From assembly GCF_963667985.1 (NCBI RefSeq), contig NZ_OY764081.1, positions 744,001-808,000 on the forward strand: 64,000 bases of DNA. The letters are read 5' to 3'. A model generated the notes under the pieces. That model saw only the letters and a list, made by a program, of their open reading frames with translations. It ran no database searches and was not told where the DNA came from. Both the position numbers and the translations under genes were made by a program. This DNA is from an uncultured Methanocorpusculum sp. GTDB lineage: Archaea; Halobacteriota; Methanomicrobia; Methanomicrobiales; Methanocorpusculaceae. Shown here one piece after another: positions 1-64,000 of the stretch (position 1 is the stretch's first letter; every line of letters begins with the position of its first letter).

Positions 1-1
1 T

Positions 2-52
2 CGGCGGGCGATCTACCGGGAGTGGCTGGTTTCATTGATCCGGGAGAAGTAA
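2..52 (+). CDS. 3' end of an upstream gene (partial)
   Basis: Frame 2 is open from the window edge to a TAA at 50-52 and reads RRAIYREWLVSLIREK. The composition (Arg, Trp, Leu, amphipathic helix) looks like a genuine protein C-terminus, and the bases are GC-richer than the DNA that follows. The rest of the gene lies outside the window, so no function can be given. The AT-rich 53-138 that follows probably carries the promoter of the methyltransferase gene. Confidence 0.35.
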   Translation, partial: RRAIYREWLVSLIREK

Positions 53-138
53 TTCAATGTGTTCCAATACCTATAATCACAACTTATTCAATGTATGCAA
101 TGTAAACATAACATCGACAATCCCTAAGGTCATTCCCA

Positions 139-1227
139 ATGAGTAATAAAACAACATTCCGGTTAGGTGAATTATTTTGTGGACCGGGTGGATTAGCCTA
201 CGGTGCTATCCATGCATCCATAGAGAATCCGAAATATAAAATCGTTCATCAATGGGCAAATGATTATGATGAGGATACCTGCAAAACGTATCAATACAAC
301 ATCTGCAGTGATAAACCTGTATCAGTAATATGTCATGATGTAAGAACTTTGGACATCAGTAAACTAGCTCCAATTGATGCTTTTGCGTTTGGTTTTCCGT
401 GCAATGATTTTTCAGTGGTAGGTGAACAGAAGGGATTTGATGGGACATTTGGCCCCTTGTATCAATACGGCGTAAATGTTCTTCATACGTATCACCCTCA
501 ATGGTTCCTTGCTGAGAATGTTGGAGGAATAAGAAATGCAAATGATGGAGGAGCCCTCACAAAAATCCTCCATGATCTAAAAAATGAAGGGTATAGAGTC
601 TATCCGCACTTATATAAATTTGAGGAATATGGAATCCCGCAAGCACGTCACAGAATTATTATTATCGGGATCCGAAATGATTTACCCTATGAATTCAGAC
701 CGCCAAGTCCTGAATCCTACAAAGAAATCAACACAACAGCGAGAAATGCCCTTGAATGCCCTCCCATTCCAAAAGATGCAGCAAACAATGAATTGACAAG
801 ACAGTCTTCAGTCGTAGTTGAACGTTTGAAACACATTAAACCGGGAGAGAATGCATTTACTGCTGACCTTCCAAAAGAATTACAGCTTAATGTGAAAAAC
901 GCCAAACTAAGCCATATCTATAAACGTCTTGATCCAGACAAACCAGCATACACAGTTACCGGTTCCGGTGGAGGAGGGACACATGTTTATCATTATGCAG
1001 AACCTAGAGCATTAACAAACAGAGAACGTGCCAGACTCCAGACATTTCCTGATACATATATATTTCATGGATCGAAAGAATCAGTCCGAAAACAGATTGG
1101 TATGGCCGTTCCCTGCAGAGGAGCTCAAATCATCTTTGAAGCAGTTCTGAGAACATTCGCAGGAATAGCCTATGACAGTATTCCATGTAATATTAATGTG
1201 GATAAATTAATACAAAATATATCATGA
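139..1227 (+). CDS. DNA (cytosine-5) methyltransferase
   Basis: A 362-residue type II C5 methyltransferase that would protect host DNA in the adjacent restriction system. The SAM-binding motif I is LGELFCGPGGLA (about residues 9-20), the catalytic Pro-Cys is in FGFPCNDFS (Cys88), motif VI is AENVGG (about 125-130), and motif VIII is QARHRIIIIG (about 165-175). The last four bases overlap the start of the endonuclease gene (ATGA), so the two are translationally coupled. Base composition is AT-richer than the amino acid synthesis genes further along, which suggests transfer. The recognition sequence cannot be read from the protein. Confidence 0.95.
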   Translation: MSNKTTFRLGELFCGPGGLAYGAIHASIENPKYKIVHQWANDYDEDTCKTYQYNICSDKPVSVICHDVRTLDISKLAPIDAFAFGFPCNDFSVVGEQKGFDGTFGPLYQYGVNVLHTYHPQWFLAENVGGIRNANDGGALTKILHDLKNEGYRVYPHLYKFEEYGIPQARHRIIIIGIRNDLPYEFRPPSPESYKEINTTARNALECPPIPKDAANNELTRQSSVVVERLKHIKPGENAFTADLPKELQLNVKNAKLSHIYKRLDPDKPAYTVTGSGGGGTHVYHYAEPRALTNRERARLQTFPDTYIFHGSKESVRKQIGMAVPCRGAQIIFEAVLRTFAGIAYDSIPCNINVDKLIQNIS

Positions 1228-2861
1228 ACGAAGAATCTGGAAACAGAAAGCTATGGTTCATTACAAGACCTCAGAGAGATCCTACATATCACCGTGAGGC
1301 ATTAATTGCTCTGAATACAGTCACGGAACACTTTACTAAAGAGTGGAAAGGCAATAGGTCACTTCAAAAGGATTATGAAGCTCAGATAAGTACGGATGAT
1401 ATCAAACTTCGACATATCAGTAAAGACGGATCAGGCGGCCGGACATGGGCGGCCATGCTTCGTACCTTTGGATATGTATATCTTAATGAGAAAGGGTATC
1501 TGAAATTAACAAAAGCAGGCTCAAAAGTTCTAAAAGGGGAGGCTGTCAAAGAAAATATCACCAAACAGATATTAACACTGCAAATACCCAATGCATATTT
1601 TCTTGATTCAGGATTTAGACCAAAATATGAAGACGGTTTCCGAATTCGTCCGGCGAGATTTTTATTGAGATTGTTATGTTTGCCGGAATTAGAACGCCAT
1701 ATTACTAAAGAAGAAATCACCTATTTTGCATTACCTACCAAAACGGATGATGATTTACAAGCTGTTGCCGAGAAAATACAGAGATTTAGACTATCTGCAC
1801 CTCCCGAACGAGAAAAGATTAAAGCCGATATTGCAGAGACCTATGAACACAGATGTCGCTCCGATTCACCTGCGAGAGATTTTGAAGAGGCTAATGGGGA
1901 TGTTGCCCACACATTCATGATGATTTGCCGATACACTGATTTGGCTTCCTATACCCCCGGCATGCCGCTAGTCATAGGTCCTTTAAAATTACCTACAGTA
2001 AAAAGGACTTTGGAGGAATATGATCAAAAATATCCATTTAAGGACCCAAACAGATATGCCACCCTTGATTTGCTTGCACAGGCAAACGGCTTAGATGTGA
2101 ACTCATTCAAAGTGAATGATTACGATGGAATTAAGCCGGCTACAAATTATTTGAAAAAAATACATAAAGCTAAGCGTCTTCTGGCTTCTTATCCAAACCC
2201 TTCAGAATTATCACGAGAAAAATTAGTGTCAGTCTTATGCGAGGAGTTCCCGGACTATGAGGGGAGAAAACTTGCTGCAGAAATAATGCAGTCCAATTTC
2301 AGTGATTTGGATGATGAGTTTGCCAAATCATATTTAATGAATCCTAATAATTTAGATTTTGAGGATCAAACCGGCAAGATATTTGAGGCTCTGGGTTTTG
2401 AGGTAGTTATGAGACCTAAGCCGAATAATAATGCTGCAACTGAGATTGAGATTCTCGCTAAGTACGACAAGTCCAAATGCTGCTTAATAGATGCAAAAAA
2501 TTATCATGAAAAATTTGCTCTCTCTGCTAGTTTGACATCTCATATGGCATCTGAATATATTCCTAATTATGATGGATATGACGGATGCACGGTGAATCAT
2601 TTTGGATATGTGGTTGCCAATAAGTTTGGGGGGGTTAGTAATTTGGATAAAATCACTCTGCTTGTGAAACGGCTTTTACCCGGAAGAGAGATTAAAGGTA
2701 CAATAGTTAGCGGCAGAGCTCTGTTGGGATTTCTGGATTACTGCCGGCTAAATGATATTAAAATGGAAGATCGATGCCGCATATTCCTGCAATCCATAAA
2801 TAACAAAGGATGTGAGACCTATCAGGACATACTGGATGCGGCTAACTGCGGGCAGTGTTAG
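1224..2861 (+). CDS. Type IIS restriction endonuclease, AlwI/BspD6I family
   Basis: A 545-residue protein that looks like the AlwI / N.BstNBI (BspD6I) family of asymmetric-site endonucleases. The N-terminal recognition region opens with KLWFITRPQRDPTYHREAL and has the family-like segment FGYVYLNEKGYLKLTKAG near residues 78-96, followed by a second helical domain. The C-terminal PD-(D/E)XK-like nuclease core is near residues 385-440 (EIEILAKYDKSKCCLIDAKNY), with Asp-Ala-Lys as the catalytic pair. Family membership is judged by eye from remembered relatives. It starts inside the methyltransferase stop region and shares its low GC. AlwI itself cuts near GGATC; the specificity of this protein is unknown. 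Confidence 0.85.
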   Translation: MNEESGNRKLWFITRPQRDPTYHREALIALNTVTEHFTKEWKGNRSLQKDYEAQISTDDIKLRHISKDGSGGRTWAAMLRTFGYVYLNEKGYLKLTKAGSKVLKGEAVKENITKQILTLQIPNAYFLDSGFRPKYEDGFRIRPARFLLRLLCLPELERHITKEEITYFALPTKTDDDLQAVAEKIQRFRLSAPPEREKIKADIAETYEHRCRSDSPARDFEEANGDVAHTFMMICRYTDLASYTPGMPLVIGPLKLPTVKRTLEEYDQKYPFKDPNRYATLDLLAQANGLDVNSFKVNDYDGIKPATNYLKKIHKAKRLLASYPNPSELSREKLVSVLCEEFPDYEGRKLAAEIMQSNFSDLDDEFAKSYLMNPNNLDFEDQTGKIFEALGFEVVMRPKPNNNAATEIEILAKYDKSKCCLIDAKNYHEKFALSASLTSHMASEYIPNYDGYDGCTVNHFGYVVANKFGGVSNLDKITLLVKRLLPGREIKGTIVSGRALLGFLDYCRLNDIKMEDRCRIFLQSINNKGCETYQDILDAANCGQC

Positions 2862-2878
2862 AGATCATGCGTAATTTG

Positions 2879-3301
2879 CTAAAATATATCATCCGTCACT
2901 ATCTCTCTAACCAATTCTTTCAATTTATACTGGGCATCTTTTCCAAGCTCACATTCCCAGACTACAAATACACGCCACCCGTTTTCTTTTAACATCTGAT
3001 ATGCTGCCTTATCCCTTTCAACATTCTTTTGAAATTTAGCAAGCCGGTATTCAGTATTTGTTTTTGGCGTAGTTGCCCTTTTACATCCTTCATGCCTATG
3101 CCAGAAACAGCCGTTTACAAAAATAACTGCCTGATATTTAGATAAAACAAAATCCGGTTTTCCCGGCAGATCTTTTGAGTATCTTCGATATCCAATATGG
3201 TTTTCTCGAAGGTATGAAGCTACAACCTGCTCAGGTTTCGTCTTTTTCGACCTGATGCGGCTCATATTCCAGCTTCTGTGTTCCGGTGATATATGATCCA
3301 T
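2879..3301 (-). CDS. vsr: Very short patch repair endonuclease (Vsr)
   Basis: A 140-residue Vsr mismatch endonuclease that nicks next to T:G mismatches arising when 5-methylcytosine deaminates. Visible family features are WNMSRIRSKKTKPE at the N-terminus, GKPDFVL with the metal-binding Asp, FVNGCFWHRHEGC with the zinc and catalytic His/Cys residues, and the C-terminal VFVVWECEL. It converges on the endonuclease gene with 17 bp between the stops. Vsr next to a C5 methyltransferase fits the expectation that the neighbour makes 5mC rather than N4mC or N6mA. Confidence 0.95.
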   Translation of the reverse strand: MDHISPEHRSWNMSRIRSKKTKPEQVVASYLRENHIGYRRYSKDLPGKPDFVLSKYQAVIFVNGCFWHRHEGCKRATTPKTNTEYRLAKFQKNVERDKAAYQMLKENGWRVFVVWECELGKDAQYKLKELVREIVTDDIF

Positions 3302-3398
3302 TGATTATAATTCCGTTTGGCACCTTGAGGGAGTGACAGTATCGAAACATTTGCAATATTTGGCGGATATCAATACTGGATTCAACTTTTTTTTTCCT

Positions 3399-4586
3399 TT
3401 ATTTTTCCTCTAAATATTTAGTGAGTGAGGCATATTCACGTTTAATCTCATCATTTTCAGGGAACTGCTTTGCAAGACGTTTTAATTTTGTATTATTCAT
3501 TCTCCGCAAACTTGCCGTAATATTTTCACTCATACTGATATGCTTCAGATAAACGGCATAATGTTCTGCAGCCGCCTCGCAGTCTTTGTGTTTTTTGTAA
3601 AGCTCCAGAAGCTTCTTCTCTTTCTCCGCGTGAAACAATGCCTCATCCAGATCAGGACACTCGGTATTTACAAATAGATCCAGTTGAATTCTCGAGTAAA
3701 ATCCAATTACATACTCATTTTCCGGATAGCGTCTGTAAAGTTTTTCTATAAAATCATCAATGATCTTCAGACGGTCAAGATAATAGTGAAAACTCGCATT
3801 ATCACCAGAATGCCAAACAAATCCATCATCTTCATCAGACCCACAGTAGGTCTCAGATAAATCATCAATTATATCATCAAACAAATTACTGCCGTGCCAG
3901 GTAAACAACCCGACAACGTCATTACATTCTGCAGGATAATCCTTTTGTTTCAGATCATCCAGTTCTGAAAATACATACGCTGCAAGCTCATTGCGCAGTC
4001 GTCCTGCTGTTGATTCATCTTCCTCCTCTTCCTCATACCCTTCATCAAACTCAGACTCAAGAATACATATCGACATTCCCGCAAGAAATGATTCAAAAAC
4101 AGGAAAGTTATCCGGATAAATGGTCGTCAGCAACTTTAAACTGCTGATTATCTCAGTGTATGTTTTAAACATCCAGCCGTAAATACGCGGTTCATCGTCT
4201 GATTCCCCGTCCCACTCCATCTCTTCCGGGTCAGACCTGCATAAAGCTTCCAATGCTCCTGCATATTTTTCTGCAATTGTTTCATTCAATGGATATTTTG
4301 CGGAAAGACAGGCAATTTTACGAACATATTGAACAGCATCATCATAGTAGAAGGGCGCTGAAAAATAAAATGAACCCCCGCCGGATAAGATATAAAGGCA
4401 GTCAGCATAAAGATTCTGTATCTCCTCAATATCAGGATACTTCTCTGAAAGAGCTTGAAACATATCGAGTCTGATCTCTTCCCATGCGGTATTTTCATTC
4501 CCGGAGTTATTCAGGGTGTTTGACAGCGCCTTTGCATATCGGATGATTGTTTCTGTATTTTTTTCTGATAATTTGGAAGAGGCCAT
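3399..4586 (-). CDS. Acidic helical-repeat protein of unknown function
   Basis: I do not recognise the family. The 395-residue protein is strongly acidic, with a Glu/Asp run near residues 180-192, and appears all-helical. Segments such as YPLNETIAEKYAGALEAL and FPENDEIKREYASLTKYL recur with a degenerate period of roughly 35-50 residues, as in TPR-like solenoids, so a scaffold or binding role is plausible. No catalytic motif or membrane segment is visible. It follows the restriction-modification cassette and has a similarly low GC, so it may belong to the same acquired island; that link is inference. Confidence 0.7.
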   Translation of the reverse strand: MASSKLSEKNTETIIRYAKALSNTLNNSGNENTAWEEIRLDMFQALSEKYPDIEEIQNLYADCLYILSGGGSFYFSAPFYYDDAVQYVRKIACLSAKYPLNETIAEKYAGALEALCRSDPEEMEWDGESDDEPRIYGWMFKTYTEIISSLKLLTTIYPDNFPVFESFLAGMSICILESEFDEGYEEEEEDESTAGRLRNELAAYVFSELDDLKQKDYPAECNDVVGLFTWHGSNLFDDIIDDLSETYCGSDEDDGFVWHSGDNASFHYYLDRLKIIDDFIEKLYRRYPENEYVIGFYSRIQLDLFVNTECPDLDEALFHAEKEKKLLELYKKHKDCEAAAEHYAVYLKHISMSENITASLRRMNNTKLKRLAKQFPENDEIKREYASLTKYLEEK

Positions 4587-4661
4587 GTTGTAAAATAGGA
4601 ATTCATAATTAATAAAGAGGTATTGTAACTATCCTCAGCATTTAACAGGCAAGTTCTTTTT

Positions 4662-4725
4662 CCTCATCTCCGAAGATGAGGATATCTCCACCGCGGGCCG
4701 CTCCGCGCCGAAGTCGCGGCCCCGC
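4662..4725. repeat. Two adjacent hairpins between genes
   Basis: Between the acidic protein and the flavodoxin gene are two inverted repeats. The first is CCTCATCT / AGATGAGG with a 4-base loop (4662-4681). The second is GCGGGCCGC (4693-4701) against GCGGCCCCGC (4716-4725) with a one-base bulge. The GC-rich second hairpin stands out in an AT-rich gap. It could be a transcription boundary or the remains of a repeat element. No other gene is seen in 4587-4816. Confidence 0.5.
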
Positions 4726-4816
4726 ACCCCAAAAATCAGAAAAGAAATCACCTATCTATCTATTCTGCAGAAAAAGAAGGACAATAGATGAAAAACCGGC
4801 GTTGTGAGAGATCCGT

Positions 4817-5314
4817 TTAGTTGGAATTTCTCTGAATAAACTCAACGATCTCGTTCAGGTTTTCCGGTCTCACAAAGTCTCCGCCGATTCGAAGAATATC
4901 GATGACTGCCCGCTCCCCTTCATTTTTCGGTCCGGCCCTTTCCATGTTGTTTGCGATCATCGTCAAGAGTTTCCTCTTGATGGCGCTCAGCTTATCCAAA
5001 GCGACCCCGCCCCGCAGGAAAAAGAGCGGCAGGTCGTTGATCTTGTTGTTCTCCCTCAACTGAGGGATCGTAGTCTCATCCAGGTACATTATCCCAACGG
5101 CAGCCGTACCTTTTACCGAATAGATCTTCGCGGCTTTCGCATACCCGCTGATCTTGCCTGCACACACCCATCCGAGGAAAAAGATCTCATCTCCTTTATG
5201 GAGTTCGATCTTTGCATTCTCCAGAAGATATGCCGGAAGCCCGGTTTTTTCGCTCAGCATAAGTGCATATCTCTGCGTAAATCCAGTGTTTGATTCGTAA
5301 ACAATTGCTTTCAT
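4817..5314 (-). CDS. Flavodoxin-domain protein
   Basis: A 165-residue flavodoxin-like protein. The N-terminus KAIVYESNTGFTQRYA is the first beta strand and FMN phosphate-binding loop (T/S-x-T-G-x-T type), and FFLGWVCAGKISGYAKA is the next strand and loop. The family is probably the small flavodoxin domain proteins of methanogens, which carry electrons or bind FMN in the cytoplasm. I chose the ATG at 5314 over the in-frame ATG at 5338 because GAGGAG lies 5 bases before it. The gene lies about 100 bp downstream of nreA on the same strand; a TATA-like GTTAAATATCG sits in that gap, so it may have its own promoter. Confidence 0.75.
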   Translation of the reverse strand: MKAIVYESNTGFTQRYALMLSEKTGLPAYLLENAKIELHKGDEIFFLGWVCAGKISGYAKAAKIYSVKGTAAVGIMYLDETTIPQLRENNKINDLPLFFLRGGVALDKLSAIKRKLLTMIANNMERAGPKNEGERAVIDILRIGGDFVRPENLNEIVEFIQRNSN

Positions 5315-5415
5315 GACTTCTCCTCTGTTGCCAGACATGTTGAAACATCGGCCTTGGCGGGATACGGATCGTAACGATATTTAACAATGTTTTCCGAGAG
5401 GTTTATCTTTCCGGC

Positions 5416-6579
5416 TCAGAACTCAAAGAGCGTCTTCTGCTGTCGAAGATCCTTGAGAAGATCCGTTTTCGGGATCCAGAACCCGGTTCCAAGCTTTTGC
5501 GAAGCCGAAGTCACGGCTTCGCCGAGGGTCCCGACCCTGTCCGGAGAGTGGAAAAGGGATTCGTGGGCGGCTTCCCTGATTACCCAGGTCCCAAGCGGAG
5601 CCCAGTACTCACCGGAAATATCCCGGATGCACAAAACGCGACCACATCTCCCGATGCTTTTCAGATACTCGAGAACGGCGAGTCGTGCCGAATAATAGGC
5701 TCCGGCGATCGGAGAATATTTGGATTTGGTTAGACCCTTTTCTCCGTCGACAACGATCGTTTCCTCGTCTCCGGACCAGAGAGAATGTTTCTGCCAGCGT
5801 TCGAGCATCTCGAATCTCCAGTCGTTCGACGGGATGAGAATAAAGCAGATGGTATTTCCATACAGTGTCCCGCAGAAAACCTGATACTCGGGGAGGGCCG
5901 GCATTTTTACGACCTCGCGCTTGATCGAGGTCGAGATCATGTCATCCGTGGCGGTAATCGCCCAGCGGGTCGGGACCACGCGGCGGGTTACTCCGAGAAG
6001 GCCGGCAGTTAAAAGATTCGTGATCTTGTAAACATCCGTCCCGTTCTCGAACATGATCCGTGCGGCTTCGGTCGCTTTGAGATCGGTGTCGGAGGTACAC
6101 CGGTCAACGATCCGGGATACCGAGGCATTGTCGATGACATCAAGTTTTTTCATCGCACCCGACATGCCGACCGGCGTCACGGTCCCGTCAAAGTTGATAT
6201 CGAACGAGACCGGTTTTTCAAACGCTACCTCCACATCGAGCGGTTTAGCCGAAAGGGCGATCTCCTGGACCTTGCCGATGTCCGGGATCTTTACATCCAG
6301 ATCGGAACCTCCGCGTATCGTTCTGGAGCGGACCGAAACGATATCGTCGATGGAAAAACCCTGTCTGACCCAGTCAAGGGGATTGTCGGTATCGTTGATC
6401 ATAAGCGGCCCGCCGACGACCCGCGGATATCCGTAGCTGCCGACGAAAACCGAGGGGGACGCCCCCATGTATTCAGAAACGGGACGCGTGTCTTTCAGTG
6501 CGTGGAATCGCCGGGTTATCGGACAGCTGGGAAGACCGCAGAGTCCTTTTCCTTTGCATACGGCACACTGGGAAGGCAT
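5416..6579 (-). CDS. nreA: Archaeal DNA repair protein NreA
   Basis: A 387-residue member of the archaeal NreA/NreB repair family, which has been linked to PCNA-dependent handling of DNA damage. The N-terminus carries the family zinc motif CAVCKGKGLCGLPSCP (residues 5-20). The extreme C-terminus QQKTLFEF matches a PCNA-interacting (PIP) box, which marks the A type. Length is normal. Short palindromes lie directly before the start codon. What the protein does to DNA is not settled by the sequence. Confidence 0.9.
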   Translation of the reverse strand: MPSQCAVCKGKGLCGLPSCPITRRFHALKDTRPVSEYMGASPSVFVGSYGYPRVVGGPLMINDTDNPLDWVRQGFSIDDIVSVRSRTIRGGSDLDVKIPDIGKVQEIALSAKPLDVEVAFEKPVSFDINFDGTVTPVGMSGAMKKLDVIDNASVSRIVDRCTSDTDLKATEAARIMFENGTDVYKITNLLTAGLLGVTRRVVPTRWAITATDDMISTSIKREVVKMPALPEYQVFCGTLYGNTICFILIPSNDWRFEMLERWQKHSLWSGDEETIVVDGEKGLTKSKYSPIAGAYYSARLAVLEYLKSIGRCGRVLCIRDISGEYWAPLGTWVIREAAHESLFHSPDRVGTLGEAVTSASQKLGTGFWIPKTDLLKDLRQQKTLFEF

Positions 6580-6593
6580 TATATGTACATATA
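6580..6593. promoter_or_regulatory. Palindrome at the nreA start
   Basis: TATATGTACATATA is a perfect 14-bp palindrome directly upstream of the nreA ATG, and the overlapping ACATATATGT (6587-6596) is a second one. On the coding strand an A/T-rich AAAATACC box lies about 30 bp further upstream, so the transcript may start near the ATG and the palindrome would sit at the start site, a normal place for an archaeal repressor. It may also be simple TA-richness. Confidence 0.35.
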
Positions 6594-6673
6594 TGTGCGG
6601 TGGAGATTAGGTATTTTGTGTCCGGGCAATCGATGAGATCCCATCCCAGGTATGGAAAAATTTGCGGAGATGT

Positions 6674-7243
6674 TCAGCGTTTCCAGAAGGATTTGTTTTG
6701 GGAGGCACGAAGGAACTCTTCCAGGGCTGCGATCTGATCCCAGAGGGTGTGGACCTGCACTTTTAATTCTGCAACTTCTGCAGAGACGGAAGAGACGGCA
6801 TCCAGAATGGCGGCGGTATCGTCGGCGGATTTTTCCCGGAAGGCGGAGAGGCGGTGTTCCATTGCGGCAATGCTTGACTCGGCGGATCGGACGGAGAGGA
6901 TCAACTCTTCTTCGGTCTCGGAACGGGGAATGGGTTTTGGTGCTTCCTTTTTTGGTTCGTTAGAGATATCCACCCCCATCTTTTTCATATCCTCGATGGC
7001 CCGTTCCTGTAGGGATTTTCCTCCGCGGATCGCCGGGATGATCACTTCTTTTGGGAGTCCCTGCGCCTGGAGGTCGGCGATCTTTCTGAAACGGTCGACG
7101 GTATTGTCCTCATACACGTTGACTTTTCCTATCTTTCTGCAGGGGAGGATCTCGTCATACTCTTTTGCGATCGTCCGGCAGGTTTGTTCGTCGATACCGA
7201 GAATAACTGCGATATCGGCTATTTTTTTGGTATTTTCCGCCAT
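6674..7243 (-). CDS. MerR-like DNA-binding protein with a coiled coil
   Basis: A 189-residue protein. Residues about 1-70 look like a MerR-type winged helix (KKIADIAVILGIDEQTCRTI, then IGKVNVYEDNTVDRFRKIADL), used for DNA binding. Residues about 115-175 form a coiled coil with regular Ala, Leu and Val spacing (VSSVSAEVAELKVQVHTL), probably for oligomerisation. No metal-binding or drug-binding effector domain is present, so it is a minimal regulator or chromatin-like protein. The ATG at 7243 is chosen because upstream in-frame codons run into a repeat element. It lies 94 bp upstream of nreA on the same strand and could be co-transcribed with it. Confidence 0.65.
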   Translation of the reverse strand: MAENTKKIADIAVILGIDEQTCRTIAKEYDEILPCRKIGKVNVYEDNTVDRFRKIADLQAQGLPKEVIIPAIRGGKSLQERAIEDMKKMGVDISNEPKKEAPKPIPRSETEEELILSVRSAESSIAAMEHRLSAFREKSADDTAAILDAVSSVSAEVAELKVQVHTLWDQIAALEEFLRASQNKSFWKR

Positions 7244-7310
7244 AATGCTCTTCTCTGATTTTATAGCACCGATATAATAAAAGGTTTGGCAATGGCGGCA
7301 TTTCAAATAG

Positions 7311-7531
7311 TACTTACGCGGTGTTGTGATCTTGACCGAGATAAACTGACGTACGTATGAGATGCACTTCGATTTCGTGTACGGCATTAGTGTAGACACA
7401 AGAGAAAAACCAACCGCGAATAAGCCCAAACGGACTAAGTCCGTTTGGGCTTATTCGCGGTTAAACAATCTCTTGTCTCCACACCCAGTAATACCCTTCC
7501 CGAATTGGATTGAGGATAAAACCGCATAAGT
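7311..7531. repeat. Short copy of the long inverted-repeat element
   Basis: This 221-bp segment has imperfect terminal inverted repeats (ACTTACGCGGTGTT at the left; its complement near 7516-7531 at the right). It also shares about 80 bp with the longer element at 11674-12137, including the blocks TCTCTTGT, CCACACC and GTAATACCCTTCCCGAATTG. Its centre is a perfect palindrome with 25-bp arms around position 7437 (7412-7462). No protein is encoded. It fills most of the 315-bp gap between the MerR-like and HdeD-like genes. Confidence 0.75.
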
Positions 7532-7558
7532 CCTATCAAAAAAGAAAAAAAGAAGAAA

Positions 7559-8128
7559 TCAGTTCGTCACTTCGGACATGAATTTTTTGAACATGATTCC
7601 TTCGATCAAAGCGACAACGCCGCCGAGGATGAGGAAGATACCCACAAGGAGGATCAGTAATTCGGCACCGATTCCCGGCTTAAGGAGGAAGATCAGACCG
7701 ATAATAAGAGTGATCACTCCTAAAATGAAGGTCAGAACACGGATACCTGCGGAGAGTCCCTTGCCGAATGCAAGGATGATATCGGTCAGACCCGAGAGAA
7801 GAGCGATGATTCCTACACAGATCGTGCCGAACGTGATCATAAACGCCGGATTCAGGAAGGAATAGGCGGCTATTATGATACCGATGATACCAAGCACGAT
7901 CATCCACCACGTGCTCTTCGGCTCGCCGAATGCGGCAAACCCGGAGAACAATGCAGCGATCGATACAAACAACAGGATGAACGCTACCAGATAGGCACCC
8001 AGGTTGAGAGACGAGAACGGAAAGACCAGACAGAAGATACCAAACAAAACAAAAATGACCGCTTTGAGGATCTGGAATTTCCAGGCATTTGGATTGAGCT
8101 CCTGCTCAATCAGAATTACACTTGTCAT
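7559..8128 (-). CDS. HdeD-like membrane protein (DUF308)
   Basis: A 189-residue integral membrane protein with six closely spaced hydrophobic helices, in three helical-hairpin repeats: residues about 22-65, 75-115 and 125-175. The pattern and the glycine-rich helices (IGIIIAAYSFLNPAF, GVITLIIGLIFLLKPGIGAE) match the HdeD/DUF308 family, linked to acid stress in enterobacteria but of unknown role in archaea. The ATG at 8128 is preferred to the GTG at 8146; neither has a clear ribosome site. It stands alone between a repeat element and ppk. Confidence 0.75.
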   Translation of the reverse strand: MTSVILIEQELNPNAWKFQILKAVIFVLFGIFCLVFPFSSLNLGAYLVAFILLFVSIAALFSGFAAFGEPKSTWWMIVLGIIGIIIAAYSFLNPAFMITFGTICVGIIALLSGLTDIILAFGKGLSAGIRVLTFILGVITLIIGLIFLLKPGIGAELLILLVGIFLILGGVVALIEGIMFKKFMSEVTN

Positions 8129-8254
8129 ATTGAAGTAATATCGCACAAAAAGATGATAAAGGTATGCTTAAAATACAAGAGTTTGACCCAAAATCTCAAA
8201 ATTCAGGTAATTGAATTAATTGAACATCAAAAACTGAAAAAGTGAAGAAAGATG

Positions 8255-10324
8255 TTATCTCCATACCTTCTGCATGGCGATAAACTTCTGCTGGGAACTC
8301 AGATTACCGGGTTTTCGCTCCGGCGGATGGTAGCGGCCGTAGGCGTCGAGCGTATGGCCCTTCACCGAATCATACATGAACTCGGGGATGAGCTTTTGTA
8401 TGAACATCTTTTTTATCCGTTTGTCGAGGATCGGGCAGAGGATCTCGATACGCCGGTGCAGGTTTCTCGGCATCATATCGGGACTGCCGATATACAATTC
8501 CGGATCGCCGCTGTTTTCAAAGTAATAGAATCTGGCGTGTTCCAGAAACCGGCCGACAACGGAGATGACGCGTATCGTTTCGGACAGACCGGGAACGCCG
8601 GGTCTGAGCATACAGACCCCGCGTACCGCGAGATCGATTTGAACTCCCATCTCCGAAGCGGCATACAAGGTGTTGATGATCTCCCTGTCGGTGAGAGTAT
8701 TCATCTTCATGATGATCCTCCCTTGTTTTCCGGAAACCTCTGCTTCACGCATGATTTTTGCGATAAGCTGCGCGTTCATCGAGTGGGGACTGACGATGAG
8801 ACGCCGATACGTCGGGGCAGGAACAGAGCCGGAAAACATCGAAAACAATGCTGCGGCATCGGTACAGATATCTTCGTCTGCGGTAAAGATCGAGATATCC
8901 GAGTAGATCTTTGCGGTCTTGGCGTTATAGTTTCCCGTCGAGATATTGGCATATCTGACGATCTGTCCGTTTTCGATTCGGGTCACCAGACAGCATTTTG
9001 TATGGACTTTGACGCCCGGGTATCCCATAATGACGTTGACCCCGCCTTCTTTGAGTTTTGTCGCCCACCTGAAGTTGGTCTCTTCATCAAAACTTGCTTT
9101 CAGTTCGACAACGGCGGTGACATCTTTTTTATTTTTTGCCGTAGCAAGCAGAGCGTCGATCACCGGCGATTCTGAACCCAGCCGATACAACGTCATCTGG
9201 ATCTTAATGACGGTGGGATCTTCCGCCGCCTCGTTCATAAAACGGATCAGTCCGTCGAAACTGTTGTACGGCGTGAACATGAACCGGTCCCTGCGGGTGA
9301 TCGCCGAAAATATTTTTCCCGAAAGACCGGAGGGAAGAGACGCCGTATAGGTTGGAAACTTCAGGGCAGGACGCTTCACCGGGAAATCTTTCAGATCGGC
9401 GAGACCAAGGGGTGCTTCCATATCATACACCAGTTCGGGAACCAGCGAGAGGGCATCCACCAGGGGGGCCATATAGCCAAACGGCATCGTATCGAGCGTT
9501 TCAAGTCTGCTCGGCAATCTTTTCGCCAGGGTTTTGGGCGCGTCGATGATTGCGCTGATCAGATCATCGGCATCATCGCCTTTGAGGTCAAGATCGGAAT
9601 CGCGCGTCAGACGAACCGTCATAACGGCATATACGGTCTCGTCCGGGAAGAGGGACGGGATGTGTTTTCTCAGGATATCCTCCCGGAAGATGAAGGTATT
9701 TTTTCGCACGCCAACCGGAACGATCCTTCCCCTCTCGTCGATGATCCGCTGAACTGGGATAACTGCCCTGCCCTTGTTTGTCTGAACCAGCATGGCAAAC
9801 CCGCGAAGATACTCGTCGTGATGAATATCGGAAAACCGGTCACCGCGGAGAATGGTGAACTCCTCGGTTTCGAACTCCTGTTTGAAGGCTTTCTTCTCTT
9901 CATCGGTACATTCCGAATACCGGATGAAAAATATCCCCTCGGCGGCAAGTTTTGGCACAAGATCACGGTTCCAGACCTGCGCCATATGACGCATCAGAAC
10001 GATCACACGGGAATAGATCATCTCAAGCTGCGTGCTGCTCCCGATCACTTCGCTGAATTCATCGGCCGAGTAGGTAGCGCCTTTCTGGTAGGCAGGCACC
10101 CTGACCATGAAAAACTCGTCCAGGTTTCCGGCAACGATCCCGAGAAATGTTACTCGTTCAAGGAGAGGATTGTCGGTATTTTCCGCTTCGTATAAGACCC
10201 TTTCATTGAATTTAAGCCAGGATAACTCTCTATTGAAATACCTGCCAGACTCTTTGGGAAAGCGTGTGGATTTTTTCAGATACCTGCTTTTTGGTATTTT
10301 CCCGGATTTCTGTATCTTTCCCAT
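8255..10324 (-). CDS. ppk1: Polyphosphate kinase 1
   Basis: A 689-residue PPK1, which reversibly transfers the terminal phosphate of ATP onto polyphosphate chains. The N-terminal domain begins FNRELSWLKFNERVL (about residues 30-44), the head domain follows, and the phospholipase D-like C-terminal domains hold the autophosphorylated His in KVHTKCCLV (His441) and the NISTGNYN segment soon after. Length is normal. The start has a GGGAG ribosome site. It is divergent from the methylthiotransferase gene across only about 75 bp. Confidence 0.95.
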   Translation of the reverse strand: MGKIQKSGKIPKSRYLKKSTRFPKESGRYFNRELSWLKFNERVLYEAENTDNPLLERVTFLGIVAGNLDEFFMVRVPAYQKGATYSADEFSEVIGSSTQLEMIYSRVIVLMRHMAQVWNRDLVPKLAAEGIFFIRYSECTDEEKKAFKQEFETEEFTILRGDRFSDIHHDEYLRGFAMLVQTNKGRAVIPVQRIIDERGRIVPVGVRKNTFIFREDILRKHIPSLFPDETVYAVMTVRLTRDSDLDLKGDDADDLISAIIDAPKTLAKRLPSRLETLDTMPFGYMAPLVDALSLVPELVYDMEAPLGLADLKDFPVKRPALKFPTYTASLPSGLSGKIFSAITRRDRFMFTPYNSFDGLIRFMNEAAEDPTVIKIQMTLYRLGSESPVIDALLATAKNKKDVTAVVELKASFDEETNFRWATKLKEGGVNVIMGYPGVKVHTKCCLVTRIENGQIVRYANISTGNYNAKTAKIYSDISIFTADEDICTDAAALFSMFSGSVPAPTYRRLIVSPHSMNAQLIAKIMREAEVSGKQGRIIMKMNTLTDREIINTLYAASEMGVQIDLAVRGVCMLRPGVPGLSETIRVISVVGRFLEHARFYYFENSGDPELYIGSPDMMPRNLHRRIEILCPILDKRIKKMFIQKLIPEFMYDSVKGHTLDAYGRYHPPERKPGNLSSQQKFIAMQKVWR

Positions 10325-10400
10325 ATGAATTCTCCCGTTCTAAAAGATAGTTAGAATACTATTTAATTATTTATCTGTGGGCAGATATAGTAAGGTATAC

Positions 10401-11651
10401 ATGGACGCTGAAACCGCCGAGTCACTGAAGCTTCTCAAGAATATTTCCCTCTATACGGAAACCTACGGGTGTACCTATAATGCGGGAGATACCGAGAAAC
10501 TGATGGAGATCGCCAGAAATCAGGGATGCGTGCCGGCATCGTCCGCAGAGGAGGCAGACGCAATACTCATTAATACCTGCGTGGTGATCGAAAAAACCGA
10601 GCAGTATATGTATGAACGTCTCGATCTGTATGCGGGCAAACTTCTGTTCGTCACCGGATGTCTGCTTCCGGTCGCCACAGACGTCCTCCGCACACGATAC
10701 CCCCACATCCATATCATCGATCCTGCCCTTATCCACTCCTGCTATATGGAGGTCGCAACAGCCCATTCCGGAACAAATGCCGTCCTCCAGATCGCCAGGG
10801 GATGCAATGGGCACTGCACGTACTGCATTACTCGACTCGCAAGGGGAAAGCTGGTCAGTTTTTCAGCCGAAGACATCGTCTGCCAGGCAAAAAGCATCAT
10901 TGAAGACGGAGCTACGGAAATCCAGCTGACCGCACAGGATACATCATCCTGGGGTCTTGACCGAAACGACGGACTGAGACTCCCGGACCTTTTACGGCAG
11001 CTCTGCGGGATTCCCGGTAATTTCATGATCAGAATAGGGATGGCAAATCCCGATACGCTTCTCCCGATCCTCGATGATTTCCTTGACGCACTCAAAGATC
11101 CGAAGATTTTTCTGTTTCTCCACATCCCGGTCCAGTCTGGGTCGGACTCGGTTCTCAGGCTGATGGGACGGCGCTATACCTCGGCGCAGTATGAAGAGAT
11201 CTGCCAAAGGGCACGCGAAGCGTTCCCGGAGATCAGGATAAGTACCGATTATATCGCGGGATTTTCCGGAGAAACGGATGAGGACGCGGCAAAATCAGCA
11301 GAACAGATCAGGCGGACAAGACCCGGAAAGGTGAACATCACGCGTTTTTCCGTTCGCCCGAATACTCCGGCCACAAAGATGAAAAAAATCCCCGAACCAA
11401 TCAAAAAGAAGAGGTCTCGGGAGCTTACCGATGCGGCAAATGAAGTATATGACGCCAACAACGAGGCACTGATCGGTCATATCATGACGGCAGTTGTGAC
11501 TGAAGTGGTAAAAGCAGGAAGCGTTACGGCGCGGGACAGGACCTATCAGAACATCGTTATCATGGAAAATCTTGAGATCGGAACCGGGATAACGGTAAAA
11601 ATCACCGGCCACCGCCGCCATTATCTGATCGGCGAACGGATCATGCCCTGA
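10401..11651 (+). CDS. tRNA t6A37 methylthiotransferase, archaeal/eukaryotic type
   Basis: A radical-SAM methylthiotransferase that converts t6A to ms2t6A at position 37 of tRNAs reading ANN codons. Order: N-terminal UPF0004 domain with the cluster cysteines (TETYGCTYN, INTCVV, TGCLLP), a radical-SAM domain with ARGCNGHCTYC, then a TRAM domain over the last 60 or so residues (MTAVVTEVVKAGSVTARD). It resembles the CDKAL1-type branch more than MiaB. I chose ATG 10401, preceded by AAGGT, over GTG 10377. The 650 bp that follow hold only the repeat element. Confidence 0.9.
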   Translation: MDAETAESLKLLKNISLYTETYGCTYNAGDTEKLMEIARNQGCVPASSAEEADAILINTCVVIEKTEQYMYERLDLYAGKLLFVTGCLLPVATDVLRTRYPHIHIIDPALIHSCYMEVATAHSGTNAVLQIARGCNGHCTYCITRLARGKLVSFSAEDIVCQAKSIIEDGATEIQLTAQDTSSWGLDRNDGLRLPDLLRQLCGIPGNFMIRIGMANPDTLLPILDDFLDALKDPKIFLFLHIPVQSGSDSVLRLMGRRYTSAQYEEICQRAREAFPEIRISTDYIAGFSGETDEDAAKSAEQIRRTRPGKVNITRFSVRPNTPATKMKKIPEPIKKKRSRELTDAANEVYDANNEALIGHIMTAVVTEVVKAGSVTARDRTYQNIVIMENLEIGTGITVKITGHRRHYLIGERIMP

Positions 11652-11673
11652 ACTCTCACCAATACTTTTTTTA

Positions 11674-12137
11674 GAGGAGTTACGCGGTGTTAATCTCAAT
11701 CGAATCCGGACGGAGTCTGTTGGGTGTGGAGACAAGAGATTATTTTACCGCGAATCTCCGCGAATTAACGCGAATCGCATTTTTCTTGCGCCGTCGTGCT
11801 CTGCTCCGGCTTATCGCCTACGCAGGAATCGCACCCTCACTTGAAAAATGCTATCGGAAAAACCCGCGTGCGGGTTTTTCTGTTGTTTCATTATATTTTC
11901 GATTACACAAAAAAGAGAAGTTAACGGAGAGAAAAACCGGCACGCCGGTTTTTCCCCAGCATTTTTCCAGACGGCGTGCGATTCCTGCGTAGGCGATAAG
12001 CCGGAGCAGAGCACGACGGCGCAAGAAAAATGTGATTCGCGTTAATTCGCGGAGATTCGCGGTAAAATAGTCTCTTGTTTCCACACCAGGTAATACCCTT
12101 CCCGAATTGGATTAAGGAGAACACCACGTAAGTCCTC
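11674..12137. repeat. 464-bp long inverted-repeat element (MITE-like)
   Basis: Two arms of about 200 bp are inverted copies of each other. They are nearly identical over the inner 130 bp and more diverged at the ends (GAGGAGTTACGCGGTGTT against the complement of AACACCACGTAAGTCCTC). The roughly 60-bp centre is flanked by two terminator-like palindromes, AAAAACCCGC/GCGGGTTTTT (about 11868-11889) and AAAAACCGGC/GCCGGTTTTT (about 11932-11953). Both arms can be translated as the same peptide fragment, which is a product of the repeat and not a gene. No transposase is present. A shorter relative is at 7311-7531. It accounts for most of the 650 bp between 11651 and 12303. Confidence 0.85.
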
Positions 12138-12302
12138 TTTTAATTCTCGCAGCGGCTTGAAAAACACCCAAGATTCTGCCGAAAAAGAAAACTGCGAAAT
12201 CAAAATCCGAAAAACAAAGCTGATTTTACAAACAAGTGAAAAAGAATGACGCGGGGGTTTCCGCATCATGTATTGATGATTAAGAAAAATTAATGTGAAA
12301 TG

Positions 12303-12581
12303 TTAACGCTTTGCTTTTGCTTTTGCGCCCATCATGGATTTCTTCGAGCGGCGGATCCGGCGGCGGATACGCTGATCGGCGATCTTCGGACCGCGGCCAC
12401 GTCCACGTCCCTGCTGGAGATTGTTTGCCATGCGGCTCTCAATCTTTGAGACGATGCTTGCTCTCTTGAATCTCTGATTCGGTCCGGGCTTTTTGACCTC
12501 TCCCTCTTTCTGCGGGACAAGGCGAATCTGACCGTTGACACCTTTTACCTGGTGCCAGTTGATACTTCCTGTCTTACCCAT
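12303..12581 (-). CDS. Small basic conserved methanogen protein
   Basis: A 92-residue, very basic protein (GRGRGRGPK, RRRIRRSKKS, ending KAKAKR) that starts MGKTGSINWHQVKG. The composition suggests nucleic acid or ribosome binding. I recall a small methanogen family annotated DUF5350 that looks like this, but could not check. GGAG lies 6 bases before the ATG, and a TATA-like ATGTTTAAG lies in the 67-bp gap after gatE, so it probably has its own promoter. Confidence 0.7.
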   Translation of the reverse strand: MGKTGSINWHQVKGVNGQIRLVPQKEGEVKKPGPNQRFKRASIVSKIESRMANNLQQGRGRGRGPKIADQRIRRRIRRSKKSMMGAKAKAKR

Positions 12582-12648
12582 ATTGAACTCCGTATTTTGT
12601 TAGTGCCCTATTCACTTAAACATATCTCTACGCTTCACCTGCATATCC

Positions 12649-14478
12649 TCAGAGGATACGGCCAAGCTCCTCATCCAGTACTTCGGAAACCACTTTTCCG
12701 TCGATCCTTCCGCGGACTTCCTTCATTACTACCCCCATAACCGGGCCGAGAGCAGCCTTCCCGCGGGTATGAATGAATTCCATCCGATCATTCACGATTC
12801 CGTGGACCAGATCCTGAAGTTCTTCGCGGGAGAAAGACGGAGCAACACGGCTGACGGCATCGGAGACCGACATGCCCTTGGCGCACGCCGTCAGAATATC
12901 CAAAAAGGCTTCTTTTGCCGCATTTCCTGCTTCAACGGTCTTCATCACCGAAATAATCAAGTCGTCGGATAAAGCGTCTGGGGAGATTCCTGCACGCGAT
13001 AACTCTTTTAGAGAAGCAAGGATCGTCCTTGCCGCAAACACCGGCCGGATTCCTTCTGCCACTGCGCGCTCGAAGAGTGGAAGTTTTTTGGAGAAAGCCA
13101 TCTGTCTGGCCATACCGGCATCAAGGCCATACTCGCTGACGAAACGCTCAGCTTTCACCGACAAAAGTTCCGGGGTCGCGATACTCTCCCAGTAATCTCT
13201 CGTGACCGGGACCGGGAGAATATCGGTCTCCGGGTACATACGGGCCGCACCCGGGAGCGGACGCATATAGGCGGTCGAACCGCCCTCAAGCATCTTTCGG
13301 GTCTCTTCCGGAACACCTTCGAAGGCCATCTTCGCACGCCGAATAATCATCTGCATGGCGCAGCGGCATTTCTGTTCTGTTGCGGCGACGATAATAACGG
13401 CATCATTTTGGCCGGCGCCGAGCGTTTCTTTGAGGATATACACTTCTTCTTCAGTGACGCCGTATGCGGGAAGCTCGTCGGTGTGGAAGAGTCCGCCGAC
13501 ACCGCATTTCTTTGCATAATCGGACATCTCCGACCCCAGACGGCGGCCCGGCTGGATCTCAAGACCGACAAGCCCGTTGAATCCGTGAAGAACGGTCCCG
13601 AAAATCACGCGGGCTTTTTTCAGGACCTGGGACTGGGTCTTGGCAAAGACGGTAGTGACATCATATACTTCTCCGTTCACCATGGCATTTCTTGCCAGCA
13701 GTTCATCCCGGATAGCAATAAGGGAGAGCTGTCTCTGGACCTCGCGGCGGACGACCTCTGCGATGAGATCGAGCTCCTGAACACCTTTAATCTCAACTCT
13801 GGCACCGTCCCGGATCGAGACGTTGACATCCTGACGGATCGTGCCAAGCCCGCGCTTGACCCGACCGGTCGACCGAAGCGTCATACCGATATACTGGGCA
13901 ATATCATGGACCTCATCGGGGGTCTTCATGCACGGAGAAGTGGTGATCTCGATCAGCGGGATTCCCAGTCTGTCGACGGAGAAGATCGTGTCTTCGACAC
14001 GCTGACATGCCTCCTCTTCTACGGCGACCGTTTCGACCCTGCATGCATGCTCGATCGCTCCGTTCAGCGCGACCAGAGCCGTTCTCTGGAAACCGCTGGT
14101 TGCCGAACCGTCAACGATCATCTTCCGCATCGTGTGGATCTCCGGAAGAGGGGTCATGTTGAACATCTTGGCGATCGTTAAGACGACGTCAAGTGCATCC
14201 GGGTTAAGGGGAGCCGGCGGCTCCTCGTCGATCTCGACAAGACCGGTGGTATCGTACGTGTAGTAGGTAAAGAGACGCTGATTCATCATCTCTTCTTTTG
14301 CCGCACGATCCACGTCGCCCATCTCGGAGGTCGCGATACGGAGATATCTGCTCACCTCGCCGGTGTGTTCGGCTGAGTCGCGGACAACTGTCGGGGAGTG
14401 ACAGAAGAGTTTTTCTTTGGTGTTGAGCTGCTGGTGGATCTCCAGACCGGCCTTCAGACCAATTGCTTCATAATCCAT
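12649..14478 (-). CDS. gatE: Glu-tRNA(Gln) amidotransferase subunit E
   Basis: A 609-residue GatE, the tRNA-binding and kinase subunit of the archaeal GatDE enzyme that converts Glu-tRNA(Gln) to Gln-tRNA(Gln). It begins GLKAGLEIHQQLNTKEKLFCHSP, the GatB/GatE signature. It carries an inserted AspRS-like domain in the middle and a YqeY-like tail for tRNA contact at the end. Its ATG shares a base with the gatD stop codon, so the two subunits are translationally coupled. Confidence 0.97.
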   Translation of the reverse strand: MDYEAIGLKAGLEIHQQLNTKEKLFCHSPTVVRDSAEHTGEVSRYLRIATSEMGDVDRAAKEEMMNQRLFTYYTYDTTGLVEIDEEPPAPLNPDALDVVLTIAKMFNMTPLPEIHTMRKMIVDGSATSGFQRTALVALNGAIEHACRVETVAVEEEACQRVEDTIFSVDRLGIPLIEITTSPCMKTPDEVHDIAQYIGMTLRSTGRVKRGLGTIRQDVNVSIRDGARVEIKGVQELDLIAEVVRREVQRQLSLIAIRDELLARNAMVNGEVYDVTTVFAKTQSQVLKKARVIFGTVLHGFNGLVGLEIQPGRRLGSEMSDYAKKCGVGGLFHTDELPAYGVTEEEVYILKETLGAGQNDAVIIVAATEQKCRCAMQMIIRRAKMAFEGVPEETRKMLEGGSTAYMRPLPGAARMYPETDILPVPVTRDYWESIATPELLSVKAERFVSEYGLDAGMARQMAFSKKLPLFERAVAEGIRPVFAARTILASLKELSRAGISPDALSDDLIISVMKTVEAGNAAKEAFLDILTACAKGMSVSDAVSRVAPSFSREELQDLVHGIVNDRMEFIHTRGKAALGPVMGVVMKEVRGRIDGKVVSEVLDEELGRIL

Positions 14479-15713
14479 TATGCATACCTCCAGAGATCAT
14501 ACTCAAGTTCACCCTTGAGATTCGTCTGCATAAGGCGCTTGATATACTCTTTTCGGGTAGCATTTCCAAGAACCCACATGAGTTTTACGAGTGCGACTTC
14601 GGGAAGCATACTTCCGCCTTCGATGACTCCTGCGTCCAGAAGATCACGTCCGGTCTCATATACGCGGTCGCATACACTTCCCGCCTGACACTGGGATGTC
14701 ATAACAACCGTCGTGCCGGATGTGGTAAGGCCGGTGATACTCCTGATACAGTCGGTTCCAACATGCCCAAGACCCGTTCCTGCGATCACGAGACCTTTGT
14801 AACCTTTGAATGCATCGATGACGGCGGGATTCATTCCCGGATAATACTGAATCAGGCCGCAGTTCGATGCAAGATTATCCGCGAGACGAAGTTCTTCCGT
14901 TCCGCGAAGGACCGCATCTTTTGCAAGAACGACCGTTCCTTCCGGATACCCGATTCCGCCAACCGGCTCGCGTCCGATGCTTTGGAACGCATCACGGCGG
15001 GAGGTATGGTTTTTGCGAACACGGGTCGCCCGGTGAAGGGCGCAGGTCGTATCGCTCTCAGTCGCATGCATACATACAACCACTTCTCCAAGATCGCTGA
15101 CCGATGCTTTTGCCGAGCAGATCGCATTCATCGCGTTATCACTGCTCGGACGGTCGGCACTCCGCTGAGCTCCGACAAATACGATCGGGACCGGCGTATT
15201 CAGCATAAAGGAAACGGCGGCAGCGCTGTAGAGCATCGTATCCGTTCCGTGCGTGACGATGATCCCCTCTGCACCTTTGAGAATTTCATCGTGAATAGTC
15301 CGGGCAAGTTCCTGCCACATGGCCGGATTCATATTCTCGGAGAGGACCTGGAACGGCTGAAGCGTATGATATCGGGCAATTCCGGCAAGTTCCGGGATAC
15401 TGCGGAGAATATCTTCAGCCGTGAACTTGGAAGACACGGCACCCGTCCGGTAATCGACCGTACTTGCAATTGTACCGCCGGTCGAAATTATTGAGAGAAG
15501 CGGCAGGGATGCATCCTGCTTTAAAGGAGATACGACTGGTTTTTCTGCGGGGGCAGTCTTTTCCTTAGGCGAGCAGAAGGATTCGGGGACACAGATATTG
15601 TACCCGCTCGAAAGTTTTACGATCGCATGTTCGCCGGAACGGTTAATGAAAATACCGTCCATCTCGATCCCCGCAAATGTTACGGATACCGGATCACTGT
15701 TATTCAGAGTCAT
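14478..15713 (-). CDS. gatD: Glu-tRNA(Gln) amidotransferase subunit D
   Basis: A 411-residue GatD, the asparaginase-like subunit that releases ammonia from glutamine for GatE. A short N-terminal beta domain (about residues 1-75) precedes the asparaginase domain. The two catalytic threonine motifs are ISTGGTIAST near residue 95 and VTHGTDTM near residue 170. It overlaps argH by four bases (ATGA) at its start and gatE by one base at its end. Confidence 0.97.
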   Translation of the reverse strand: MTLNNSDPVSVTFAGIEMDGIFINRSGEHAIVKLSSGYNICVPESFCSPKEKTAPAEKPVVSPLKQDASLPLLSIISTGGTIASTVDYRTGAVSSKFTAEDILRSIPELAGIARYHTLQPFQVLSENMNPAMWQELARTIHDEILKGAEGIIVTHGTDTMLYSAAAVSFMLNTPVPIVFVGAQRSADRPSSDNAMNAICSAKASVSDLGEVVVCMHATESDTTCALHRATRVRKNHTSRRDAFQSIGREPVGGIGYPEGTVVLAKDAVLRGTEELRLADNLASNCGLIQYYPGMNPAVIDAFKGYKGLVIAGTGLGHVGTDCIRSITGLTTSGTTVVMTSQCQAGSVCDRVYETGRDLLDAGVIEGGSMLPEVALVKLMWVLGNATRKEYIKRLMQTNLKGELEYDLWRYA

Positions 15714-17188
15714 AAATCTAATTCCTGTATGGCTGTTTTCATCTTTTCATCGGCATCTCTCAGCTGATCCTGCAGGATATCGCCGGTCACCTGATCCTGG
15801 ACCAGACGGATATCCGCCACCTTTACGGCTTTTTTCATCATCTTCGGATTCGGCGAGCCGAAACTCTGCTTCTGCCGGAGAATGGTTACCGGGTGAAGGA
15901 CCTTCTTGATCGTTTCTTCGGTCAATCCCTTTTCTTTGAGTGAGATATTTGCAAGCTCTTTTGCCGCACTGTCCACTACATCGAGATCGAGTGATCCGAG
16001 TTTCACCGCCCTGCCGACTATGTTGTGGGCGGTTCTGAACGGGATATTATACTCCCGCACAAGGAAATCGGCAAGCTCGGTGGCGGTAGTATTGCCAACC
16101 ACGGCCTGCTTTTTCATCACAGGCACGTTGAACTCGGCAGTAGAAATGATTTCTGCTAGAAGCGGAAGCGACATATTTGTCTGATGGAATGCATTCCATA
16201 AATGCGGGTTCAGATCCTGCAGATCCCGGTTATAACTCATCGGAAGAGATTTGATCAGTGTGAGGGCCGCGGTGAGTTCACCGATCACGGCAGCACTTTT
16301 CGCACGCATGATCTCGAGAGTGTCCGGATTTTTCTTCTGAGGCATGATGCTACTCGTCGAACAGTAGGCATCGTTCAGATTAACGAACTTAACAAAGGAG
16401 GTCGACCAGAGGATCAGCTCTTCACACATCCGGCTGATGTTGGTCATCAGGATCGCAAGATCGCTCAGAGTTTCGGCAATAAAATCGCGGTTCGCAACAG
16501 CGTCCATGCTGTTTTCCATCGGGTTGGCAAATCCGAGATATTCGGCGGTCAGACTGCGGTCGATGGGAAAACCCGTTCCGGCAAAGGCAGCCGAACCCAG
16601 CGGGGAAATGTTCACACGCGTATATGCATCGAAGAGACGGGACGTGTCACGGGCAAAGAGACTTTCGTAGGCAAGAAGATAATGGGCGAGCGTTGTCGGC
16701 TGGGCGTGCTGGAGATGCGTAAAACCAGGCATTATTGTGGTTGTGTGCTCCTCTGCACGGGATATGAGCGACTGGCGCAGTTCAAATAATGCCGTCAGGG
16801 TATCAATAAGCAGTTCACGGGTCCGCATCCGAAGACAGGTCGCCACCTCGTCGTTTCTGCTGCGGCCAAGGTGCATTCGGCCTCCGGCATCCGAACCTGC
16901 ATCGGCGATGAGCTGAGCTTCGATTCCGGCATGGATATCCTCGCGGGTCATATCGAATGCATTCTCAGGGAGCCCGTTTTCAAGGTATCCCTGCAGAGCC
17001 GTCAGAAGTTTTTTTGCGGATGCTCCGTCGATCAAGTTCTGTTTTCGAAGCATCAGGATATGCGCGATGTCAACTCTGATGTCGCTCTCTGCTATCTGTT
17101 TGTCCGCTTCCATTGAGGATAGATACTGCTCGATCAAGGCAGATCTTTCCCCCTCCAGCCGTCCATTACGTATCTGATCTTTTGCCAT
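15710..17188 (-). CDS. argH: Argininosuccinate lyase
   Basis: A 492-residue enzyme of the fumarase/aspartase superfamily that splits argininosuccinate into arginine and fumarate, the last step of arginine synthesis. The signature loop SSIMPQKKNPD holds the catalytic Ser, and HLGRSRNDEVAT is the substrate-binding segment. A TATATA box (about 17205-17213) lies about 20 bp before the ATG, which suggests a nearly leaderless transcript for the argH-gatD-gatE operon. Pairing with gatDE has no obvious metabolic reason beyond protein synthesis supply. Confidence 0.97.
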   Translation of the reverse strand: MAKDQIRNGRLEGERSALIEQYLSSMEADKQIAESDIRVDIAHILMLRKQNLIDGASAKKLLTALQGYLENGLPENAFDMTREDIHAGIEAQLIADAGSDAGGRMHLGRSRNDEVATCLRMRTRELLIDTLTALFELRQSLISRAEEHTTTIMPGFTHLQHAQPTTLAHYLLAYESLFARDTSRLFDAYTRVNISPLGSAAFAGTGFPIDRSLTAEYLGFANPMENSMDAVANRDFIAETLSDLAILMTNISRMCEELILWSTSFVKFVNLNDAYCSTSSIMPQKKNPDTLEIMRAKSAAVIGELTAALTLIKSLPMSYNRDLQDLNPHLWNAFHQTNMSLPLLAEIISTAEFNVPVMKKQAVVGNTTATELADFLVREYNIPFRTAHNIVGRAVKLGSLDLDVVDSAAKELANISLKEKGLTEETIKKVLHPVTILRQKQSFGSPNPKMMKKAVKVADIRLVQDQVTGDILQDQLRDADEKMKTAIQELDL

Positions 17189-17331
17189 GTAAACGTTAAA
17201 CCTGCTTATATATTTGGCTTGGAAGAGTTAAAATGGTTGAGAGTCTTTTTCGACGAGGGAAATGTTCCACCCTATAGAATGATAGAGAATTACATAACCC
17301 AAAACCGCGAATGGTACCTGCAAGAAATACA

Positions 17332-18216
17332 ATGATCCAGATAAAACTACCAGAAGAGGAGATCGCCGGCGTCCCTCTCAGAAATCATATGCTGCTTGCG
17401 GCAGGGATCCTCGGGACCACCAGTGCATCATTAAAACGCATGCTCAATCTCGGTGCAGGCGGTGTCGTGACAAAATCCATAGGTCCGAAAGCAATTCCCG
17501 GTCATCACGGACCTGCCCTCATCCCGGTTGACGGCGGACTCATCAATGCCATGGGACTTCCAAACCCCTCCAAAGATTTCGTCGAGGAGATCGCTCCCCT
17601 CAAGGGAGAGTCGGTTGTTGTCAGCATCTTCGGCGGCACTCCGGAGGAGTTTGGGACCGTAGCTTCCTGGTTCCCGGATGCGGCCGCATTCGAGCTGAAC
17701 CTCTCGTGCCCGCATGCTGAAGGATACGGTGCGTCCATCGGCGTCAATCCCCGTGTCGTCAGGGAGTGCACCGAGATCGTGAAAACATACAACAAACCCG
17801 TCTGGGTCAAGCTCACCCCCAACGTAACCGATATCAAAATAATTGGAAAAGCGGCAGAAGAAGGCGGCGCCGACGCGATTGTCGCAATCAATACAGTGAA
17901 GGCAATGCGGATCTCGACCGAAATGCGCCGTCCGGTTCTGGGCAACTGCTTTGGCGGACTCTCCGGACAAGCGATCTTCCCGATCGCAGTCAGGAGCGTT
18001 TACGATCTGTATGATGCCGTCGATATCCCGATCATCGGCTGCGGTGGAGTCTCGAGTGCCGACAATGTTCTCGAGATGATGATGGCCGGCGCCTCTGCCG
18101 TCGAGATCGGCAGCGCGATCCATGACTCAGTCAACATATTCTCTGAAATTTCAGCCGATCTTTACTCCAAAGACGGAATACCCGCAGAGGAGATCGTGGG
18201 GTGTGCCCATGTCTGA
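17332..18216 (+). CDS. pyrD: Dihydroorotate dehydrogenase B, catalytic subunit
   Basis: The FMN subunit of class 1B dihydroorotate dehydrogenase, oxidising dihydroorotate to orotate in pyrimidine synthesis. It has the class 1B active-site cysteine in LNLSCPHAEGYG, the FMN-contacting GGVVTKSIGPKA near the N-terminus, and GCGGVSSADNVLEMMMAGA for phosphate binding. I start it at ATG 17332 (MIQIKLPEEE); the in-frame ATG at 17311 would add 7 residues. The partner pyrK overlaps its end by 8 bases, as expected for a stable 1B complex. Confidence 0.95.
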   Translation: MIQIKLPEEEIAGVPLRNHMLLAAGILGTTSASLKRMLNLGAGGVVTKSIGPKAIPGHHGPALIPVDGGLINAMGLPNPSKDFVEEIAPLKGESVVVSIFGGTPEEFGTVASWFPDAAAFELNLSCPHAEGYGASIGVNPRVVRECTEIVKTYNKPVWVKLTPNVTDIKIIGKAAEEGGADAIVAINTVKAMRISTEMRRPVLGNCFGGLSGQAIFPIAVRSVYDLYDAVDIPIIGCGGVSSADNVLEMMMAGASAVEIGSAIHDSVNIFSEISADLYSKDGIPAEEIVGCAHV

Positions 18217-18964
18217 GATGCCTGAAATCGTCACGATCACGACGGTCGTGGATGAAACGCCTACCATCAAAACATTCGTCTTCGACAAACTCTTTGCATT
18301 CAGACCAGGTCAGTTCTGTATGGTCTGGGTCCCGGGAGTCGACGAGATCCCCATGGCATTTTCTGCCGCAAATTCCATCACCGTCATGAAAGTAGGAGAT
18401 GCCACAGAAGCACTCTTCTCGCTGAAAGCCGGAGATAAACTTGGTATTCGCGGTCCGTTTGGAAACGGTTTTTCACCAAGCGGAAAAGTACTTGCGATAG
18501 CCGGAGGGATCGGGGTCACCCCGCTCTTCACTTTGGCAGCATCGGGCGAAGTGGACACCTTCATCCTCGGTGCGCGGACGCGTGAGGAACTTGTCTTTGC
18601 CGAAGATCTTGCAAAAGTCAGCGACCTCAAAATCGCCACGGATGACGGGACCTATGGATTCCACGGGTTTGTAACCGGAATCCTTGATAGCATCGATGCA
18701 GAATCCTACGACACGATCTGTGTCTGCGGTCCAGAGATGATGATGAAAGGTATCCTTGACAGATTGGTCGCAAAAGGCATCGAAAACCGCGGTCAGTTTT
18801 CCATGCACCGGTACATGAAATGCGCGGCAGGGGTCTGCGGATCCTGCTGTATGGATGATCATGGCCTGAGGGTCTGCCGCGACGGTCCAGTTTTCACCGG
18901 CGACCTGATAAAGACCGGCGAGTTCGCGCATTATCACCGCGGACCAAGCGGGAGGAAAGAGTAA
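18209..18964 (+). CDS. pyrK: Dihydroorotate dehydrogenase B, electron transfer subunit
   Basis: A 251-residue ferredoxin-reductase-type protein that passes electrons from PyrD to NAD+. FAD-binding RPGQFCMVWVPG, the NAD-binding GGIGVTPLF, and a C-terminal [2Fe-2S] cluster in MKCAAGVCGSCCMDDHGLRVC are all visible. The ATG at 18209 follows a GGGGTG stretch and lies within the end of pyrD, indicating coupling. Its stop codon shares a base with the next gene. Confidence 0.95.
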   Translation: MSEMPEIVTITTVVDETPTIKTFVFDKLFAFRPGQFCMVWVPGVDEIPMAFSAANSITVMKVGDATEALFSLKAGDKLGIRGPFGNGFSPSGKVLAIAGGIGVTPLFTLAASGEVDTFILGARTREELVFAEDLAKVSDLKIATDDGTYGFHGFVTGILDSIDAESYDTICVCGPEMMMKGILDRLVAKGIENRGQFSMHRYMKCAAGVCGSCCMDDHGLRVCRDGPVFTGDLIKTGEFAHYHRGPSGRKE

Positions 18965-19590
18965 TGAAATCGGAAGTACAAGTCATCACCTGCCCGAAAT
19001 GCGGGTCAAAACAGGAGTTTACACTCTACAAAAGTATCAATGCATCGAACCAGGACATTCGCGAAAAATTTCTCGAAGGATCACTTACAACGCTCATCTG
19101 CGACAACTGCGGCTTTTCCGGGGCCGTTGAATATCCGATCCTTTATCATGACCTGAACGAAAAGTTCTCCCTCTACTTCCAGCCGGATTCGACCGAACGG
19201 ACAGTCAGTCTCCCAAATGTTCTGCCCGCGCATCTTCTCTCCGAAATCAGAATGCGTCTTGTCCACACGCAGGATGATATGCGCGAGAAGATCTTCATCT
19301 TCCGTGACAAACTGGACGATCGTATCATCGAACTCGTCAAAGATTCGATCCTTCGCGAAATGGAAGCGAAGAAGGAAAAAATCATTCCCGATGCCCTGTA
19401 TTATGCCGAGGACCGTTTCGCCTGTGAAGGCAGATCGCTGATCTTCGTGCCGCGTCTTGGAACCGAATATCTTGATCCGATCAAGATCCCCTTCGAAACG
19501 TATGAGAAGATCAAAATGCTCATGCACGGGATCTGGGAACGCCCGGTAGAAGGCTACACCGTTGTCGATAAAGAGTGGATCCGCGTATGA
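18964..19590 (+). CDS. CpXC-domain protein (first copy)
   Basis: A 208-residue protein with the CpXC zinc-ribbon pattern: ITCPKCGSKQEF near residue 10 and ICDNCGFSGAVEYP near residue 46, then a longer alpha/beta region of unknown role. It starts on the last base of the pyrK stop codon (TAATG) and is followed by a related gene overlapping by ATGA, so four genes form one tight operon with pyrD and pyrK. Function is unknown; the context might suggest a redox or zinc-related role, but that is inference. Confidence 0.75.
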   Translation: MKSEVQVITCPKCGSKQEFTLYKSINASNQDIREKFLEGSLTTLICDNCGFSGAVEYPILYHDLNEKFSLYFQPDSTERTVSLPNVLPAHLLSEIRMRLVHTQDDMREKIFIFRDKLDDRIIELVKDSILREMEAKKEKIIPDALYYAEDRFACEGRSLIFVPRLGTEYLDPIKIPFETYEKIKMLMHGIWERPVEGYTVVDKEWIRV

Positions 19591-20255
19591 TCACCGACGA
19601 AGATGTTGTAGTCTGCCCGGTCTGCGAGCACGAACAGACGATCACGATCTGCCCGTCGGTGAACGTGACGACCGATCCCGAGATGCGGGAAAAGGTTCTG
19701 AGCGGGGAGATTTTCGAGTTCACTTGTGATAAATGCGGATTTGCAGGATATGCCGGTTATCCGTTCGTGTATGAGGATAAGGAAACGAACGGCGGATTTC
19801 TGATCTATCTCGAACCGGACTGCGAAGACCGCGAGGTCGGGATCGAAGGCGACATCGCCGACCAGGTGATCTATCACGAACGGCCGATGAGGCTTGTTCC
19901 GGACATGAACTCGCTGAAAGATAAGATCTTCATCTTCGAAGCAGGACTCGACGACCGTGTTATTGAGCTATTTAAGGTCCTGACGCTTGCAAAGATGCAG
20001 GACGACGATCCTGAAAAGATCCCTGATGAGCTGAAGTTCACCAAGCGCGCAGAGATCAACGGCGAGGATATGCTTTTGTTTGCAGCTTTCCGCAATGAAG
20101 AGCTTTTGGGGACACTGGAGATGCCGTATTCTTTGTATCAGACCTGTGTTCTTTCCGGCGAACCGATCTGGGATGTGCCCGTAACGGAGTGCGCGGCAAT
20201 CGATCAGCAGTGGGTCATGGAGCGTCTCGGAGAACAGAAAGAAACGGAAGAATGA
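19587..20255 (+). CDS. CpXC-domain protein (second copy)
   Basis: A 222-residue paralogue of the preceding gene, with VVCPVCEHEQTITICPSVN and FTCDKCGFAGYAGYPFVYED and the same downstream layout (DKIFIFEAGLDDRVIELFK against the first copy's EKIFIFRDKLDDRIIELVK). The pair therefore arose by tandem duplication. The ATG at 19587 overlaps the previous stop (ATGA). The last 52 bases overlap the 3' end of a convergent gene. Function unknown. Confidence 0.75.
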   Translation: MITDEDVVVCPVCEHEQTITICPSVNVTTDPEMREKVLSGEIFEFTCDKCGFAGYAGYPFVYEDKETNGGFLIYLEPDCEDREVGIEGDIADQVIYHERPMRLVPDMNSLKDKIFIFEAGLDDRVIELFKVLTLAKMQDDDPEKIPDELKFTKRAEINGEDMLLFAAFRNEELLGTLEMPYSLYQTCVLSGEPIWDVPVTECAAIDQQWVMERLGEQKETEE

Positions 20256-20692
20256 AATCTCAGGTGTTTTTCAGATACCTGCATGGTTTTTCCAAAAAAA
20301 GTCTGACACTCGCTGCATTCATTGTCATGCAGCGAGATAATCCCTTCACACTTCCCGCAGGTCCATTTACTCCGCTCGGCAACGAGAAATGCTGCAAGAC
20401 CCTGTTCTCTCGCCATAAGGCCGTTTTCAATCAGACTTTGATTGTATCTGTCCCGATATCTTTTATCCATCTTTTTTATCTGTTTACAGGGAAAATTATT
20501 GCAGGAAAAACAGTATTCTATCCCTTTCTCCCTGACGCAATCCTGAATCCTGCAGGACCTGCATCCCTCGGAGGTGCCGTTTTTGTTCGAAAAGCACCCC
20601 CCGCAGGATTTTTTTGATACACAATGCCTGTAACAGACCATACAGTTCATCCCGCAGGGAGCGAACATATCTGTTGGTATTGTATCCGGCAT
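20204..20692 (-). CDS. Cysteine-rich DUF3795-like protein
   Basis: A 162-residue protein with many cysteines in pairs: APCGMNCMVCYRHC, KSCGGC, EGCRSCRIQDC, YCFSCNNFPC, then a zinc-ribbon-like WTCGKCEG...CSECQTFFG. The first part matches the DUF3795 pattern, thought to bind metal or iron-sulfur clusters. The ATG at 20692 is preferred; a GTG at 20743 and an ATG nearer APCGMNC are alternatives. The C-terminal tail past FFGK overlaps the end of the CpXC gene by 52 bases and is low-complexity, so the tail is probably recent. Confidence 0.7.
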   Translation of the reverse strand: MPDTIPTDMFAPCGMNCMVCYRHCVSKKSCGGCFSNKNGTSEGCRSCRIQDCVREKGIEYCFSCNNFPCKQIKKMDKRYRDRYNQSLIENGLMAREQGLAAFLVAERSKWTCGKCEGIISLHDNECSECQTFFGKTMQVSEKHLRFHSSVSFCSPRRSMTHC

Positions 20693-20838
20693 TATGATTT
20701 TGGAACGGATGAACTCTGGAAAAACGAATACCTGTTCCGTCACCGCCGCTAAACTGGTTATGGGAACAGGCTTTATTTACTATGCACTAATCGTTGAAAA
20801 AGGAATCGCTTTTATGCCTGAGTGTCATTTTTGTGTGG

Positions 20839-20903
20839 ATTATTATAGTGCTAAATGAAGGATGATGGAAAATGTCACATCCCATCTTTAGCACCATAAT
20901 AAT
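20839..20903. terminator. Inverted repeat after pheA
   Basis: ATTATTATAGTGCTAAA (20839-20855) and TTTAGCACCATAATAAT (20887-20903) form a 17-bp inverted repeat with one mismatch. GATGG/CCATC in the loop can extend the fold. It lies in the 281-bp gap after pheA and before the DUF3795 gene, so it may end the aroA'-tyrA-pheA transcript. An operator or a small repeat element is also possible. Confidence 0.45.
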
Positions 20904-20973
20904 AGAGTGGAGATTTATCTACCCGTGCCCGATGGGATATTCGTATCTCTATTCTGTTTTCGGCACTCTCTGA

Positions 20974-21771
20974 TTATACGTAATCCTTTTTTCTATAGCA
21001 GCCCAGTTCTTTGACGCCGGTGATCTTCTTCAATTCCGTGATCGTCGCCTGCCAGCCGGGATCAGTCTCAAAATCGATGAAAAAGACATATCGTCCAATC
21101 CCCTCCTTCGACGGCCGGGACTCGATACGCGTCAGATTGATTCCCCTTTGTGCAAAGATCCCCAAGATCCCGTACAACAGACCCGGACGGTTTTCTCTTG
21201 GGATGATGACGACACTGCATTTTTCGGGGTCATCCGGATTTTTCTCACCGGCTGATATCTCAAGAAACCGGGTGGTATTGTTGAGTGAATTTTGAATATC
21301 CTTCTGCAGTATGGGCAGATCATACAACTTTGCGGCGCTTTCCGTCGTTACGGCCGCCGATCCGCTGATAAACGACGCCTCTTTGGCACTCTGGGCATTG
21401 CTGCTTGTGTGGATGAGAGCCGCCTTTTTCATGCCGTTTAGATAGATACTGCATTGTTCATGCGACTGCGGGTGAGTGTAGATGACCGAGATCTCGTCCG
21501 GCTTGTATCTTGAAACGAAGAAATGACGAATCGGCATAAAATATTCAGCGGTGATGCGGCACTCCGTCTGTAAAAGGCCGTCCAGCGTTTCGCCAACGCC
21601 GCCCGCTTCGCTGTTTTCAACCGGAACTATGCCCCGGATATTTTTCTCGAGAACTGCCGTGAAAACATCCCGGATTGTTGGAAACATCAGGATCTCTTCA
21701 TTTTCATTCCTGATTTTTTCGGCAAGCTCGCAGGAGAACGTGCCTTTTGGTCCAAGTGCCGCTAACGTCAT
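20974..21771 (-). CDS. pheA: Prephenate dehydratase
   Basis: A 265-residue monofunctional enzyme converting prephenate to phenylpyruvate for phenylalanine. The catalytic domain begins LAALGPKGTFS and has the conserved NTTRFLEI motif (about residues 163-170). The C-terminal ACT domain (NRPGLLYGILGIF, then ESRPSKEGIGRYVFFIDFE) binds phenylalanine for feedback inhibition. It overlaps tyrA by four bases and is the last gene of the aromatic operon. Confidence 0.96.
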   Translation of the reverse strand: MTLAALGPKGTFSCELAEKIRNENEEILMFPTIRDVFTAVLEKNIRGIVPVENSEAGGVGETLDGLLQTECRITAEYFMPIRHFFVSRYKPDEISVIYTHPQSHEQCSIYLNGMKKAALIHTSSNAQSAKEASFISGSAAVTTESAAKLYDLPILQKDIQNSLNNTTRFLEISAGEKNPDDPEKCSVVIIPRENRPGLLYGILGIFAQRGINLTRIESRPSKEGIGRYVFFIDFETDPGWQATITELKKITGVKELGCYRKKDYV

Positions 21772-22634
21772 TTCATCTTCACCAGGGTATCTATCATAAG
21801 ATCAGTCTCATCCGTTGCCTGGGGGATGTAGGCTCTGAATGCATTGCTGTTTCCCGTGAAGAACGCAGCGAACTTCTCCGAATCCTTCGATGCAACGATC
21901 GCTTTCAGGGTATTGACCGAATCCGACATTTTTTCAATAACGCCGGCTGTTTCCGGGTTCATCTGCAGTATGTCTGCATACAGGTCCGGATCCTGCCCGA
22001 GGATTCTCCCGACCAGCCCGAGTTCTATCCGGTACACCGGACTCATCACCGGAAGAATTGCTTCAAGCGGGATGCCGGTATTTTTTATCGTCTCGGCGAC
22101 GGATAGAGTCGTGAAGTGTACAAGCCCCTGGACGATGCTCATGATTTTGTCATGCTCTTTAGGTTCCATCTGACAAATCTTGGCTCCTTCGTTCGTAAAG
22201 ATCTGATAAAGCATGTCCCGGGTTTTCCCATCGCATCTGACCGGCGATGCCGCGATCGTCTGACCAAAGATCGTGGAAACCGAGGGACCGAACATCGGAT
22301 GCAGGCCGATAACCTGCGCTTTGGATTTCAGCATCGCCTCAACCGGAGCAGTTTTTATTGAGGTCAGATCGCACAGAAGCTGCTCTTTGTTCAAGAGCGG
22401 AGCAATTTCATCGATCACCCGGACGGTGTCATGAATCGGAACAGAGACGATAACGATATCGCAGGTAGAGGCAATATCCGCGTTGGAGACCGGTGTTTTT
22501 CTCCCCGAACATACGACTTTATAGCCTGCCCGTTCGAAGACGGCCGAGAACAGACGTCCCATTCCGCCGAAACCGCCGATTATGCCAACGATATCTCCCG
22601 GATTCACGTCTTTATCTCCTGCGAATGATTTCAT
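21768..22634 (-). CDS. tyrA: Prephenate dehydrogenase
   Basis: A 288-residue NAD(P)-dependent enzyme converting prephenate to 4-hydroxyphenylpyruvate for tyrosine. The dinucleotide-binding loop is GIIGGFGGMGRLF (about residues 17-29), and GLHPMFGPSV carries the catalytic His region. There is no fused chorismate mutase and no clear ACT domain. It sits 43 bp after aroA' and overlaps pheA. Confidence 0.95.
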   Translation of the reverse strand: MKSFAGDKDVNPGDIVGIIGGFGGMGRLFSAVFERAGYKVVCSGRKTPVSNADIASTCDIVIVSVPIHDTVRVIDEIAPLLNKEQLLCDLTSIKTAPVEAMLKSKAQVIGLHPMFGPSVSTIFGQTIAASPVRCDGKTRDMLYQIFTNEGAKICQMEPKEHDKIMSIVQGLVHFTTLSVAETIKNTGIPLEAILPVMSPVYRIELGLVGRILGQDPDLYADILQMNPETAGVIEKMSDSVNTLKAIVASKDSEKFAAFFTGNSNAFRAYIPQATDETDLMIDTLVKMK

Positions 22635-22677
22635 GTCTTGTCTGACCTGATGATTCTCTGTTTCGTTTCATGCCACT

Positions 22678-23475
22678 TCAATCCTCTGTCAGCAGGATCT
22701 CGATTGCCTCTTCTGCAGTTCTTCGTTCATGGACAATCATCGCTGCAGCCCTGACGAATTTGTCCGGATATTTGTGCTGGAATGCATTTCTCCCAATAGA
22801 CACCCTGGCAACTCCCCCTTCCATCGCTCCCTCGATCAGCTGCATGGTGGCCAGATCACTCATTTTGGAACCTCCGGCAATAACTACCGGTACATGACAT
22901 CCTTCGGTTACTTCCCTGAATGAATCGGGGTCTCCGGTGTACACGGTTTTGATGATGTCGGCCCCAAGTTCCGAACCCACGCGGGCCGCGAGTTTGACGG
23001 CTTCATGCATGTTTTCGGATTTGATGTCTTTTCCTCTGGGGTACATCATCGCAAGAAGCGGCATTCCCCATTCGATACACTCGACGGCGACACGTCCAAG
23101 ATCGCTGAGCATGTTTGCTTCATTTTCTGCGCCGATATTTACATGCATGGAAACGCCGTCCGCTCCCAATTTCAGGGCATTCTGGACGTTGTTGACCAGT
23201 ACTTTGTTGTTCGGATCCGGTCCAAGATCCGTACTTGCGGATAGGTGCAGGATCAAGCCGATGTCCGGACCGCCTTTCCGGTGACCGTGTAGGGCGAGGC
23301 CCATATGACCGATTACGGCGTTGGCTCCTCCTTTTGCGACCAGATCGACCGATCTTTCCAGATCGATCAGCCCGGGAATCGGTCCGATGGAAACTCCGTG
23401 ATCCATCGGGACGATGACGGTTGTTCCTGTATCTCTTTTCATGATTCTTTCGAGTCTGATTTCTTTACCTCTCAT
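22678..23475 (-). CDS. aroA': 2-amino-3,7-dideoxy-D-threo-hept-6-ulosonate synthase
   Basis: A 265-residue class I aldolase of the archaeal ADH synthase family, the first step of the alternative route to 3-dehydroquinate, which bypasses DAHP. Visible are [10 protein letters not shown] near residue 23, DIIKTVY with the Schiff-base lysine, and the phosphate-binding [11 protein letters not shown] and ISIGRNAFQ-type segments near the end. The ATG has a GGAGC ribosome site 7 bases upstream. It leads the operon aroA'-tyrA-pheA and has a long, structured leader with an aromatic-rich short reading frame. Confidence 0.95.
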
Positions 23476-23520
23476 GTTTGGGCTCCTTTTTCATTTTCTT
23501 GTTTTTGATCTTTGGAAAAA

Positions 23521-23617
23521 TCTGGTATCCACTGCACCAGAGGAGTTCCCGATAAAAGGCTTGGTTTATTTTATGGAGATCTATTCTGGTGCAGTTTGAC
23601 TACTGTCTAAACCAGAA
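23521..23617 (-). promoter_or_regulatory. Candidate leader-peptide attenuator of aroA'-tyrA-pheA
   Basis: On the minus strand four segments can pair in turn. Region 1 is TTCTGGT (23617-23611), region 2 ACTGCACCAGAA (23595-23584), region 3 TCTGGTGCAGT (23541-23531), region 4 ACCAGA (23526-23521). 1:2 pairs over 7 bp, 2:3 over 11 bp, 3:4 over 6 bp with a 9-base loop, and 3:4 is followed directly by TTTTT. Region 1 lies inside the Phe-Trp-Phe codons of a short reading frame whose stop (23602-23600) falls between regions 1 and 2. This is the layout of bacterial trp/phe attenuators. A rival reading is a DNA operator, because a TATA-like ATAAAATA lies between regions 2 and 3. Confidence 0.6.
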
Positions 23618-23818
23618 CTGATAGCTAATGCTAAAAATGCCAGCTACGCTGACGTATACAAATGATAGAACGTCCATTACTGAGGACAGAACATCTTCAA
23701 AAGGCGAGTTGTGCGATGTGCTTGGTACAGAGCTTCTGCTGGCGGCGATTCCTCGCTCTGCTGACAGACAGTCATTGCACATGTTAGTATAAGTTATCAT
23801 GATAGGTAATAAAACCAT
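23600..23818 (-). CDS. Putative aromatic leader peptide
   Basis: A 72-codon frame ending in FSISYQFWFRQ. Seven of its last 20 residues are Phe, Tyr or Trp, while the first 47 contain only two. In-frame ATGs at 23818, 23800, 23782 and 23677 could start it; the last gives 25 residues. None has a clear ribosome site, and a TATA-like GGTTTTATTACC near 23815 would allow a leaderless start near 23782. It ends inside the candidate attenuator, on the same strand and just upstream of the aromatic operon. It could be a chance frame, but its end and position are suggestive. 23819-23928 holds nothing I can name. Confidence 0.5.
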   Translation of the reverse strand: MVLLPIMITYTNMCNDCLSAERGIAASRSSVPSTSHNSPFEDVLSSVMDVLSFVYVSVAGIFSISYQFWFRQ

Positions 23819-23928
23819 TCTATGCGGAAAAAAGAGGATTTCATATTTCTTAATCCCGTATTATTCGGTTTATGATCTGTGATCTTATTAATATCTTAGA
23901 AAAATAATACGGAAAAATAATTGGATTG

Positions 23929-25173
23929 TTATCTTTTCCCGTAAATGATGGCTGATTCAACCGGGCACTTCTCAATGCATTTTCCGCAGAGATAACATTC
24001 AGCTTTTTTTGCCTCGCTTCCGGCTTCTCCGGTCGGGCAAATCCTCTCGCATTTTCTGCAGTTGATACATTGATCCGTTCTTTTCAATCCAAACTTTCCA
24101 AACCGTGAAACTTTGGAGAATACAAATCCATATGGGCACAAGAACGTACAGAACGGCCGGTAAATGAAGATCGAAGCAAGCAGGATCACAAGAAACACTC
24201 CCGCCGCTGCCGTGAACATGAGCGCAAAGAATGACGATATGCCGACATATTCGAATATATTGACGGAACAGAGCGCTCCGATTACGAGGGCGGCAAAGAA
24301 CCCGGCCCGAATTATTTTTGGAATCCGTCTATCTTTGATCTGCAGTTTCTTCACTGGAATCCGGTATAACAGTTCCTGCAGCGCTCCCGCTGGACACATG
24401 TGTGCGCAGAATACGCGCCCGAAGAAGTATGTGATCACGATCAAAGCGATCAGTCCCGCAAACCCAAGACCTGCAAATGACAACTCCGTGATTCTGGATA
24501 CCGTTGAGTAGAAACCATCCGGTGCGATGGGGATGACAAGCAAAAAGCCTGCAGCTGTCGTGAGGATGGAAATCGATATCAGCGCTTCTGTTGACATGGC
24601 ATTTTTGAGCCAAAGAACAGCAGCAAGAAGCGTGCCTCCAAACATATACACTATCCCTGAGTAGGATGAGATCATGTCGGCCAATGTTCCCGTAATTCCG
24701 AATAATTCCGGATCATAGAGAATAATGAGAAGCCCAAGTAAAATCGGAGAAATGCCGGCATAGACGAATATTTTTTGCAGGACTTCCGGGTTTTCTTTTC
24801 TGAGATATTTCATCACAATCGCAAGGAGAAGAATTACTGCACCGCCGATTATAAGTCCAGCAGCAGAAAATACCAGCGGACTTAAACCGGAGTCCCCGGA
24901 AGATACGGTTTCAGAACCTGTTGACGAACTGGTTGAAATGACGGATGAAACCGTATCACTCCCGGTATCTGTCTGAGCAGTCGTTGATGTATCCGTAGAA
25001 CTTCCGGAAACAGTAATTTGATCTGTCTCGCTTACTGAAGTGCCCGAATCCCCGGATGTGTAATCGCACAGAGAGTTTCCATCGGCATCCGTATAGAGAA
25101 AACATCTTCCGGGATACGGGCAAGCAGAACGTCCTTTCGGGCATACTGCGGCACATGCAGGCGCGGTAAGCAA
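23929..25173 (-). CDS. Polyferredoxin membrane protein, NapH/NosR type
   Basis: A 414-residue membrane iron-sulfur protein. A Cys-rich N-terminus (CPKGRSACPYPGRCF, then DADGNSLCDY, resembling a calcium-loop) is followed by a Ser/Thr-rich linker, then about eight hydrophobic helices. Two loop motifs, CAHMCPAGALQELLYRIP and CTFLCPYGFVFSKVSRFG, are typical of NapH/NosR. The end holds two 4Fe-4S clusters (CINCRKCERICP and CYLCGKCIEKCP). It probably moves electrons across or along the membrane; the partner is unknown. The frame begins with TTG at 25173 and has no nearby in-frame ATG, so the true start is uncertain. Confidence 0.8.
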   Translation of the reverse strand: MLTAPACAAVCPKGRSACPYPGRCFLYTDADGNSLCDYTSGDSGTSVSETDQITVSGSSTDTSTTAQTDTGSDTVSSVISTSSSTGSETVSSGDSGLSPLVFSAAGLIIGGAVILLLAIVMKYLRKENPEVLQKIFVYAGISPILLGLLIILYDPELFGITGTLADMISSYSGIVYMFGGTLLAAVLWLKNAMSTEALISISILTTAAGFLLVIPIAPDGFYSTVSRITELSFAGLGFAGLIALIVITYFFGRVFCAHMCPAGALQELLYRIPVKKLQIKDRRIPKIIRAGFFAALVIGALCSVNIFEYVGISSFFALMFTAAAGVFLVILLASIFIYRPFCTFLCPYGFVFSKVSRFGKFGLKRTDQCINCRKCERICPTGEAGSEAKKAECYLCGKCIEKCPVESAIIYGKR

Positions 25174-25222
25174 TCATAAAAGGTTCTATCGAATCTAAAT
25201 AATTAAAAAAAGTGGGGAAGTT

Positions 25223-26266
<1,044 letters not shown>

Positions 26267-26274
26267 TTAATTGT

Positions 26275-27843
26275 TTATCTGTCGAAACCACCCGAGCGGT
26301 AAACGACATTCAGGGCATTCACCATCGCTTCAGCCGATGCAATCACGATGTCACTGTTTGATGATGCTGCATCAAAGATCCTGCCTTTTTCATCCTCGAC
26401 TTCGATGGTGACACATCCGAGCGCATCGCTTCCACCGGAAATCGCCTCGATCTGAAAGCTCTTCAGCTGAACTTTTCCAGGCGCGATTGCTAAAAGCGCC
26501 TTCATTGCTGCATCCACCGGTCCGTCTCCTGTTTTGGAACAGATCTTGTGTTCACCGTGGACTACGGCCTGTACGCTTGCAGTCGGAATCACGTGGCTTC
26601 CGGTAAATACCGAAATATCATCCAGCTCGATCATTTTTTTGTCGTTATGGCTGCCGGTGATGATTTTTGCGATCTCAAAGAGATCGAACTCGGTTACTTT
26701 TCGCCCGCGTCCGGAGATCTCCTTGACCTTTGCAACGATCATGTCCAGCTCGGCGTCAGACGGTTTTACGTTTATGTCCTCCAGCATCTGCCGGACCGCA
26801 TGTTTTCCAACATGTTTTCCAAGCTTTAAGCGCCGTCGGTGACCCACCATTTCGGGCGTCATGATTCCCGGCTCGAATGTTCCGGGGTTAGCCATTACGC
26901 CGTGGGAGTGAATCCCGCTTTCATGCGAAAATGCATTTTCGCCTACGACTGGCTGGATTGGCAGAACGGCGATCTGTGAAAATCTGGAAACCATTCTGGA
27001 AGTCTCCACCAGTTTTTCGGTATGAATATTGGTTTCGATTCCATAGATCGATTTCAGGATCATGACCGTCTGGGCTAAATCCGCGTTTCCTGCCCGTTCA
27101 CCGATACCGTTTACGGTAACCTGAATCTGGTCAGCTCCTCCTTCAACTGCTGCAATGGTGTTTGCGGTCGCCAGACCGAAATCGTTGTGACAGTGCACAT
27201 CGATTTTGCTTTTGACGTTTTCGCGAATCATTGCGATGAGGGGTTTTATCATCGAAGGGGTGCTTACACCGACCGTGTCGGGAATGTTGATTATCGTCGT
27301 GCCGGCCTCATCTGCTGCTTTGCAGATTTCAACCAGTTCCGACGGTTCCGTTCTGGTTGCATCCATCGGTGAGAACATCACGTAATCGCACTTCGAACGT
27401 GCATAGGTAATGATCTCCCGGGTAATCGCCAGGACTTCTGCATGACTTTTTTTGATGGTATAGGTTCTCTGAATCTCAGATGTGGGAATAAACACATGGA
27501 CCATATCAACGCCGGCCTCGATACAACGATCTACATCCGCTTTGACTGAGCGTGCGAGTCCGCAGATTTTGGGGCGGATCCCCTCTTCAGCGCAAATCCT
27601 CTTGATCGTTTCAAATTCGACATCCGAAGATGCCGGAAAGCCTGCTTCAATCACATCAACGCCGATATCGGACAACTGATGCGCAATTTCAATTTTCTGC
27701 TCCAGTGTGAATGACACGCCGGGAGTCTGTTCACCATCACGAAGTGTGGTGTCTAAAATAGTCACTCTTCTGTTCGTGTTGACTGTACTTTTATCGCAAT
27801 AGAATGCAATCCGCCACTTTCGCAGTGACTGCTCCGATCCCAT
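26275..27843 (-). CDS. leuA: 2-isopropylmalate synthase
   Basis: A 522-residue acetyl-CoA-dependent synthase, first step of leucine synthesis. The TIM-barrel signature is DTTLRDGEQTPGVSF near residue 31, the metal-binding HCHNDFGLATAN follows near 220, and the C-terminal dimer domain senses leucine (GDGPVDAAMKALLAI). The N-terminus has about 27 residues before the barrel. Related archaeal enzymes (citramalate or AksA type) are alternatives. I assign leuA here and cimA to the gene at 28041, because that one is closest to the M. jannaschii citramalate synthase as I remember it. It is divergent from cimA. Confidence 0.88.
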   Translation of the reverse strand: MGSEQSLRKWRIAFYCDKSTVNTNRRVTILDTTLRDGEQTPGVSFTLEQKIEIAHQLSDIGVDVIEAGFPASSDVEFETIKRICAEEGIRPKICGLARSVKADVDRCIEAGVDMVHVFIPTSEIQRTYTIKKSHAEVLAITREIITYARSKCDYVMFSPMDATRTEPSELVEICKAADEAGTTIINIPDTVGVSTPSMIKPLIAMIRENVKSKIDVHCHNDFGLATANTIAAVEGGADQIQVTVNGIGERAGNADLAQTVMILKSIYGIETNIHTEKLVETSRMVSRFSQIAVLPIQPVVGENAFSHESGIHSHGVMANPGTFEPGIMTPEMVGHRRRLKLGKHVGKHAVRQMLEDINVKPSDAELDMIVAKVKEISGRGRKVTEFDLFEIAKIITGSHNDKKMIELDDISVFTGSHVIPTASVQAVVHGEHKICSKTGDGPVDAAMKALLAIAPGKVQLKSFQIEAISGGSDALGCVTIEVEDEKGRIFDAASSNSDIVIASAEAMVNALNVVYRSGGFDR

Positions 27844-27861
27844 CTTCCTGAGACATACCCA

Positions 27862-27879
27862 GTATCAATGCATCGATAC
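27862..27879 (-). promoter_or_regulatory. Palindrome downstream of the leuA TATA box
   Basis: GTATCAATGCATCGATAC is an 18-bp palindrome with one mismatched pair. On the leuA strand it lies directly after a good TATA-like TATTATATT (about 27880-27890) and before the ATG, where a repressor would block transcription. No regulator gene is adjacent. Confidence 0.4.
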
Positions 27880-27904
27880 AATATAATACTTTCGTTTGTT
27901 GGTC

Positions 27905-27927
27905 AAAAAACGGGGTAAGACCCCGTT
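27905..27927 (-). terminator. Hairpin with T6 upstream of leuA
   Basis: On the leuA strand AACGGGGT-CTT-ACCCCGTT (27927-27909) is a perfect 8-bp stem with a 3-base loop whose 3' arm runs into TTTTTT. It looks like an intrinsic terminator, yet lies about 62 bp before leuA and upstream of the nearest TATA-like box. If transcription starts at the shared TATA near 27994, this is a leader terminator; otherwise it may be an operator. Confidence 0.5.
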
Positions 27928-27988
27928 ATCTGCGCACTTCTGTGGAAAATACAATCTCGAGCGCATGATGAATGTGTTTTTTCCCAAA

Positions 27989-28000
27989 CTTATATATACC
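27989..28000. promoter_or_regulatory. TATA box shared by cimA and possibly leuA
   Basis: CTTATATATACC is the strongest TATA box in the gap. Read on the plus strand it predicts a start near 28018-28024, just before GGAG and the cimA start. Because the core is symmetric it can also serve the minus strand, with a start near 27966-27970, where a 33-codon frame begins with ATG (27966). Confidence 0.6.
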
Positions 28001-28040
28001 AATCGAAGTTAGACAATCTAAACGGAGTTTAATCCCATGA

Positions 28041-29555
28041 GTGATTGTTTTATTTGGCTATAAAAACATCCGTTTCCTGGACACGACCCTTCGTGACGGG
28101 GAACAGACGCCGGGCGTCTCTCTGACACCCTTACAGAAACTGAAAATCGCAGAAGAACTTTCCGCAATCGGCGTGAATGTGATCGAGGCTGGATCCGCGG
28201 TCGCATCCAAAGGCGAAAGAGAGGCTATAAAGCTGATATCCGATGCGGGACTCAACGCGGAAATCTGCACATATGCGCGGGCCAAGACCGAAGATATCGA
28301 TCTGGCTGTGAAATGCGGTGTGGATTCGGTGCATCTCGTCGTTCCGGTTTCTGACCTTCATATAACCAAAAAACTCGGGAAAACCCGCGAAGAAGTCTAT
28401 GCAATGGCAATGGAAACCGTTGCATATGCCAAAGAAAGAGGACTTATCGTCGAACTTTCGGGCGAAGATTCTTCAAGGGCAGATCAGCAGTATCTGGCCC
28501 GGCTTTTTAGAGATGGAGTAGCACACGGAGCTGACAGGCTTTGTTTCTGTGATACCGTCGGGCTTTTAACGCCTGAAAAAACAGCAGAAATGATCCCGCC
28601 GTTATGCTTCGCACCATTGAGCATCCACTGTCACAATGACCTCGGACTGGCTCTTTCGAATACCATATCGGCATTAAGATCGGGAGCTACATGCGCCCAC
28701 ACGACCATCAACGGAATGGGAGAACGTGCAGGAAACGTGCCCTTCGAAGAGGTTGTGATGGTGCTTGAAAAGCTCTACGGCTATGACACCGGGATCGACA
28801 CGACCAAAATCTATGCGTTGTCGACCCTCATATCACAGATGACAAAGATACCACTCGCAGCCAACAAGCCGATCGTCGGCGGCATGGCATTTACCCACGA
28901 AAGCGGTATCCATGCACACGGACTCCTGCGGGACCCGACGACCTACGAACCAATGTCGCCGGAAACGGTTGGAAGAAAACGAAGAATTGTTCTTGGAAAA
29001 CATTCTGGAACCGCGTTGGTCCAGTCGGCCTTTAAGACGCTTGGTTACGAACCGGGAGAAAAACATCTTGCCGAAATCGTTGCGAGGGTCAAAAAAGTCG
29101 GTGACATGGGTATGAAAGTGACCGATGCCGATGTTATGGCGATCGCAGATTCGGTGATGCTTCTGGAATGCAAGCCGGTGATCAACCTGAAACAGTTTAC
29201 GGTTGTGAGCGGGAGTAACGCCATTCCAACGGCTTCGGCCACGATGGTCGTAAACGGGACGAAAGTTACCGGCGCAGCCACCGGAACAGGTCCGGTCGAT
29301 GCGACCATCAAGGTCCTCCAGCAGTCAATCGCCCAATTCGGCGACATCACACTTGAGGAGTTTCATGTGGATGCGATCAACGGCGGAACGGATGCTTTGG
29401 TTGATGTAACGGTGAAAATGAGAAAGGATGGGAGGGTGCTTACCTCCAGGGGCGCCAGAACAGATATCGTAGAGGCAAGTGTCGAGGCGGTAATAGCAGG
29501 CATGAATAGATTACTGAGAGATGAGAATGAAAACAGGCGCAGCAATACTGATTGA
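28041..29555 (+). CDS. cimA: (R)-citramalate synthase
   Basis: A 504-residue enzyme joining pyruvate and acetyl-CoA to citramalate, the threonine-independent entry to isoleucine. The barrel starts FLDTTLRDGEQTPGVSL at residue 12, then HCHNDLGLALSNT near 200 and the C-terminal allosteric domain (GTGPVDATIKVL). The start is GTG at 28041; an ATG at 28037 with better-placed GGAG opens an 8-codon frame overlapping it. It leads cimA-ilvB-ilvN-leuC-leuD-leuB; its end overlaps ilvB. Confidence 0.9.
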   Translation: MIVLFGYKNIRFLDTTLRDGEQTPGVSLTPLQKLKIAEELSAIGVNVIEAGSAVASKGEREAIKLISDAGLNAEICTYARAKTEDIDLAVKCGVDSVHLVVPVSDLHITKKLGKTREEVYAMAMETVAYAKERGLIVELSGEDSSRADQQYLARLFRDGVAHGADRLCFCDTVGLLTPEKTAEMIPPLCFAPLSIHCHNDLGLALSNTISALRSGATCAHTTINGMGERAGNVPFEEVVMVLEKLYGYDTGIDTTKIYALSTLISQMTKIPLAANKPIVGGMAFTHESGIHAHGLLRDPTTYEPMSPETVGRKRRIVLGKHSGTALVQSAFKTLGYEPGEKHLAEIVARVKKVGDMGMKVTDADVMAIADSVMLLECKPVINLKQFTVVSGSNAIPTASATMVVNGTKVTGAATGTGPVDATIKVLQQSIAQFGDITLEEFHVDAINGGTDALVDVTVKMRKDGRVLTSRGARTDIVEASVEAVIAGMNRLLRDENENRRSNTD

Positions 29556-31224
29556 AAGCTTAAAAGAAGAGGGTGTTGACATCATATTCGGATATCCGGG
29601 AGGGTCGGTCCTCCCGATATACGACGAGCTATACGATGCGGAGCTAACCCATATCCTTGTAAGACATGAACAGGCAGCCGTTCATGCAGCTGACGGATAT
29701 GCCCGAGCCAGCGGACGCGTAGGTGTATGTCTGTCGACATCGGGTCCGGGAGCCTGCAATCTCATCTCTGGAATTGCCACGGCGAACATGGATTCGGTCC
29801 CGATCGTTGCACTTACCGGTCAGGTTCCAACCGGAATGCTCGGAAATGATGCATTTCAGGAATCCGATATCACCGGAATAACGCTGCCGATCACTAAACA
29901 CAACTATCTGGTAAAAGATGCGCGTGACATAAAAATGACGGTGAAAGCCGCGTTTTATATAGCAGGAACCGGAAGAAACGGACCGGTTCTCATCGATTTA
30001 CCCAAAGACGTGCTGACGGCAAAAGTAGCTGCTGAAGAAGTTCTCTCCGGAGAGCCTGAACTTAGAGGATATAAGCCGACGTTAAAAGGCCATTCCAAAC
30101 AGATCAAAAAGGCACTTGACCTGATATACAATGCAAAAAAACCGGTCCTGTACGTCGGAGGCGGAGTAATCGCAGCAGGAGCGTCAGAAGAATTGGTGAA
30201 GCTTGCCGAACTCTTCTGCCTTCCTGTCACGACAACGATGATGGGTCTTGGCGCGATTCCGGCTGATCACCCGTTGAATCTGGGAATGCTCGGGATGCAC
30301 GGGACTGAATATGCAAATTACGCAGTATCCGAATCCGATCTGCTTATCGCGATCGGAGCACGGTTTGATGATCGGGTAACCGGCAAGCTGAGTCATTTCG
30401 CAACGCATGCAAAAGTTATCCATATCGACATCGATCCAGCCGAAATCGGGAAAAATGTGAACCCGGATGTGCCGATCGTGGGTGATGCCAAAAGCGTCCT
30501 TGCCGACATGATCTGTCTGGCAGAAAAGAACGGATGCATCTCCGAACCCTGGCTCGAACAGGTGAAATTATGGCGGACGAACCATCCCCTGCGTGTCGTA
30601 GAAGACGGCAAAGTTCATCCGCAGAACGTCATCCGAAAGCTCTCCGAGCTTCTTGACGGCGGCGGAATAATCGTGAGTGAGGTCGGTCAGAACCAGATGT
30701 GGGCCGCACAACACTACGGATTTAAAAAACCCCGCCAGTGGATCAGTTCAGGCGGCCTTGGAACGATGGGATACGGATTTCCGGCTGCGATCGGAGCCTG
30801 GTTCGCCAAGCCCGATGAAACGGTCGTTCTTATCGCCGGCGATGGGAGTTTCCAGATGAACATTCAGGAACTTGCCACCGTTGCGCAGTATAAGATTCCG
30901 GTGAAGATCGTCATTCTGAACAACATGTATCTCGGGATGGTCAGACAGTGGCAGGAACTCTTCTACGACAGAAGATACTCCTACACGGAACTGCCAGCTG
31001 TGGACTTTGTCGGAATCGCAAAAGCCTACGGTATTCAGGGAATGAAAGTTGAATCCATTGATCAGATCGACTCTGCTCTCCAGACCGCGTTAGATTATAA
31101 CGGCCCCTATCTTCTGGATTTCCAGATTGAGCGGGGAGAAAATGTCTATCCCATGGTTCCGGCAGGTGCTGCGATCAGCGATATGATTGGAAAACACTGT
31201 CACAATGGAGGGTCAGGGAGATGA
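29527..31224 (+). CDS. ilvB: Acetolactate synthase, large subunit
   Basis: A thiamine diphosphate enzyme that makes acetolactate from pyruvate, or acetohydroxybutyrate with 2-oxobutyrate. The catalytic Glu is in LVRHEQAAVHAADGYARA near residue 50, and the ThDP/Mg motif is GDGSFQMNIQELATVAQYKI near 440. The gene overlaps the end of cimA. Of two close in-frame ATGs (29521, 29527) I prefer the second, giving MKTGAAILIESL. The regulatory subunit follows with an ATGA overlap. Confidence 0.97.
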   Translation: MKTGAAILIESLKEEGVDIIFGYPGGSVLPIYDELYDAELTHILVRHEQAAVHAADGYARASGRVGVCLSTSGPGACNLISGIATANMDSVPIVALTGQVPTGMLGNDAFQESDITGITLPITKHNYLVKDARDIKMTVKAAFYIAGTGRNGPVLIDLPKDVLTAKVAAEEVLSGEPELRGYKPTLKGHSKQIKKALDLIYNAKKPVLYVGGGVIAAGASEELVKLAELFCLPVTTTMMGLGAIPADHPLNLGMLGMHGTEYANYAVSESDLLIAIGARFDDRVTGKLSHFATHAKVIHIDIDPAEIGKNVNPDVPIVGDAKSVLADMICLAEKNGCISEPWLEQVKLWRTNHPLRVVEDGKVHPQNVIRKLSELLDGGGIIVSEVGQNQMWAAQHYGFKKPRQWISSGGLGTMGYGFPAAIGAWFAKPDETVVLIAGDGSFQMNIQELATVAQYKIPVKIVILNNMYLGMVRQWQELFYDRRYSYTELPAVDFVGIAKAYGIQGMKVESIDQIDSALQTALDYNGPYLLDFQIERGENVYPMVPAGAAISDMIGKHCHNGGSGR

Positions 31225-31724
31225 AACAGTATATCATGAGCATCCTTGTTGAAAACAAGGCTGGTGTCCTCGCACGGGTTTCCGGCCTCTTCTCCCGAAG
31301 AGGGTTCAACATCGAAAGCCTTGCCGTCGGGACCTGCGAAACACCTGGTATGAGCCGGATCACGATTGTTGTGATCGGTGACGATATGCACATCGAACAG
31401 GTAAAAAAACAGCTCAATAAACTGATAGATGTTATAAAAATCACGGATATCACGGAAAAAGAGCATGTTGAACGCGAACTTGCCCTGATCAAAGTTCATG
31501 CCGAGCCGGGACTTCAGCGTTCCGAAGTCATGCAGATCGCCGGGATTTTCCGGGCGAAGATCATCGATGTCGGATTACAAACTCTCGTGCTTGAAATCAC
31601 GGGCGACTCGGATAAGATTCTTGCTCTGGAATCTCTTCTGCGCCCCTACGGCATTCTCGAACTTGTAAGGACCGGCAGAGTTGCTCTGCAGAGAGGATCC
31701 CTTGGATCCGCTCTTCGTCAGTAA
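31221..31724 (+). CDS. ilvN: Acetolactate synthase, regulatory subunit
   Basis: A 167-residue small subunit that binds valine and controls IlvB. The N-terminal ACT domain is clear (SILVENKAGVLARVSGLFSR, then RGFNIESLAVG), and a C-terminal domain of about 80 residues follows. Length is normal for the archaeal/bacterial IlvH type. The start overlaps the ilvB stop. Confidence 0.96.
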   Translation: MKQYIMSILVENKAGVLARVSGLFSRRGFNIESLAVGTCETPGMSRITIVVIGDDMHIEQVKKQLNKLIDVIKITDITEKEHVERELALIKVHAEPGLQRSEVMQIAGIFRAKIIDVGLQTLVLEITGDSDKILALESLLRPYGILELVRTGRVALQRGSLGSALRQ

Positions 31725-31764
31725 AAAAAAGTAAAAATTATCATAAAAATCAAAAGTGATGTAA

Positions 31765-33015
31765 ATGGGATTGACCATAACTGAAAAAATCTTCTCCGCT
31801 CACTGCAAAAAAGAATGCAGGGCAGGAGATGTAGTAATGGCACCGGTCGACGGTGCGATGATACATGATATCACGGGTCCTCTTGCGATCAATGTAATGA
31901 AAGAGATGGGTGAAGGCAGCGTCTTTGATCCGAAAAAAGTCATCATGCTCTTCGACCATCAGATCCCGGCTGACTCCATCAGCGCAGCAGAAAATCATGT
32001 AATGATGAGACAGTTTGCCCGCGAACAGGGCATCTACAACTATGACATAAAAGGGGGAGTCTGACATCAGGTCGTTCCGGAAAAGGGAAGGGTAAAACCC
32101 GGCGATATCGTTGTCGGGTCGGATTCCCACACCTGTGCGTATGGCGCTCTTGGTGCATTTTCGACAGGTATCGGCTCGACCGATATGGCATATGTCTTGA
32201 AATTCGGTGAACTTTACTTCAGAGTCCCGGAGACGATCAGGATCAATGCAAACGGAACGTTCCAGAACCGTGTCGGCCCAAAGGACCTTATCCTGACGCT
32301 CGCCGGAGATATCGGCGCAGATGGCGCGACGTATCGTGCGCTTGAATTCTGCGGGAATGCGTTCTCGGAGATGGACATTCCCGGAAGAATGACCTGTGCA
32401 AACATGGCCATTGAGATGGGAGCAAAGGCAGGCATAGTTCCGCCGGATGAAAAGACCTGGGAGTATATGCGTGGACGAACCGAGGTCACACCATTTTCCC
32501 TCGCGAGCGATGAGGATGCGGTGTTCTTTGAAACCCGAAATTATGACATCTCCAAAATCAATCCGAAGATCGCCGTCCCGCATAATGTCGACAATGTCGT
32601 CGATGTAACCGAAGTCGCCGGAAAACCGGTTGATCAGGTCTTCATTGGCTCATGCACGAACGGCAGGTATGAAGACTTTGCCGAAGCGGCAGAGGTTCTT
32701 GGCGATAATGTCTTCTCTGAAGATGTACGCGTGATCATGGTTCCGGCATCAAAAGTCGAGTACATGAAAGTCCTGAAAGCAGGGCTTATCGAGAAGTTCG
32801 TCGAAGCCGGAGCATTGGTTGAAGCTCCATGCTGCGGTCCGTGTATGGGCGGGGCTTTCGGGCTTTTAGCTCCCGGCGAGGTTTCCCTCTCGACATCGAA
32901 CCGCAACTTCCGGGGAAGACAGGGAAGTACCGAGAGTTTCGTGTATCTTTCTTCTCCCGCTACCGCCGCCGCCAGCGCGATTACCGGCGTGATCACCGAC
33001 CCGAGGGAGGTGTGA
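31765..33015 (+). pseudogene. leuC: 3-isopropylmalate dehydratase large subunit with in-frame TGA
   Basis: A full-length LeuC (about 416 codons) isomerising 2- and 3-isopropylmalate, and in this pathway citramalate intermediates, interrupted by TGA at 32062-32064. Before it the frame reads YDIKGGV, after it HQVVPEKG; relatives as I remember them read ICHQV there, so the TGA most likely replaces a Cys codon. All else is intact: [19 protein letters not shown], the [4Fe-4S] ligands in IGSCTNGR and [10 protein letters not shown]. No frame change occurs. Options are a recent nonsense mutation, a sequence error, readthrough, or selenocysteine. Restart at ATG 32188 would lose the N-terminal part. 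Confidence 0.85.
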
Positions 33016-33018
33016 ATC

Positions 33019-33495
33019 ATGGGCAGAGCATGGAAATTCGGCGACGACATCGATACCGATGCGATCATCCCTGGCCGGTTCCTGACGATCTATGATCCAA
33101 AAGAGCTTGCATCGCATGCATTTGAAGGCACGCGCAATGAATTTGCTGCGGAAGCAAAAGACGGCGATGTGATCGTTGCCGGCAGAAACTTCGGCTGCGG
33201 TTCATCACGCGAGCATGCCCCGCTCGCACTGAAAGGAGCCGGCATCGAATTTGTCGTTGCTAAATCGTTTGCGAGGATCTTCTACCGGAATGCGATAAAC
33301 ACCGGTGTCTTACCGCTTGTTTGTCCGGATACGGACAAAATTGCCGACGGCACCGAGGTTTTCGTGAATCTCAGTCAGGCATACATCGAAGCAGACAAAA
33401 AACAGTATCCGCTTGAACCGATTCCTGAGTTCATGATGAGAATAGTCGAGGCCGGCGGCCTTGTTGAATACGCAAAAATGCGAGGAAATAAATGA
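33019..33495 (+). CDS. leuD: 3-isopropylmalate dehydratase small subunit
   Basis: A 158-residue swivelling-domain partner of LeuC. It begins [18 protein letters not shown] and has the substrate-binding loop [18 protein letters not shown], both typical of archaeal LeuD/HACN small subunits. GGGAGGTG lies 7 bases before the ATG, one of the best ribosome sites in the operon. It overlaps leuB by ATGA, and its intactness argues that its partner leuC was functional until recently. Confidence 0.95.
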
Positions 33496-34616
33496 CATCA
33501 TATAATGCGGCATGTATGCCGGGAGACGGTATTGGTCCTGAGATCATTGCCGAAGGAAGAAAAGTATTGGACGCTGCCGGAGAAAAGTTCGGGTTCGACA
33601 TCAACTGGACCGACTTCGATACGGGAGCAGAGAAATATCTGCTGACGGGAGAGCTGATCTCGGAGGATGAGTTAAAAGAACTTGGAAAATTCCCCGCGAT
33701 CTACTTCGGGGCGATTGGAGATGATCGTGTCAAACCGGGAATCCTGGAGAAAGGAATTCTGCTTGCGGTCAGATTCTACTTCGATCAGTACGTGAATCTC
33801 CGTCCGATCAAACTCCTGCAGGGAATCGAGACACCTCTTGCAAACAAGAAGCCGGAAGATATCGACTTCGTGGTTGTGCGGGAGAATACCGAGGACTTCT
33901 ATGTGGGTATCGGTTCACGCGCTAAGGCAGGTAAACAGAGAGATCATTTGGAAGTCATCCGCGATCTCTACTCGGTAAAGTTCGGCATCGATGTGGAAAC
34001 TGATTCCGACGAACTTGCCTATCAGATCGGTGTTGTGAGCCGCGAGGGTTCGAAGCGCGTGATGGAGTACGCATTCGATCTTGCAGAAACGCGGAAGAAA
34101 AAACTGACGTCTGTTGATAAGGCGAACGTTTTAACGGATGTTTACGGACTCTGGCGTGAAGTGTTCGAAGAGACGAAGAAGGGCTACCCGAACGTGACAA
34201 CCGAATACAACTTCGTTGATGCGATCACGATGTGGTTCGTCAAAAATCCGGAATGGTTCGATGTTGTCGTTACCCCAAACATGTTTGGCGACATCATCAC
34301 CGATCTTGGGGCGATGATCCAGGGAGGACTTGGTCTTGCTCCCGGAGGAAACATCAATCCGAAGGGAACCTCGATGTTCGAGCCGATCCACGGGTCAGCA
34401 CCGAAATATAAAGGTAAAAACGTAGCAAACCAGCTTGCAACGATCTGGTCCGGCTCACTTCTGCTGGATTCACTAGGCGAGCACACAGCGGCCTCGGCCG
34501 TTGTCAGTTCAATCGAACATTCGATCCTTGCTAAGGCGGTCACAAAAGATATGGGCGGCTCGCTGCATACCTCGGATATCGGCGAATGGATCGCAAAAGA
34601 TATTCTGAGAGGATAA
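33492..34616 (+). CDS. leuB: 3-isopropylmalate dehydrogenase
   Basis: A 374-residue beta-decarboxylating dehydrogenase that oxidises 3-isopropylmalate and probably methylmalate in the citramalate route. Visible are [10 protein letters not shown] at the N-terminus, the metal and substrate segment [19 protein letters not shown], and the NAD-binding [19 protein letters not shown]. It is the last gene of the branched-chain operon. Its end overlaps the reading frame of a convergent transporter gene. Confidence 0.93.
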
Positions 34617-36064
34617 AATCCTCCAACTTTTTTTTACAGGTCTGCCGACCCACTTTTTTTATGATCAGATTCGGTACGACGCTCGAGAGAATAAGCGTTA
34701 TAATTCCAAGGATCAAGCCGAAAGCGGCTGTGGCATGGAATCCGCTCGTCAATGCCGCTGATGAAAGATCATTCACCGAAACTCCCACCGATCCGGGGAC
34801 TGCCAGCGAAAAAACCACGGCATACGCCGCAACTCCTATTACGCCTCCAAGAAAATCCGAGGTGATCATAACCGACGTCCCCATCCCGTCTTCGCCTTTT
34901 GGAGAGAACTGGACAATACGGGTTGTCGCCGGACCTCCCGATATACCGAATGAAAGGCCCATGCAGATCAGACCGGGAATAATTGCTGCCACTCCCCACT
35001 CAGGAATTATCAGTAGGAAGATCAGGCAGAATGATATTCTGAACAACGCGGCCAGAATACACGGGATGCGGCAGCCGATTCTGTCGCTCCACGCGCCGAT
35101 AGGGATTCCAACAAGCGCTGTCAGAATCGATGCAATCATCAGAAGCATTCCTGACGTAACCGTCGACAAACCTACTGCCGTCTGCATATAATACGGGACC
35201 ATATACATCACGCCGGAAAAAAACGGCACATGTCAGAAGATAGGATATGGTGACTGAAGAAAATTTCCAGTGCCGAAATATTCTGATATTTAATAGAGGG
35301 GCCGGACTCCGCAGTGAATGGATACAGAACCCTGCAAAGGAAACGGCAAAGATGGCTCCGCAGATGAGAATCGTGACGTTCGTCCAGCCAAGGACCGGGC
35401 CGCGTTCGAAGAAAATAATCATGGATGCAATCGATGCAAACATTAGAACCGTGCCAATTATATCGAAATGATCCTTCACCGGCTTGCCGTTCGGCGAAGG
35501 TATAGCCAGCTTTGCAAGAATGATGGCAGCGATTCCGATTGGTACGTTAATTAAAAAAATCCAGTGCCATGAAAGGTAAGCCGAAATAAATCCCCCTAGA
35601 GGGGGACCAAATGTAAGAGCGATACCGCCGGTCGTCGCAATTACGCCCATCCCAAATCCCCGTCTTTCCTTTGGCAGGAACCGCGTTACGAGCAGAGGTG
35701 CCGCCGATGCAATCATCGAAGCACCCAGCCCCTGCAGAGCACGCGCGGCGACGATGAATTCAAGTGACGGGGAGAGAGCACACATCAGAGAGCCAAGAGC
35801 GAAAATGCCAAACCCGATTGAGAACACGCCGCGAATTTTTCCATTGTCGGCAACTTTCCCGAATGCAAGAATAAATCCTGCCATGAATAGAAGGTAAGCG
35901 ATTACAACCCACGAGCTTCCCGAGATGTCGATACCGAACTCGGCGGCCATCACAGGCAGAACAACGTTGACAATCGATCCGTCAAGTCCATCCATAAACA
36001 CGGCAAATGCAGCGATCAGCAGCGGCATTTTCTGATGGTTTGGATTGGTGATGACGGAATACAC
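34540..36064 (-). pseudogene. MFS drug-efflux type transporter, frameshifted
   Basis: Two frames together make one major facilitator of the 14-helix DHA2 (EmrB/QacA-like) type. The first (from 36064) covers residues 1 to about 285 with MDGLDGSIVNVVLPVMA, RALQGLGASMI and FIPPLGG-like helices. The second continues as FSGVMYMVPYYMQTAVGLS and runs to 34540. The switch is at an A7 tract (35217-35223); six As would keep one frame. A sequence error, slippage or true loss are all possible. The distal 77 bases overlap leuB, and the basic tail there is probably not native. Confidence 0.85.
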
Positions 36065-36136
36065 GTTTAAACACGTTGGCAGTATGAATACTTGAAGACT
36101 GTGAAGTAAAAAGGAAATGGGATGATGGTCCCGCGT

Positions 36137-38086
36137 TTACTCGAGAAGTTTTTCCGTTTTCGGATCCCATGTCGGCATTTTTTTGCCGAGGATCAGAAGG
36201 GCCGCGACACAGAGCACAGCGCCGATTGGCAGGACGATCCAGATTGGAAGGCCAATACCGATCAGGAGATATGCTGCAATGGAGATCACGGCGACGGTCA
36301 ATGCGTAGCCGATCTGTGTTTGAACATGATCCATCAAACCGCATCCCGAACCCATGGATGACAGAATTGTCGTATCCGAGATCGGAGAACAGTGATCACC
36401 AAAGATGGCTCCGGTAAGAACGGCTGATGAACAGAGGACAATGAAGAGTGGATCTACTGCCTCACCGTTGATAACTCCTCCTCCGATTACAGCTGCAAGA
36501 GGGATACACAGAGGAAGAAGAATTGCCATTGTTCCATATGCAGTTCCTGTTGCAAAAGAAATCACAGCCGCAATGATGAAGATCAGGGCTGGTACGATCC
36601 AGAGCGGGATATTGTCAGAGAAAATACCAGAAATGAAATAGGACGTCCCGAGATCACTGATGACTGATCCGATCGACCAGGCAAGAATCAGGACGATACA
36701 TACGAAGACCATGGATTTCATACCATGTGCCCAGGTTTCGATACCCTCTTTCACCGTGAAAATCCTCTGGGCAAAACCCAAGATGATGGCAACGATACAG
36801 GCAAGAAGACCAGCCTGGAATAGGACAATACTTGCATCAGCAGAACTGTATGCATAGGTGAGGCCTTCGAAGAAGTTCATCTGCATAAATAATTCAGCAG
36901 TAATCGTCTGTCCATCCGGGAGAATACCGATACCCTCTCCTGCCATAATGTAGGACACACCGTTCGTGTAGAAGAGAACGAGAGCCGAGATGATCATTAC
37001 GGCGATTGGAATGATCGCATTCCATATGTTCGGCGGGTGGACTTTTCTGGAAGTTTTCAATATGCCGTGGTCATCCTTGAGCTCGGCTTTTTCCGGGTCC
37101 TTGTCGTAGTCATCTTCCGTTGCAACTTCAGAACCGGGTTTGATGGTTTGTCCGGTCGTGCGGGCGCGCAGTTCGGCTTTTGCCATAGGTCCGTATTCAC
37201 GCAGGAGCAGGCCGGTTGCCAGCACGAAGAAGAGTGCGAGAATATTGTAGAACCGATAGGGAATCGTTTCGATGAAAATCTCGAATGCGGACATATCGGT
37301 GATGCCTGCGATACTGAGACCGGTGTTGATATTCACGATCTCGGTTCCGATCCACGTCGAAACGAGAACGATTCCGGCAACAGGCGCCGCAGTTGAGTCT
37401 ACGAGGAAAGCTAGTTTCTCACGCGAGATCCGGAACTTGTCACAGACCGTACGCATGATCGGGCCAATAATAAGGGCGTTTGCATAATCATCGAAGAAGA
37501 TGATCCATCCGGACAGCCAGATGGCGACCTGTGCACTGCGGGGACCTTTGGCGATTTTGGTGATCAGTGTTGCAAGACCACGCATACCCCCCATACGGGT
37601 GATGAGTGCGATCAATGCTCCGATGACCAGAACTTGCATGAGAATTCCTGCATCCCACCGATCAGCCATCGTCGCGACAAAATAATCGGTCGAATTCAGG
37701 AATGCTCCCGACGCTGCACCAAAAATTGTGCCGGTAACAAGACAGAGGGTCCAGGCACCGTTAAGAACACCAAGGAACAGAGACAGAAGGACATTCTTTG
37801 TAAGGAATGCAAGAAGAAGAGCGAGCAGCGGGGCGAGAAGTGTAACAAAGCCTAATGCATAGGCGAGTCGCATTTTATCCACTTTGCCCGGATCATTCAC
37901 GACATCTTCGGCGTAAACACCAGTGGAATCTTCACCTAGTGTTGCAGCCGGGTGATTTTCATACCAAGAAATAAATCCGGAGTCTTCATCGGGGATTGTT
38001 GCGGCCCCGGTATAGGCAAGCGGAATTGCGAAGGCAATGAGAACCACTATAACACTGATGATGCTAAGTAGTTTTTGTTTATCCAT
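36137..38086 (-). CDS. Na+/H+ antiporter, NhaC family
   Basis: A membrane protein of about 649 residues with around a dozen hydrophobic helices and an insert of about 60 charged residues in the middle (EDDYDKDPEKAELKDD). Conserved NhaC-family pieces are IFFDDYANALIIGPIMRTV, where the paired Asp in a helix likely binds Na+, STAAPVAGIVLVSTWIG and IFGDHCSPISDTTILSS. It probably exports Na+ against protons. I choose ATG 38086, with GAGGTG 11 bases upstream, over GTG 38098, which lies within that site. Confidence 0.9.
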   Translation of the reverse strand: MDKQKLLSIISVIVVLIAFAIPLAYTGAATIPDEDSGFISWYENHPAATLGEDSTGVYAEDVVNDPGKVDKMRLAYALGFVTLLAPLLALLLAFLTKNVLLSLFLGVLNGAWTLCLVTGTIFGAASGAFLNSTDYFVATMADRWDAGILMQVLVIGALIALITRMGGMRGLATLITKIAKGPRSAQVAIWLSGWIIFFDDYANALIIGPIMRTVCDKFRISREKLAFLVDSTAAPVAGIVLVSTWIGTEIVNINTGLSIAGITDMSAFEIFIETIPYRFYNILALFFVLATGLLLREYGPMAKAELRARTTGQTIKPGSEVATEDDYDKDPEKAELKDDHGILKTSRKVHPPNIWNAIIPIAVMIISALVLFYTNGVSYIMAGEGIGILPDGQTITAELFMQMNFFEGLTYAYSSADASIVLFQAGLLACIVAIILGFAQRIFTVKEGIETWAHGMKSMVFVCIVLILAWSIGSVISDLGTSYFISGIFSDNIPLWIVPALIFIIAAVISFATGTAYGTMAILLPLCIPLAAVIGGGVINGEAVDPLFIVLCSSAVLTGAIFGDHCSPISDTTILSSMGSGCGLMDHVQTQIGYALTVAVISIAAYLLIGIGLPIWIVLPIGAVLCVAALLILGKKMPTWDPKTEKLLE

Positions 38087-38097
38087 AAAATTTATCA

Positions 38098-38117
38098 CAC
38101 CTCAGGGTTTTCCCTGA
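38098..38117 (-). promoter_or_regulatory. Inverted repeat at the nhaC-type gene leader
   Basis: On the gene strand TCAGGG-AAAA-CCCTGA (38117-38102) is a perfect 6-bp repeat whose 3' arm runs into the GAGGTG ribosome site. A TATA-like TTTAAAT lies about 25 bases upstream, placing the likely transcription start in the repeat. It may be an operator or, if fully transcribed, a stem that hides the ribosome site. Confidence 0.4.
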
Positions 38118-38230
38118 ATAAGAAAAGATTTAAACCACATCCTATTAAATGTCAGCGATTTATCTGTCATGTGATTATGAGACAGTATCTGTAAAGAGTA
38201 CAACTTCTGGAAAAAAGACTAGATTCATGC

Positions 38231-38270
38231 AAAAAAATATGCGAAGACGGCGGTAATGAAGCTCCGTCTT
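38231..38270 (-). terminator. Terminator after the M24 peptidase gene
   Basis: On the minus strand AAGACGG (38270-38264) pairs with CCGTCTT (38250-38244), and six bases later comes TTTTTTT (38237-38231). It lies about 90 bp past the peptidase stop and before the antiporter promoter, where a transcript end is expected. Confidence 0.5.
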
Positions 38271-38361
38271 TTCTGTTTTTGATGATTGGCCGTATCTATT
38301 ATTCGTTTTTTCGTCAGCTGATCATGCAGGTGACGATATCTGCATAGACCCTTCTCTGTCC

Positions 38362-39546
38362 TCAATACACCAGGATCATGCCGGGATTATTCCCTGTGAA
38401 ACACTCTCCTCCTTTAGGCGTAACGACAAAGGTATTTTCTATCCCAACAATACCGATATCTTTTATCCCCTTCTTCGGCTCAATAGCTAGCGTCATATTT
38501 TCAGCAAGCGGTTCGTCAAATCCTTTTGCAATAACCGGCATCTCGTCAATTTGAAGGCCGATCCCGTGACCGAGGAATTTGACAACACGTTCTTTGTAGC
38601 CCATGAAGTCCTTCTTGAAATCCTCATCGAGATCATCCATGATCGTCTTATAGATCAATGATGGAACCATGCCTGGTTTCAGCATCGAGGCAACGGCATT
38701 CTGGACATCAACGCATTTGTAGTGCATCTCGATAACCTCATCCGGCAGCGATTTGCCAAACATATAGGTCATCGTTTTATCGGTCTGATATCCGTGATAC
38801 CCGCATCCTACATCCAGATACACGAGATCGCCGTATTTCAGTTTCCTGTCGGGACTGCCGAGGACCGGAGCATACGGCCCTATACCACGATTTCCGCTTG
38901 CTCCGTTAAAATAGGACGGATAAAGGGAACTCTCGCCGAACCCGATATGTCCCATCCTCACTTCAGTATCGAACATCCCGAATCGTACGATTCCCTGATG
39001 CCCTTCACGAATCATGATCTGATAGAGCTCGGTTCCAAGTTCCGCTTCGCTCATCCCTTCTCGAAGGATATCCGGCACCAGTTCTTCTTTCACATGGCGG
39101 TGGATATCCCCGGATTTTTTCATCAGCGCCAGTTCATATTCACTCTTCACCGATCTGACATCTGCAATTATTCGATCCGCCGAGGCGATATGCTTGAACG
39201 GGAAATACTTCACAAATCTCTGCAGGTGGGCATACGAGATCACTTCCGTTTCCGTATACACAGTATCGCCGGTAATGGTCGTTTCTTTTGCAGCATCGCG
39301 GAAACTTTCCATCGGCCGAATATCGTTGAATGTTGATTCATCAAGAGCGCGCGAATAACTGTTTCTCACCCAGAAAACCGCATCATCACGTTTCGATATT
39401 AGAAGGACGCCGTCCTGCATCGTGCCGGTGAAATAATAGAGATTGACCTTGCCGAAAATCGCTGTATATTCCCAGTCAGGGTATTTATTATCCATCTGCG
39501 CATGAAAACGTGCCATCCGGTTTTCAAGCTCAGAGAGGGGGGACAT
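38362..39546 (-). CDS. M24 family aminopeptidase (Xaa-Pro dipeptidase-like)
   Basis: A 394-residue protein with an N-terminal creatinase-like domain (about residues 1-135) and a C-terminal pita-bread metallopeptidase domain. Metal ligands are visible as [15 protein letters not shown] (two Asp), GHGIGLQ (His), IEPKKG and GIENTF (two Glu). It probably removes N-terminal residues before proline or acts on a related amide. The ATG at 39546 ([11 protein letters not shown]) is chosen over an upstream in-frame start that adds 16 unlikely residues. Confidence 0.88.
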
Positions 39547-39677
39547 TATTTTGCATAACCAGTTTATTGAGAAGAAAGGGATAATACTTGGCATCCGGCA
39601 ATACGTTCAGAAGGCAAAAATCCAGCTTCGGCTCCTTGAGGCGAGGATTCACACACGTCCAATTTAAGAGAAGTTTT

Positions 39678-41324
39678 CTAAAAAAAAAAATATTCAGGCA
39701 CGGCGCCCTTGTCGGCCTGACCGGCGTATCGTGCAAGCACGCCCTTTAATTCCCTTTCTTTAGGCACCCACATCTTTCTTCTCTCTGCAAGTTCCGCCTC
39801 GTCAACGAGAAGGTCCAGTGTTTGTTCATACAGATCGATCTTGATGATGTCTCCTTCCCGAACAAGGCCGATCGGTCCTCCTGCCTTTGCTTCCGGAGCA
39901 ACGTGCCCTATACACGGACCGCGTGTTCCGCCGGAGAAGCGTCCGTCCGTCACAAGAGCCACATGCTTATAGCCAAGACCCATCAATGCTGATGTCGGGG
40001 AAAGCATCTCTGGCATACCTGGTCCGCCTTTCGGTCCTTCATATCGGATAACGATCACGTCGCCTTCGACGATTTTTCCGGTAAGAATCGCATCCATCGC
40101 TTCATTCTCTCCGTCAAAAACCCGTGCTGGGCCCTGATGCTTCCACATCGCATCGATTACTGCTGCCGATTTGATAACCGAGCCGTTCGGCGCAAGCGAA
40201 CCTTTCAGGATCTTCAGTCCGCCTGCCTTGTGCACGGCATTCTCCAGACTGTGGATCACATTTTCATCCACGTATTTCACGCCATCTGCGATCGCAAACA
40301 CTGTTTTTCCCGAGACGGTCAAACAGTCGTCAAGATGCGGTCTAATCTGCTTGAAAACTGCAGGGATCCCGCCCGAGTGATATAACGTCTGCATTGAGTG
40401 CGGGCCGCCTGGCTGCATCGAACAGATGTGCGGGACGGTTGCTCCCATCTGGGTAAAATCATCAAGACTCAGCGGGACATTTGCTTCCTGAGCGATCGCC
40501 ATTAAGTGAAGGACCGTGTTCGTTGAGCCGCCAAGCGCCATATCTACGGCGATAGCGTTTTTCAGCGAATTTTTCGTGAGGATGTCACGGGGCTTGACAT
40601 CCTCTTTGATCATCTCAACGACTCTGACGCCGCTTTCATAAGCGATACGGAGTTTTGCCGCATCAACCGCGGGGATCGCCGCACAGCCGGGAAGGGACAT
40701 TCCCATCGCTTCGGTCATGCAGGCCATGGTATTTGCCGTATATAATCCCTGACAACTGCCGCACCCGGGCATTGCCGCGGCCTCCAGTTCGTGGAGTTCC
40801 TCTTCGCTCATTTTGTGTGCAGCGACCTTACCGACTCCCTCAAATATATCGGTTAGGGAAAGTTCGCAGCCCTTGTGATGGCCGGGAAGCATGTTCCCGC
40901 CGGTGACGACGATCGCCGGAATATTGCATCGTGCCGCCGCCATAAGCATGCCGGGAACGATCTTATCGCAGGTACATATGCAGACAAGAGCATCGAACCG
41001 GTGAGCCTGGATCATGAGTTCAACTGAATCCGCGATGTTTTCGCGTGAGGCTAGCGAGTACCGCATCCCTTCATGTCCCATCGCAATACCGTCGCAAATT
41101 CCTATCGTGTTAAACTCGAAAGCAACACCCCCGCCTGCCGCAACTCCCTCTCTTACGCGTTCGGCAACCATTCTGAGATGCGTGTGTCCCGGAACGATCG
41201 TGTTCCAGGAGTTTGCGATCCCGACAAAGGGTTTTTTCATCTCTTGATCAGAAATCCCGAGTGAGCGTATAAGAGCCCTGTTGGGTGCTCTGGTGTATCC
41301 TGATTTCACATCATCGCTGCGCAT
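39678..41324 (-). CDS. ilvD: Dihydroxy-acid dehydratase
   Basis: A 548-residue iron-sulfur dehydratase, the common third step of valine, leucine and isoleucine synthesis. Cluster cysteines are in [12 protein letters not shown] and [14 protein letters not shown], and the C-terminal signature is [22 protein letters not shown] start at ATG 41324 ([18 protein letters not shown]). A TATA-like GTTTTATTATTG is about 35 bases upstream. It stands apart from the other branched-chain genes but completes the set. Confidence 0.96.
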
Positions 41325-41427
41325 CTGAATCACATAGATAAAGGTAATAGGCAATAATAAAACAAGCGGCCGAAAATTTCAGATTACTTAAAGGAGAGCT
41401 AATGCGCAAAAAAGGGAAGATGGCTGC

Positions 41428-41973
41428 CTATCGGTGATGCAGTCCCTCTTCGGTCAGATTGTCCCAGAAAATCTTTCCGAGAAATTTCAGATCGGTGTAT
41501 TTTCCGTCAAGATAAAACGCCATTTTTTTGGTTCCTTCCAGTTCGTATCCCAGCCGTTCATACAGAAAGACGGCACGCGGATTCGTGTCGGCGACCAGAC
41601 ATTCCATCCGGATAAATCCGCGTTTTTTGGCTTCATCTTCAGGATGCATTATCGCTTTTGTACTGATACTCATCCCACATTACGCCGGTTCGATAAACAG
41701 GAAAAATGTCGCGCTGTGGGAAAGCCTAGTTCCGGGCGGCTGGGAATATAAGCCGGCACCACCGATTATCCGATCTTTGTAATGCATGCACCAGAGAGAA
41801 ACGATTCCTGACTGGATGTAAGACCATAATGCCATTGTCGCCTCCATCGAAACCGGCGGGATGGATTCGAAATGCTCTGCAATCTCGGGGATATTGCATA
41901 ACTCGTTGATCCGCCCAAGTTCCGACTCCTGGACCGGGCAAAACCGAACCTGTGCGGAGATACTTTCAGCCAT
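41428..41973 (-). pseudogene. GNAT acetyltransferase with in-frame TAA
   Basis: A RimJ/RimL-like N-acetyltransferase of about 181 codons interrupted by TAA at 41682-41680. The parts before (VRFCPVQESELGRINEL to FFLFIEPA) and after (GMSISTKAIMHPEDEAKKRGF to LGKIF) are in the same frame. The acetyl-CoA loop, normally of the type R/Q-x-x-G-x-G/A, reads CGMSIST, so glycine positions also look changed. Together this favours true decay over a sequence error. Confidence 0.8.
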
Positions 41974-42128
41974 GAGCTAGTGTGGGAAGGCGGATACAAT
42001 AAATTTATCGTGGGTGAAATTGGGTGGGGGCCTGCCTGGGCCATGGAATTCTCCATCATTCCTCCGTGAATAAATCCGCTGTTAGAGGTCGCCATAATTA
42101 AAGCCAACCAGAACCAATACAGTACCAG

Positions 42129-42980
42129 ATGACTATAGTTGCATGCCTCGGAGTGGGCAGAATCGGCGGAGAAGTTGCATACGTTTCTGCCCTCAGAAAA
42201 TTTGCCGACGAACTCGTCCTTTTCGATATCAGCGAACCCCTGCAGCATGCTCAAAAACTCGATATAATTCACGGGATGGACATCCCCGTGTCCACAAACC
42301 CTACCGATCTGAAAGACGCCGATTACTGTATATATTCAGCCGGCTATTCGCGGTCCCCCAACATAAAAACCCGTGCTGATCTTTTTGATAAAAATCTCCC
42401 GATTGCAAAGGAATCTGCAGAACTTCTGAAGGGATTCTCCGGCAAACTCATCATCGTCACAAACCCGATGGATGTCTTTACCTGGTATTTTGCCAAAAAA
42501 AACTGCCTTGACGAAAGTCAGGTCGTCGGGTTCGGCGGTCTTCTCGACAGCAGAAGATTCACCGTGGCACTCCGTTCGATGGGAATCGAAGCAGAGGGCC
42601 AGGTCCTCAGCGAACATGGCGAACATCAGGTCCCGCTCTTTTCCAGTCTGGAAATCGACATCCCTATCCCGGTAAGAGAAGAGATCCTAACCGGTCTTCG
42701 CGGATCTTCGATGCCGGTCATCAAAGGAAAAGCAGGTACTGTTTTCGGTCCGGCGTATCACATCGTCTCCATGCTGGAAAAGATCGAGAAAGGAGAAAGA
42801 GTAATCTGTTCACTTCCGGCAAACGGTGCTTACGGAATTGACGGCTGTTCACTTGGACTTCCGGCCGTCGTGACGCGTTCCGGCGCAAAGATCGATGAGA
42901 GTTTGAAGTTCGATCCCTGGGAAATGGCAAAACTCCATGAGGCTGCGGATTTCTTGCAGGGACTTTGCAGGAGAGTATAG
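42129..42980 (+). CDS. mdh: Malate/lactate dehydrogenase family, probably malate dehydrogenase
   Basis: A 283-residue NAD(P)-dependent dehydrogenase interconverting malate and oxaloacetate, here probably in the incomplete reductive citric acid cycle. The nucleotide loop is ACLGVGRIGGEVA, the mobile loop carries Arg in SPNIKTRADLFDKN, and the catalytic His is in LSEHGEHQVPLFS. It is shorter than usual (about 310). Its stop is followed directly by polB. Confidence 0.88.
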   Translation: MTIVACLGVGRIGGEVAYVSALRKFADELVLFDISEPLQHAQKLDIIHGMDIPVSTNPTDLKDADYCIYSAGYSRSPNIKTRADLFDKNLPIAKESAELLKGFSGKLIIVTNPMDVFTWYFAKKNCLDESQVVGFGGLLDSRRFTVALRSMGIEAEGQVLSEHGEHQVPLFSSLEIDIPIPVREEILTGLRGSSMPVIKGKAGTVFGPAYHIVSMLEKIEKGERVICSLPANGAYGIDGCSLGLPAVVTRSGAKIDESLKFDPWEMAKLHEAADFLQGLCRRV

Positions 42981-45371
42981 ATGGAAATTGCCATCAATCA
43001 GGCAGAATACTCAAATGCCCCGGGAGGTCCGGTCGTTCACATCTTTGGAAGGGAAGCGGACGGGACTCCCCACCAGCTGAAAGTCACCGGTTTTCGCCCC
43101 TACTTCTGGGTCCGTGAAAGCGAAGCCGACAAACCTCATACGGAAAAAATCGACGTTACGCAGGATCGGGGGATCTCCATCAAAGGCGAACCTCTTCGCC
43201 GGATATATACGGAAAAACCCGGCGACGTCAGAAATATCAGGGACAACTACCACCATTTCGAAGCTGACATTCCATTTGCGACCCGTTTTCTTATCGACAC
43301 CGGCCTTACCGGCGGTGTCAGTGCCCCATCGGACGAGTGTTCATTCACCGAACTTTCACCGGCAGAAGTGATCTCCAGACCGCGGGTCTGTATGTGCGAT
43401 ATCGAGTGTGATGACAGAAACGGATTTCCCGAACCGGAACGCGATCCGGTCATCTGCATAACCTGCCATGACTCGTTCGATGATCAGTATACAACTTTTG
43501 TTCTTGATGGAAAAACCAAAGGCGGATACGGCAACGCCGAACCGCTTGCGAGCGGATGTTTTTCCAACTGTCATACAATTATTTCCTATGACACCGAACG
43601 CGATCTTTTCGCAGGTTTCATCGATTACATCCGGGAGAAGGACCCCGATATTCTCTCGGGCTGGAACTTCATTGACTTCGATGCCGAGTACATCCTCAAG
43701 CGTGCCGAGACCCTAGGTTTCCGTTCCGAGGTCTTTGCCCGGATGACCGGAATGACCGAGCGAAATGCAATGAGGGGTCGGGTCATCTTCGATCTTCTCG
43801 CAGCATACAAAAAAATGCAGGGGAGTCAGAAGGAGTCGTATCGCCTCGACGCCGTCGCCGAAGACGAACTTGGCGAGACCAAAGTTCGGTACATTGGAAC
43901 TCTTGGCGATCTCTGGGATAATGATCCCCTGAAGATGGTAGAATACAACTTCAAGGATGTCGAACTATGCGTCGGGATCAACAGAAAGAACAAAATTATC
44001 GAGTTCTATCAGGAAGTTGCCAGATATGTGGGTTGTCCTTTGGACAAAACGCTGAACTCTTCGAACGTCATCGACATCTATATTCTCAGAAAAGCGTTCG
44101 GCAAATTTATCCTGCCGTCTAAGGGAAACGCCTCGGGCGAGGAGTTTGAAGGAGCGACCGTTTTTGATCCAAGCAAAGGTGTTCGGGAGAACGTCATCGT
44201 TTTGGATCTGAAATCGCTCTATCCCATGGCGATGATGACGTTGAATGCTTCTCCGGAAACGAAATCTCCGACAGGCGAGATCCATGCCCCGAACGGGATC
44301 CGGTTCAGCAAATCCCCGGACGGTCTGACCCGGTCGATCATCAGCGAGTTGATGGCAGAACGCGACGAACGGAAGAAACTCAGAAACAGTTTTCCTTTCG
44401 GATCTGATGAATATACTCTGTATGATATGCAGCAGAATGTGCTGAAGGTGATCATGAACACGTATTACGGAGTCTCAGGATTCTCCAGATTCCGTTTGTA
44501 CGACCGGGACATCGGAGCCGCCGTGACGTCCGTAGGCCGTGCGATCATTCAGCACACAAAGCTCGTTATCACCAAACGCGGGTATGACGTGATATACGGC
44601 GATACGGATTCGTGTTTTGTGCAGATCCCCTTCACGTCTCTTGAAGATACGATGAAAATCGCCCGCGAAATCGAGGAGGAACTCAATGCGAGCTACCTGT
44701 CGTTTGCACAGGAAACCCTTGGTGCTGATATGAACTTCTTCTCGATCAAGTTCGAGAAGATCTACCGGAGATTTTTCCAGGGCGGCGCAAAGAAGCGGTA
44801 TGCAGGACATCTGATCTGGAAAGAGGGTCAGGATGTCGATAAAATCGATATAACCGGCTTTGAGATGAAGCGATCCGACTCAGCACAGATCACTCGCGAA
44901 GTACAGGAACGTGTTCTGGAGATGATCCTGAAAGGAAACGGCAGGGAAGATGTGAAAAAATATCTGCCCGAGGTTCTGTCTCTGTATCGCGAGGGAAAAT
45001 GTCCGCTTGAAAAAGCAGGTATTCCGAGCGGTATAAACAAGTCTCTTGCCGATTACGCTCATCTGGATTCGCACGGGCGTGGGGCCATCTACTCGAATAC
45101 GTATCTTGGAACCGACTTCAAACGCGGCAGCAAGCCCAAGCGGCTTTACATCAAGCGGACATATATGCCTGAAAAGTATCCGGACACGGATGTGCTCTGT
45201 TTTGAGTACCCGGATCAGGTTCCGGAGGGGGCGTTCGAAATTGACTGGGAAACGATGCTTGAAAAAACGATCCAGGCGCCTCTGAACAGAATTTTCGATG
45301 CACTTGGGTGGGATTGGGATGAGTTCGATCCGACCAAGTCACGAAAAACGACGCTGGATATGTTCTTCTAA
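42981..45371 (+). CDS. polB: Family B DNA polymerase
   Basis: A 796-residue archaeal replicative-type polymerase with proofreading. Exonuclease motifs: CDIECD (Exo I, about residue 138), SGWNFIDFDAEY (Exo II), YNFKDVELC (Exo III). Polymerase motifs: DLKSLYPMAM (A), KVIMNTYYGVSG (B) and YGDTDSCF (C). The catalytic aspartates are all present. No intein is seen. It starts on the base after the mdh stop, so both share a transcript. Confidence 0.97.
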   Translation: MEIAINQAEYSNAPGGPVVHIFGREADGTPHQLKVTGFRPYFWVRESEADKPHTEKIDVTQDRGISIKGEPLRRIYTEKPGDVRNIRDNYHHFEADIPFATRFLIDTGLTGGVSAPSDECSFTELSPAEVISRPRVCMCDIECDDRNGFPEPERDPVICITCHDSFDDQYTTFVLDGKTKGGYGNAEPLASGCFSNCHTIISYDTERDLFAGFIDYIREKDPDILSGWNFIDFDAEYILKRAETLGFRSEVFARMTGMTERNAMRGRVIFDLLAAYKKMQGSQKESYRLDAVAEDELGETKVRYIGTLGDLWDNDPLKMVEYNFKDVELCVGINRKNKIIEFYQEVARYVGCPLDKTLNSSNVIDIYILRKAFGKFILPSKGNASGEEFEGATVFDPSKGVRENVIVLDLKSLYPMAMMTLNASPETKSPTGEIHAPNGIRFSKSPDGLTRSIISELMAERDERKKLRNSFPFGSDEYTLYDMQQNVLKVIMNTYYGVSGFSRFRLYDRDIGAAVTSVGRAIIQHTKLVITKRGYDVIYGDTDSCFVQIPFTSLEDTMKIAREIEEELNASYLSFAQETLGADMNFFSIKFEKIYRRFFQGGAKKRYAGHLIWKEGQDVDKIDITGFEMKRSDSAQITREVQERVLEMILKGNGREDVKKYLPEVLSLYREGKCPLEKAGIPSGINKSLADYAHLDSHGRGAIYSNTYLGTDFKRGSKPKRLYIKRTYMPEKYPDTDVLCFEYPDQVPEGAFEIDWETMLEKTIQAPLNRIFDALGWDWDEFDPTKSRKTTLDMFF

Positions 45372-45372
45372 G

Positions 45373-45442
45373 GAAAAAAAAACGGCATTTAGCGGCATGT
45401 AGAAAGAGGCATCATCATAAAACCTGATGCCGGCTGCTAAAT
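45373..45442 (-). terminator. Nested hairpin with T9 after rpl10e
   Basis: ATTTAGC (45387-45393) pairs with GCTAAAT (45436-45442), and inside them GGCATCA (45408-45414) pairs with TGATGCC (45425-45431). On the minus strand the structure is followed within a few bases by a run of nine Ts (complement of 45374-45382), so it reads as a terminator for rpl10e transcripts. It could also act on polB transcripts from the other side. Confidence 0.65.
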
Positions 45443-45520
45443 ATTCCCAAAACTACTATTTTGTAAGCAATAAACTTTTTTGAAAAAAGTATGATAAATT
45501 GAGAGCTTTGGCAAAAAGCC

Positions 45521-46021
45521 TTAGTTCTCAACGATTACCCGGACAGGAGTCGGGAGTTTGTATCCGCTGTGGAGGAGTGCATCCTTTGCCTGCTCGACAT
45601 ACTGCGGGGTTGTCCAGACGGTGAAAACACGCTGTCTTGGTGAAACACGGGCCGCAGTTCCGACTGCTTTACCGAATGCAAGTCTCATACCCTCGGAAAC
45701 ACGGTCTGCGCCGGCTCCGGTTGCCTGTTTATGTTCACGGAGAACATGGTGGGGGTATGTTCTGATCTTTAAGTGGAAATTGTTTTTTCCGACTTCTTTC
45801 ATCAGACGTCTGTTCATGTTGATACGGGCAGCTTCCATTGCCGTGTGACGGATCTGGCATCCTTCAAGCGCTTCAAGATGGATTGCAACCGGGAACTCAT
45901 CGGAGAGATTTCCCATATCAAACGTTACAACCTTAAGACCCGGCACACCACCCATGTATTCACGGCGGCAGTAGGCCTTCTTGGCGAGCTTATTATACAT
46001 TCGTGCTGGCTTTCTTACCAT
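45521..46021 (-). CDS. rpl10e: Ribosomal protein L10e (uL16)
   Basis: A 166-residue large-subunit protein near the peptidyl transferase and tRNA entry region. It begins [22 protein letters not shown] and has [28 protein letters not shown], both typical of archaeal L10e. It is monocistronic here, downstream of a TATA-like AATATGG on its own strand. Confidence 0.97.
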
Positions 46022-46076
46022 TTTTAATTACTCCTAGCTCTCTTAAATGTGCAAATTTGGTTGGTTGGAAACCATA

Positions 46077-46859
46077 TTAAAGGTTCTTATTCTCCCCCTC
46101 TAATTTCTCAATTTCTGCGAGAACATCTTTCCTGAGTTTAGCAAACTCAATACTTGTTCTATCACGCGGTCTTGGTAGTGGATTTGGATATATTTCGTAA
46201 ATTCTTCCAGGTCTAGGCGTAAGAATGACGATTTTATCTGAAAGATAAACGGCCTCATCAACGCTGTGAGTAACGAAAAGAATAGTCTTTTTCGTTTCTT
46301 CCCAGATCTGGAGAAGTTCACGCTGCATTTTATTCCTCGTCTGCGCGTCAAGCGCGCCAAAGGGTTCGTCCATCAGCATGACAGCAGGATCAGTTGCAAG
46401 TGCCCGGGCAACGGCCGCCCTCTGGCGCATACCGCCGGACAGCTCGTACGGATAATTATCGCCAAATCCGGTCAGCCCAACCAGAGCAAGACGCTTGTTT
46501 ACTTCAGCGACCCGTTCCTCTTTTGGGACACCGATCATCTCCAGACCAAAACCCACATTCTCTGCGACGGTACGCCATGGATAAAGCGAATATTCCTGGA
46601 ACACCATCGTCATTTTCGGTGACGGGCCGTCCACGATCTTTCCATCGATGGAAACGGTCCCGCTTGTTGGAACATCAAGACCGCCGATCATACGAAGAAG
46701 AGTGGTCTTCCCGCATCCCGAGGGACCGAGCAGGCAGACGAACTGCCCGTTGTGAACTTCAAGATTGACATGCTCCAGAGCAGTTACATCGCCTTTCCGG
46801 GAAGAGAACGTTTTTGTAGCGTCCTCCACTTTCACCCATACTTTATCCCAGTCTGTCAT
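46077..46859 (-). CDS. ABC transporter ATP-binding protein (SsuB/TauB type)
   Basis: A 260-residue ATPase of a nitrate/sulfonate/taurine-type importer. Walker A is LLGPSGCGKTTLL, the signature LSGGMRQRAAVARAL, Walker B VMLMDEPFGALDAQT, and the switch His is in LFVTHSVDEAVYLSD. It overlaps the permease gene by ATGA. The substrate cannot be deduced; sulfonates, aliphatic anions, pyrimidine precursors or aromatic acids are all known in this class. Confidence 0.93.
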   Translation of the reverse strand: MTDWDKVWVKVEDATKTFSSRKGDVTALEHVNLEVHNGQFVCLLGPSGCGKTTLLRMIGGLDVPTSGTVSIDGKIVDGPSPKMTMVFQEYSLYPWRTVAENVGFGLEMIGVPKEERVAEVNKRLALVGLTGFGDNYPYELSGGMRQRAAVARALATDPAVMLMDEPFGALDAQTRNKMQRELLQIWEETKKTILFVTHSVDEAVYLSDKIVILTPRPGRIYEIYPNPLPRPRDRTSIEFAKLRKDVLAEIEKLEGENKNL

Positions 46860-47617
46860 TTGTCAAGCACCTCCCAGGCAAACTTCGTTCGCAGAACATA
46901 CTGGAAAAACTGATCCATGGCAATACCGATGATGCCGATGGCAATCATACCGGCAATAACCATCTGGACCTGACCCCAGTTATAGGTGTACATGATGAGA
47001 TATCCAAGACCCGACACGGTTCCGGGCATCATTTCCGCAGCGACAACGCTCATCCATGCAATACCGAAACCGACACGAAGACCGTTCCAGATTGCAGGAC
47101 CCGCAGCCGGAATAATGACCTTGGTGATGATCTGGCGTTCATTTGCCAGATAAATCTTCGCAGTTTCGACCCAGCTTCTCTTCACCCTCTTCACACCGTC
47201 AATAGTATTGACAAGAATTGGGAATATACAGCCAATCACAATAATGAACAGGATCGGCGTGAGACCCAAACCGAACCATGCAAGGGATAAAGGCACCCAG
47301 GCCATTGGAGGGATGGGACGTAGAATCTGGATAAGACTATCGGAGAACTGCTCAAGAACAGGATACCGGCCGAGAATGATTCCCAGAGGGACGGCGATAA
47401 TACAGGCGATGATGAAACCAAGAGTTACCCGGTAAATACTGACCCAGCTGTTCTCAACAAGACTCCCGCAGCCGTAAAGATCGGCAAACGGGGTTGCAAA
47501 GACGGCAAGGACGGTTTCCACCCGCGGAAGGATGTATGCATTATTCATCAGAATTGCTGCAACTTCCCACACTACGAGAACAAGTGCTGGAAGTATCAGC
47601 TTAATGTACCATTTCAT
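46856..47617 (-). CDS. ABC transporter permease (SsuC type)
   Basis: A 253-residue permease with about six transmembrane helices. The EAA loop that contacts the ATPase is near residues 145-165 (VETAKIYLANERQIITKVIIP AAGP as a family-like segment). Early PPMAWVPLSLAWFGLG is typical of the nitrate/sulfonate class. It starts 147 bp after the substrate-binding gene, and GGTGAGC precedes the ATG. Confidence 0.92.
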   Translation of the reverse strand: MKWYIKLILPALVLVVWEVAAILMNNAYILPRVETVLAVFATPFADLYGCGSLVENSWVSIYRVTLGFIIACIIAVPLGIILGRYPVLEQFSDSLIQILRPIPPMAWVPLSLAWFGLGLTPILFIIVIGCIFPILVNTIDGVKRVKRSWVETAKIYLANERQIITKVIIPAAGPAIWNGLRVGFGIAWMSVVAAEMMPGTVSGLGYLIMYTYNWGQVQMVIAGMIAIGIIGIAMDQFFQYVLRTKFAWEVLDK

Positions 47618-47764
47618 GATCTTTGATGCTCACCATCCTCTTTTATGTATGTGGATCTTGCAGAATATCAAATGTGTTACTTGTTTTAAGTGAATCTGAT
47701 GTCCGTGTTAATGAAACAGGACACAGCCGATGTAATGATAAAAATAAAAAAAAAGTGAGTGGAT

Positions 47765-48979
47765 TTACGCGGATTTTACCACGTAGGCAATACTGGCCGA
47801 TTCAAGAGCTGCTTTCAGCTGAACATCCTGAATGGAACCAAGCTGAGGATCGCCAAGAACAACATTCTTGCCTTCGGCACTGCGGGCTTTGACCCAGGCA
47901 ACAAAACTGTCCCAGTCGTTTGCGGGGGAAGAGACGGAAGCGACAAGTCCGGATCCTTCGAGCATAATTGGTGAGAGGATCTTGAGACTCATGTCACCGG
48001 TACTCTTATCAACCGCGCTGATGAAAGGCGGCGTGCCGGCAAGTGCATACTGGATAGCATTCTGCTGGAGAAGGGTCATCAGTTGAGGTCCGCCGGTTCC
48101 TTCGACGAGCTTGACATCGGCGATCTTCTGACCATTGATGTAAAGTTCAGCATCGGTGATCTTTCCGGTCTTTTCCGTGACGGGTTTCAGATAGCAGTTA
48201 TAGGTGTCCTTGAAGTACTCCCAGTCTTTCAGGAGAACGAACAGGGGTGCGTGGTGATCGCTTGGAAGATACCCTATCGAAATCGTTGACGTCGCATCGG
48301 GCGTGATGAATGTTCCACTTTCGATCTGAGCAACTGCCGACTCATACGGACCGAAGTCATAGAGAAGTTCTGCTGACTCATCCGCAGATGTCGTGGCGAG
48401 TTTGGAAGTAACGAGACCAAGTTCGCGCTGCGACAGGATGAATGCCTCATTGCTGTCCATCCAGGATTCGGTAACTTCACTGGAGAACTTGATAGTCGGG
48501 ATCGAAGTCTTCATCACATCGACGGAACTGACGGTCACATTACCATAGGTCATGTTCTGGCTGGAAAAGAGCCAGTCGGCAGTTAATACGGCTGCATTAT
48601 CCGGATTGTCATTGATATACTTGTTTCCAAGGATCATCAGAGCCGAAAGACTTGAGGCAATTTCAGGATCCTCCAGAGCTTTGGAGTTAGCGCCAAACAC
48701 ACAACAGGTATGGTTTGTCCAGGTTCCTTTTGGAGGGAGATCCTGACTGTAGGAGATTACTTTTCCGATGTCACCTTCTAATGCGACGGCAACAAAAGGC
48801 TGCCAGTTGATGTATCCGTCGATCTGACCGGTCGCGAGAAGCCCGGGCATGGTTCCGGCTCCGGTATAGAGAATCTCCACGGTAGCATTATCACTTCCCG
48901 TATCAGTACATCCTGCGGTAAAAACTACCATGACACACACAAGAAGTGCCATCAAAAACATAATCAGCTTTTTCTGCAT
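47765..48979 (-). CDS. ABC substrate-binding lipoprotein with swapped lobes
   Basis: A 404-residue extracytoplasmic protein with a lipoprotein signal ending VFTAGC (Cys24). Residues about 34-210 (GLLATGQIDGYINWQPFVAVA, then TCCVFGANSKAL) resemble the second half of nitrate/sulfonate binding proteins; residues about 233-400 (ISIGYLPSDHHAPLFVLL, GGPQLMTLLQQ, EGSGLVAS, GSIQDVQLKAALESA) resemble the first half. The order is thus circularly permuted. The ATG at 48979 is chosen because the TATA-like box near 49030 would start RNA at about 49003. A U-rich stretch follows the stop codon. Confidence 0.85.
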   Translation of the reverse strand: MQKKLIMFLMALLVCVMVVFTAGCTDTGSDNATVEILYTGAGTMPGLLATGQIDGYINWQPFVAVALEGDIGKVISYSQDLPPKGTWTNHTCCVFGANSKALEDPEIASSLSALMILGNKYINDNPDNAAVLTADWLFSSQNMTYGNVTVSSVDVMKTSIPTIKFSSEVTESWMDSNEAFILSQRELGLVTSKLATTSADESAELLYDFGPYESAVAQIESGTFITPDATSTISIGYLPSDHHAPLFVLLKDWEYFKDTYNCYLKPVTEKTGKITDAELYINGQKIADVKLVEGTGGPQLMTLLQQNAIQYALAGTPPFISAVDKSTGDMSLKILSPIMLEGSGLVASVSSPANDWDSFVAWVKARSAEGKNVVLGDPQLGSIQDVQLKAALESASIAYVVKSA

Positions 48980-49185
48980 GAATATATGTTGGCGTATCTC
49001 CATAATCAATTAACCGCAATGTAAAATATAATTCAATCCAAAAAAATATCCAATACGTGTTTTGAAACAACTTAATGTATATTTGACGCCAAATATTCAC
49101 AAGTTTAGTATCGAGAATACGCGCCGCATACCCATCGGAAAAACCCTGCTTTTAATGTGGTGTAGAGACAATATAGAAAGAGCAA

Positions 49186-50100
49186 ATGAGAATATTAATA
49201 CTTGGTGCCGGAGCAGTAGGGCTGTCAGTCGCCGCAAAATTATCGAAATATGCTGACGTTTTCGCAGTGTGCCGGGAGAGATGCAGCACATCCATTGAAA
49301 AAGACGGCTTTATTCTAACAGGAATCTGGGGAACGGAAACGGTTCGGTTTCCTTGCGGAATAACGCCGCCGAAAGGACCTTGGGATTATATCATAATATC
49401 TACCAAAGCTACCGCCACCCGGGAAATATGCAATCAGTATAATCATCTGTTTGGTGATGCAGAGATCGTGAGTCTCCAGAACGGAATAGGAAATGAGGAC
49501 GTCATTGCCGAATACACCGACAAGGTAATTGGTGCAATGATCATAACCGGATTTGAATGGAAAGCAGACAATGCGGTGTTCGTATCCGTCGACGGCGGAG
49601 CTACGGCCTTTGGAAGATATCCGGGGGGAGCTGATAGAAAAGCGGAACTCCTTGCCGAACTCTTCAATAAAGCCGGCATGCGGGCGAACGCCACCGACAA
49701 TATCCGAGGAATTATCTGGTCGAAGGCATTATACAGCTGCTCGCTGAATCCTCTTGGAGCGATCATGGAATGCCCGTATGGAGATCTCTTAAAAGAGCCG
49801 GCCTGGAACATAATCACCAGGATCGTTCACGAAGCCTTTGAGGTAGCACGAGCGGAAAACGTCACTCTGGCACAAAAAACAGCTGACGAGTATCTTGTAT
49901 TCCTGAAGACGAAGAAGATTCCTCCAACAGCCGCACATTTCTCCTCAATGTATCAGGATATTGCTGCCGGCCGCAAAACCGAGATCGATTATATCAACGG
50001 GGCAATCGTCTCGCTGGGTAAAAAACACGAAATCCCAACCACCGTGAATGAAACAATCGTGAATTTGACACATTTCAAAGAGGAGCTCTCATGCGGGTAA
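49186..50100 (+). CDS. panE: Ketopantoate reductase family protein
   Basis: A 304-residue NADPH-dependent reductase of the PanE/ApbA family, which reduces 2-dehydropantoate in pantothenate and CoA synthesis. The N-terminal nucleotide loop is ILGAGAVGLSVAAKL. The catalytic Lys lies in IIWSKALYSCSLNPLGA near residue 180, and the C-terminal substrate region has SSMYQDIAAGRKTEIDYINGAIV. It overlaps the next gene by 10 bases with AGGAG before that start. Paralogues with other substrates exist, so exact function is likely but not certain. Confidence 0.88.
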   Translation: MRILILGAGAVGLSVAAKLSKYADVFAVCRERCSTSIEKDGFILTGIWGTETVRFPCGITPPKGPWDYIIISTKATATREICNQYNHLFGDAEIVSLQNGIGNEDVIAEYTDKVIGAMIITGFEWKADNAVFVSVDGGATAFGRYPGGADRKAELLAELFNKAGMRANATDNIRGIIWSKALYSCSLNPLGAIMECPYGDLLKEPAWNIITRIVHEAFEVARAENVTLAQKTADEYLVFLKTKKIPPTAAHFSSMYQDIAAGRKTEIDYINGAIVSLGKKHEIPTTVNETIVNLTHFKEELSCG

Positions 50101-50720
50101 AACGTTCTGCGATGATCCTTGCAGGAGGAGAAGCGCGACGAGTGAACGGTCGCGAAAAATATCTGTTTTCATACAGGGGATGCTCCTTCATCTCCCGACT
50201 TGTTATGACTTTCCAAGGGCTCGTTGATGAAATCGTCATCGTGGCAAAAAATGAGAAGCAAACCGAGCATTTTGCCGTGCTGCCCGATATTGTCAGATGT
50301 ACCTGGGACAAAAAACCCGGGCTTGGACCAATTGGCGGGATTTCTTCGGGACTTGACGAAATTCTCGGCGAACTAGTGTTCATCTCTGCATGCGACATGC
50401 CCACGATCCACAAACCAATCGTACAATACCTCTTTGAAAATATCGGAGAGTATGATGCCATCATTCCCGAATGGGAAAACACCGACCTTGAACCGCTCCA
50501 TGCAGTTTACCGGGTATCGGCACTGAGAAATTATGTCGCAAAACATGAATCACTTTCACTCCGCGACATGGTAAATACATTAAATACAAAACGGATACCG
50601 CCCGAAATGTTTCGAACAATCGATCCGGACCTTGAAAGTTTCAGGAATGTAAATACGCTTGAAGAACTGCTTGCCATGGGCCCTGAAGCAGCCTATCAGG
50701 AAAAGCATCCTGAAAAGTAA
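50091..50720 (+). CDS. mobA: Molybdenum cofactor guanylyltransferase-like protein
   Basis: A 209-residue nucleotidyltransferase resembling MobA, which attaches GMP to molybdopterin. The nucleotide loop is MILAGGEARRVNGREKYL, in place of the usual GGxSxRMGxDK, and the metal-binding segment is SACDMPTIHKP. Formate dehydrogenase and formylmethanofuran dehydrogenase of methanogens need this cofactor. The changed loop leaves room for a related activity. It is coupled to panE. Confidence 0.8.
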   Translation: MRVKRSAMILAGGEARRVNGREKYLFSYRGCSFISRLVMTFQGLVDEIVIVAKNEKQTEHFAVLPDIVRCTWDKKPGLGPIGGISSGLDEILGELVFISACDMPTIHKPIVQYLFENIGEYDAIIPEWENTDLEPLHAVYRVSALRNYVAKHESLSLRDMVNTLNTKRIPPEMFRTIDPDLESFRNVNTLEELLAMGPEAAYQEKHPEK

Positions 50721-50781
50721 AACAGTTTCAATTTTCGGCGAAGCAACTCGCCCAAGAAAATATCTCTAAAAATGAGATGAG

Positions 50782-51255
50782 TTATAACTCATCCTCTTCG
50801 GACTCTTCTTCCTCTTCCTGTTTGAGCTCGACGTTGGCGATATCAAACTGGCGGAAGGCAAGTTTCTTCGCTTTGATGATGTTTCTGCCTTCTTTTCCGA
50901 TTGCAAGACCGCGATCGGTATCTGCAACCTCGATGTAGGCAACTTCGGTGTTTTCCTCTTCATCCTCTTCGAAGGTAACGGTCTGGACGTGGACTGGGAG
51001 GAAACAGTTTCTGATGAACTGAACCTTGTCCGGGTTGTATTCAACGACCTCGACCTTCTTACCGAAAGCGTCAGATGCCTTCTTGATGCTGGCACCCTTC
51101 TTTCCGATTGCAAGTCCCATCTCTCCTGGGTTGATGACGAAGAGGATACGGCCGAATTTATCATCGACAACGCAGTCTCTCGCGCCTGCACCGGTGAGAT
51201 TCTCAAACTGGGCAATCATGCGCATGGCGTCTTCGGAAATAGTTATCTCACTCAT
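50782..51255 (-). CDS. nusA: Archaeal NusA-like transcription factor
   Basis: A 157-residue protein of two KH domains without the N-terminal and S1 parts of bacterial NusA. The GxxG loops are visible in LAIGKKGASIKKA and LAIGKEGRNIIKA. An acidic tail ends the protein. It binds RNA and probably affects elongation or termination. It lies three bases after rpl30e, the usual archaeal order, although the S12 and S7 genes that often follow are not here. Confidence 0.95.
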   Translation of the reverse strand: MSEITISEDAMRMIAQFENLTGAGARDCVVDDKFGRILFVINPGEMGLAIGKKGASIKKASDAFGKKVEVVEYNPDKVQFIRNCFLPVHVQTVTFEEDEEENTEVAYIEVADTDRGLAIGKEGRNIIKAKKLAFRQFDIANVELKQEEEEESEEDEL

Positions 51256-51257
51256 AT

Positions 51258-51548
51258 TTATTCACTCTTAAGGGAGAGGATATCGGACTCGCCAGCGTTG
51301 ACGATTGCAAGGACGCTGATCATGTGATCTCTACCGCATTCTTTTCCAAGCTGACGGGAGCTGCCGTCAAACTCATAAAGAGGGACGTTTTCGTTTGCAG
51401 CAAGGAAGTTACGGATCTGTGCCGGAGCATTCTTTGCGATGATGACGAGTTCTGCTTTGTTCTCAGCAACGATTTTCTCAACAGAGTTCTGACCGAGAGT
51501 TACCTCGCCGGTTTTCATTGCTCTTCTTAAAGATAAGTTGAAATCCAT
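51258..51548 (-). CDS. rpl30e: Ribosomal protein L30e
   Basis: A 96-residue L7Ae-superfamily protein that binds kink-turn RNA. It begins MDFNLSLRRAMKTGEVTLGQN and has the family segments AELVIIAKNAPAQIRNFL and LGKECGRDHMISVLAI. The ATG follows AAAGGTGA. Its leader is long (about 125 bases from the predicted start) and can fold, which is of interest because eukaryotic L30 controls its own RNA. Confidence 0.95.
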   Translation of the reverse strand: MDFNLSLRRAMKTGEVTLGQNSVEKIVAENKAELVIIAKNAPAQIRNFLAANENVPLYEFDGSSRQLGKECGRDHMISVLAIVNAGESDILSLKSE

Positions 51549-51564
51549 GTTTTTTCACCTTTTT

Positions 51565-51640
51565 GAGGTTCACTGCACTCTGGACAAGACTCAGGGGAGG
51601 TGAGTCCCGGCAGGTATTCTTGTCCTTCCCGCAGACCTCC
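51565..51640 (-). promoter_or_regulatory. Structured leader of rpl30e-nusA
   Basis: In the leader, GACTCA (51593-51588 side) pairs with TGAGTC (51606-51601), GGACAA with TTGTCC (51582-51587 and 51620-51625) stacks on it with a 13-base one-sided bulge, and GAGGT/ACCTC (about 51565-51569 and 51635-51639) can close it. The position upstream of an RNA-binding ribosomal protein suggests autoregulation. Confidence 0.45.
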
Positions 51641-51693
51641 GGTTTCATACTGAAGACCGGGTAGTTTCTTCAGGAATATCCTGGAAAACTCTG

Positions 51694-51702
51694 TATATAT
51701 AC
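51694..51702 (-). promoter_or_regulatory. TATA box of rpl30e-nusA
   Basis: TATATATAC on the plus strand gives GTATATATA on the gene strand, a strong archaeal TATA box. The expected start about 25 bases further on (near 51674) leaves a leader of about 125 bases. Confidence 0.6.
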
Positions 51703-51768
51703 GCGTCGAGGAATAATGAAGGTATCCTCAATTCTACCATTGAAAAGAGATCGCAAAAAAAGAGAAAA

Positions 51769-53712
51769 TTAGTCTCTTCCGTAGAAACCGTGACCTGAAT
51801 CCCTTCTGGAGGAACTCCGATCACCGCTTCCACGGCTGAAACTTCTTCGGTCGCCGCTTCCGGAATTTCCATAGCTGCGGCGTTCACCGCTTCCACGGCT
51901 GAAACTTCTTCGGTCGCCGCTTCCGGAATTTCCATAGCTGCGGCGTTCACCGCTGCCGGAGTTACGATCACCACTGCGGTATCCTGAGGATCCGCCGCGC
52001 CTATCTCCGCTTCTGTCCCGATCCCGCTCACGTTCCTCTTCTTCCGGAGTACGCGGTGCTGCGATGGAAATCTCAAGTTCCTGACCGCGAATGGTCTTGG
52101 AACCCATGACTTCGGCAACAAGGTTGGCATGCTCTAAGGGGACATCTACGTAAGAGTAGTTGTTGTAGAGATCGATTCTTCCAATCGAAGAGCCGGGTAT
52201 GTCGCACTCTCCTGCAAAGGCCCCGACAATATCCTTTGGACGGATCTGCTGATTCTTACCAAGGGATATACGGAATCTTACCATGCCGGGCTCGGCACCG
52301 CTGTTCTCAACAGTCCCGGGCGTGAACGTCTCAGAACTTGAGGGGGAGGGCTGGAGAGGTTTGATCTCTTCACTCTGAGCGGCGTTTTTACCGCTGTCAA
52401 GATGCATCTTGAGAAGAGCTGCCGCAACCTGGATACTGGTTATTTCCGAGGCGGACTCGGAATCGGCTTCGGTTTCCGTCTCGAGAAGCTGCTCGACAAG
52501 AGGCAGATAGAGCTCAAGATTTCCTGCAGCCATGATGTCCCTAACTTTGTCGAGGAAGATCTGCTGCTTCATCTCGGCAACATCGTCAAGTGTCGGCAGA
52601 GGAGTCTTGGCAATCTGGATCTTTGCATACCGCTGGATATCCCGGAGTTTGTAGATCTCACGAGGAGCGACAAACGTCACGGATTTTCCGGTCCTGCCGG
52701 CACGGGCAGTTCTGCCGATCCGGTGAACATAATACTCGACATCCTGAGGAACATCGTAATTGAAAACGATATCCACATCGTCGACGTCGATACCGCGGGC
52801 CGCAACATCCGTTGCGATCAGAACATCGATGGACCCTGACCGGAAGCGTGCCATGACGCGGTCACGCTGCTGCTGCTTCATATCTCCGTGGAGAGCTTCC
52901 ACAAAGTATCCGCGCGCCTGCATGCGGCTCATTAAATCATCCACCGTTCTCTTTGTGTTACAGAACACAAGAGCAAGTTCTGGGTTGTTCATATCAAGAG
53001 TACGGCAGAGCGCTTCAAGCTTGTCGCGTTCTCTGACCTCAATATATGTCTGTTCGATCTGGGGGACCGTAAGTTCCTTGCGGGTGATCTTCAGAAACTG
53101 CGGATCATGCTGGAACCTTCTGGTAATGTCCAGGATCGGCTGCGGCATTGTTGCCGAAAACAGAATTGTCTGCCGGTCTTTGGGAGTATCGCGGAAAATA
53201 TCCTCGATATCCTCACGGAAACCCATATCGAGCATCTGATCAGCTTCATCCAAGATGAACATGGTGATTGAATCGAGATGCAGTGTACCGCGTTTAATAT
53301 GATCAATGACACGACCCGGGGTTCCGATGACGACCTGCACCGTACCTTTGAGGGCACGAAGCTGACGTTCGATCGGCTGTCCGCCGTAGATAGGAACAAC
53401 GTTCAGTCCTTTTTTATATTTCATCAGCCGGGAAAATTCCTCGGCGGTCTGTATTGCAAGTTCCCTTGTTGGGGACAGGACAAGTGCCTGTACATTTTTG
53501 TTATCTGGATCAAGCCGTTCAATAATTGGAATCCCAAACGCTGCCGTTTTTCCCGTTCCCGTCTGAGCCTGCCCCGTTACATCTTTCCCATCAAGAATCT
53601 GTGGTATTGCCATTGCCTGGATAGGTGTAGGCTCCTCAAATCCCATATCGCCTATCGCCTGAAGTAGTTCTTCAGAGATAGCGAACTCCGCGAATGTTTT
53701 AGTTTCCTCCAT
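51769..53712 (-). CDS. DEAD-box RNA helicase
   Basis: A 647-residue helicase. Q motif FEEPTPIQAMAIPQ, Walker A AQTGTGKT, PTRELAIQ, DEAD in FILDEADQML, SAT, ARGIDVDDVD and HRIGRTARAGRTG are all present in residues 1-360. A linker leads to a DbpA-like RNA-binding domain (about 495-565), and the tail (about 575-647) is Arg/Gly/Ser-rich with tandem repeats. It probably remodels structured RNA or ribosomal precursors. Paralogues of this layout are called DeaD or CsdA in bacteria. Confidence 0.93.
   Translation of the reverse strand: MEETKTFAEFAISEELLQAIGDMGFEEPTPIQAMAIPQILDGKDVTGQAQTGTGKTAAFGIPIIERLDPDNKNVQALVLSPTRELAIQTAEEFSRLMKYKKGLNVVPIYGGQPIERQLRALKGTVQVVIGTPGRVIDHIKRGTLHLDSITMFILDEADQMLDMGFREDIEDIFRDTPKDRQTILFSATMPQPILDITRRFQHDPQFLKITRKELTVPQIEQTYIEVRERDKLEALCRTLDMNNPELALVFCNTKRTVDDLMSRMQARGYFVEALHGDMKQQQRDRVMARFRSGSIDVLIATDVAARGIDVDDVDIVFNYDVPQDVEYYVHRIGRTARAGRTGKSVTFVAPREIYKLRDIQRYAKIQIAKTPLPTLDDVAEMKQQIFLDKVRDIMAAGNLELYLPLVEQLLETETEADSESASEITSIQVAAALLKMHLDSGKNAAQSEEIKPLQPSPSSSETFTPGTVENSGAEPGMVRFRISLGKNQQIRPKDIVGAFAGECDIPGSSIGRIDLYNNYSYVDVPLEHANLVAEVMGSKTIRGQELEISIAAPRTPEEEERERDRDRSGDRRGGSSGYRSGDRNSGSGERRSYGNSGSGDRRSFSRGSGERRSYGNSGSGDRRSFSRGSGDRSSSRRDSGHGFYGRD
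51822..51960 (-). repeat. 63-bp tandem repeat in the helicase tail
   Basis: Two identical 63-bp units (51822-51884 and 51885-51947) and a partial third encode the 21-residue unit that starts GERRSYGNSGSGD and ends FSRGS. The unit is a multiple of three, so copy number can change without breaking the frame. The encoded tail is RG/S-rich and likely disordered and RNA-binding. Confidence 0.85.
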
Positions 53713-53814
53713 TCTTCTTACATATGCGTGTTATAAGGTTATAGAATGGTGGGTGCCGGATGGACGGAACCGATGTAACTATCATAATGCATGAGAAGCA
53801 AATATTCTCTAAGA

Positions 53815-54345
53815 ATGGTACGGGTATTTATAGCAGTTGAACCTGCAAAGGAGATAAGAGATAAGCTGGAAGAGGCGGGAATGTCGCTTCGCGGGTCAGC
53901 GGCACGACTGGCGCTGCCGACATCCGATCAAATGCATATAACCCTGAAGTTCCTTGGAGAGGTCCCGGAAAAGAAAATCCCGAAAATATCTGAAGCTCTG
54001 GAAAAAGTGAAAAGTGTCCCGTTCCAACTGCAGGCGGCCAAAGTCAGCACGTTTGGTAAGCGGGTTATCAAAGCCGAAGTGACCGATCAGGGGTGTTGTG
54101 CGGATATTGCAAAACAGATCGACGTATTTCTTCTCCCTCTTGGATTTCCAAAAGAGGCACGACCGTTTTCCCCCCATATTACCCTTGCACGAATCAAAGA
54201 ATATGCACCGGATCTCCAGGAAAAAACGGATGCACTTTGCGATGCTGAATTTGGTACCTGTATGATTGAAGAGATTCTCCTAAAACAGAGCACATTAACC
54301 CCCAGAGGGTCCATATATACAACACTCGCCCGGGTGAAGTTATGA
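53815..54345 (+). CDS. thpR: RNA 2',3'-cyclic phosphodiesterase
   Basis: A 176-residue 2H phosphoesterase (LigT/ThpR). The two catalytic HxTx motifs are HITLKFLG and HITLARIK. ATG 53815 (MVRVFIAVEPAKEI) is chosen over 53791, which would add 8 residues not typical of the family. It overlaps cca by ATGA, and the role in RNA-end processing fits the neighbour. Confidence 0.93.
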   Translation: MVRVFIAVEPAKEIRDKLEEAGMSLRGSAARLALPTSDQMHITLKFLGEVPEKKIPKISEALEKVKSVPFQLQAAKVSTFGKRVIKAEVTDQGCCADIAKQIDVFLLPLGFPKEARPFSPHITLARIKEYAPDLQEKTDALCDAEFGTCMIEEILLKQSTLTPRGSIYTTLARVKL

Positions 54346-55736
54346 GGAATGCAATAGAAGAAAAAATATTACAAAATATCCGTCCAACGGAAAAGGAACG
54401 GCGCGAAGTATTTGAGATGGGGCAAAAACTCATCGAAGCAGTGAGAGAAATCGCCGGCGTTCCAGCCATGATGACTGGATCCGTGGCCAGAGGAACGTGG
54501 GTGCAGGGCGACAAGGACATAGATATTTTCATGCTGTTTCCCCCCACCCTGTCAAGGGACGAACTGCAGGATAAAGGACTTGCCGCTGCATACAGCGTTG
54601 TGGAAAAATTCAACGGGTCGTCCGAGGAAAAATACGCAGAACATCCCTACCTGAATGCCGTCATCGAAGGTTTCGACGTGGATCTTGTTCCCTGTTATCA
54701 TGTTGAATCCACCGCCGAGATGAAATGCGCCGTTGACCGGACCCCCTTCCATACACGATATCTGCTCGACCGGATAGACGGACTTCAGGATGAAGTCCTC
54801 CTTATGAAACAGTTTTCAAAAGGAGGTGGCGTATACGGATCGGATCATATGACCGGAGGATTCTCCGGATATCTCTGCGAACTGCTCGTCCTTGCATATG
54901 GAGGATTCAACGAATTGCTCCAGGCAGCTGCAAAATTCCGCTTTGGAGAGGTCATCGATATCGAGGGATTTTACCCAGACAAAAAAACGATTCGAAAACT
55001 CTTCTCCGAACCATTAATCGTCATAGACCCGACCGATAAAAACAGAAACGTAGCGGCGGCATTGACACCCACGCGTTTCTCCGAGTTCATGGAGCTCGCC
55101 AGAGACTACTGTACAAAACCTGACACCTGCTACTTCACTCCGGACTCGCCGACCTCAATTTCAAAAGAGAAATTCGCAGAAACGCTTGAAATGAGGGGGA
55201 CAACAATGCTGGCTTTGTCATTTGAAACACCCGCATATGTCCCCGACACCGTCGTTCCGCAGTTGAGAAAAACGATGGAGTCCATCAGAAATCAGCTGAC
55301 CGCCGAAGACTTCCACGTTCATCGGGCGGAAGTGGCGATGGGGGCAGACCACTGTCTTATCCTCTTCGAACTGCTGGTCGCCGACCTGCCAACGATCACG
55401 CTGAGAAACGGACCGCCGGTTTGGGTTCACGACAACGCAGATAAATTCGTGGACAAGTACCTGCGGGAAAATCCTTTTGCCGGGCCTTGGATCGAGGAGG
55501 ACCGTTATTATACCGAAGTGGAACGCAAATACACCCATGCATCGGATCTTCTGGCCGATAAGCAGATGATCATCTCCGGATCGATTGGAAAACATGTCAG
55601 GATCTCGATGGAGGAAGAATACACGATTCTTAAAGACGAAGATATATGGTCGCCTGAATTCACCTTCTTCCTGTCGGCATACTTTGCAAAAAGCTCCCAT
55701 GCGGTCAGAAAACTCCGGGTACTTGAACACCAATGA
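54342..55736 (+). CDS. cca: CCA-adding enzyme, archaeal class I
   Basis: A 464-residue tRNA nucleotidyltransferase that builds or repairs the 3' CCA. The catalytic core is MTGSVARGTWVQGDKDIDIFMLF with the metal-binding Asp pair, and the third carboxylate is in FDVDLVPCY. Length and layout match archaeal enzymes. The only tRNA gene in the window encodes its CCA, so the enzyme may mainly repair ends or serve other tRNAs. Confidence 0.95.
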   Translation: MRNAIEEKILQNIRPTEKERREVFEMGQKLIEAVREIAGVPAMMTGSVARGTWVQGDKDIDIFMLFPPTLSRDELQDKGLAAAYSVVEKFNGSSEEKYAEHPYLNAVIEGFDVDLVPCYHVESTAEMKCAVDRTPFHTRYLLDRIDGLQDEVLLMKQFSKGGGVYGSDHMTGGFSGYLCELLVLAYGGFNELLQAAAKFRFGEVIDIEGFYPDKKTIRKLFSEPLIVIDPTDKNRNVAAALTPTRFSEFMELARDYCTKPDTCYFTPDSPTSISKEKFAETLEMRGTTMLALSFETPAYVPDTVVPQLRKTMESIRNQLTAEDFHVHRAEVAMGADHCLILFELLVADLPTITLRNGPPVWVHDNADKFVDKYLRENPFAGPWIEEDRYYTEVERKYTHASDLLADKQMIISGSIGKHVRISMEEEYTILKDEDIWSPEFTFFLSAYFAKSSHAVRKLRVLEHQ

Positions 55737-56488
55737 CATTATCCAAGATCCTAAGAGAAAATTCACCGGCTCTAGTAGCTCTTTCCGGTGGGACCGACAG
55801 TATGACTCTGCTTGCCGCATTCGCCAAAGAAGGGTTGCCGGTTTTTGCAGCCACTATCAAATCAGAGTTCACTCCTCCTGAAGAAGTCACTAGAGCGGAG
55901 CATTTCGCCCGACACCTTGGGGTAAACTGGACCGTAATCGATGTATCAGTTTTAACCGAAGAGAAACTGCGGCTCAATCCCCAGGACCGGTGTTATATCT
56001 GCAAAAAACTCATCATGAAAAAAATGCTCGAAACGGCTGACGGAAAAACTGTCTGTGACGGGACACATGCAGATGACTCAAACGAAGATCGTCCCGGAAG
56101 AAAAGCCCTCACGGAACTTGGAATCTTCAGCCCGTTTGCCTTGGCGGGAATCGGAAAAAAAGAGATATACGCACTCGCAAAGGAACTTGGCGTACCGGTG
56201 ATTCCCTCGTCGTCGTGTCTTGCCACACGAATCCCGTTCGGCGAAAAAATCACAGAAGGCGATCTGAAAAAGATAGCAGACTCCGAATCATTCCTGCGGA
56301 AAAAAGGAATCACAGGGATGATTCGGGTACGTCTTTCATCTGGGCATGCCGTCATCGAAACCGAAAAAAATGAGATGGCCAACGCAGAATTATACGCAGA
56401 TGATCTGAAGGCCTTCGGGTTTTCCACAATATCGTTTTCTGAATACAAAACAGGAGGTTCACAGACATGGAACAAAATAGAGCAGTAA
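55733..56488 (+). CDS. larE: LarE-like ATP-dependent sulfur transferase
   Basis: A 251-residue PP-loop protein. ATP loop ALSGGTDSMTLL, then RCYICKK, CDGTHADDSNEDRPGRKAL and SSCLATRIPFGEKIT, the pattern of LarE. Bacterial LarE gives up a cysteine sulfur to make the nickel-pincer cofactor of lactate racemase. The CxxC in RCYIC and the Cys in SSCLA suggest a sacrificial or cluster-based variant. No larB or larC is nearby. It is flanked by cca and thiI with overlaps. Confidence 0.85.
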   Translation: MTLSKILRENSPALVALSGGTDSMTLLAAFAKEGLPVFAATIKSEFTPPEEVTRAEHFARHLGVNWTVIDVSVLTEEKLRLNPQDRCYICKKLIMKKMLETADGKTVCDGTHADDSNEDRPGRKALTELGIFSPFALAGIGKKEIYALAKELGVPVIPSSSCLATRIPFGEKITEGDLKKIADSESFLRKKGITGMIRVRLSSGHAVIETEKNEMANAELYADDLKAFGFSTISFSEYKTGGSQTWNKIEQ

Positions 56489-57660
56489 TGGTTCGGATCG
56501 GAGAGCTTTGGCTCAAAAGCGAGCCGGTGAAAAAACAGTTCATGCTCGCGCTAACGCGGAATATCAAAGCAGCCCTGGATACACAGGACATAGAATATTC
56601 CCTCGAAGAGTATCGCGGTAGACTCCTGATCTTCGGCGATGCTGCGAGAATCGCCCCGGTCGTATCGAGGATATTTGGAATCGTTGACGTCAGCATCTGC
56701 GAAACGACCACAAACCGTCCCGAAGATATGGCAAAAACCGCCCTGAAGTTTGCCGAGACAAAACTCAAATCCGGTATGCGCTTTGCGGTCAGAGCCCGAC
56801 GCCAGCATGTCAGCGGATTCACCAGTCAGCAGCTTGCGGGCATGATCGCCGACGCAATTTGGGAAAAAATCCCGGATTTCGTTGTCGATCTCGATGACCC
56901 TGAGTATGAAATCTTTGTAGAGGCACGGGAATACGGTGGAATTGTGTACGATGAACGAATCCTTGGACAGGGCGGACTTCCCCTTGGAACAGCCGGCCGG
57001 GCGGTAGCCCTTCTTTCAGCAGGCATCGATTCGCCGGTTGCCGCCTGGCTGATGATGCAAAGAGGTGTAGTCATCTCCGGCGTATTTATGGATGGGGGGA
57101 GATGGGCGGGGCCTGCCACGCGGACTCTGGCAATGGATAATGTCAGGATCCTTTCCACCTGGTGTCCCGGACGGAGCCTGCCGCTTTGGATCGTAAACCT
57201 TGAACCGTTCTTTGATTCGATGACAAAGACCTGCGACCGGCATTACACCTGCCTTTTCTGTAAGAGATTCATGATGCGGGTGGCCGAAGAGGTGGCGAAA
57301 GAGAATAAAATGGAGGGAATCGTCTCCGGAGAAAATCTCGGGCAGGTGGCATCACAAACTTTGCAGAATATGGGCGTCATCACCGAATCGGTGAAGCTTC
57401 CAGTTTTGCGCCCTCTCCTGACTTATGATAAGGAAGAGATCGTAGTGATCTCCCGAAGAATCGGCACTTATCACGAAAGCCCCGGTGACACGGGATGTCT
57501 CGCGGTCCCGAAAAAACCGGCAACGCGTTCTCCACAAGATCTGATCGATACCGAAGAAGAAAAGCTTGACATGAATGATCTCATCCAGCAGGCGGTTGCA
57601 TCAGCAGAGCTTTGGATCGCCAAAGACGGAGAGATCTTCCAAAAAATACTCACCGAGTGA
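56467..57660 (+). CDS. thiI: tRNA 4-thiouridine synthase ThiI
   Basis: A 397-residue sulfurtransferase that makes s4U at position 8 of tRNA. A ferredoxin-like domain and THUMP domain (to about residue 165) precede the PP-loop domain with LLSAGIDSPVAAWLM. The rhodanese domain of E. coli ThiI is absent, as usual in archaea; HYTCLFCKRFMM and DTGCLAVP supply cysteines that may hold a cluster. GGAGG precedes the ATG. It overlaps larE by 22 bases and precedes tRNA-Ser. Confidence 0.93.
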   Translation: MEQNRAVMVRIGELWLKSEPVKKQFMLALTRNIKAALDTQDIEYSLEEYRGRLLIFGDAARIAPVVSRIFGIVDVSICETTTNRPEDMAKTALKFAETKLKSGMRFAVRARRQHVSGFTSQQLAGMIADAIWEKIPDFVVDLDDPEYEIFVEAREYGGIVYDERILGQGGLPLGTAGRAVALLSAGIDSPVAAWLMMQRGVVISGVFMDGGRWAGPATRTLAMDNVRILSTWCPGRSLPLWIVNLEPFFDSMTKTCDRHYTCLFCKRFMMRVAEEVAKENKMEGIVSGENLGQVASQTLQNMGVITESVKLPVLRPLLTYDKEEIVVISRRIGTYHESPGDTGCLAVPKKPATRSPQDLIDTEEEKLDMNDLIQQAVASAELWIAKDGEIFQKILTE

Positions 57661-57730
57661 ACGATCGATTCTTCCGTTTAACAACACACAATCTATTTTT
57701 ACCACAACGACAAATATCATAAGGTCCGGA

Positions 57731-57817
57731 GCCGAGATAGTCTAGTCCGGAAAGGCGGTGGCCTTGAAAGCCTCTGGTAGTAATACCTCGGGAGTTCAAA
57801 TCTCCCTCTCGGCGCCA
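57731..57817 (+). tRNA. tRNA-Ser(TGA), CCA encoded
   Basis: The acceptor stem is GCCGAGA / TCTCGGC, with discriminator G and encoded CCA. The anticodon loop reads CTTGAAA, so the anticodon is TGA (Ser, UCN codons). The T arm is GGGAG TTCAAAT CTCCC. A long variable arm, typical of Ser, lies between. The anticodon stem GTGGC / GCCTC contains one T-T mismatch. It follows thiI by 70 bp. Confidence 0.93.
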
Positions 57818-57875
57818 TTTTGAACCAGTCTCTTTTCGCTTTCTTTATCACTCTTATCAACCAATATACCATCAT

Positions 57876-58112
57876 ATGTGTATTGCAGTTCCCGCTGAAA
57901 TTCTTGAGATACGCGATGGAAATATCGCACTTGTTGATTACGGCGAACTCCAGCAGGAGGTCCGCATCGATTTGGTTGACGTAAAAGTCGGCGAGTTCGT
58001 TCTTGTACATGTAGGATTTGCCATTCAGCGGCTTTCTCGCGAAGAAGGATTGGAAACGCGGGAACTGTTTAAAGAAGTCTACAAAGCGATGGAAGAAGCG
58101 GACCATGCATGA
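57876..58112 (+). CDS. hypC: Hydrogenase maturation protein HypC
   Basis: A 78-residue small chaperone that works with HypD to carry the Fe(CN)2CO unit into [NiFe]-hydrogenase. The essential N-terminus MCIAVPAEI (Cys2) is present, and DYGELQQEVRIDLV and EFVLVHVGFAIQRL follow the family. It overlaps hypA by 8 bases. Confidence 0.96.
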   Translation: MCIAVPAEILEIRDGNIALVDYGELQQEVRIDLVDVKVGEFVLVHVGFAIQRLSREEGLETRELFKEVYKAMEEADHA

Positions 58113-58449
58113 ATCAGGCATTGCCTATGACGTTTATGTGACCTCGAAGCGGGCTGCCGAAGAGAATCACGCAAAACTGGTAAAAACCATTTATGTGGAT
58201 GTCGGATCCATGGCGATGGTAAATCCGGAGCAGGTTGAGTTCATGTTCCGGACTTTTATCACCGACGATCCGATCTTTGCAGAGACAAAACTCGTTTTTA
58301 ACACAATTCTCCCGATAGCCGAATGTGCCTGCGGGTATAAGGGCCCGGAGATCTTTGTATGTCCCAACTGCGGGAAACTGCCCCACATGGTCCAGGGAAG
58401 AGAGATCGTCGTAAAGAATCTTGAGATCGAAACTGGTGAATCAGCATGA
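58105..58449 (+). CDS. hypA: Hydrogenase maturation protein HypA
   Basis: A 114-residue nickel-insertion protein for [NiFe]-hydrogenase. It begins MHESGIAYDV, with His2 for nickel. The zinc site is AECACGY...FVCPNCGK. The ATG at 58105 lies inside the end of hypC; the next gene overlaps by ATGA. Confidence 0.95.
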   Translation: MHESGIAYDVYVTSKRAAEENHAKLVKTIYVDVGSMAMVNPEQVEFMFRTFITDDPIFAETKLVFNTILPIAECACGYKGPEIFVCPNCGKLPHMVQGREIVVKNLEIETGESA

Positions 58450-59471
58450 AAAAAGATACAGAAGTAAATATGATGCACGGAGCCGGTGGGGAGGTCATGG
58501 GAGAACTTCTCCGGACACTCACGGCATTCAAAAACAATAACGCCGGCGGAATCGGCCTTGAGTCTCTGGATGATGGATCGACGTTCACGATCGGGGGAAA
58601 GACTACCGTTTTAACCACCGACTCGCATGTGGTCAAACCGATCTTTTTCCCTGGGGGGGACATCGGCAGGGTCGCCGTCTCCGGAACAGTCAATGATCTC
58701 GCCGTTATGGGTGCACGGCCGATCGCCCTGACCTGTGCAATGGTTATTGAAGAGGGATTTCCAATCGCTGATCTCGAAAAGATCGTTGCTTCGATGGATG
58801 AAGCCTTGGGCGAGGTTGGCGCAGCGGTCATCACCGGCGATACAAAAGTAGTTGAGAAAGGAAGTCTTGACGGGATCGTGATCAATACAGCCGGAGTCGG
58901 CGTGGTCGGGGACGAAGGATTTCTGATTCGCGACAAAAATCTCTCGGTCGGAGACAAAATCATCGTATCCGGTACACTTGGCGATCACGGACTTGCCATC
59001 GTTTCTTTTAGAGAGGGATTCGATCTTGGTGATCAGCTGAAGTCCGACGTTGCCCCCCTCTGGACGATGATCGAAGCGGTGATGAAGGCGGCCGGGAAAA
59101 ATAATATTCATGCAATGAAGGACCCGACACGCGGAGGATTTGCGGCCTGTATCAACGAGATGGCACGCAAAGCCGGCGTAAAGGTCGTCGTCAGCGAAGA
59201 GATGGTCCCGATCAGGGAAAGCGTTGCCTCCGCAGGATCGCTTCTTGGAATCGACCCTCTGCAGGTCGCAAATGAAGGAAAATGCGTGATGGGCGTTGCT
59301 CCAGAAGCGGCGGACCGTGTGCTTGCCGCCCTGAAAAACCACCCTTACGGGAAAAATGCTGCGGTCATCGGCGAAGTGGTCGAAGGTTCCGGCGTCGTTA
59401 TGCAGACACGTATCGGCGGCGAACGGTTCATCGAACCGCCGCTTGGCGATCCGGTTCCAAGAGTTTGTTGA
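58446..59471 (+). CDS. hypE: Hydrogenase maturation protein HypE
   Basis: A 341-residue PurM-fold protein that dehydrates a C-terminal thiocarbamate to form the cyanide ligand of [NiFe]-hydrogenase. It has HGAGGEVMGELL near the start, TDSHVVKP and GTVNDLAVMGA for nucleotide binding, and ends PRVC, where the terminal Cys receives the carbamoyl group. The fold resembles SelD and ThiL, but this ending is diagnostic. hypB, hypD and hypF are not in the window. Confidence 0.96.
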   Translation: MKKDTEVNMMHGAGGEVMGELLRTLTAFKNNNAGGIGLESLDDGSTFTIGGKTTVLTTDSHVVKPIFFPGGDIGRVAVSGTVNDLAVMGARPIALTCAMVIEEGFPIADLEKIVASMDEALGEVGAAVITGDTKVVEKGSLDGIVINTAGVGVVGDEGFLIRDKNLSVGDKIIVSGTLGDHGLAIVSFREGFDLGDQLKSDVAPLWTMIEAVMKAAGKNNIHAMKDPTRGGFAACINEMARKAGVKVVVSEEMVPIRESVASAGSLLGIDPLQVANEGKCVMGVAPEAADRVLAALKNHPYGKNAAVIGEVVEGSGVVMQTRIGGERFIEPPLGDPVPRVC

Positions 59472-59474
59472 AAA

Positions 59475-60740
59475 ATGTCTGAACTGGTTCTTTCAAATAC
59501 CCAACTGCCTGACGGAAGGATCGCAGACATCTCTATAGATCAGGGGGTCATCACCCACATCGGCAGTTCCGAAAATGCAGACAGAGTAATTAATTGCAGA
59601 AACCGGCTCTGTATACCTGCCGCTACTGACATGCATGTCCATATGCGTGATGGGAGTCAGGCAGCAAAAGAGACATGGAAAACCGGCACTCAGGCAGCCG
59701 CGGCAGGAGGTGTGGCTACGGTCGTTGATCAGCCAAACACCACCCCCCCGATGGATACCGTCGAAAACTTTCTGGAAAGAGCTGCTCTCGCCTCGAAGGA
59801 ATCCTTGTGTCACTTCGGTATTAACGGATCGGTTACCGAACAGGCGGATATCGCAGGCCTCACTGAGGCTGGCGTTCTTGCGTTTGGAGAGATGTTTGCC
59901 GCTCCGTCGAGTTACGGCAGTGCCCTTACTGCAGAGGTGATCCGTGATTCACTGAAGATTATTGCAGACCAAAACATGCTGGTGACCGTACATGCGGAAG
60001 AAGTTATTTCCGGAGAAATACACACCCTTGCCGAACATGCCCGTTCACGTCCGGTATCTGGGGAGATACGGACAATTCGTCAGGTTCAGGAACTCGCACC
60101 GGAAAATGCAAAACTACACATCTGTCATGTCAGCGGCGCCGAAGCATTCGAAGCGATCAAAGGAAGTTTCGAAGTTGCTCCCCATCATCTGTTTTTGTCT
60201 TATGAAGAGACATACCCTGAAAACACCTTCTGGAAGATGAATCCCCCGCTCCGTTCAAAAAAAGAACGGCAGTATCTTATCCAAAACTTCGCAAAAATTC
60301 CCGTGATTGCCTCCGACCATGCCCCGCATACAATTCAGGAAAAGTCACAGCCGTTCTCCGCCGCCACCCCGTCCGGTGTTCCGGGGGTTGAAACAATGCT
60401 TCCTCTCCTGATGAATGCCGTAGAACAACGAACGATCACCCTGAACGATGTAATTGCAAAAACGGTAACAAACCCATGCAGAATACTTGGCATACCTGCC
60501 CCTTCACTTACTCCGGGCAACCGGGCAGATCTTGCCGTGTATGCCGAGTCCCCAATAAAGATAAACGGTGAGTCTCTGCACAGTGAATGTGGATGGACGC
60601 CATACGAAGGTATGCCTGGTCTCTTTCCGGAAACAACGGTGATCGGCGGGTTACCTGCCTGGCATGATGGGGAGTTCACCCGCGGCGGGGGGCAGATGTG
60701 GAAAAATACCAAAGCCAAGCAACTTCGCCGAAAAGAGTAA
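59475..60740 (+). CDS. pyrC: Dihydroorotase
   Basis: A 421-residue class I amidohydrolase that closes carbamoyl-aspartate to dihydroorotate. Metal ligands: TDMHVHMRDG (two His), TVHAEEV and HICHVSGAEA (His), and VIASDHAPHT (Asp). TPSGVPGVETMLP is the dihydroorotase signature near the end. It follows hypE by three bases and so shares its transcript. The 209 bp downstream hold a 12-bp palindrome ACGCGATCGCGT (60811-60822) and no convincing gene. Confidence 0.94.
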   Translation: MSELVLSNTQLPDGRIADISIDQGVITHIGSSENADRVINCRNRLCIPAATDMHVHMRDGSQAAKETWKTGTQAAAAGGVATVVDQPNTTPPMDTVENFLERAALASKESLCHFGINGSVTEQADIAGLTEAGVLAFGEMFAAPSSYGSALTAEVIRDSLKIIADQNMLVTVHAEEVISGEIHTLAEHARSRPVSGEIRTIRQVQELAPENAKLHICHVSGAEAFEAIKGSFEVAPHHLFLSYEETYPENTFWKMNPPLRSKKERQYLIQNFAKIPVIASDHAPHTIQEKSQPFSAATPSGVPGVETMLPLLMNAVEQRTITLNDVIAKTVTNPCRILGIPAPSLTPGNRADLAVYAESPIKINGESLHSECGWTPYEGMPGLFPETTVIGGLPAWHDGEFTRGGGQMWKNTKAKQLRRKE

Positions 60741-60949
60741 GAACCCATACAACAAACAGAGTAAACGTGCCGAAAATACCAGACATGTTTTAGGCCCCCA
60801 TACGATCAATACGCGATCGCGTGAAATGAGTTTCGGGACAACAGAACATGCCACAGGCGCCTCCTGCCAGGTCAAAGATCCGCGAGTACATGCAACAGCA
60901 TACGATGAACGGGCTCGGTTAATGGCAGGGGACACATATCTTTTCAGTC

Positions 60950-61501
60950 ATGGCTCGACATTTATCAGAAAAAAGTGATGATGGTGTTTCTCCCGCTATT
61001 GCCACACTGCTCATTATTGCCCTAATACTAATTCTTTGCGCTATTCTCGCGGTTTACTGTATGGGCCTCGTCAACATACAATGGGACCTACCGCTCAATA
61101 AATCGCCACCGGAGATTCTTGCGATTATATCCGTGAATCATTATGATAAGGATGGCAAACTAACATATGAAAGCATCGTTACCCTGCAAAACATTGGAAC
61201 CCAGACTCTCACAAATTCAGATTATAGGGCAGAGGTATTTATCAACGGCGAAAAAGAAATGGTTGTCATCAAAACATTGCAGGCTCATGATTTTATTTCG
61301 ACAAATCATTTTGGGATTCAACTGCTGTATGGACTTGGTCCTACGGATTATTTCTGGAAGCCCAATCAAAAAGGGTTTTTCGATCTGAACGACCGGACGA
61401 TCCATCCCGGCGACCTTCTTCAGATCGACATTATTGATAACAATTCATCAAGTCCTTCTTTTTCCAAAGTTATTTCACGTTCGATAAAATTGATCGAATG
61501 A
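60950..61501 (+). CDS. Archaeal type IV pilin-like protein
   Basis: A 183-residue surface protein with the type III signal and pilin N-terminus. EKSDDGVSPAIATLLIIALI (residues 7-26) resembles the DDGVSPVIGxxL pattern of archaeal adhesion pilins (DUF1628), with cleavage by a PibD/EppA-type peptidase expected before the hydrophobic helix. The rest is beta-rich (YESIVTLQNIGTQTLTNSDY) and likely exposed. It stands alone; no assembly genes are near. Confidence 0.8.
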   Translation: MARHLSEKSDDGVSPAIATLLIIALILILCAILAVYCMGLVNIQWDLPLNKSPPEILAIISVNHYDKDGKLTYESIVTLQNIGTQTLTNSDYRAEVFINGEKEMVVIKTLQAHDFISTNHFGIQLLYGLGPTDYFWKPNQKGFFDLNDRTIHPGDLLQIDIIDNNSSSPSFSKVISRSIKLIE

Positions 61502-61597
61502 ATTTTTCCAACATGTTGCTTAAGTAGTAGAAGAATAAATATATCCCGTACCTATGGATTTTCATCACATTCACCCACACATCCATGGAGGCTTTAC

Positions 61598-62902
61598 ATG
61601 TATTCAATCGACAGTATCAAATATCTCATTCATATCCATATCGAAGCAGAAGGGGTGGTCGAAAAAACCGACGTAGTCGGTGGGATATTCGGCCAAACCG
61701 AGGGGCTTCTCGGGGAGGAACTCGATCTCCGAGATTTGCAGCGGAGCGGAAGAATCGGAAGAATCGATGTCCAGATCATTAGTAAACACGGAAAAACGGC
61801 AGGCGAGTGCTACATCGCATCCTCCCTTGACCGAGCGGAAACCGCCATATTAGCTGCAGCTCTGGAAACGATAGATCGTATAGGTCCCTGCATGGCAGCA
61901 ATACGGATCCAGAACATTGAGGATCTCCGGGCAATCAAACGCCGACAGATAGTTGAACGGGCAAAGGAGCTTCTTCTGGAATCCTTTGATGAGGTGGGCA
62001 TCTCCACATATGACATCCTTGCTGAGGTCAGAGAAGCAAGCAGGGTAGAAAAAATCACGACAATAGGACCCGAACGACTTCCAGCAGGACCTGCCGTTTT
62101 GGAGTCGGATGCGATCATCATTGTCGAGGGAAGGGCGGACGTCCTGAATCTTTTGAAGTGCGGGATTAACAATACCGTGGCAGTTGAAGGGACCAAGGTC
62201 CCGGAAACGGTCATTGACTTGTCCGCCAAGAAAAACACCACCGTTTTCGTTGACGGGGACAGAGGAGGAGATCTGATTCTGCGTGAACTTCTTCAGGTTG
62301 CCGACATCGACTTCGTGGCATTCTCTCCCCGCAGAAGAAGCGTGGAGGACATGAGCCGAAAGGAGATCGTCAAATCTCTCAGAAACAAGGTCCCGGCATC
62401 GGTTCTGAAAAACCATATCGAGAAGGACGAACCTATCTCCGACCTCGTCTTCGAGATTGAGGCAGCGGAAGAGGACCAAAACCCGATCCCTCAAAAGCAG
62501 GAGGTAAATAACATCGCTCCGGATGTCCCCGCAAATCTACCGGAAGAACCTCCCAAAAGTAACAATGAGGAGGCTGTAATTCCCCCAATCATCGCGTCGG
62601 AACCGGTCAGGGTTAAACCGGAGAATCCACACACAATTCAGGAACACACCGAATATATGAGGAACACCGGACGAAGCAGAGTCCTCGCAGAGGATGCCGG
62701 GGTCATCGGCGATTATTCACTTCCGGAACTCAAGGCAATCCTGCCGAAACTGAATGACGATGCGGCCGGGGTTATTGTTGACGCAGCCGTTGATCAGAAG
62801 TTCATCGATCAGGCATTTGCAAAAGGGCTGACGTATGTCGCTGCGAATGCATTTGAAGGGATCGTCCGAAGACCCGCCGGTCTCAGGCTGATACCTTTCT
62901 AA
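61598..62902 (+). CDS. dnaG: Archaeal DnaG
   Basis: A 434-residue archaeal DnaG. The central Toprim domain has IIIVEGRADVLNLLKCG and VFVDGDRGGDLILRELL with the metal-binding acids; a variable acidic-proline linker (about 285-355) precedes a short C-terminal domain. In archaea it is tied to the exosome and may have primase activity. GGAGG is 7 bases before the ATG, and a TATA-like AATAAATATA lies about 65 bases upstream. Confidence 0.95.
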   Translation: MYSIDSIKYLIHIHIEAEGVVEKTDVVGGIFGQTEGLLGEELDLRDLQRSGRIGRIDVQIISKHGKTAGECYIASSLDRAETAILAAALETIDRIGPCMAAIRIQNIEDLRAIKRRQIVERAKELLLESFDEVGISTYDILAEVREASRVEKITTIGPERLPAGPAVLESDAIIIVEGRADVLNLLKCGINNTVAVEGTKVPETVIDLSAKKNTTVFVDGDRGGDLILRELLQVADIDFVAFSPRRRSVEDMSRKEIVKSLRNKVPASVLKNHIEKDEPISDLVFEIEAAEEDQNPIPQKQEVNNIAPDVPANLPEEPPKSNNEEAVIPPIIASEPVRVKPENPHTIQEHTEYMRNTGRSRVLAEDAGVIGDYSLPELKAILPKLNDDAAGVIVDAAVDQKFIDQAFAKGLTYVAANAFEGIVRRPAGLRLIPF

Positions 62903-62903
62903 C

Positions 62904-63629
62904 TCAAAAACGTTTTTTATCCGCACAAAACCGGCCGATGATATCCATATACTCCTCAGGCCGGTTCATAACGTCCAATGTATCAGTTGTGCCGACCATC
63001 CCGTAAAGACCCCGTCCGGGAACAAGTCCAAGTTCTGGAAGGGGAAGGGGGAGGATTACATGCATTGGGATTTGATCACCATAGTGCGGATTTGGAACCC
63101 AGCCTTCTTTTTTCATGTAATAGTATGCGGCCCCGTGCATCTCATTGATCTCGCCGTATTCGCTGGCAAAATCTGTGGAGACCAGATTTGCCATAATCAG
63201 CTCGTCACGTCCTGGATTGATGGTCACATGACCGTATCCGGGAGGGATGAGGACCAGATCCCCGGCGTGAGCCGGAACGAGTATTACGTCGGTATGATCG
63301 CGTTTCTGTAACAGATAATAGGCGGATCCGGAAAGAACCTCATACACCTCGGGATACGGGACCCCGGCAGTGTTGGAGGGATGATAATGTCCTTTGGTCT
63401 TGGTATATTCTCCATTGATAACTCCGGCAGGAATCCGGGTGATATCATATCTGAGATGATGGCGTTCGAGCCAGGTGTGGTCTCCGTGCGTCTGGTAGAG
63501 ATCCCGGTACATATAATAGAGCGGAGTAGCGGGATCGCGATTCGACGGACGTGAGGCAAAGACATTCTCCATGTCCTCCACGGTCCGGACGGAAGGGGTG
63601 GGAAGCGAGCCGGGCCAGAACTGTTTCAT
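62904..63629 (-). CDS. pgiA: Glucose-6-phosphate isomerase, cupin type
   Basis: A 241-residue metal-dependent isomerase found in Euryarchaeota, unrelated to the usual PGI. The cupin metal motif is TKGHYHPSNTAGVPYPEVYEVLSG (only key residues His, His, Glu named), and the second His lies in PPGYGHVTINPG. The protein is longer than the roughly 190-residue Pyrococcus enzyme, with a C-terminal extension. It converges on dnaG with one base between stops. Confidence 0.92.
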   Translation of the reverse strand: MKQFWPGSLPTPSVRTVEDMENVFASRPSNRDPATPLYYMYRDLYQTHGDHTWLERHHLRYDITRIPAGVINGEYTKTKGHYHPSNTAGVPYPEVYEVLSGSAYYLLQKRDHTDVILVPAHAGDLVLIPPGYGHVTINPGRDELIMANLVSTDFASEYGEINEMHGAAYYYMKKEGWVPNPHYGDQIPMHVILPLPLPELGLVPGRGLYGMVGTTDTLDVMNRPEEYMDIIGRFCADKKRF

Positions 63630-63722
63630 GGAATAATGTTATGCGGTTCATGCTATAAGGACATGATTATTTCCCAAACCAACCGGAGATACTTTTTATC
63701 GGGAAAGGACAATGGTATATCT

Positions 63723-64000
63723 ATGCAGATCGCAATAACCCGGCTCGCGGAAAAAGGTACGACAGATCAGGCATTATGCGAAAAATACGGTCATTCTGCC
63801 AGAATCGTCTCGCCGCTGCAGGCAGAGCTTAGGGCAAGTCTTGTCCAGACCTTTGTTCTTGCCGCAAACGACGGAGAGTTCGATGCAATATTCTTCACAA
63901 GTGCTTATCCTGCAAAACATATCGGGATGCTGCTTGACCGAGAGATCACCAAACGCTGCCGGGTCATCGCAATCGGGCCGCAGACCGCAAAGATACTGCA
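63723..64000 (+). CDS. hemD: Uroporphyrinogen-III synthase (partial, 5' end)
   Basis: The first 92 codons, cut by the window edge. The start reads MQIAITRLAEKGTTDQALC, and VIAIGPQTAKIL is the characteristic family segment. It closes hydroxymethylbilane to uroporphyrinogen III, the branch point to coenzyme F430 and corrinoids in methanogens. The ATG at 63723 opens the frame after an AAAGGAC-like site. Confidence 0.8.
   Translation, partial: MQIAITRLAEKGTTDQALCEKYGHSARIVSPLQAELRASLVQTFVLAANDGEFDAIFFTSAYPAKHIGMLLDREITKRCRVIAIGPQTAKIL

Follow-up and report, generated by a model that had tools for sequence, protein, structure and literature searches.

How does a methanogenic archaeon sense the supply of aromatic amino acids, and could translation of a leader peptide be the means? 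Gene control through a ribosome that stalls on a leader peptide is textbook knowledge for bacteria, with trpL, pheL and hisL as ribosome-mediated transcription attenuators. The question arises from a locus on the minus strand of the window, by which we mean the whole 64,000-nucleotide stretch analysed, from a Methanocorpusculum genome of 1.76 Mb; a sequence-only reading had noticed there a short frame with aromatic codons at its end and four pairing segments, regions 1 to 4, upstream of aroA'-tyrA-pheA, and had likened the arrangement to trpL and pheL. From the comparison of sequences described here, we consider it likely, with a probability of roughly 0.8, that the region acts as a ribosome-mediated, cis-acting amino acid sensor for aroA'-tyrA-pheA. 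Leader-peptide control of this archaeal aromatic operon is strongly supported by the comparison, and translational attenuation is probable in many genera of the Methanomicrobiales. If this reading is true, archaea use translation to sense amino acids, with comparative support that spans a whole order, and the leader loci become test objects in culturable methanogens.

The genes behind the leader were identified by NCBIfam and Pfam matches above their cut-offs, which confirmed the proposed operon; all coordinates of the locus refer to the minus strand. The first gene, aroA' (22678 to 23475), encodes 2-amino-3,7-dideoxy-D-threo-hept-6-ulosonate synthase (ADH synthase; TIGR01949, 332.5 bits against a cut-off of 299.45), tyrA (21768 to 22634) encodes prephenate dehydrogenase (PF02153 and PF20463), and pheA (20974 to 21771) encodes prephenate dehydratase with an ACT domain (PF00800 and PF01842). 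The claimed short frame ending Tyr-Gln-Phe-Trp-Phe-Arg-Gln-stop is present and belongs to a longer ORF of 60 codons plus stop (23782 to 23600), which reads MCNDCLSAERGIAASRSSVPSTSHNSPFEDVLSSVMDVLSFVYVSVAGIFSISYQFWFRQ, ends SISYQFWFRQ-stop and has no Pfam or NCBIfam match. A known RNA family was ruled out for the leader region, as Rfam covariance models at the gathering score matched the window only at a tRNA (57731 to 57814), with no riboswitch or T-box found.

To place this leader in context, loci were collected at two levels. Within the genus, an orthologous aroA' with at least 90% identity was found in 6 of 25 genomes, the window genome included, and the rest held a paralogue of 49 to 55% identity, weaker matches or, in one genome, nothing. 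Across the order, aroA' was present in 182 of 232 genomes at an E value of at most 1e-100. Upstream regions were fetched for 136 loci, of which 133 were assessed; L121 and L232 were dropped as contig ends and L208 because the search expression missed its start. Four loci, L004, L122 and L123 with one reading frame and L124 with two, were classed by eye, and their starts were confirmed by the TATA and start analysis.

A leader with an aromatic end precedes aroA' in all 133 assessable Methanomicrobiales loci, the four classed by eye among them. All six orthologue loci of the genus carry a short ORF that starts ATGTGY and ends FWFRQ-stop, and 11 loci of the window type have FWF or FWY before RQ-stop. 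Since our first order-wide choice of ORF maximised aromatic content, a frame-fixed test was run to remove that bias, in which the frame was set by a conserved start element, blind to aromatic content, at 112 loci, all with two-frame leaders (see below). Phe, Tyr and Trp made up 0.496 of the last 15 codons in this test; the two alternative frames of that DNA gave 0.102 and 0.198, and the remainder of the leader ORF 0.091. Every one of the 112 loci had at least 4 aromatic codons among the last 15, and the last ten codons were 28% Phe, 26% Tyr and 6% Trp. The remaining 21 loci, where the ORF was chosen by aromatic content, had 4 to 10 of 15. By the richest 15-codon ORF end, the mean was 7.3 aromatic codons versus 3.3 in shuffles; the observed count was matched by none of 40 shuffles in 88 of 126 loci and by at most 2 of 40 in 110 of 126. 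As a control, 20 paralogue loci from the same genus scored 0 to 6 of 15. The last aromatic codon stands 1, 2 or 3 codons ahead of the stop in 119 of 123 loci. Outside its aromatic end the peptide appears little conserved, because non-synonymous exceed synonymous pairwise codon differences among Methanocorpusculum leaders (138 versus 62). An ORF enriched in codons for the product amino acids, just 5' of the operon, is a sequence trait of leader-peptide attenuators, and the aroA' loci have it.

The position of the promoter bears on how such a leader would be translated. A TATA-like octamer (at least 7 of 8 matches, centred 25 to 32 nt before the homologous ATG) was found in 118 of 129 loci; the corresponding counts among 129 were 4 for windows placed 100 nt further upstream and 11 for shuffled windows. 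Archaeal TATA boxes lie about 26 nt before the transcription start site; given the observed spacing to the ATG, the mRNA 5' end should therefore fall within a few bases of the leader ATG. In the window, the TATA box TTTTATTA (23807 to 23814) is centred 28 nt 5' of the ATG at 23782, and the leader is probably leaderless. The spacing across loci also moved the leader start, which had been placed at an ATG at 23818; we rejected that codon in favour of the ATG at 23782, which is conserved and has the TATA box at the proper distance. It had been held against the locus that no ribosome site precedes the short frame and that a TATA-like box lies between regions 2 and 3. A probable leaderless start answers the former, since leaderless initiation requires no Shine-Dalgarno site. 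As for the latter, TTTTAT (23557 to 23552) was rejected as a promoter, as it pairs with ATAAAA (23574 to 23569) in the inner stem-loop (23552 to 23574) of the hairpin formed by regions 2 and 3.

Regions 1 to 4, the stop codon and the T5 all lie where the sequence-only reading had put them. Region 1, TTCTGGT (23611 to 23617), falls within the Phe-Trp-Phe codons, and the stop TAG (23602 to 23600) separates it from region 2, ACTGCACCAGA (23585 to 23595), the 5' arm of the main hairpin, which overlaps ACCAGAA (23590 to 23584). The 3' arm, region 3, is TCTGGTGCAGT (23531 to 23541), and the proposed terminator half (23516 to 23526) consists of region 4, ACCAGA (23526 to 23521), and T5 (23520 to 23516). 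The 11-bp inverted repeat of regions 2 and 3 was reached by 1 of 300 dinucleotide shuffles of 23476 to 23620, so that base composition by itself is an improbable source of it. Predicted energies are -10.0 kcal/mol for 1:2, -25.7 for 2:3 and -7.9 for 3:4, so that 2:3 is expected to outcompete 1:2 plus 3:4; region 1 is able to pair with region 4 while 2:3 is formed. The 2:3 hairpin was further evaluated in alignment A1 of the window clade (8 of 9 alignable loci, L006 left out; near-duplicates were removed here and in alignments A2 and A3 below). Over its 23 pairs, 95.7% of cells were paired, versus 41 to 51% for slid partners. Four pairs had changed on both sides, a number reached by 4 of 500 shuffles, and the covariation score was reached by none of 500; further pair types were no better than in shuffles (154 of 500). 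The 1:2 pairing is kept in nine clade loci at -9.3 to -11.2 kcal/mol and also forms in the fold of L122. As had been claimed, 1:2 and 2:3 are mutually exclusive, and the pair of alternatives is kept in Methanocorpusculum and in g21, the genus with the closest aroA'.

Next to these alternatives, the accessibility of the aroA' Shine-Dalgarno site was evaluated. In the window genome, the Shine-Dalgarno-like AAGGAG (23483 to 23488) lies outside the hairpin and is not paired by it, as it would be in an ermC-like leader, and a modelled stall lowers its opening cost only a little, from 2.6 to 1.3 kcal/mol. CTCCT (23545 to 23541) was entertained as an anti-Shine-Dalgarno as an idea only, and the opening-cost model shows no clear effect of it in the clade. 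Across the order, the stretch from leader stop to aroA' ATG had a median fold z-score of -1.75 (n = 123) versus -0.10 in control windows (n = 122), with z below -2 in 38% of loci versus 6.6% of control windows; as only 38% reach that value, the hairpin is not significant in every genome. Covariation of the hairpin was weak in alignments A2 (12 of 14 loci) and A3 (14 of 17), from two other groups. Of 123 minimum-energy folds, 75 had at least 3 nt of the aroA' Shine-Dalgarno hexamer, the threshold for counting it as paired, in pairs with RNA upstream of it. The letters that pair with it differ between genera, and the pairing and its place after the leader stop persist.

A stalled ribosome was then modelled with the last aromatic codon in the A site and an assumed footprint of 16 nt from the P-site codon. 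Its front edge came to lie 4 to 10 nt past the first base of the stop in 119 of 123 loci, and in 108 of 123 it extended beyond the base where pairing begins after the stop. The median opening cost of the Shine-Dalgarno site fell from 5.7 to 2.5 kcal/mol in the model (n = 123), with a gain of at least 2 kcal/mol in 65 loci and, in 42, a gain of at most 0.5 kcal/mol or harder opening. L143, L162 and L204, where the automatic choice took another stop, are outside the fold z-score, stall-model and Shine-Dalgarno counts and inside the frame-fixed test.

Comparative sequence establishes the leader, its aromatic end, its position and the hairpins, and from these we infer leaderless transcription, translation, stalling, a switch and its direction. 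Transcription would begin at or beside the leader AUG, and ribosomes would translate a leader that ends mostly in Phe and Tyr codons, with some for Trp. A shortage of charged tRNA for these would stall them one to a few codons ahead of the leader stop. In many Methanomicrobiales, the stalled ribosome would extend into the 5' arm of the hairpin just after the stop and block its formation, leaving the aroA' Shine-Dalgarno free and aroA'-tyrA-pheA translated, in an ermC-like geometry. With an ample supply of aromatic amino acids, the ribosome would terminate and depart, the hairpin would form and aroA' translation would be low. Translational attenuation is the more general reading, because overlap of the hairpin with the aroA' Shine-Dalgarno is frequent in other genera. 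Methanocorpusculum and g21 leaders have two additional codons, Arg-Gln, which would set the stall further back; there it would hide region 1 and free region 2 for the large 2:3 hairpin; a ribosome at the stop would cover part of region 2. The window genome thus holds a candidate 1:2/2:3 switch, whose output may be premature termination at the T-run or control of aroA' initiation.

For the window, the sequence-only reading had taken 3:4 with T5 as an intrinsic terminator and 2:3 as its antiterminator. Such classical trp/phe-type transcription attenuation seems rather unlikely to us, even though the layout suits it: the stop codon lies between regions 1 and 2, the edge of a ribosome stalled at Phe-Trp-Phe would be 4 nt past the stop's first base, region 2 begins 7 nt past it and would stay free, the mutually exclusive 1:2 and 2:3 are both kept in the clade, and T4 to T5 runs follow region 3 in the nine loci inspected. 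The difficulty lies in the terminator, as the predicted energy of 3:4 is -6.2 to -7.9 kcal/mol for Methanocorpusculum and only -1.9 to -4.1 for three g21 loci, and the runs have only 4 to 5 T, which upholds the earlier reservation that the T run is short. Moreover, 2:3 is far more stable than 1:2 plus 3:4, and pairing of the Shine-Dalgarno itself in 75 of 123 loci fits translational control. Of a conserved antiterminator 2:3 and a terminator 3:4 with T-run, the clade retains the former, and the latter is not conserved outside Methanocorpusculum. What is supported of the likeness to trpL and pheL is the aromatic leader and a ribosome switch 1:2/2:3, and relatives conserve the aromatic codons and the 2:3 pairing with its two-sided changes; the terminator step, with 3:4 weak and kept only in Methanocorpusculum, is not supported.

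It is also conceivable that the translated leader only couples translation to aroA', through a terminating ribosome or re-initiation, with no amino acid sensing. The leader stop lies 35 to 127 nt before aroA' in the 112 two-frame loci, which would allow this, but coupling accounts neither for an aromatic share of one half among the last 15 codons, in that frame alone and before an aromatic operon, nor for the place of the last aromatic codon beside the stop; we regard it as quite improbable. Still less credible is that a regulator uses the inverted repeats as DNA operators and that the ORF plays no part. Repeats of TCTGGT/ACCAGA do occur in both orientations in Methanocorpusculum, and other genera have an 18-nt direct repeat close to the start, but hairpin sequences vary by genus while pairing and position after the leader stop persist, and the aromatic enrichment is strictly in frame.

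Most of the leaders assessed are divided over two frames, the conserved ATG opening frame A and the aromatic end lying in frame B (112 loci by rule, L162 among them, plus L124 by eye); Methanofollis is one of the genera with such leaders. Frame A has 14 to 22 codons in most loci, typically MxGECFFAGECFYL-stop, and frame B is offset by +1 in all 102 loci with a correctly called stop. Near the inferred mRNA start, two-frame genomes carry an 18-nt tandem unit, GGTGAATGTTTTTTCGCC (for example, L115, L165 and L225), in two copies in most loci and, by eye, three in g34 and g40 loci. The cassette GTGR-N4-YTTT, one per 18-nt unit, is present in all 112 two-frame loci (one in 17, two in 95) and in 1 of 20 one-frame loci (L199); the window genome has a one-frame leader without it. 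In a strict form, the motif was present in 45 of 120 genomes, one copy in each, and never in the reversed control; it lies 100 to 450 nt upstream of aroA' in 41 of the 41 that could be checked, four of the 45 having no listed gene coordinates. When 54 distinct leaders of the simplest type are compared, most positions in the first 42 nt show little or no variation, where a change would be silent in one frame or the other; the 18-nt unit is constrained in two reading frames, frame B being constrained upstream of site 2. In 98 of 105 loci, no more than 0 to 2 codons separate the Tyr codon of the second site from the frame A stop that follows it, whether TAG, TAA or TGA. The first stop of the third frame is spread over 3 to 73 codons, with clusters at 4 (20 loci) and 9 (14 loci) that are due to the relatedness of the loci.

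Bacterial prfB (RF2) uses a +1 programmed frameshift, with a Shine-Dalgarno-like element before a slippery codon and UGA in the A site. Two-frame genera have the corresponding elements, an offset that is always +1, a conserved slippery site and an upstream Shine-Dalgarno-like element a few nucleotides before YUU-U, and as in prfB the frames are fused in some lineages. They differ from prfB in that the gene is an archaeal leader peptide, aromatic sense codons rather than UGA would occupy the A site, the spacing is 4 nt instead of 3, and the copies stand two or three in tandem. Two frames offset by +1 and linked through cassettes of a Shine-Dalgarno-like element and a slippery Phe codon suggest either a starvation-gated +1 frameshift or an internal start, and so point to a possible archaeal +1 frameshift.

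We tentatively propose, at somewhat less than even odds, a two-stage gate in most sampled Methanomicrobiales, that is, a starvation-regulated programmed +1 frameshift followed by the frame B stall. The ribosome would begin at the leaderless AUG of frame A, and tandem copies of GGUGA-N4-YUU-U, where the A-site codon is Phe UUC or Tyr UAY, would provoke a +1 shift into frame B, favoured under shortage of Phe- or Tyr-tRNA. The aromatic end of frame B would then stall the ribosome on the hairpin that hides the Shine-Dalgarno, and an unstarved ribosome would end at the frame A stop, far from the hairpin. Frame B might instead start independently at a GTG (97 loci) or ATG (14) inside frame A, found before site 1 in 111 of 112 loci, in an alternation of G and A that resembles a start codon; the constraint on frame B upstream of site 2 agrees with this. 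Such an internal start is a serious contender that we nevertheless hold to be short of an even chance: no Shine-Dalgarno was seen before the GTG or ATG in the sequences inspected, the codon lies about 7 nt from the inferred 5' end in most genera, and both the T-run loss in one-frame leaders that keep GTGA and the conserved frame A stop are left unexplained.

On the frameshift proposal, the gate would have been lost, with the frames fused, in Methanocorpusculum, Methanogenium and three other genera. One-frame leaders occur in g1 (Methanocorpusculum), g6, g8, g19 (Methanogenium) and g21. By eye, g19 and g6 have one base fewer than their two-frame relatives, at the first and the second T-run, respectively, and the loss yields the same peptide as a +1 shift would; in the other one-frame genera the sequences are too diverged to trace a base loss. 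The one-frame leaders of g1 and g21 may go back to one shared event, as their aroA' are 83 to 90% identical although the families differ.

How does the locus compare with known systems? Like trpL, pheL and hisL, it has a leader rich in codons for the product amino acids and a stop beside alternative pairings among which a stall is expected to choose; unlike them, it is archaeal, its leader is probably leaderless, the 3:4 terminator is unconvincing beyond Methanocorpusculum and, in 75 of 123 loci, the Shine-Dalgarno is predicted to be paired by the hairpin. In ermC-type leaders, according to excerpts of a review (PMC5009743), a ribosome stalled on the leader opens a structure that hides the downstream initiation site, and telithromycin-induced frameshifting in such a leader can also open it. 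A stall in the archaeal leader would likewise open a structure over the downstream initiation site, with the difference that aromatic amino acid shortage, not a macrolide, would be the signal. Candidate LEU elements of Actinobacteria, as far as excerpts of PMC1262725 describe them, share a leader with product amino acid codons and a structure involving the Shine-Dalgarno; they are bacterial, and the run of codons is itself the partner of the Shine-Dalgarno in a pseudoknot.

Frameshifting in the phenylalanine leader peptide gene pheL of Escherichia coli is called apparently incidental in the same excerpts of PMC5009743; the shift signal described here, itself putative, is conserved across the order and absent from 19 of 20 one-frame leaders. 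Those excerpts also consider +1 shifting very likely in one archaeal virus, and excerpts of a 2021 review (PMC8211752) give one archaeal frameshift case, a -1 shift. Coupled transcription-translation has been reported in archaea, according to parts of PMC7858274. No archaeal leader-peptide attenuator was found in the open-access literature searched, either in the titles and opening lines of abstracts among the matches listed or by exact phrase, subscription journals lying mostly outside this search; excerpts of PMC13158618 mention attenuation only for the ilv operon in general and for Corynebacterium in a reference.

A wide spread of the leader beyond the Methanomicrobiales was rejected. The nearest other hosts of aroA' outside the order comprise 49 loci (L063 to L111). 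A gene start could be read in 41 of them, and L063, L109 and L110 alone among these reach 6 or 7 aromatic codons of 15. L110, from a Deltaproteobacteria bin, has an ORF ending GFFWWWYPHL-stop 97 nt before aroA' that resembles an ordinary bacterial aromatic leader peptide. Within the order, the window aroA' is 83 to 90% identical to that of g21, from another family (L112 to L114, L122 and L123), and only 69 to 72% identical to that of g2, from its own (L235 to L241). Since aroA' is closer to g21 than to g2 and the FW(F/Y)RQ-stop leader is common to the window and g21, the operon and leader (20974 to 23782) were likely transferred horizontally. In 19 of the 25 genus genomes, some more than 90% complete, the search detected no orthologue of this operon's aroA', and these members are possibly auxotrophic for aromatic amino acids.

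A similar long leader before trpE was also looked for and rejected, none of the aroA' kind being found in 14 trpE loci, which have a different small element. In 10 of the 14 (L245 to L254; in the window genome, G000:C1:558604-558622), the trpE start codon lies within a 19-mer, GGTGATGCCGGTGGAATGG, that is conserved without any change. It occurs once per genome in 34 of 120 genomes and never reversed, and read as a micro-ORF it gives MPVEW, with an overlap between the Trp codon and the trpE ATG. Upstream of the 19-mer, TGTACA is present in several of the ten loci.
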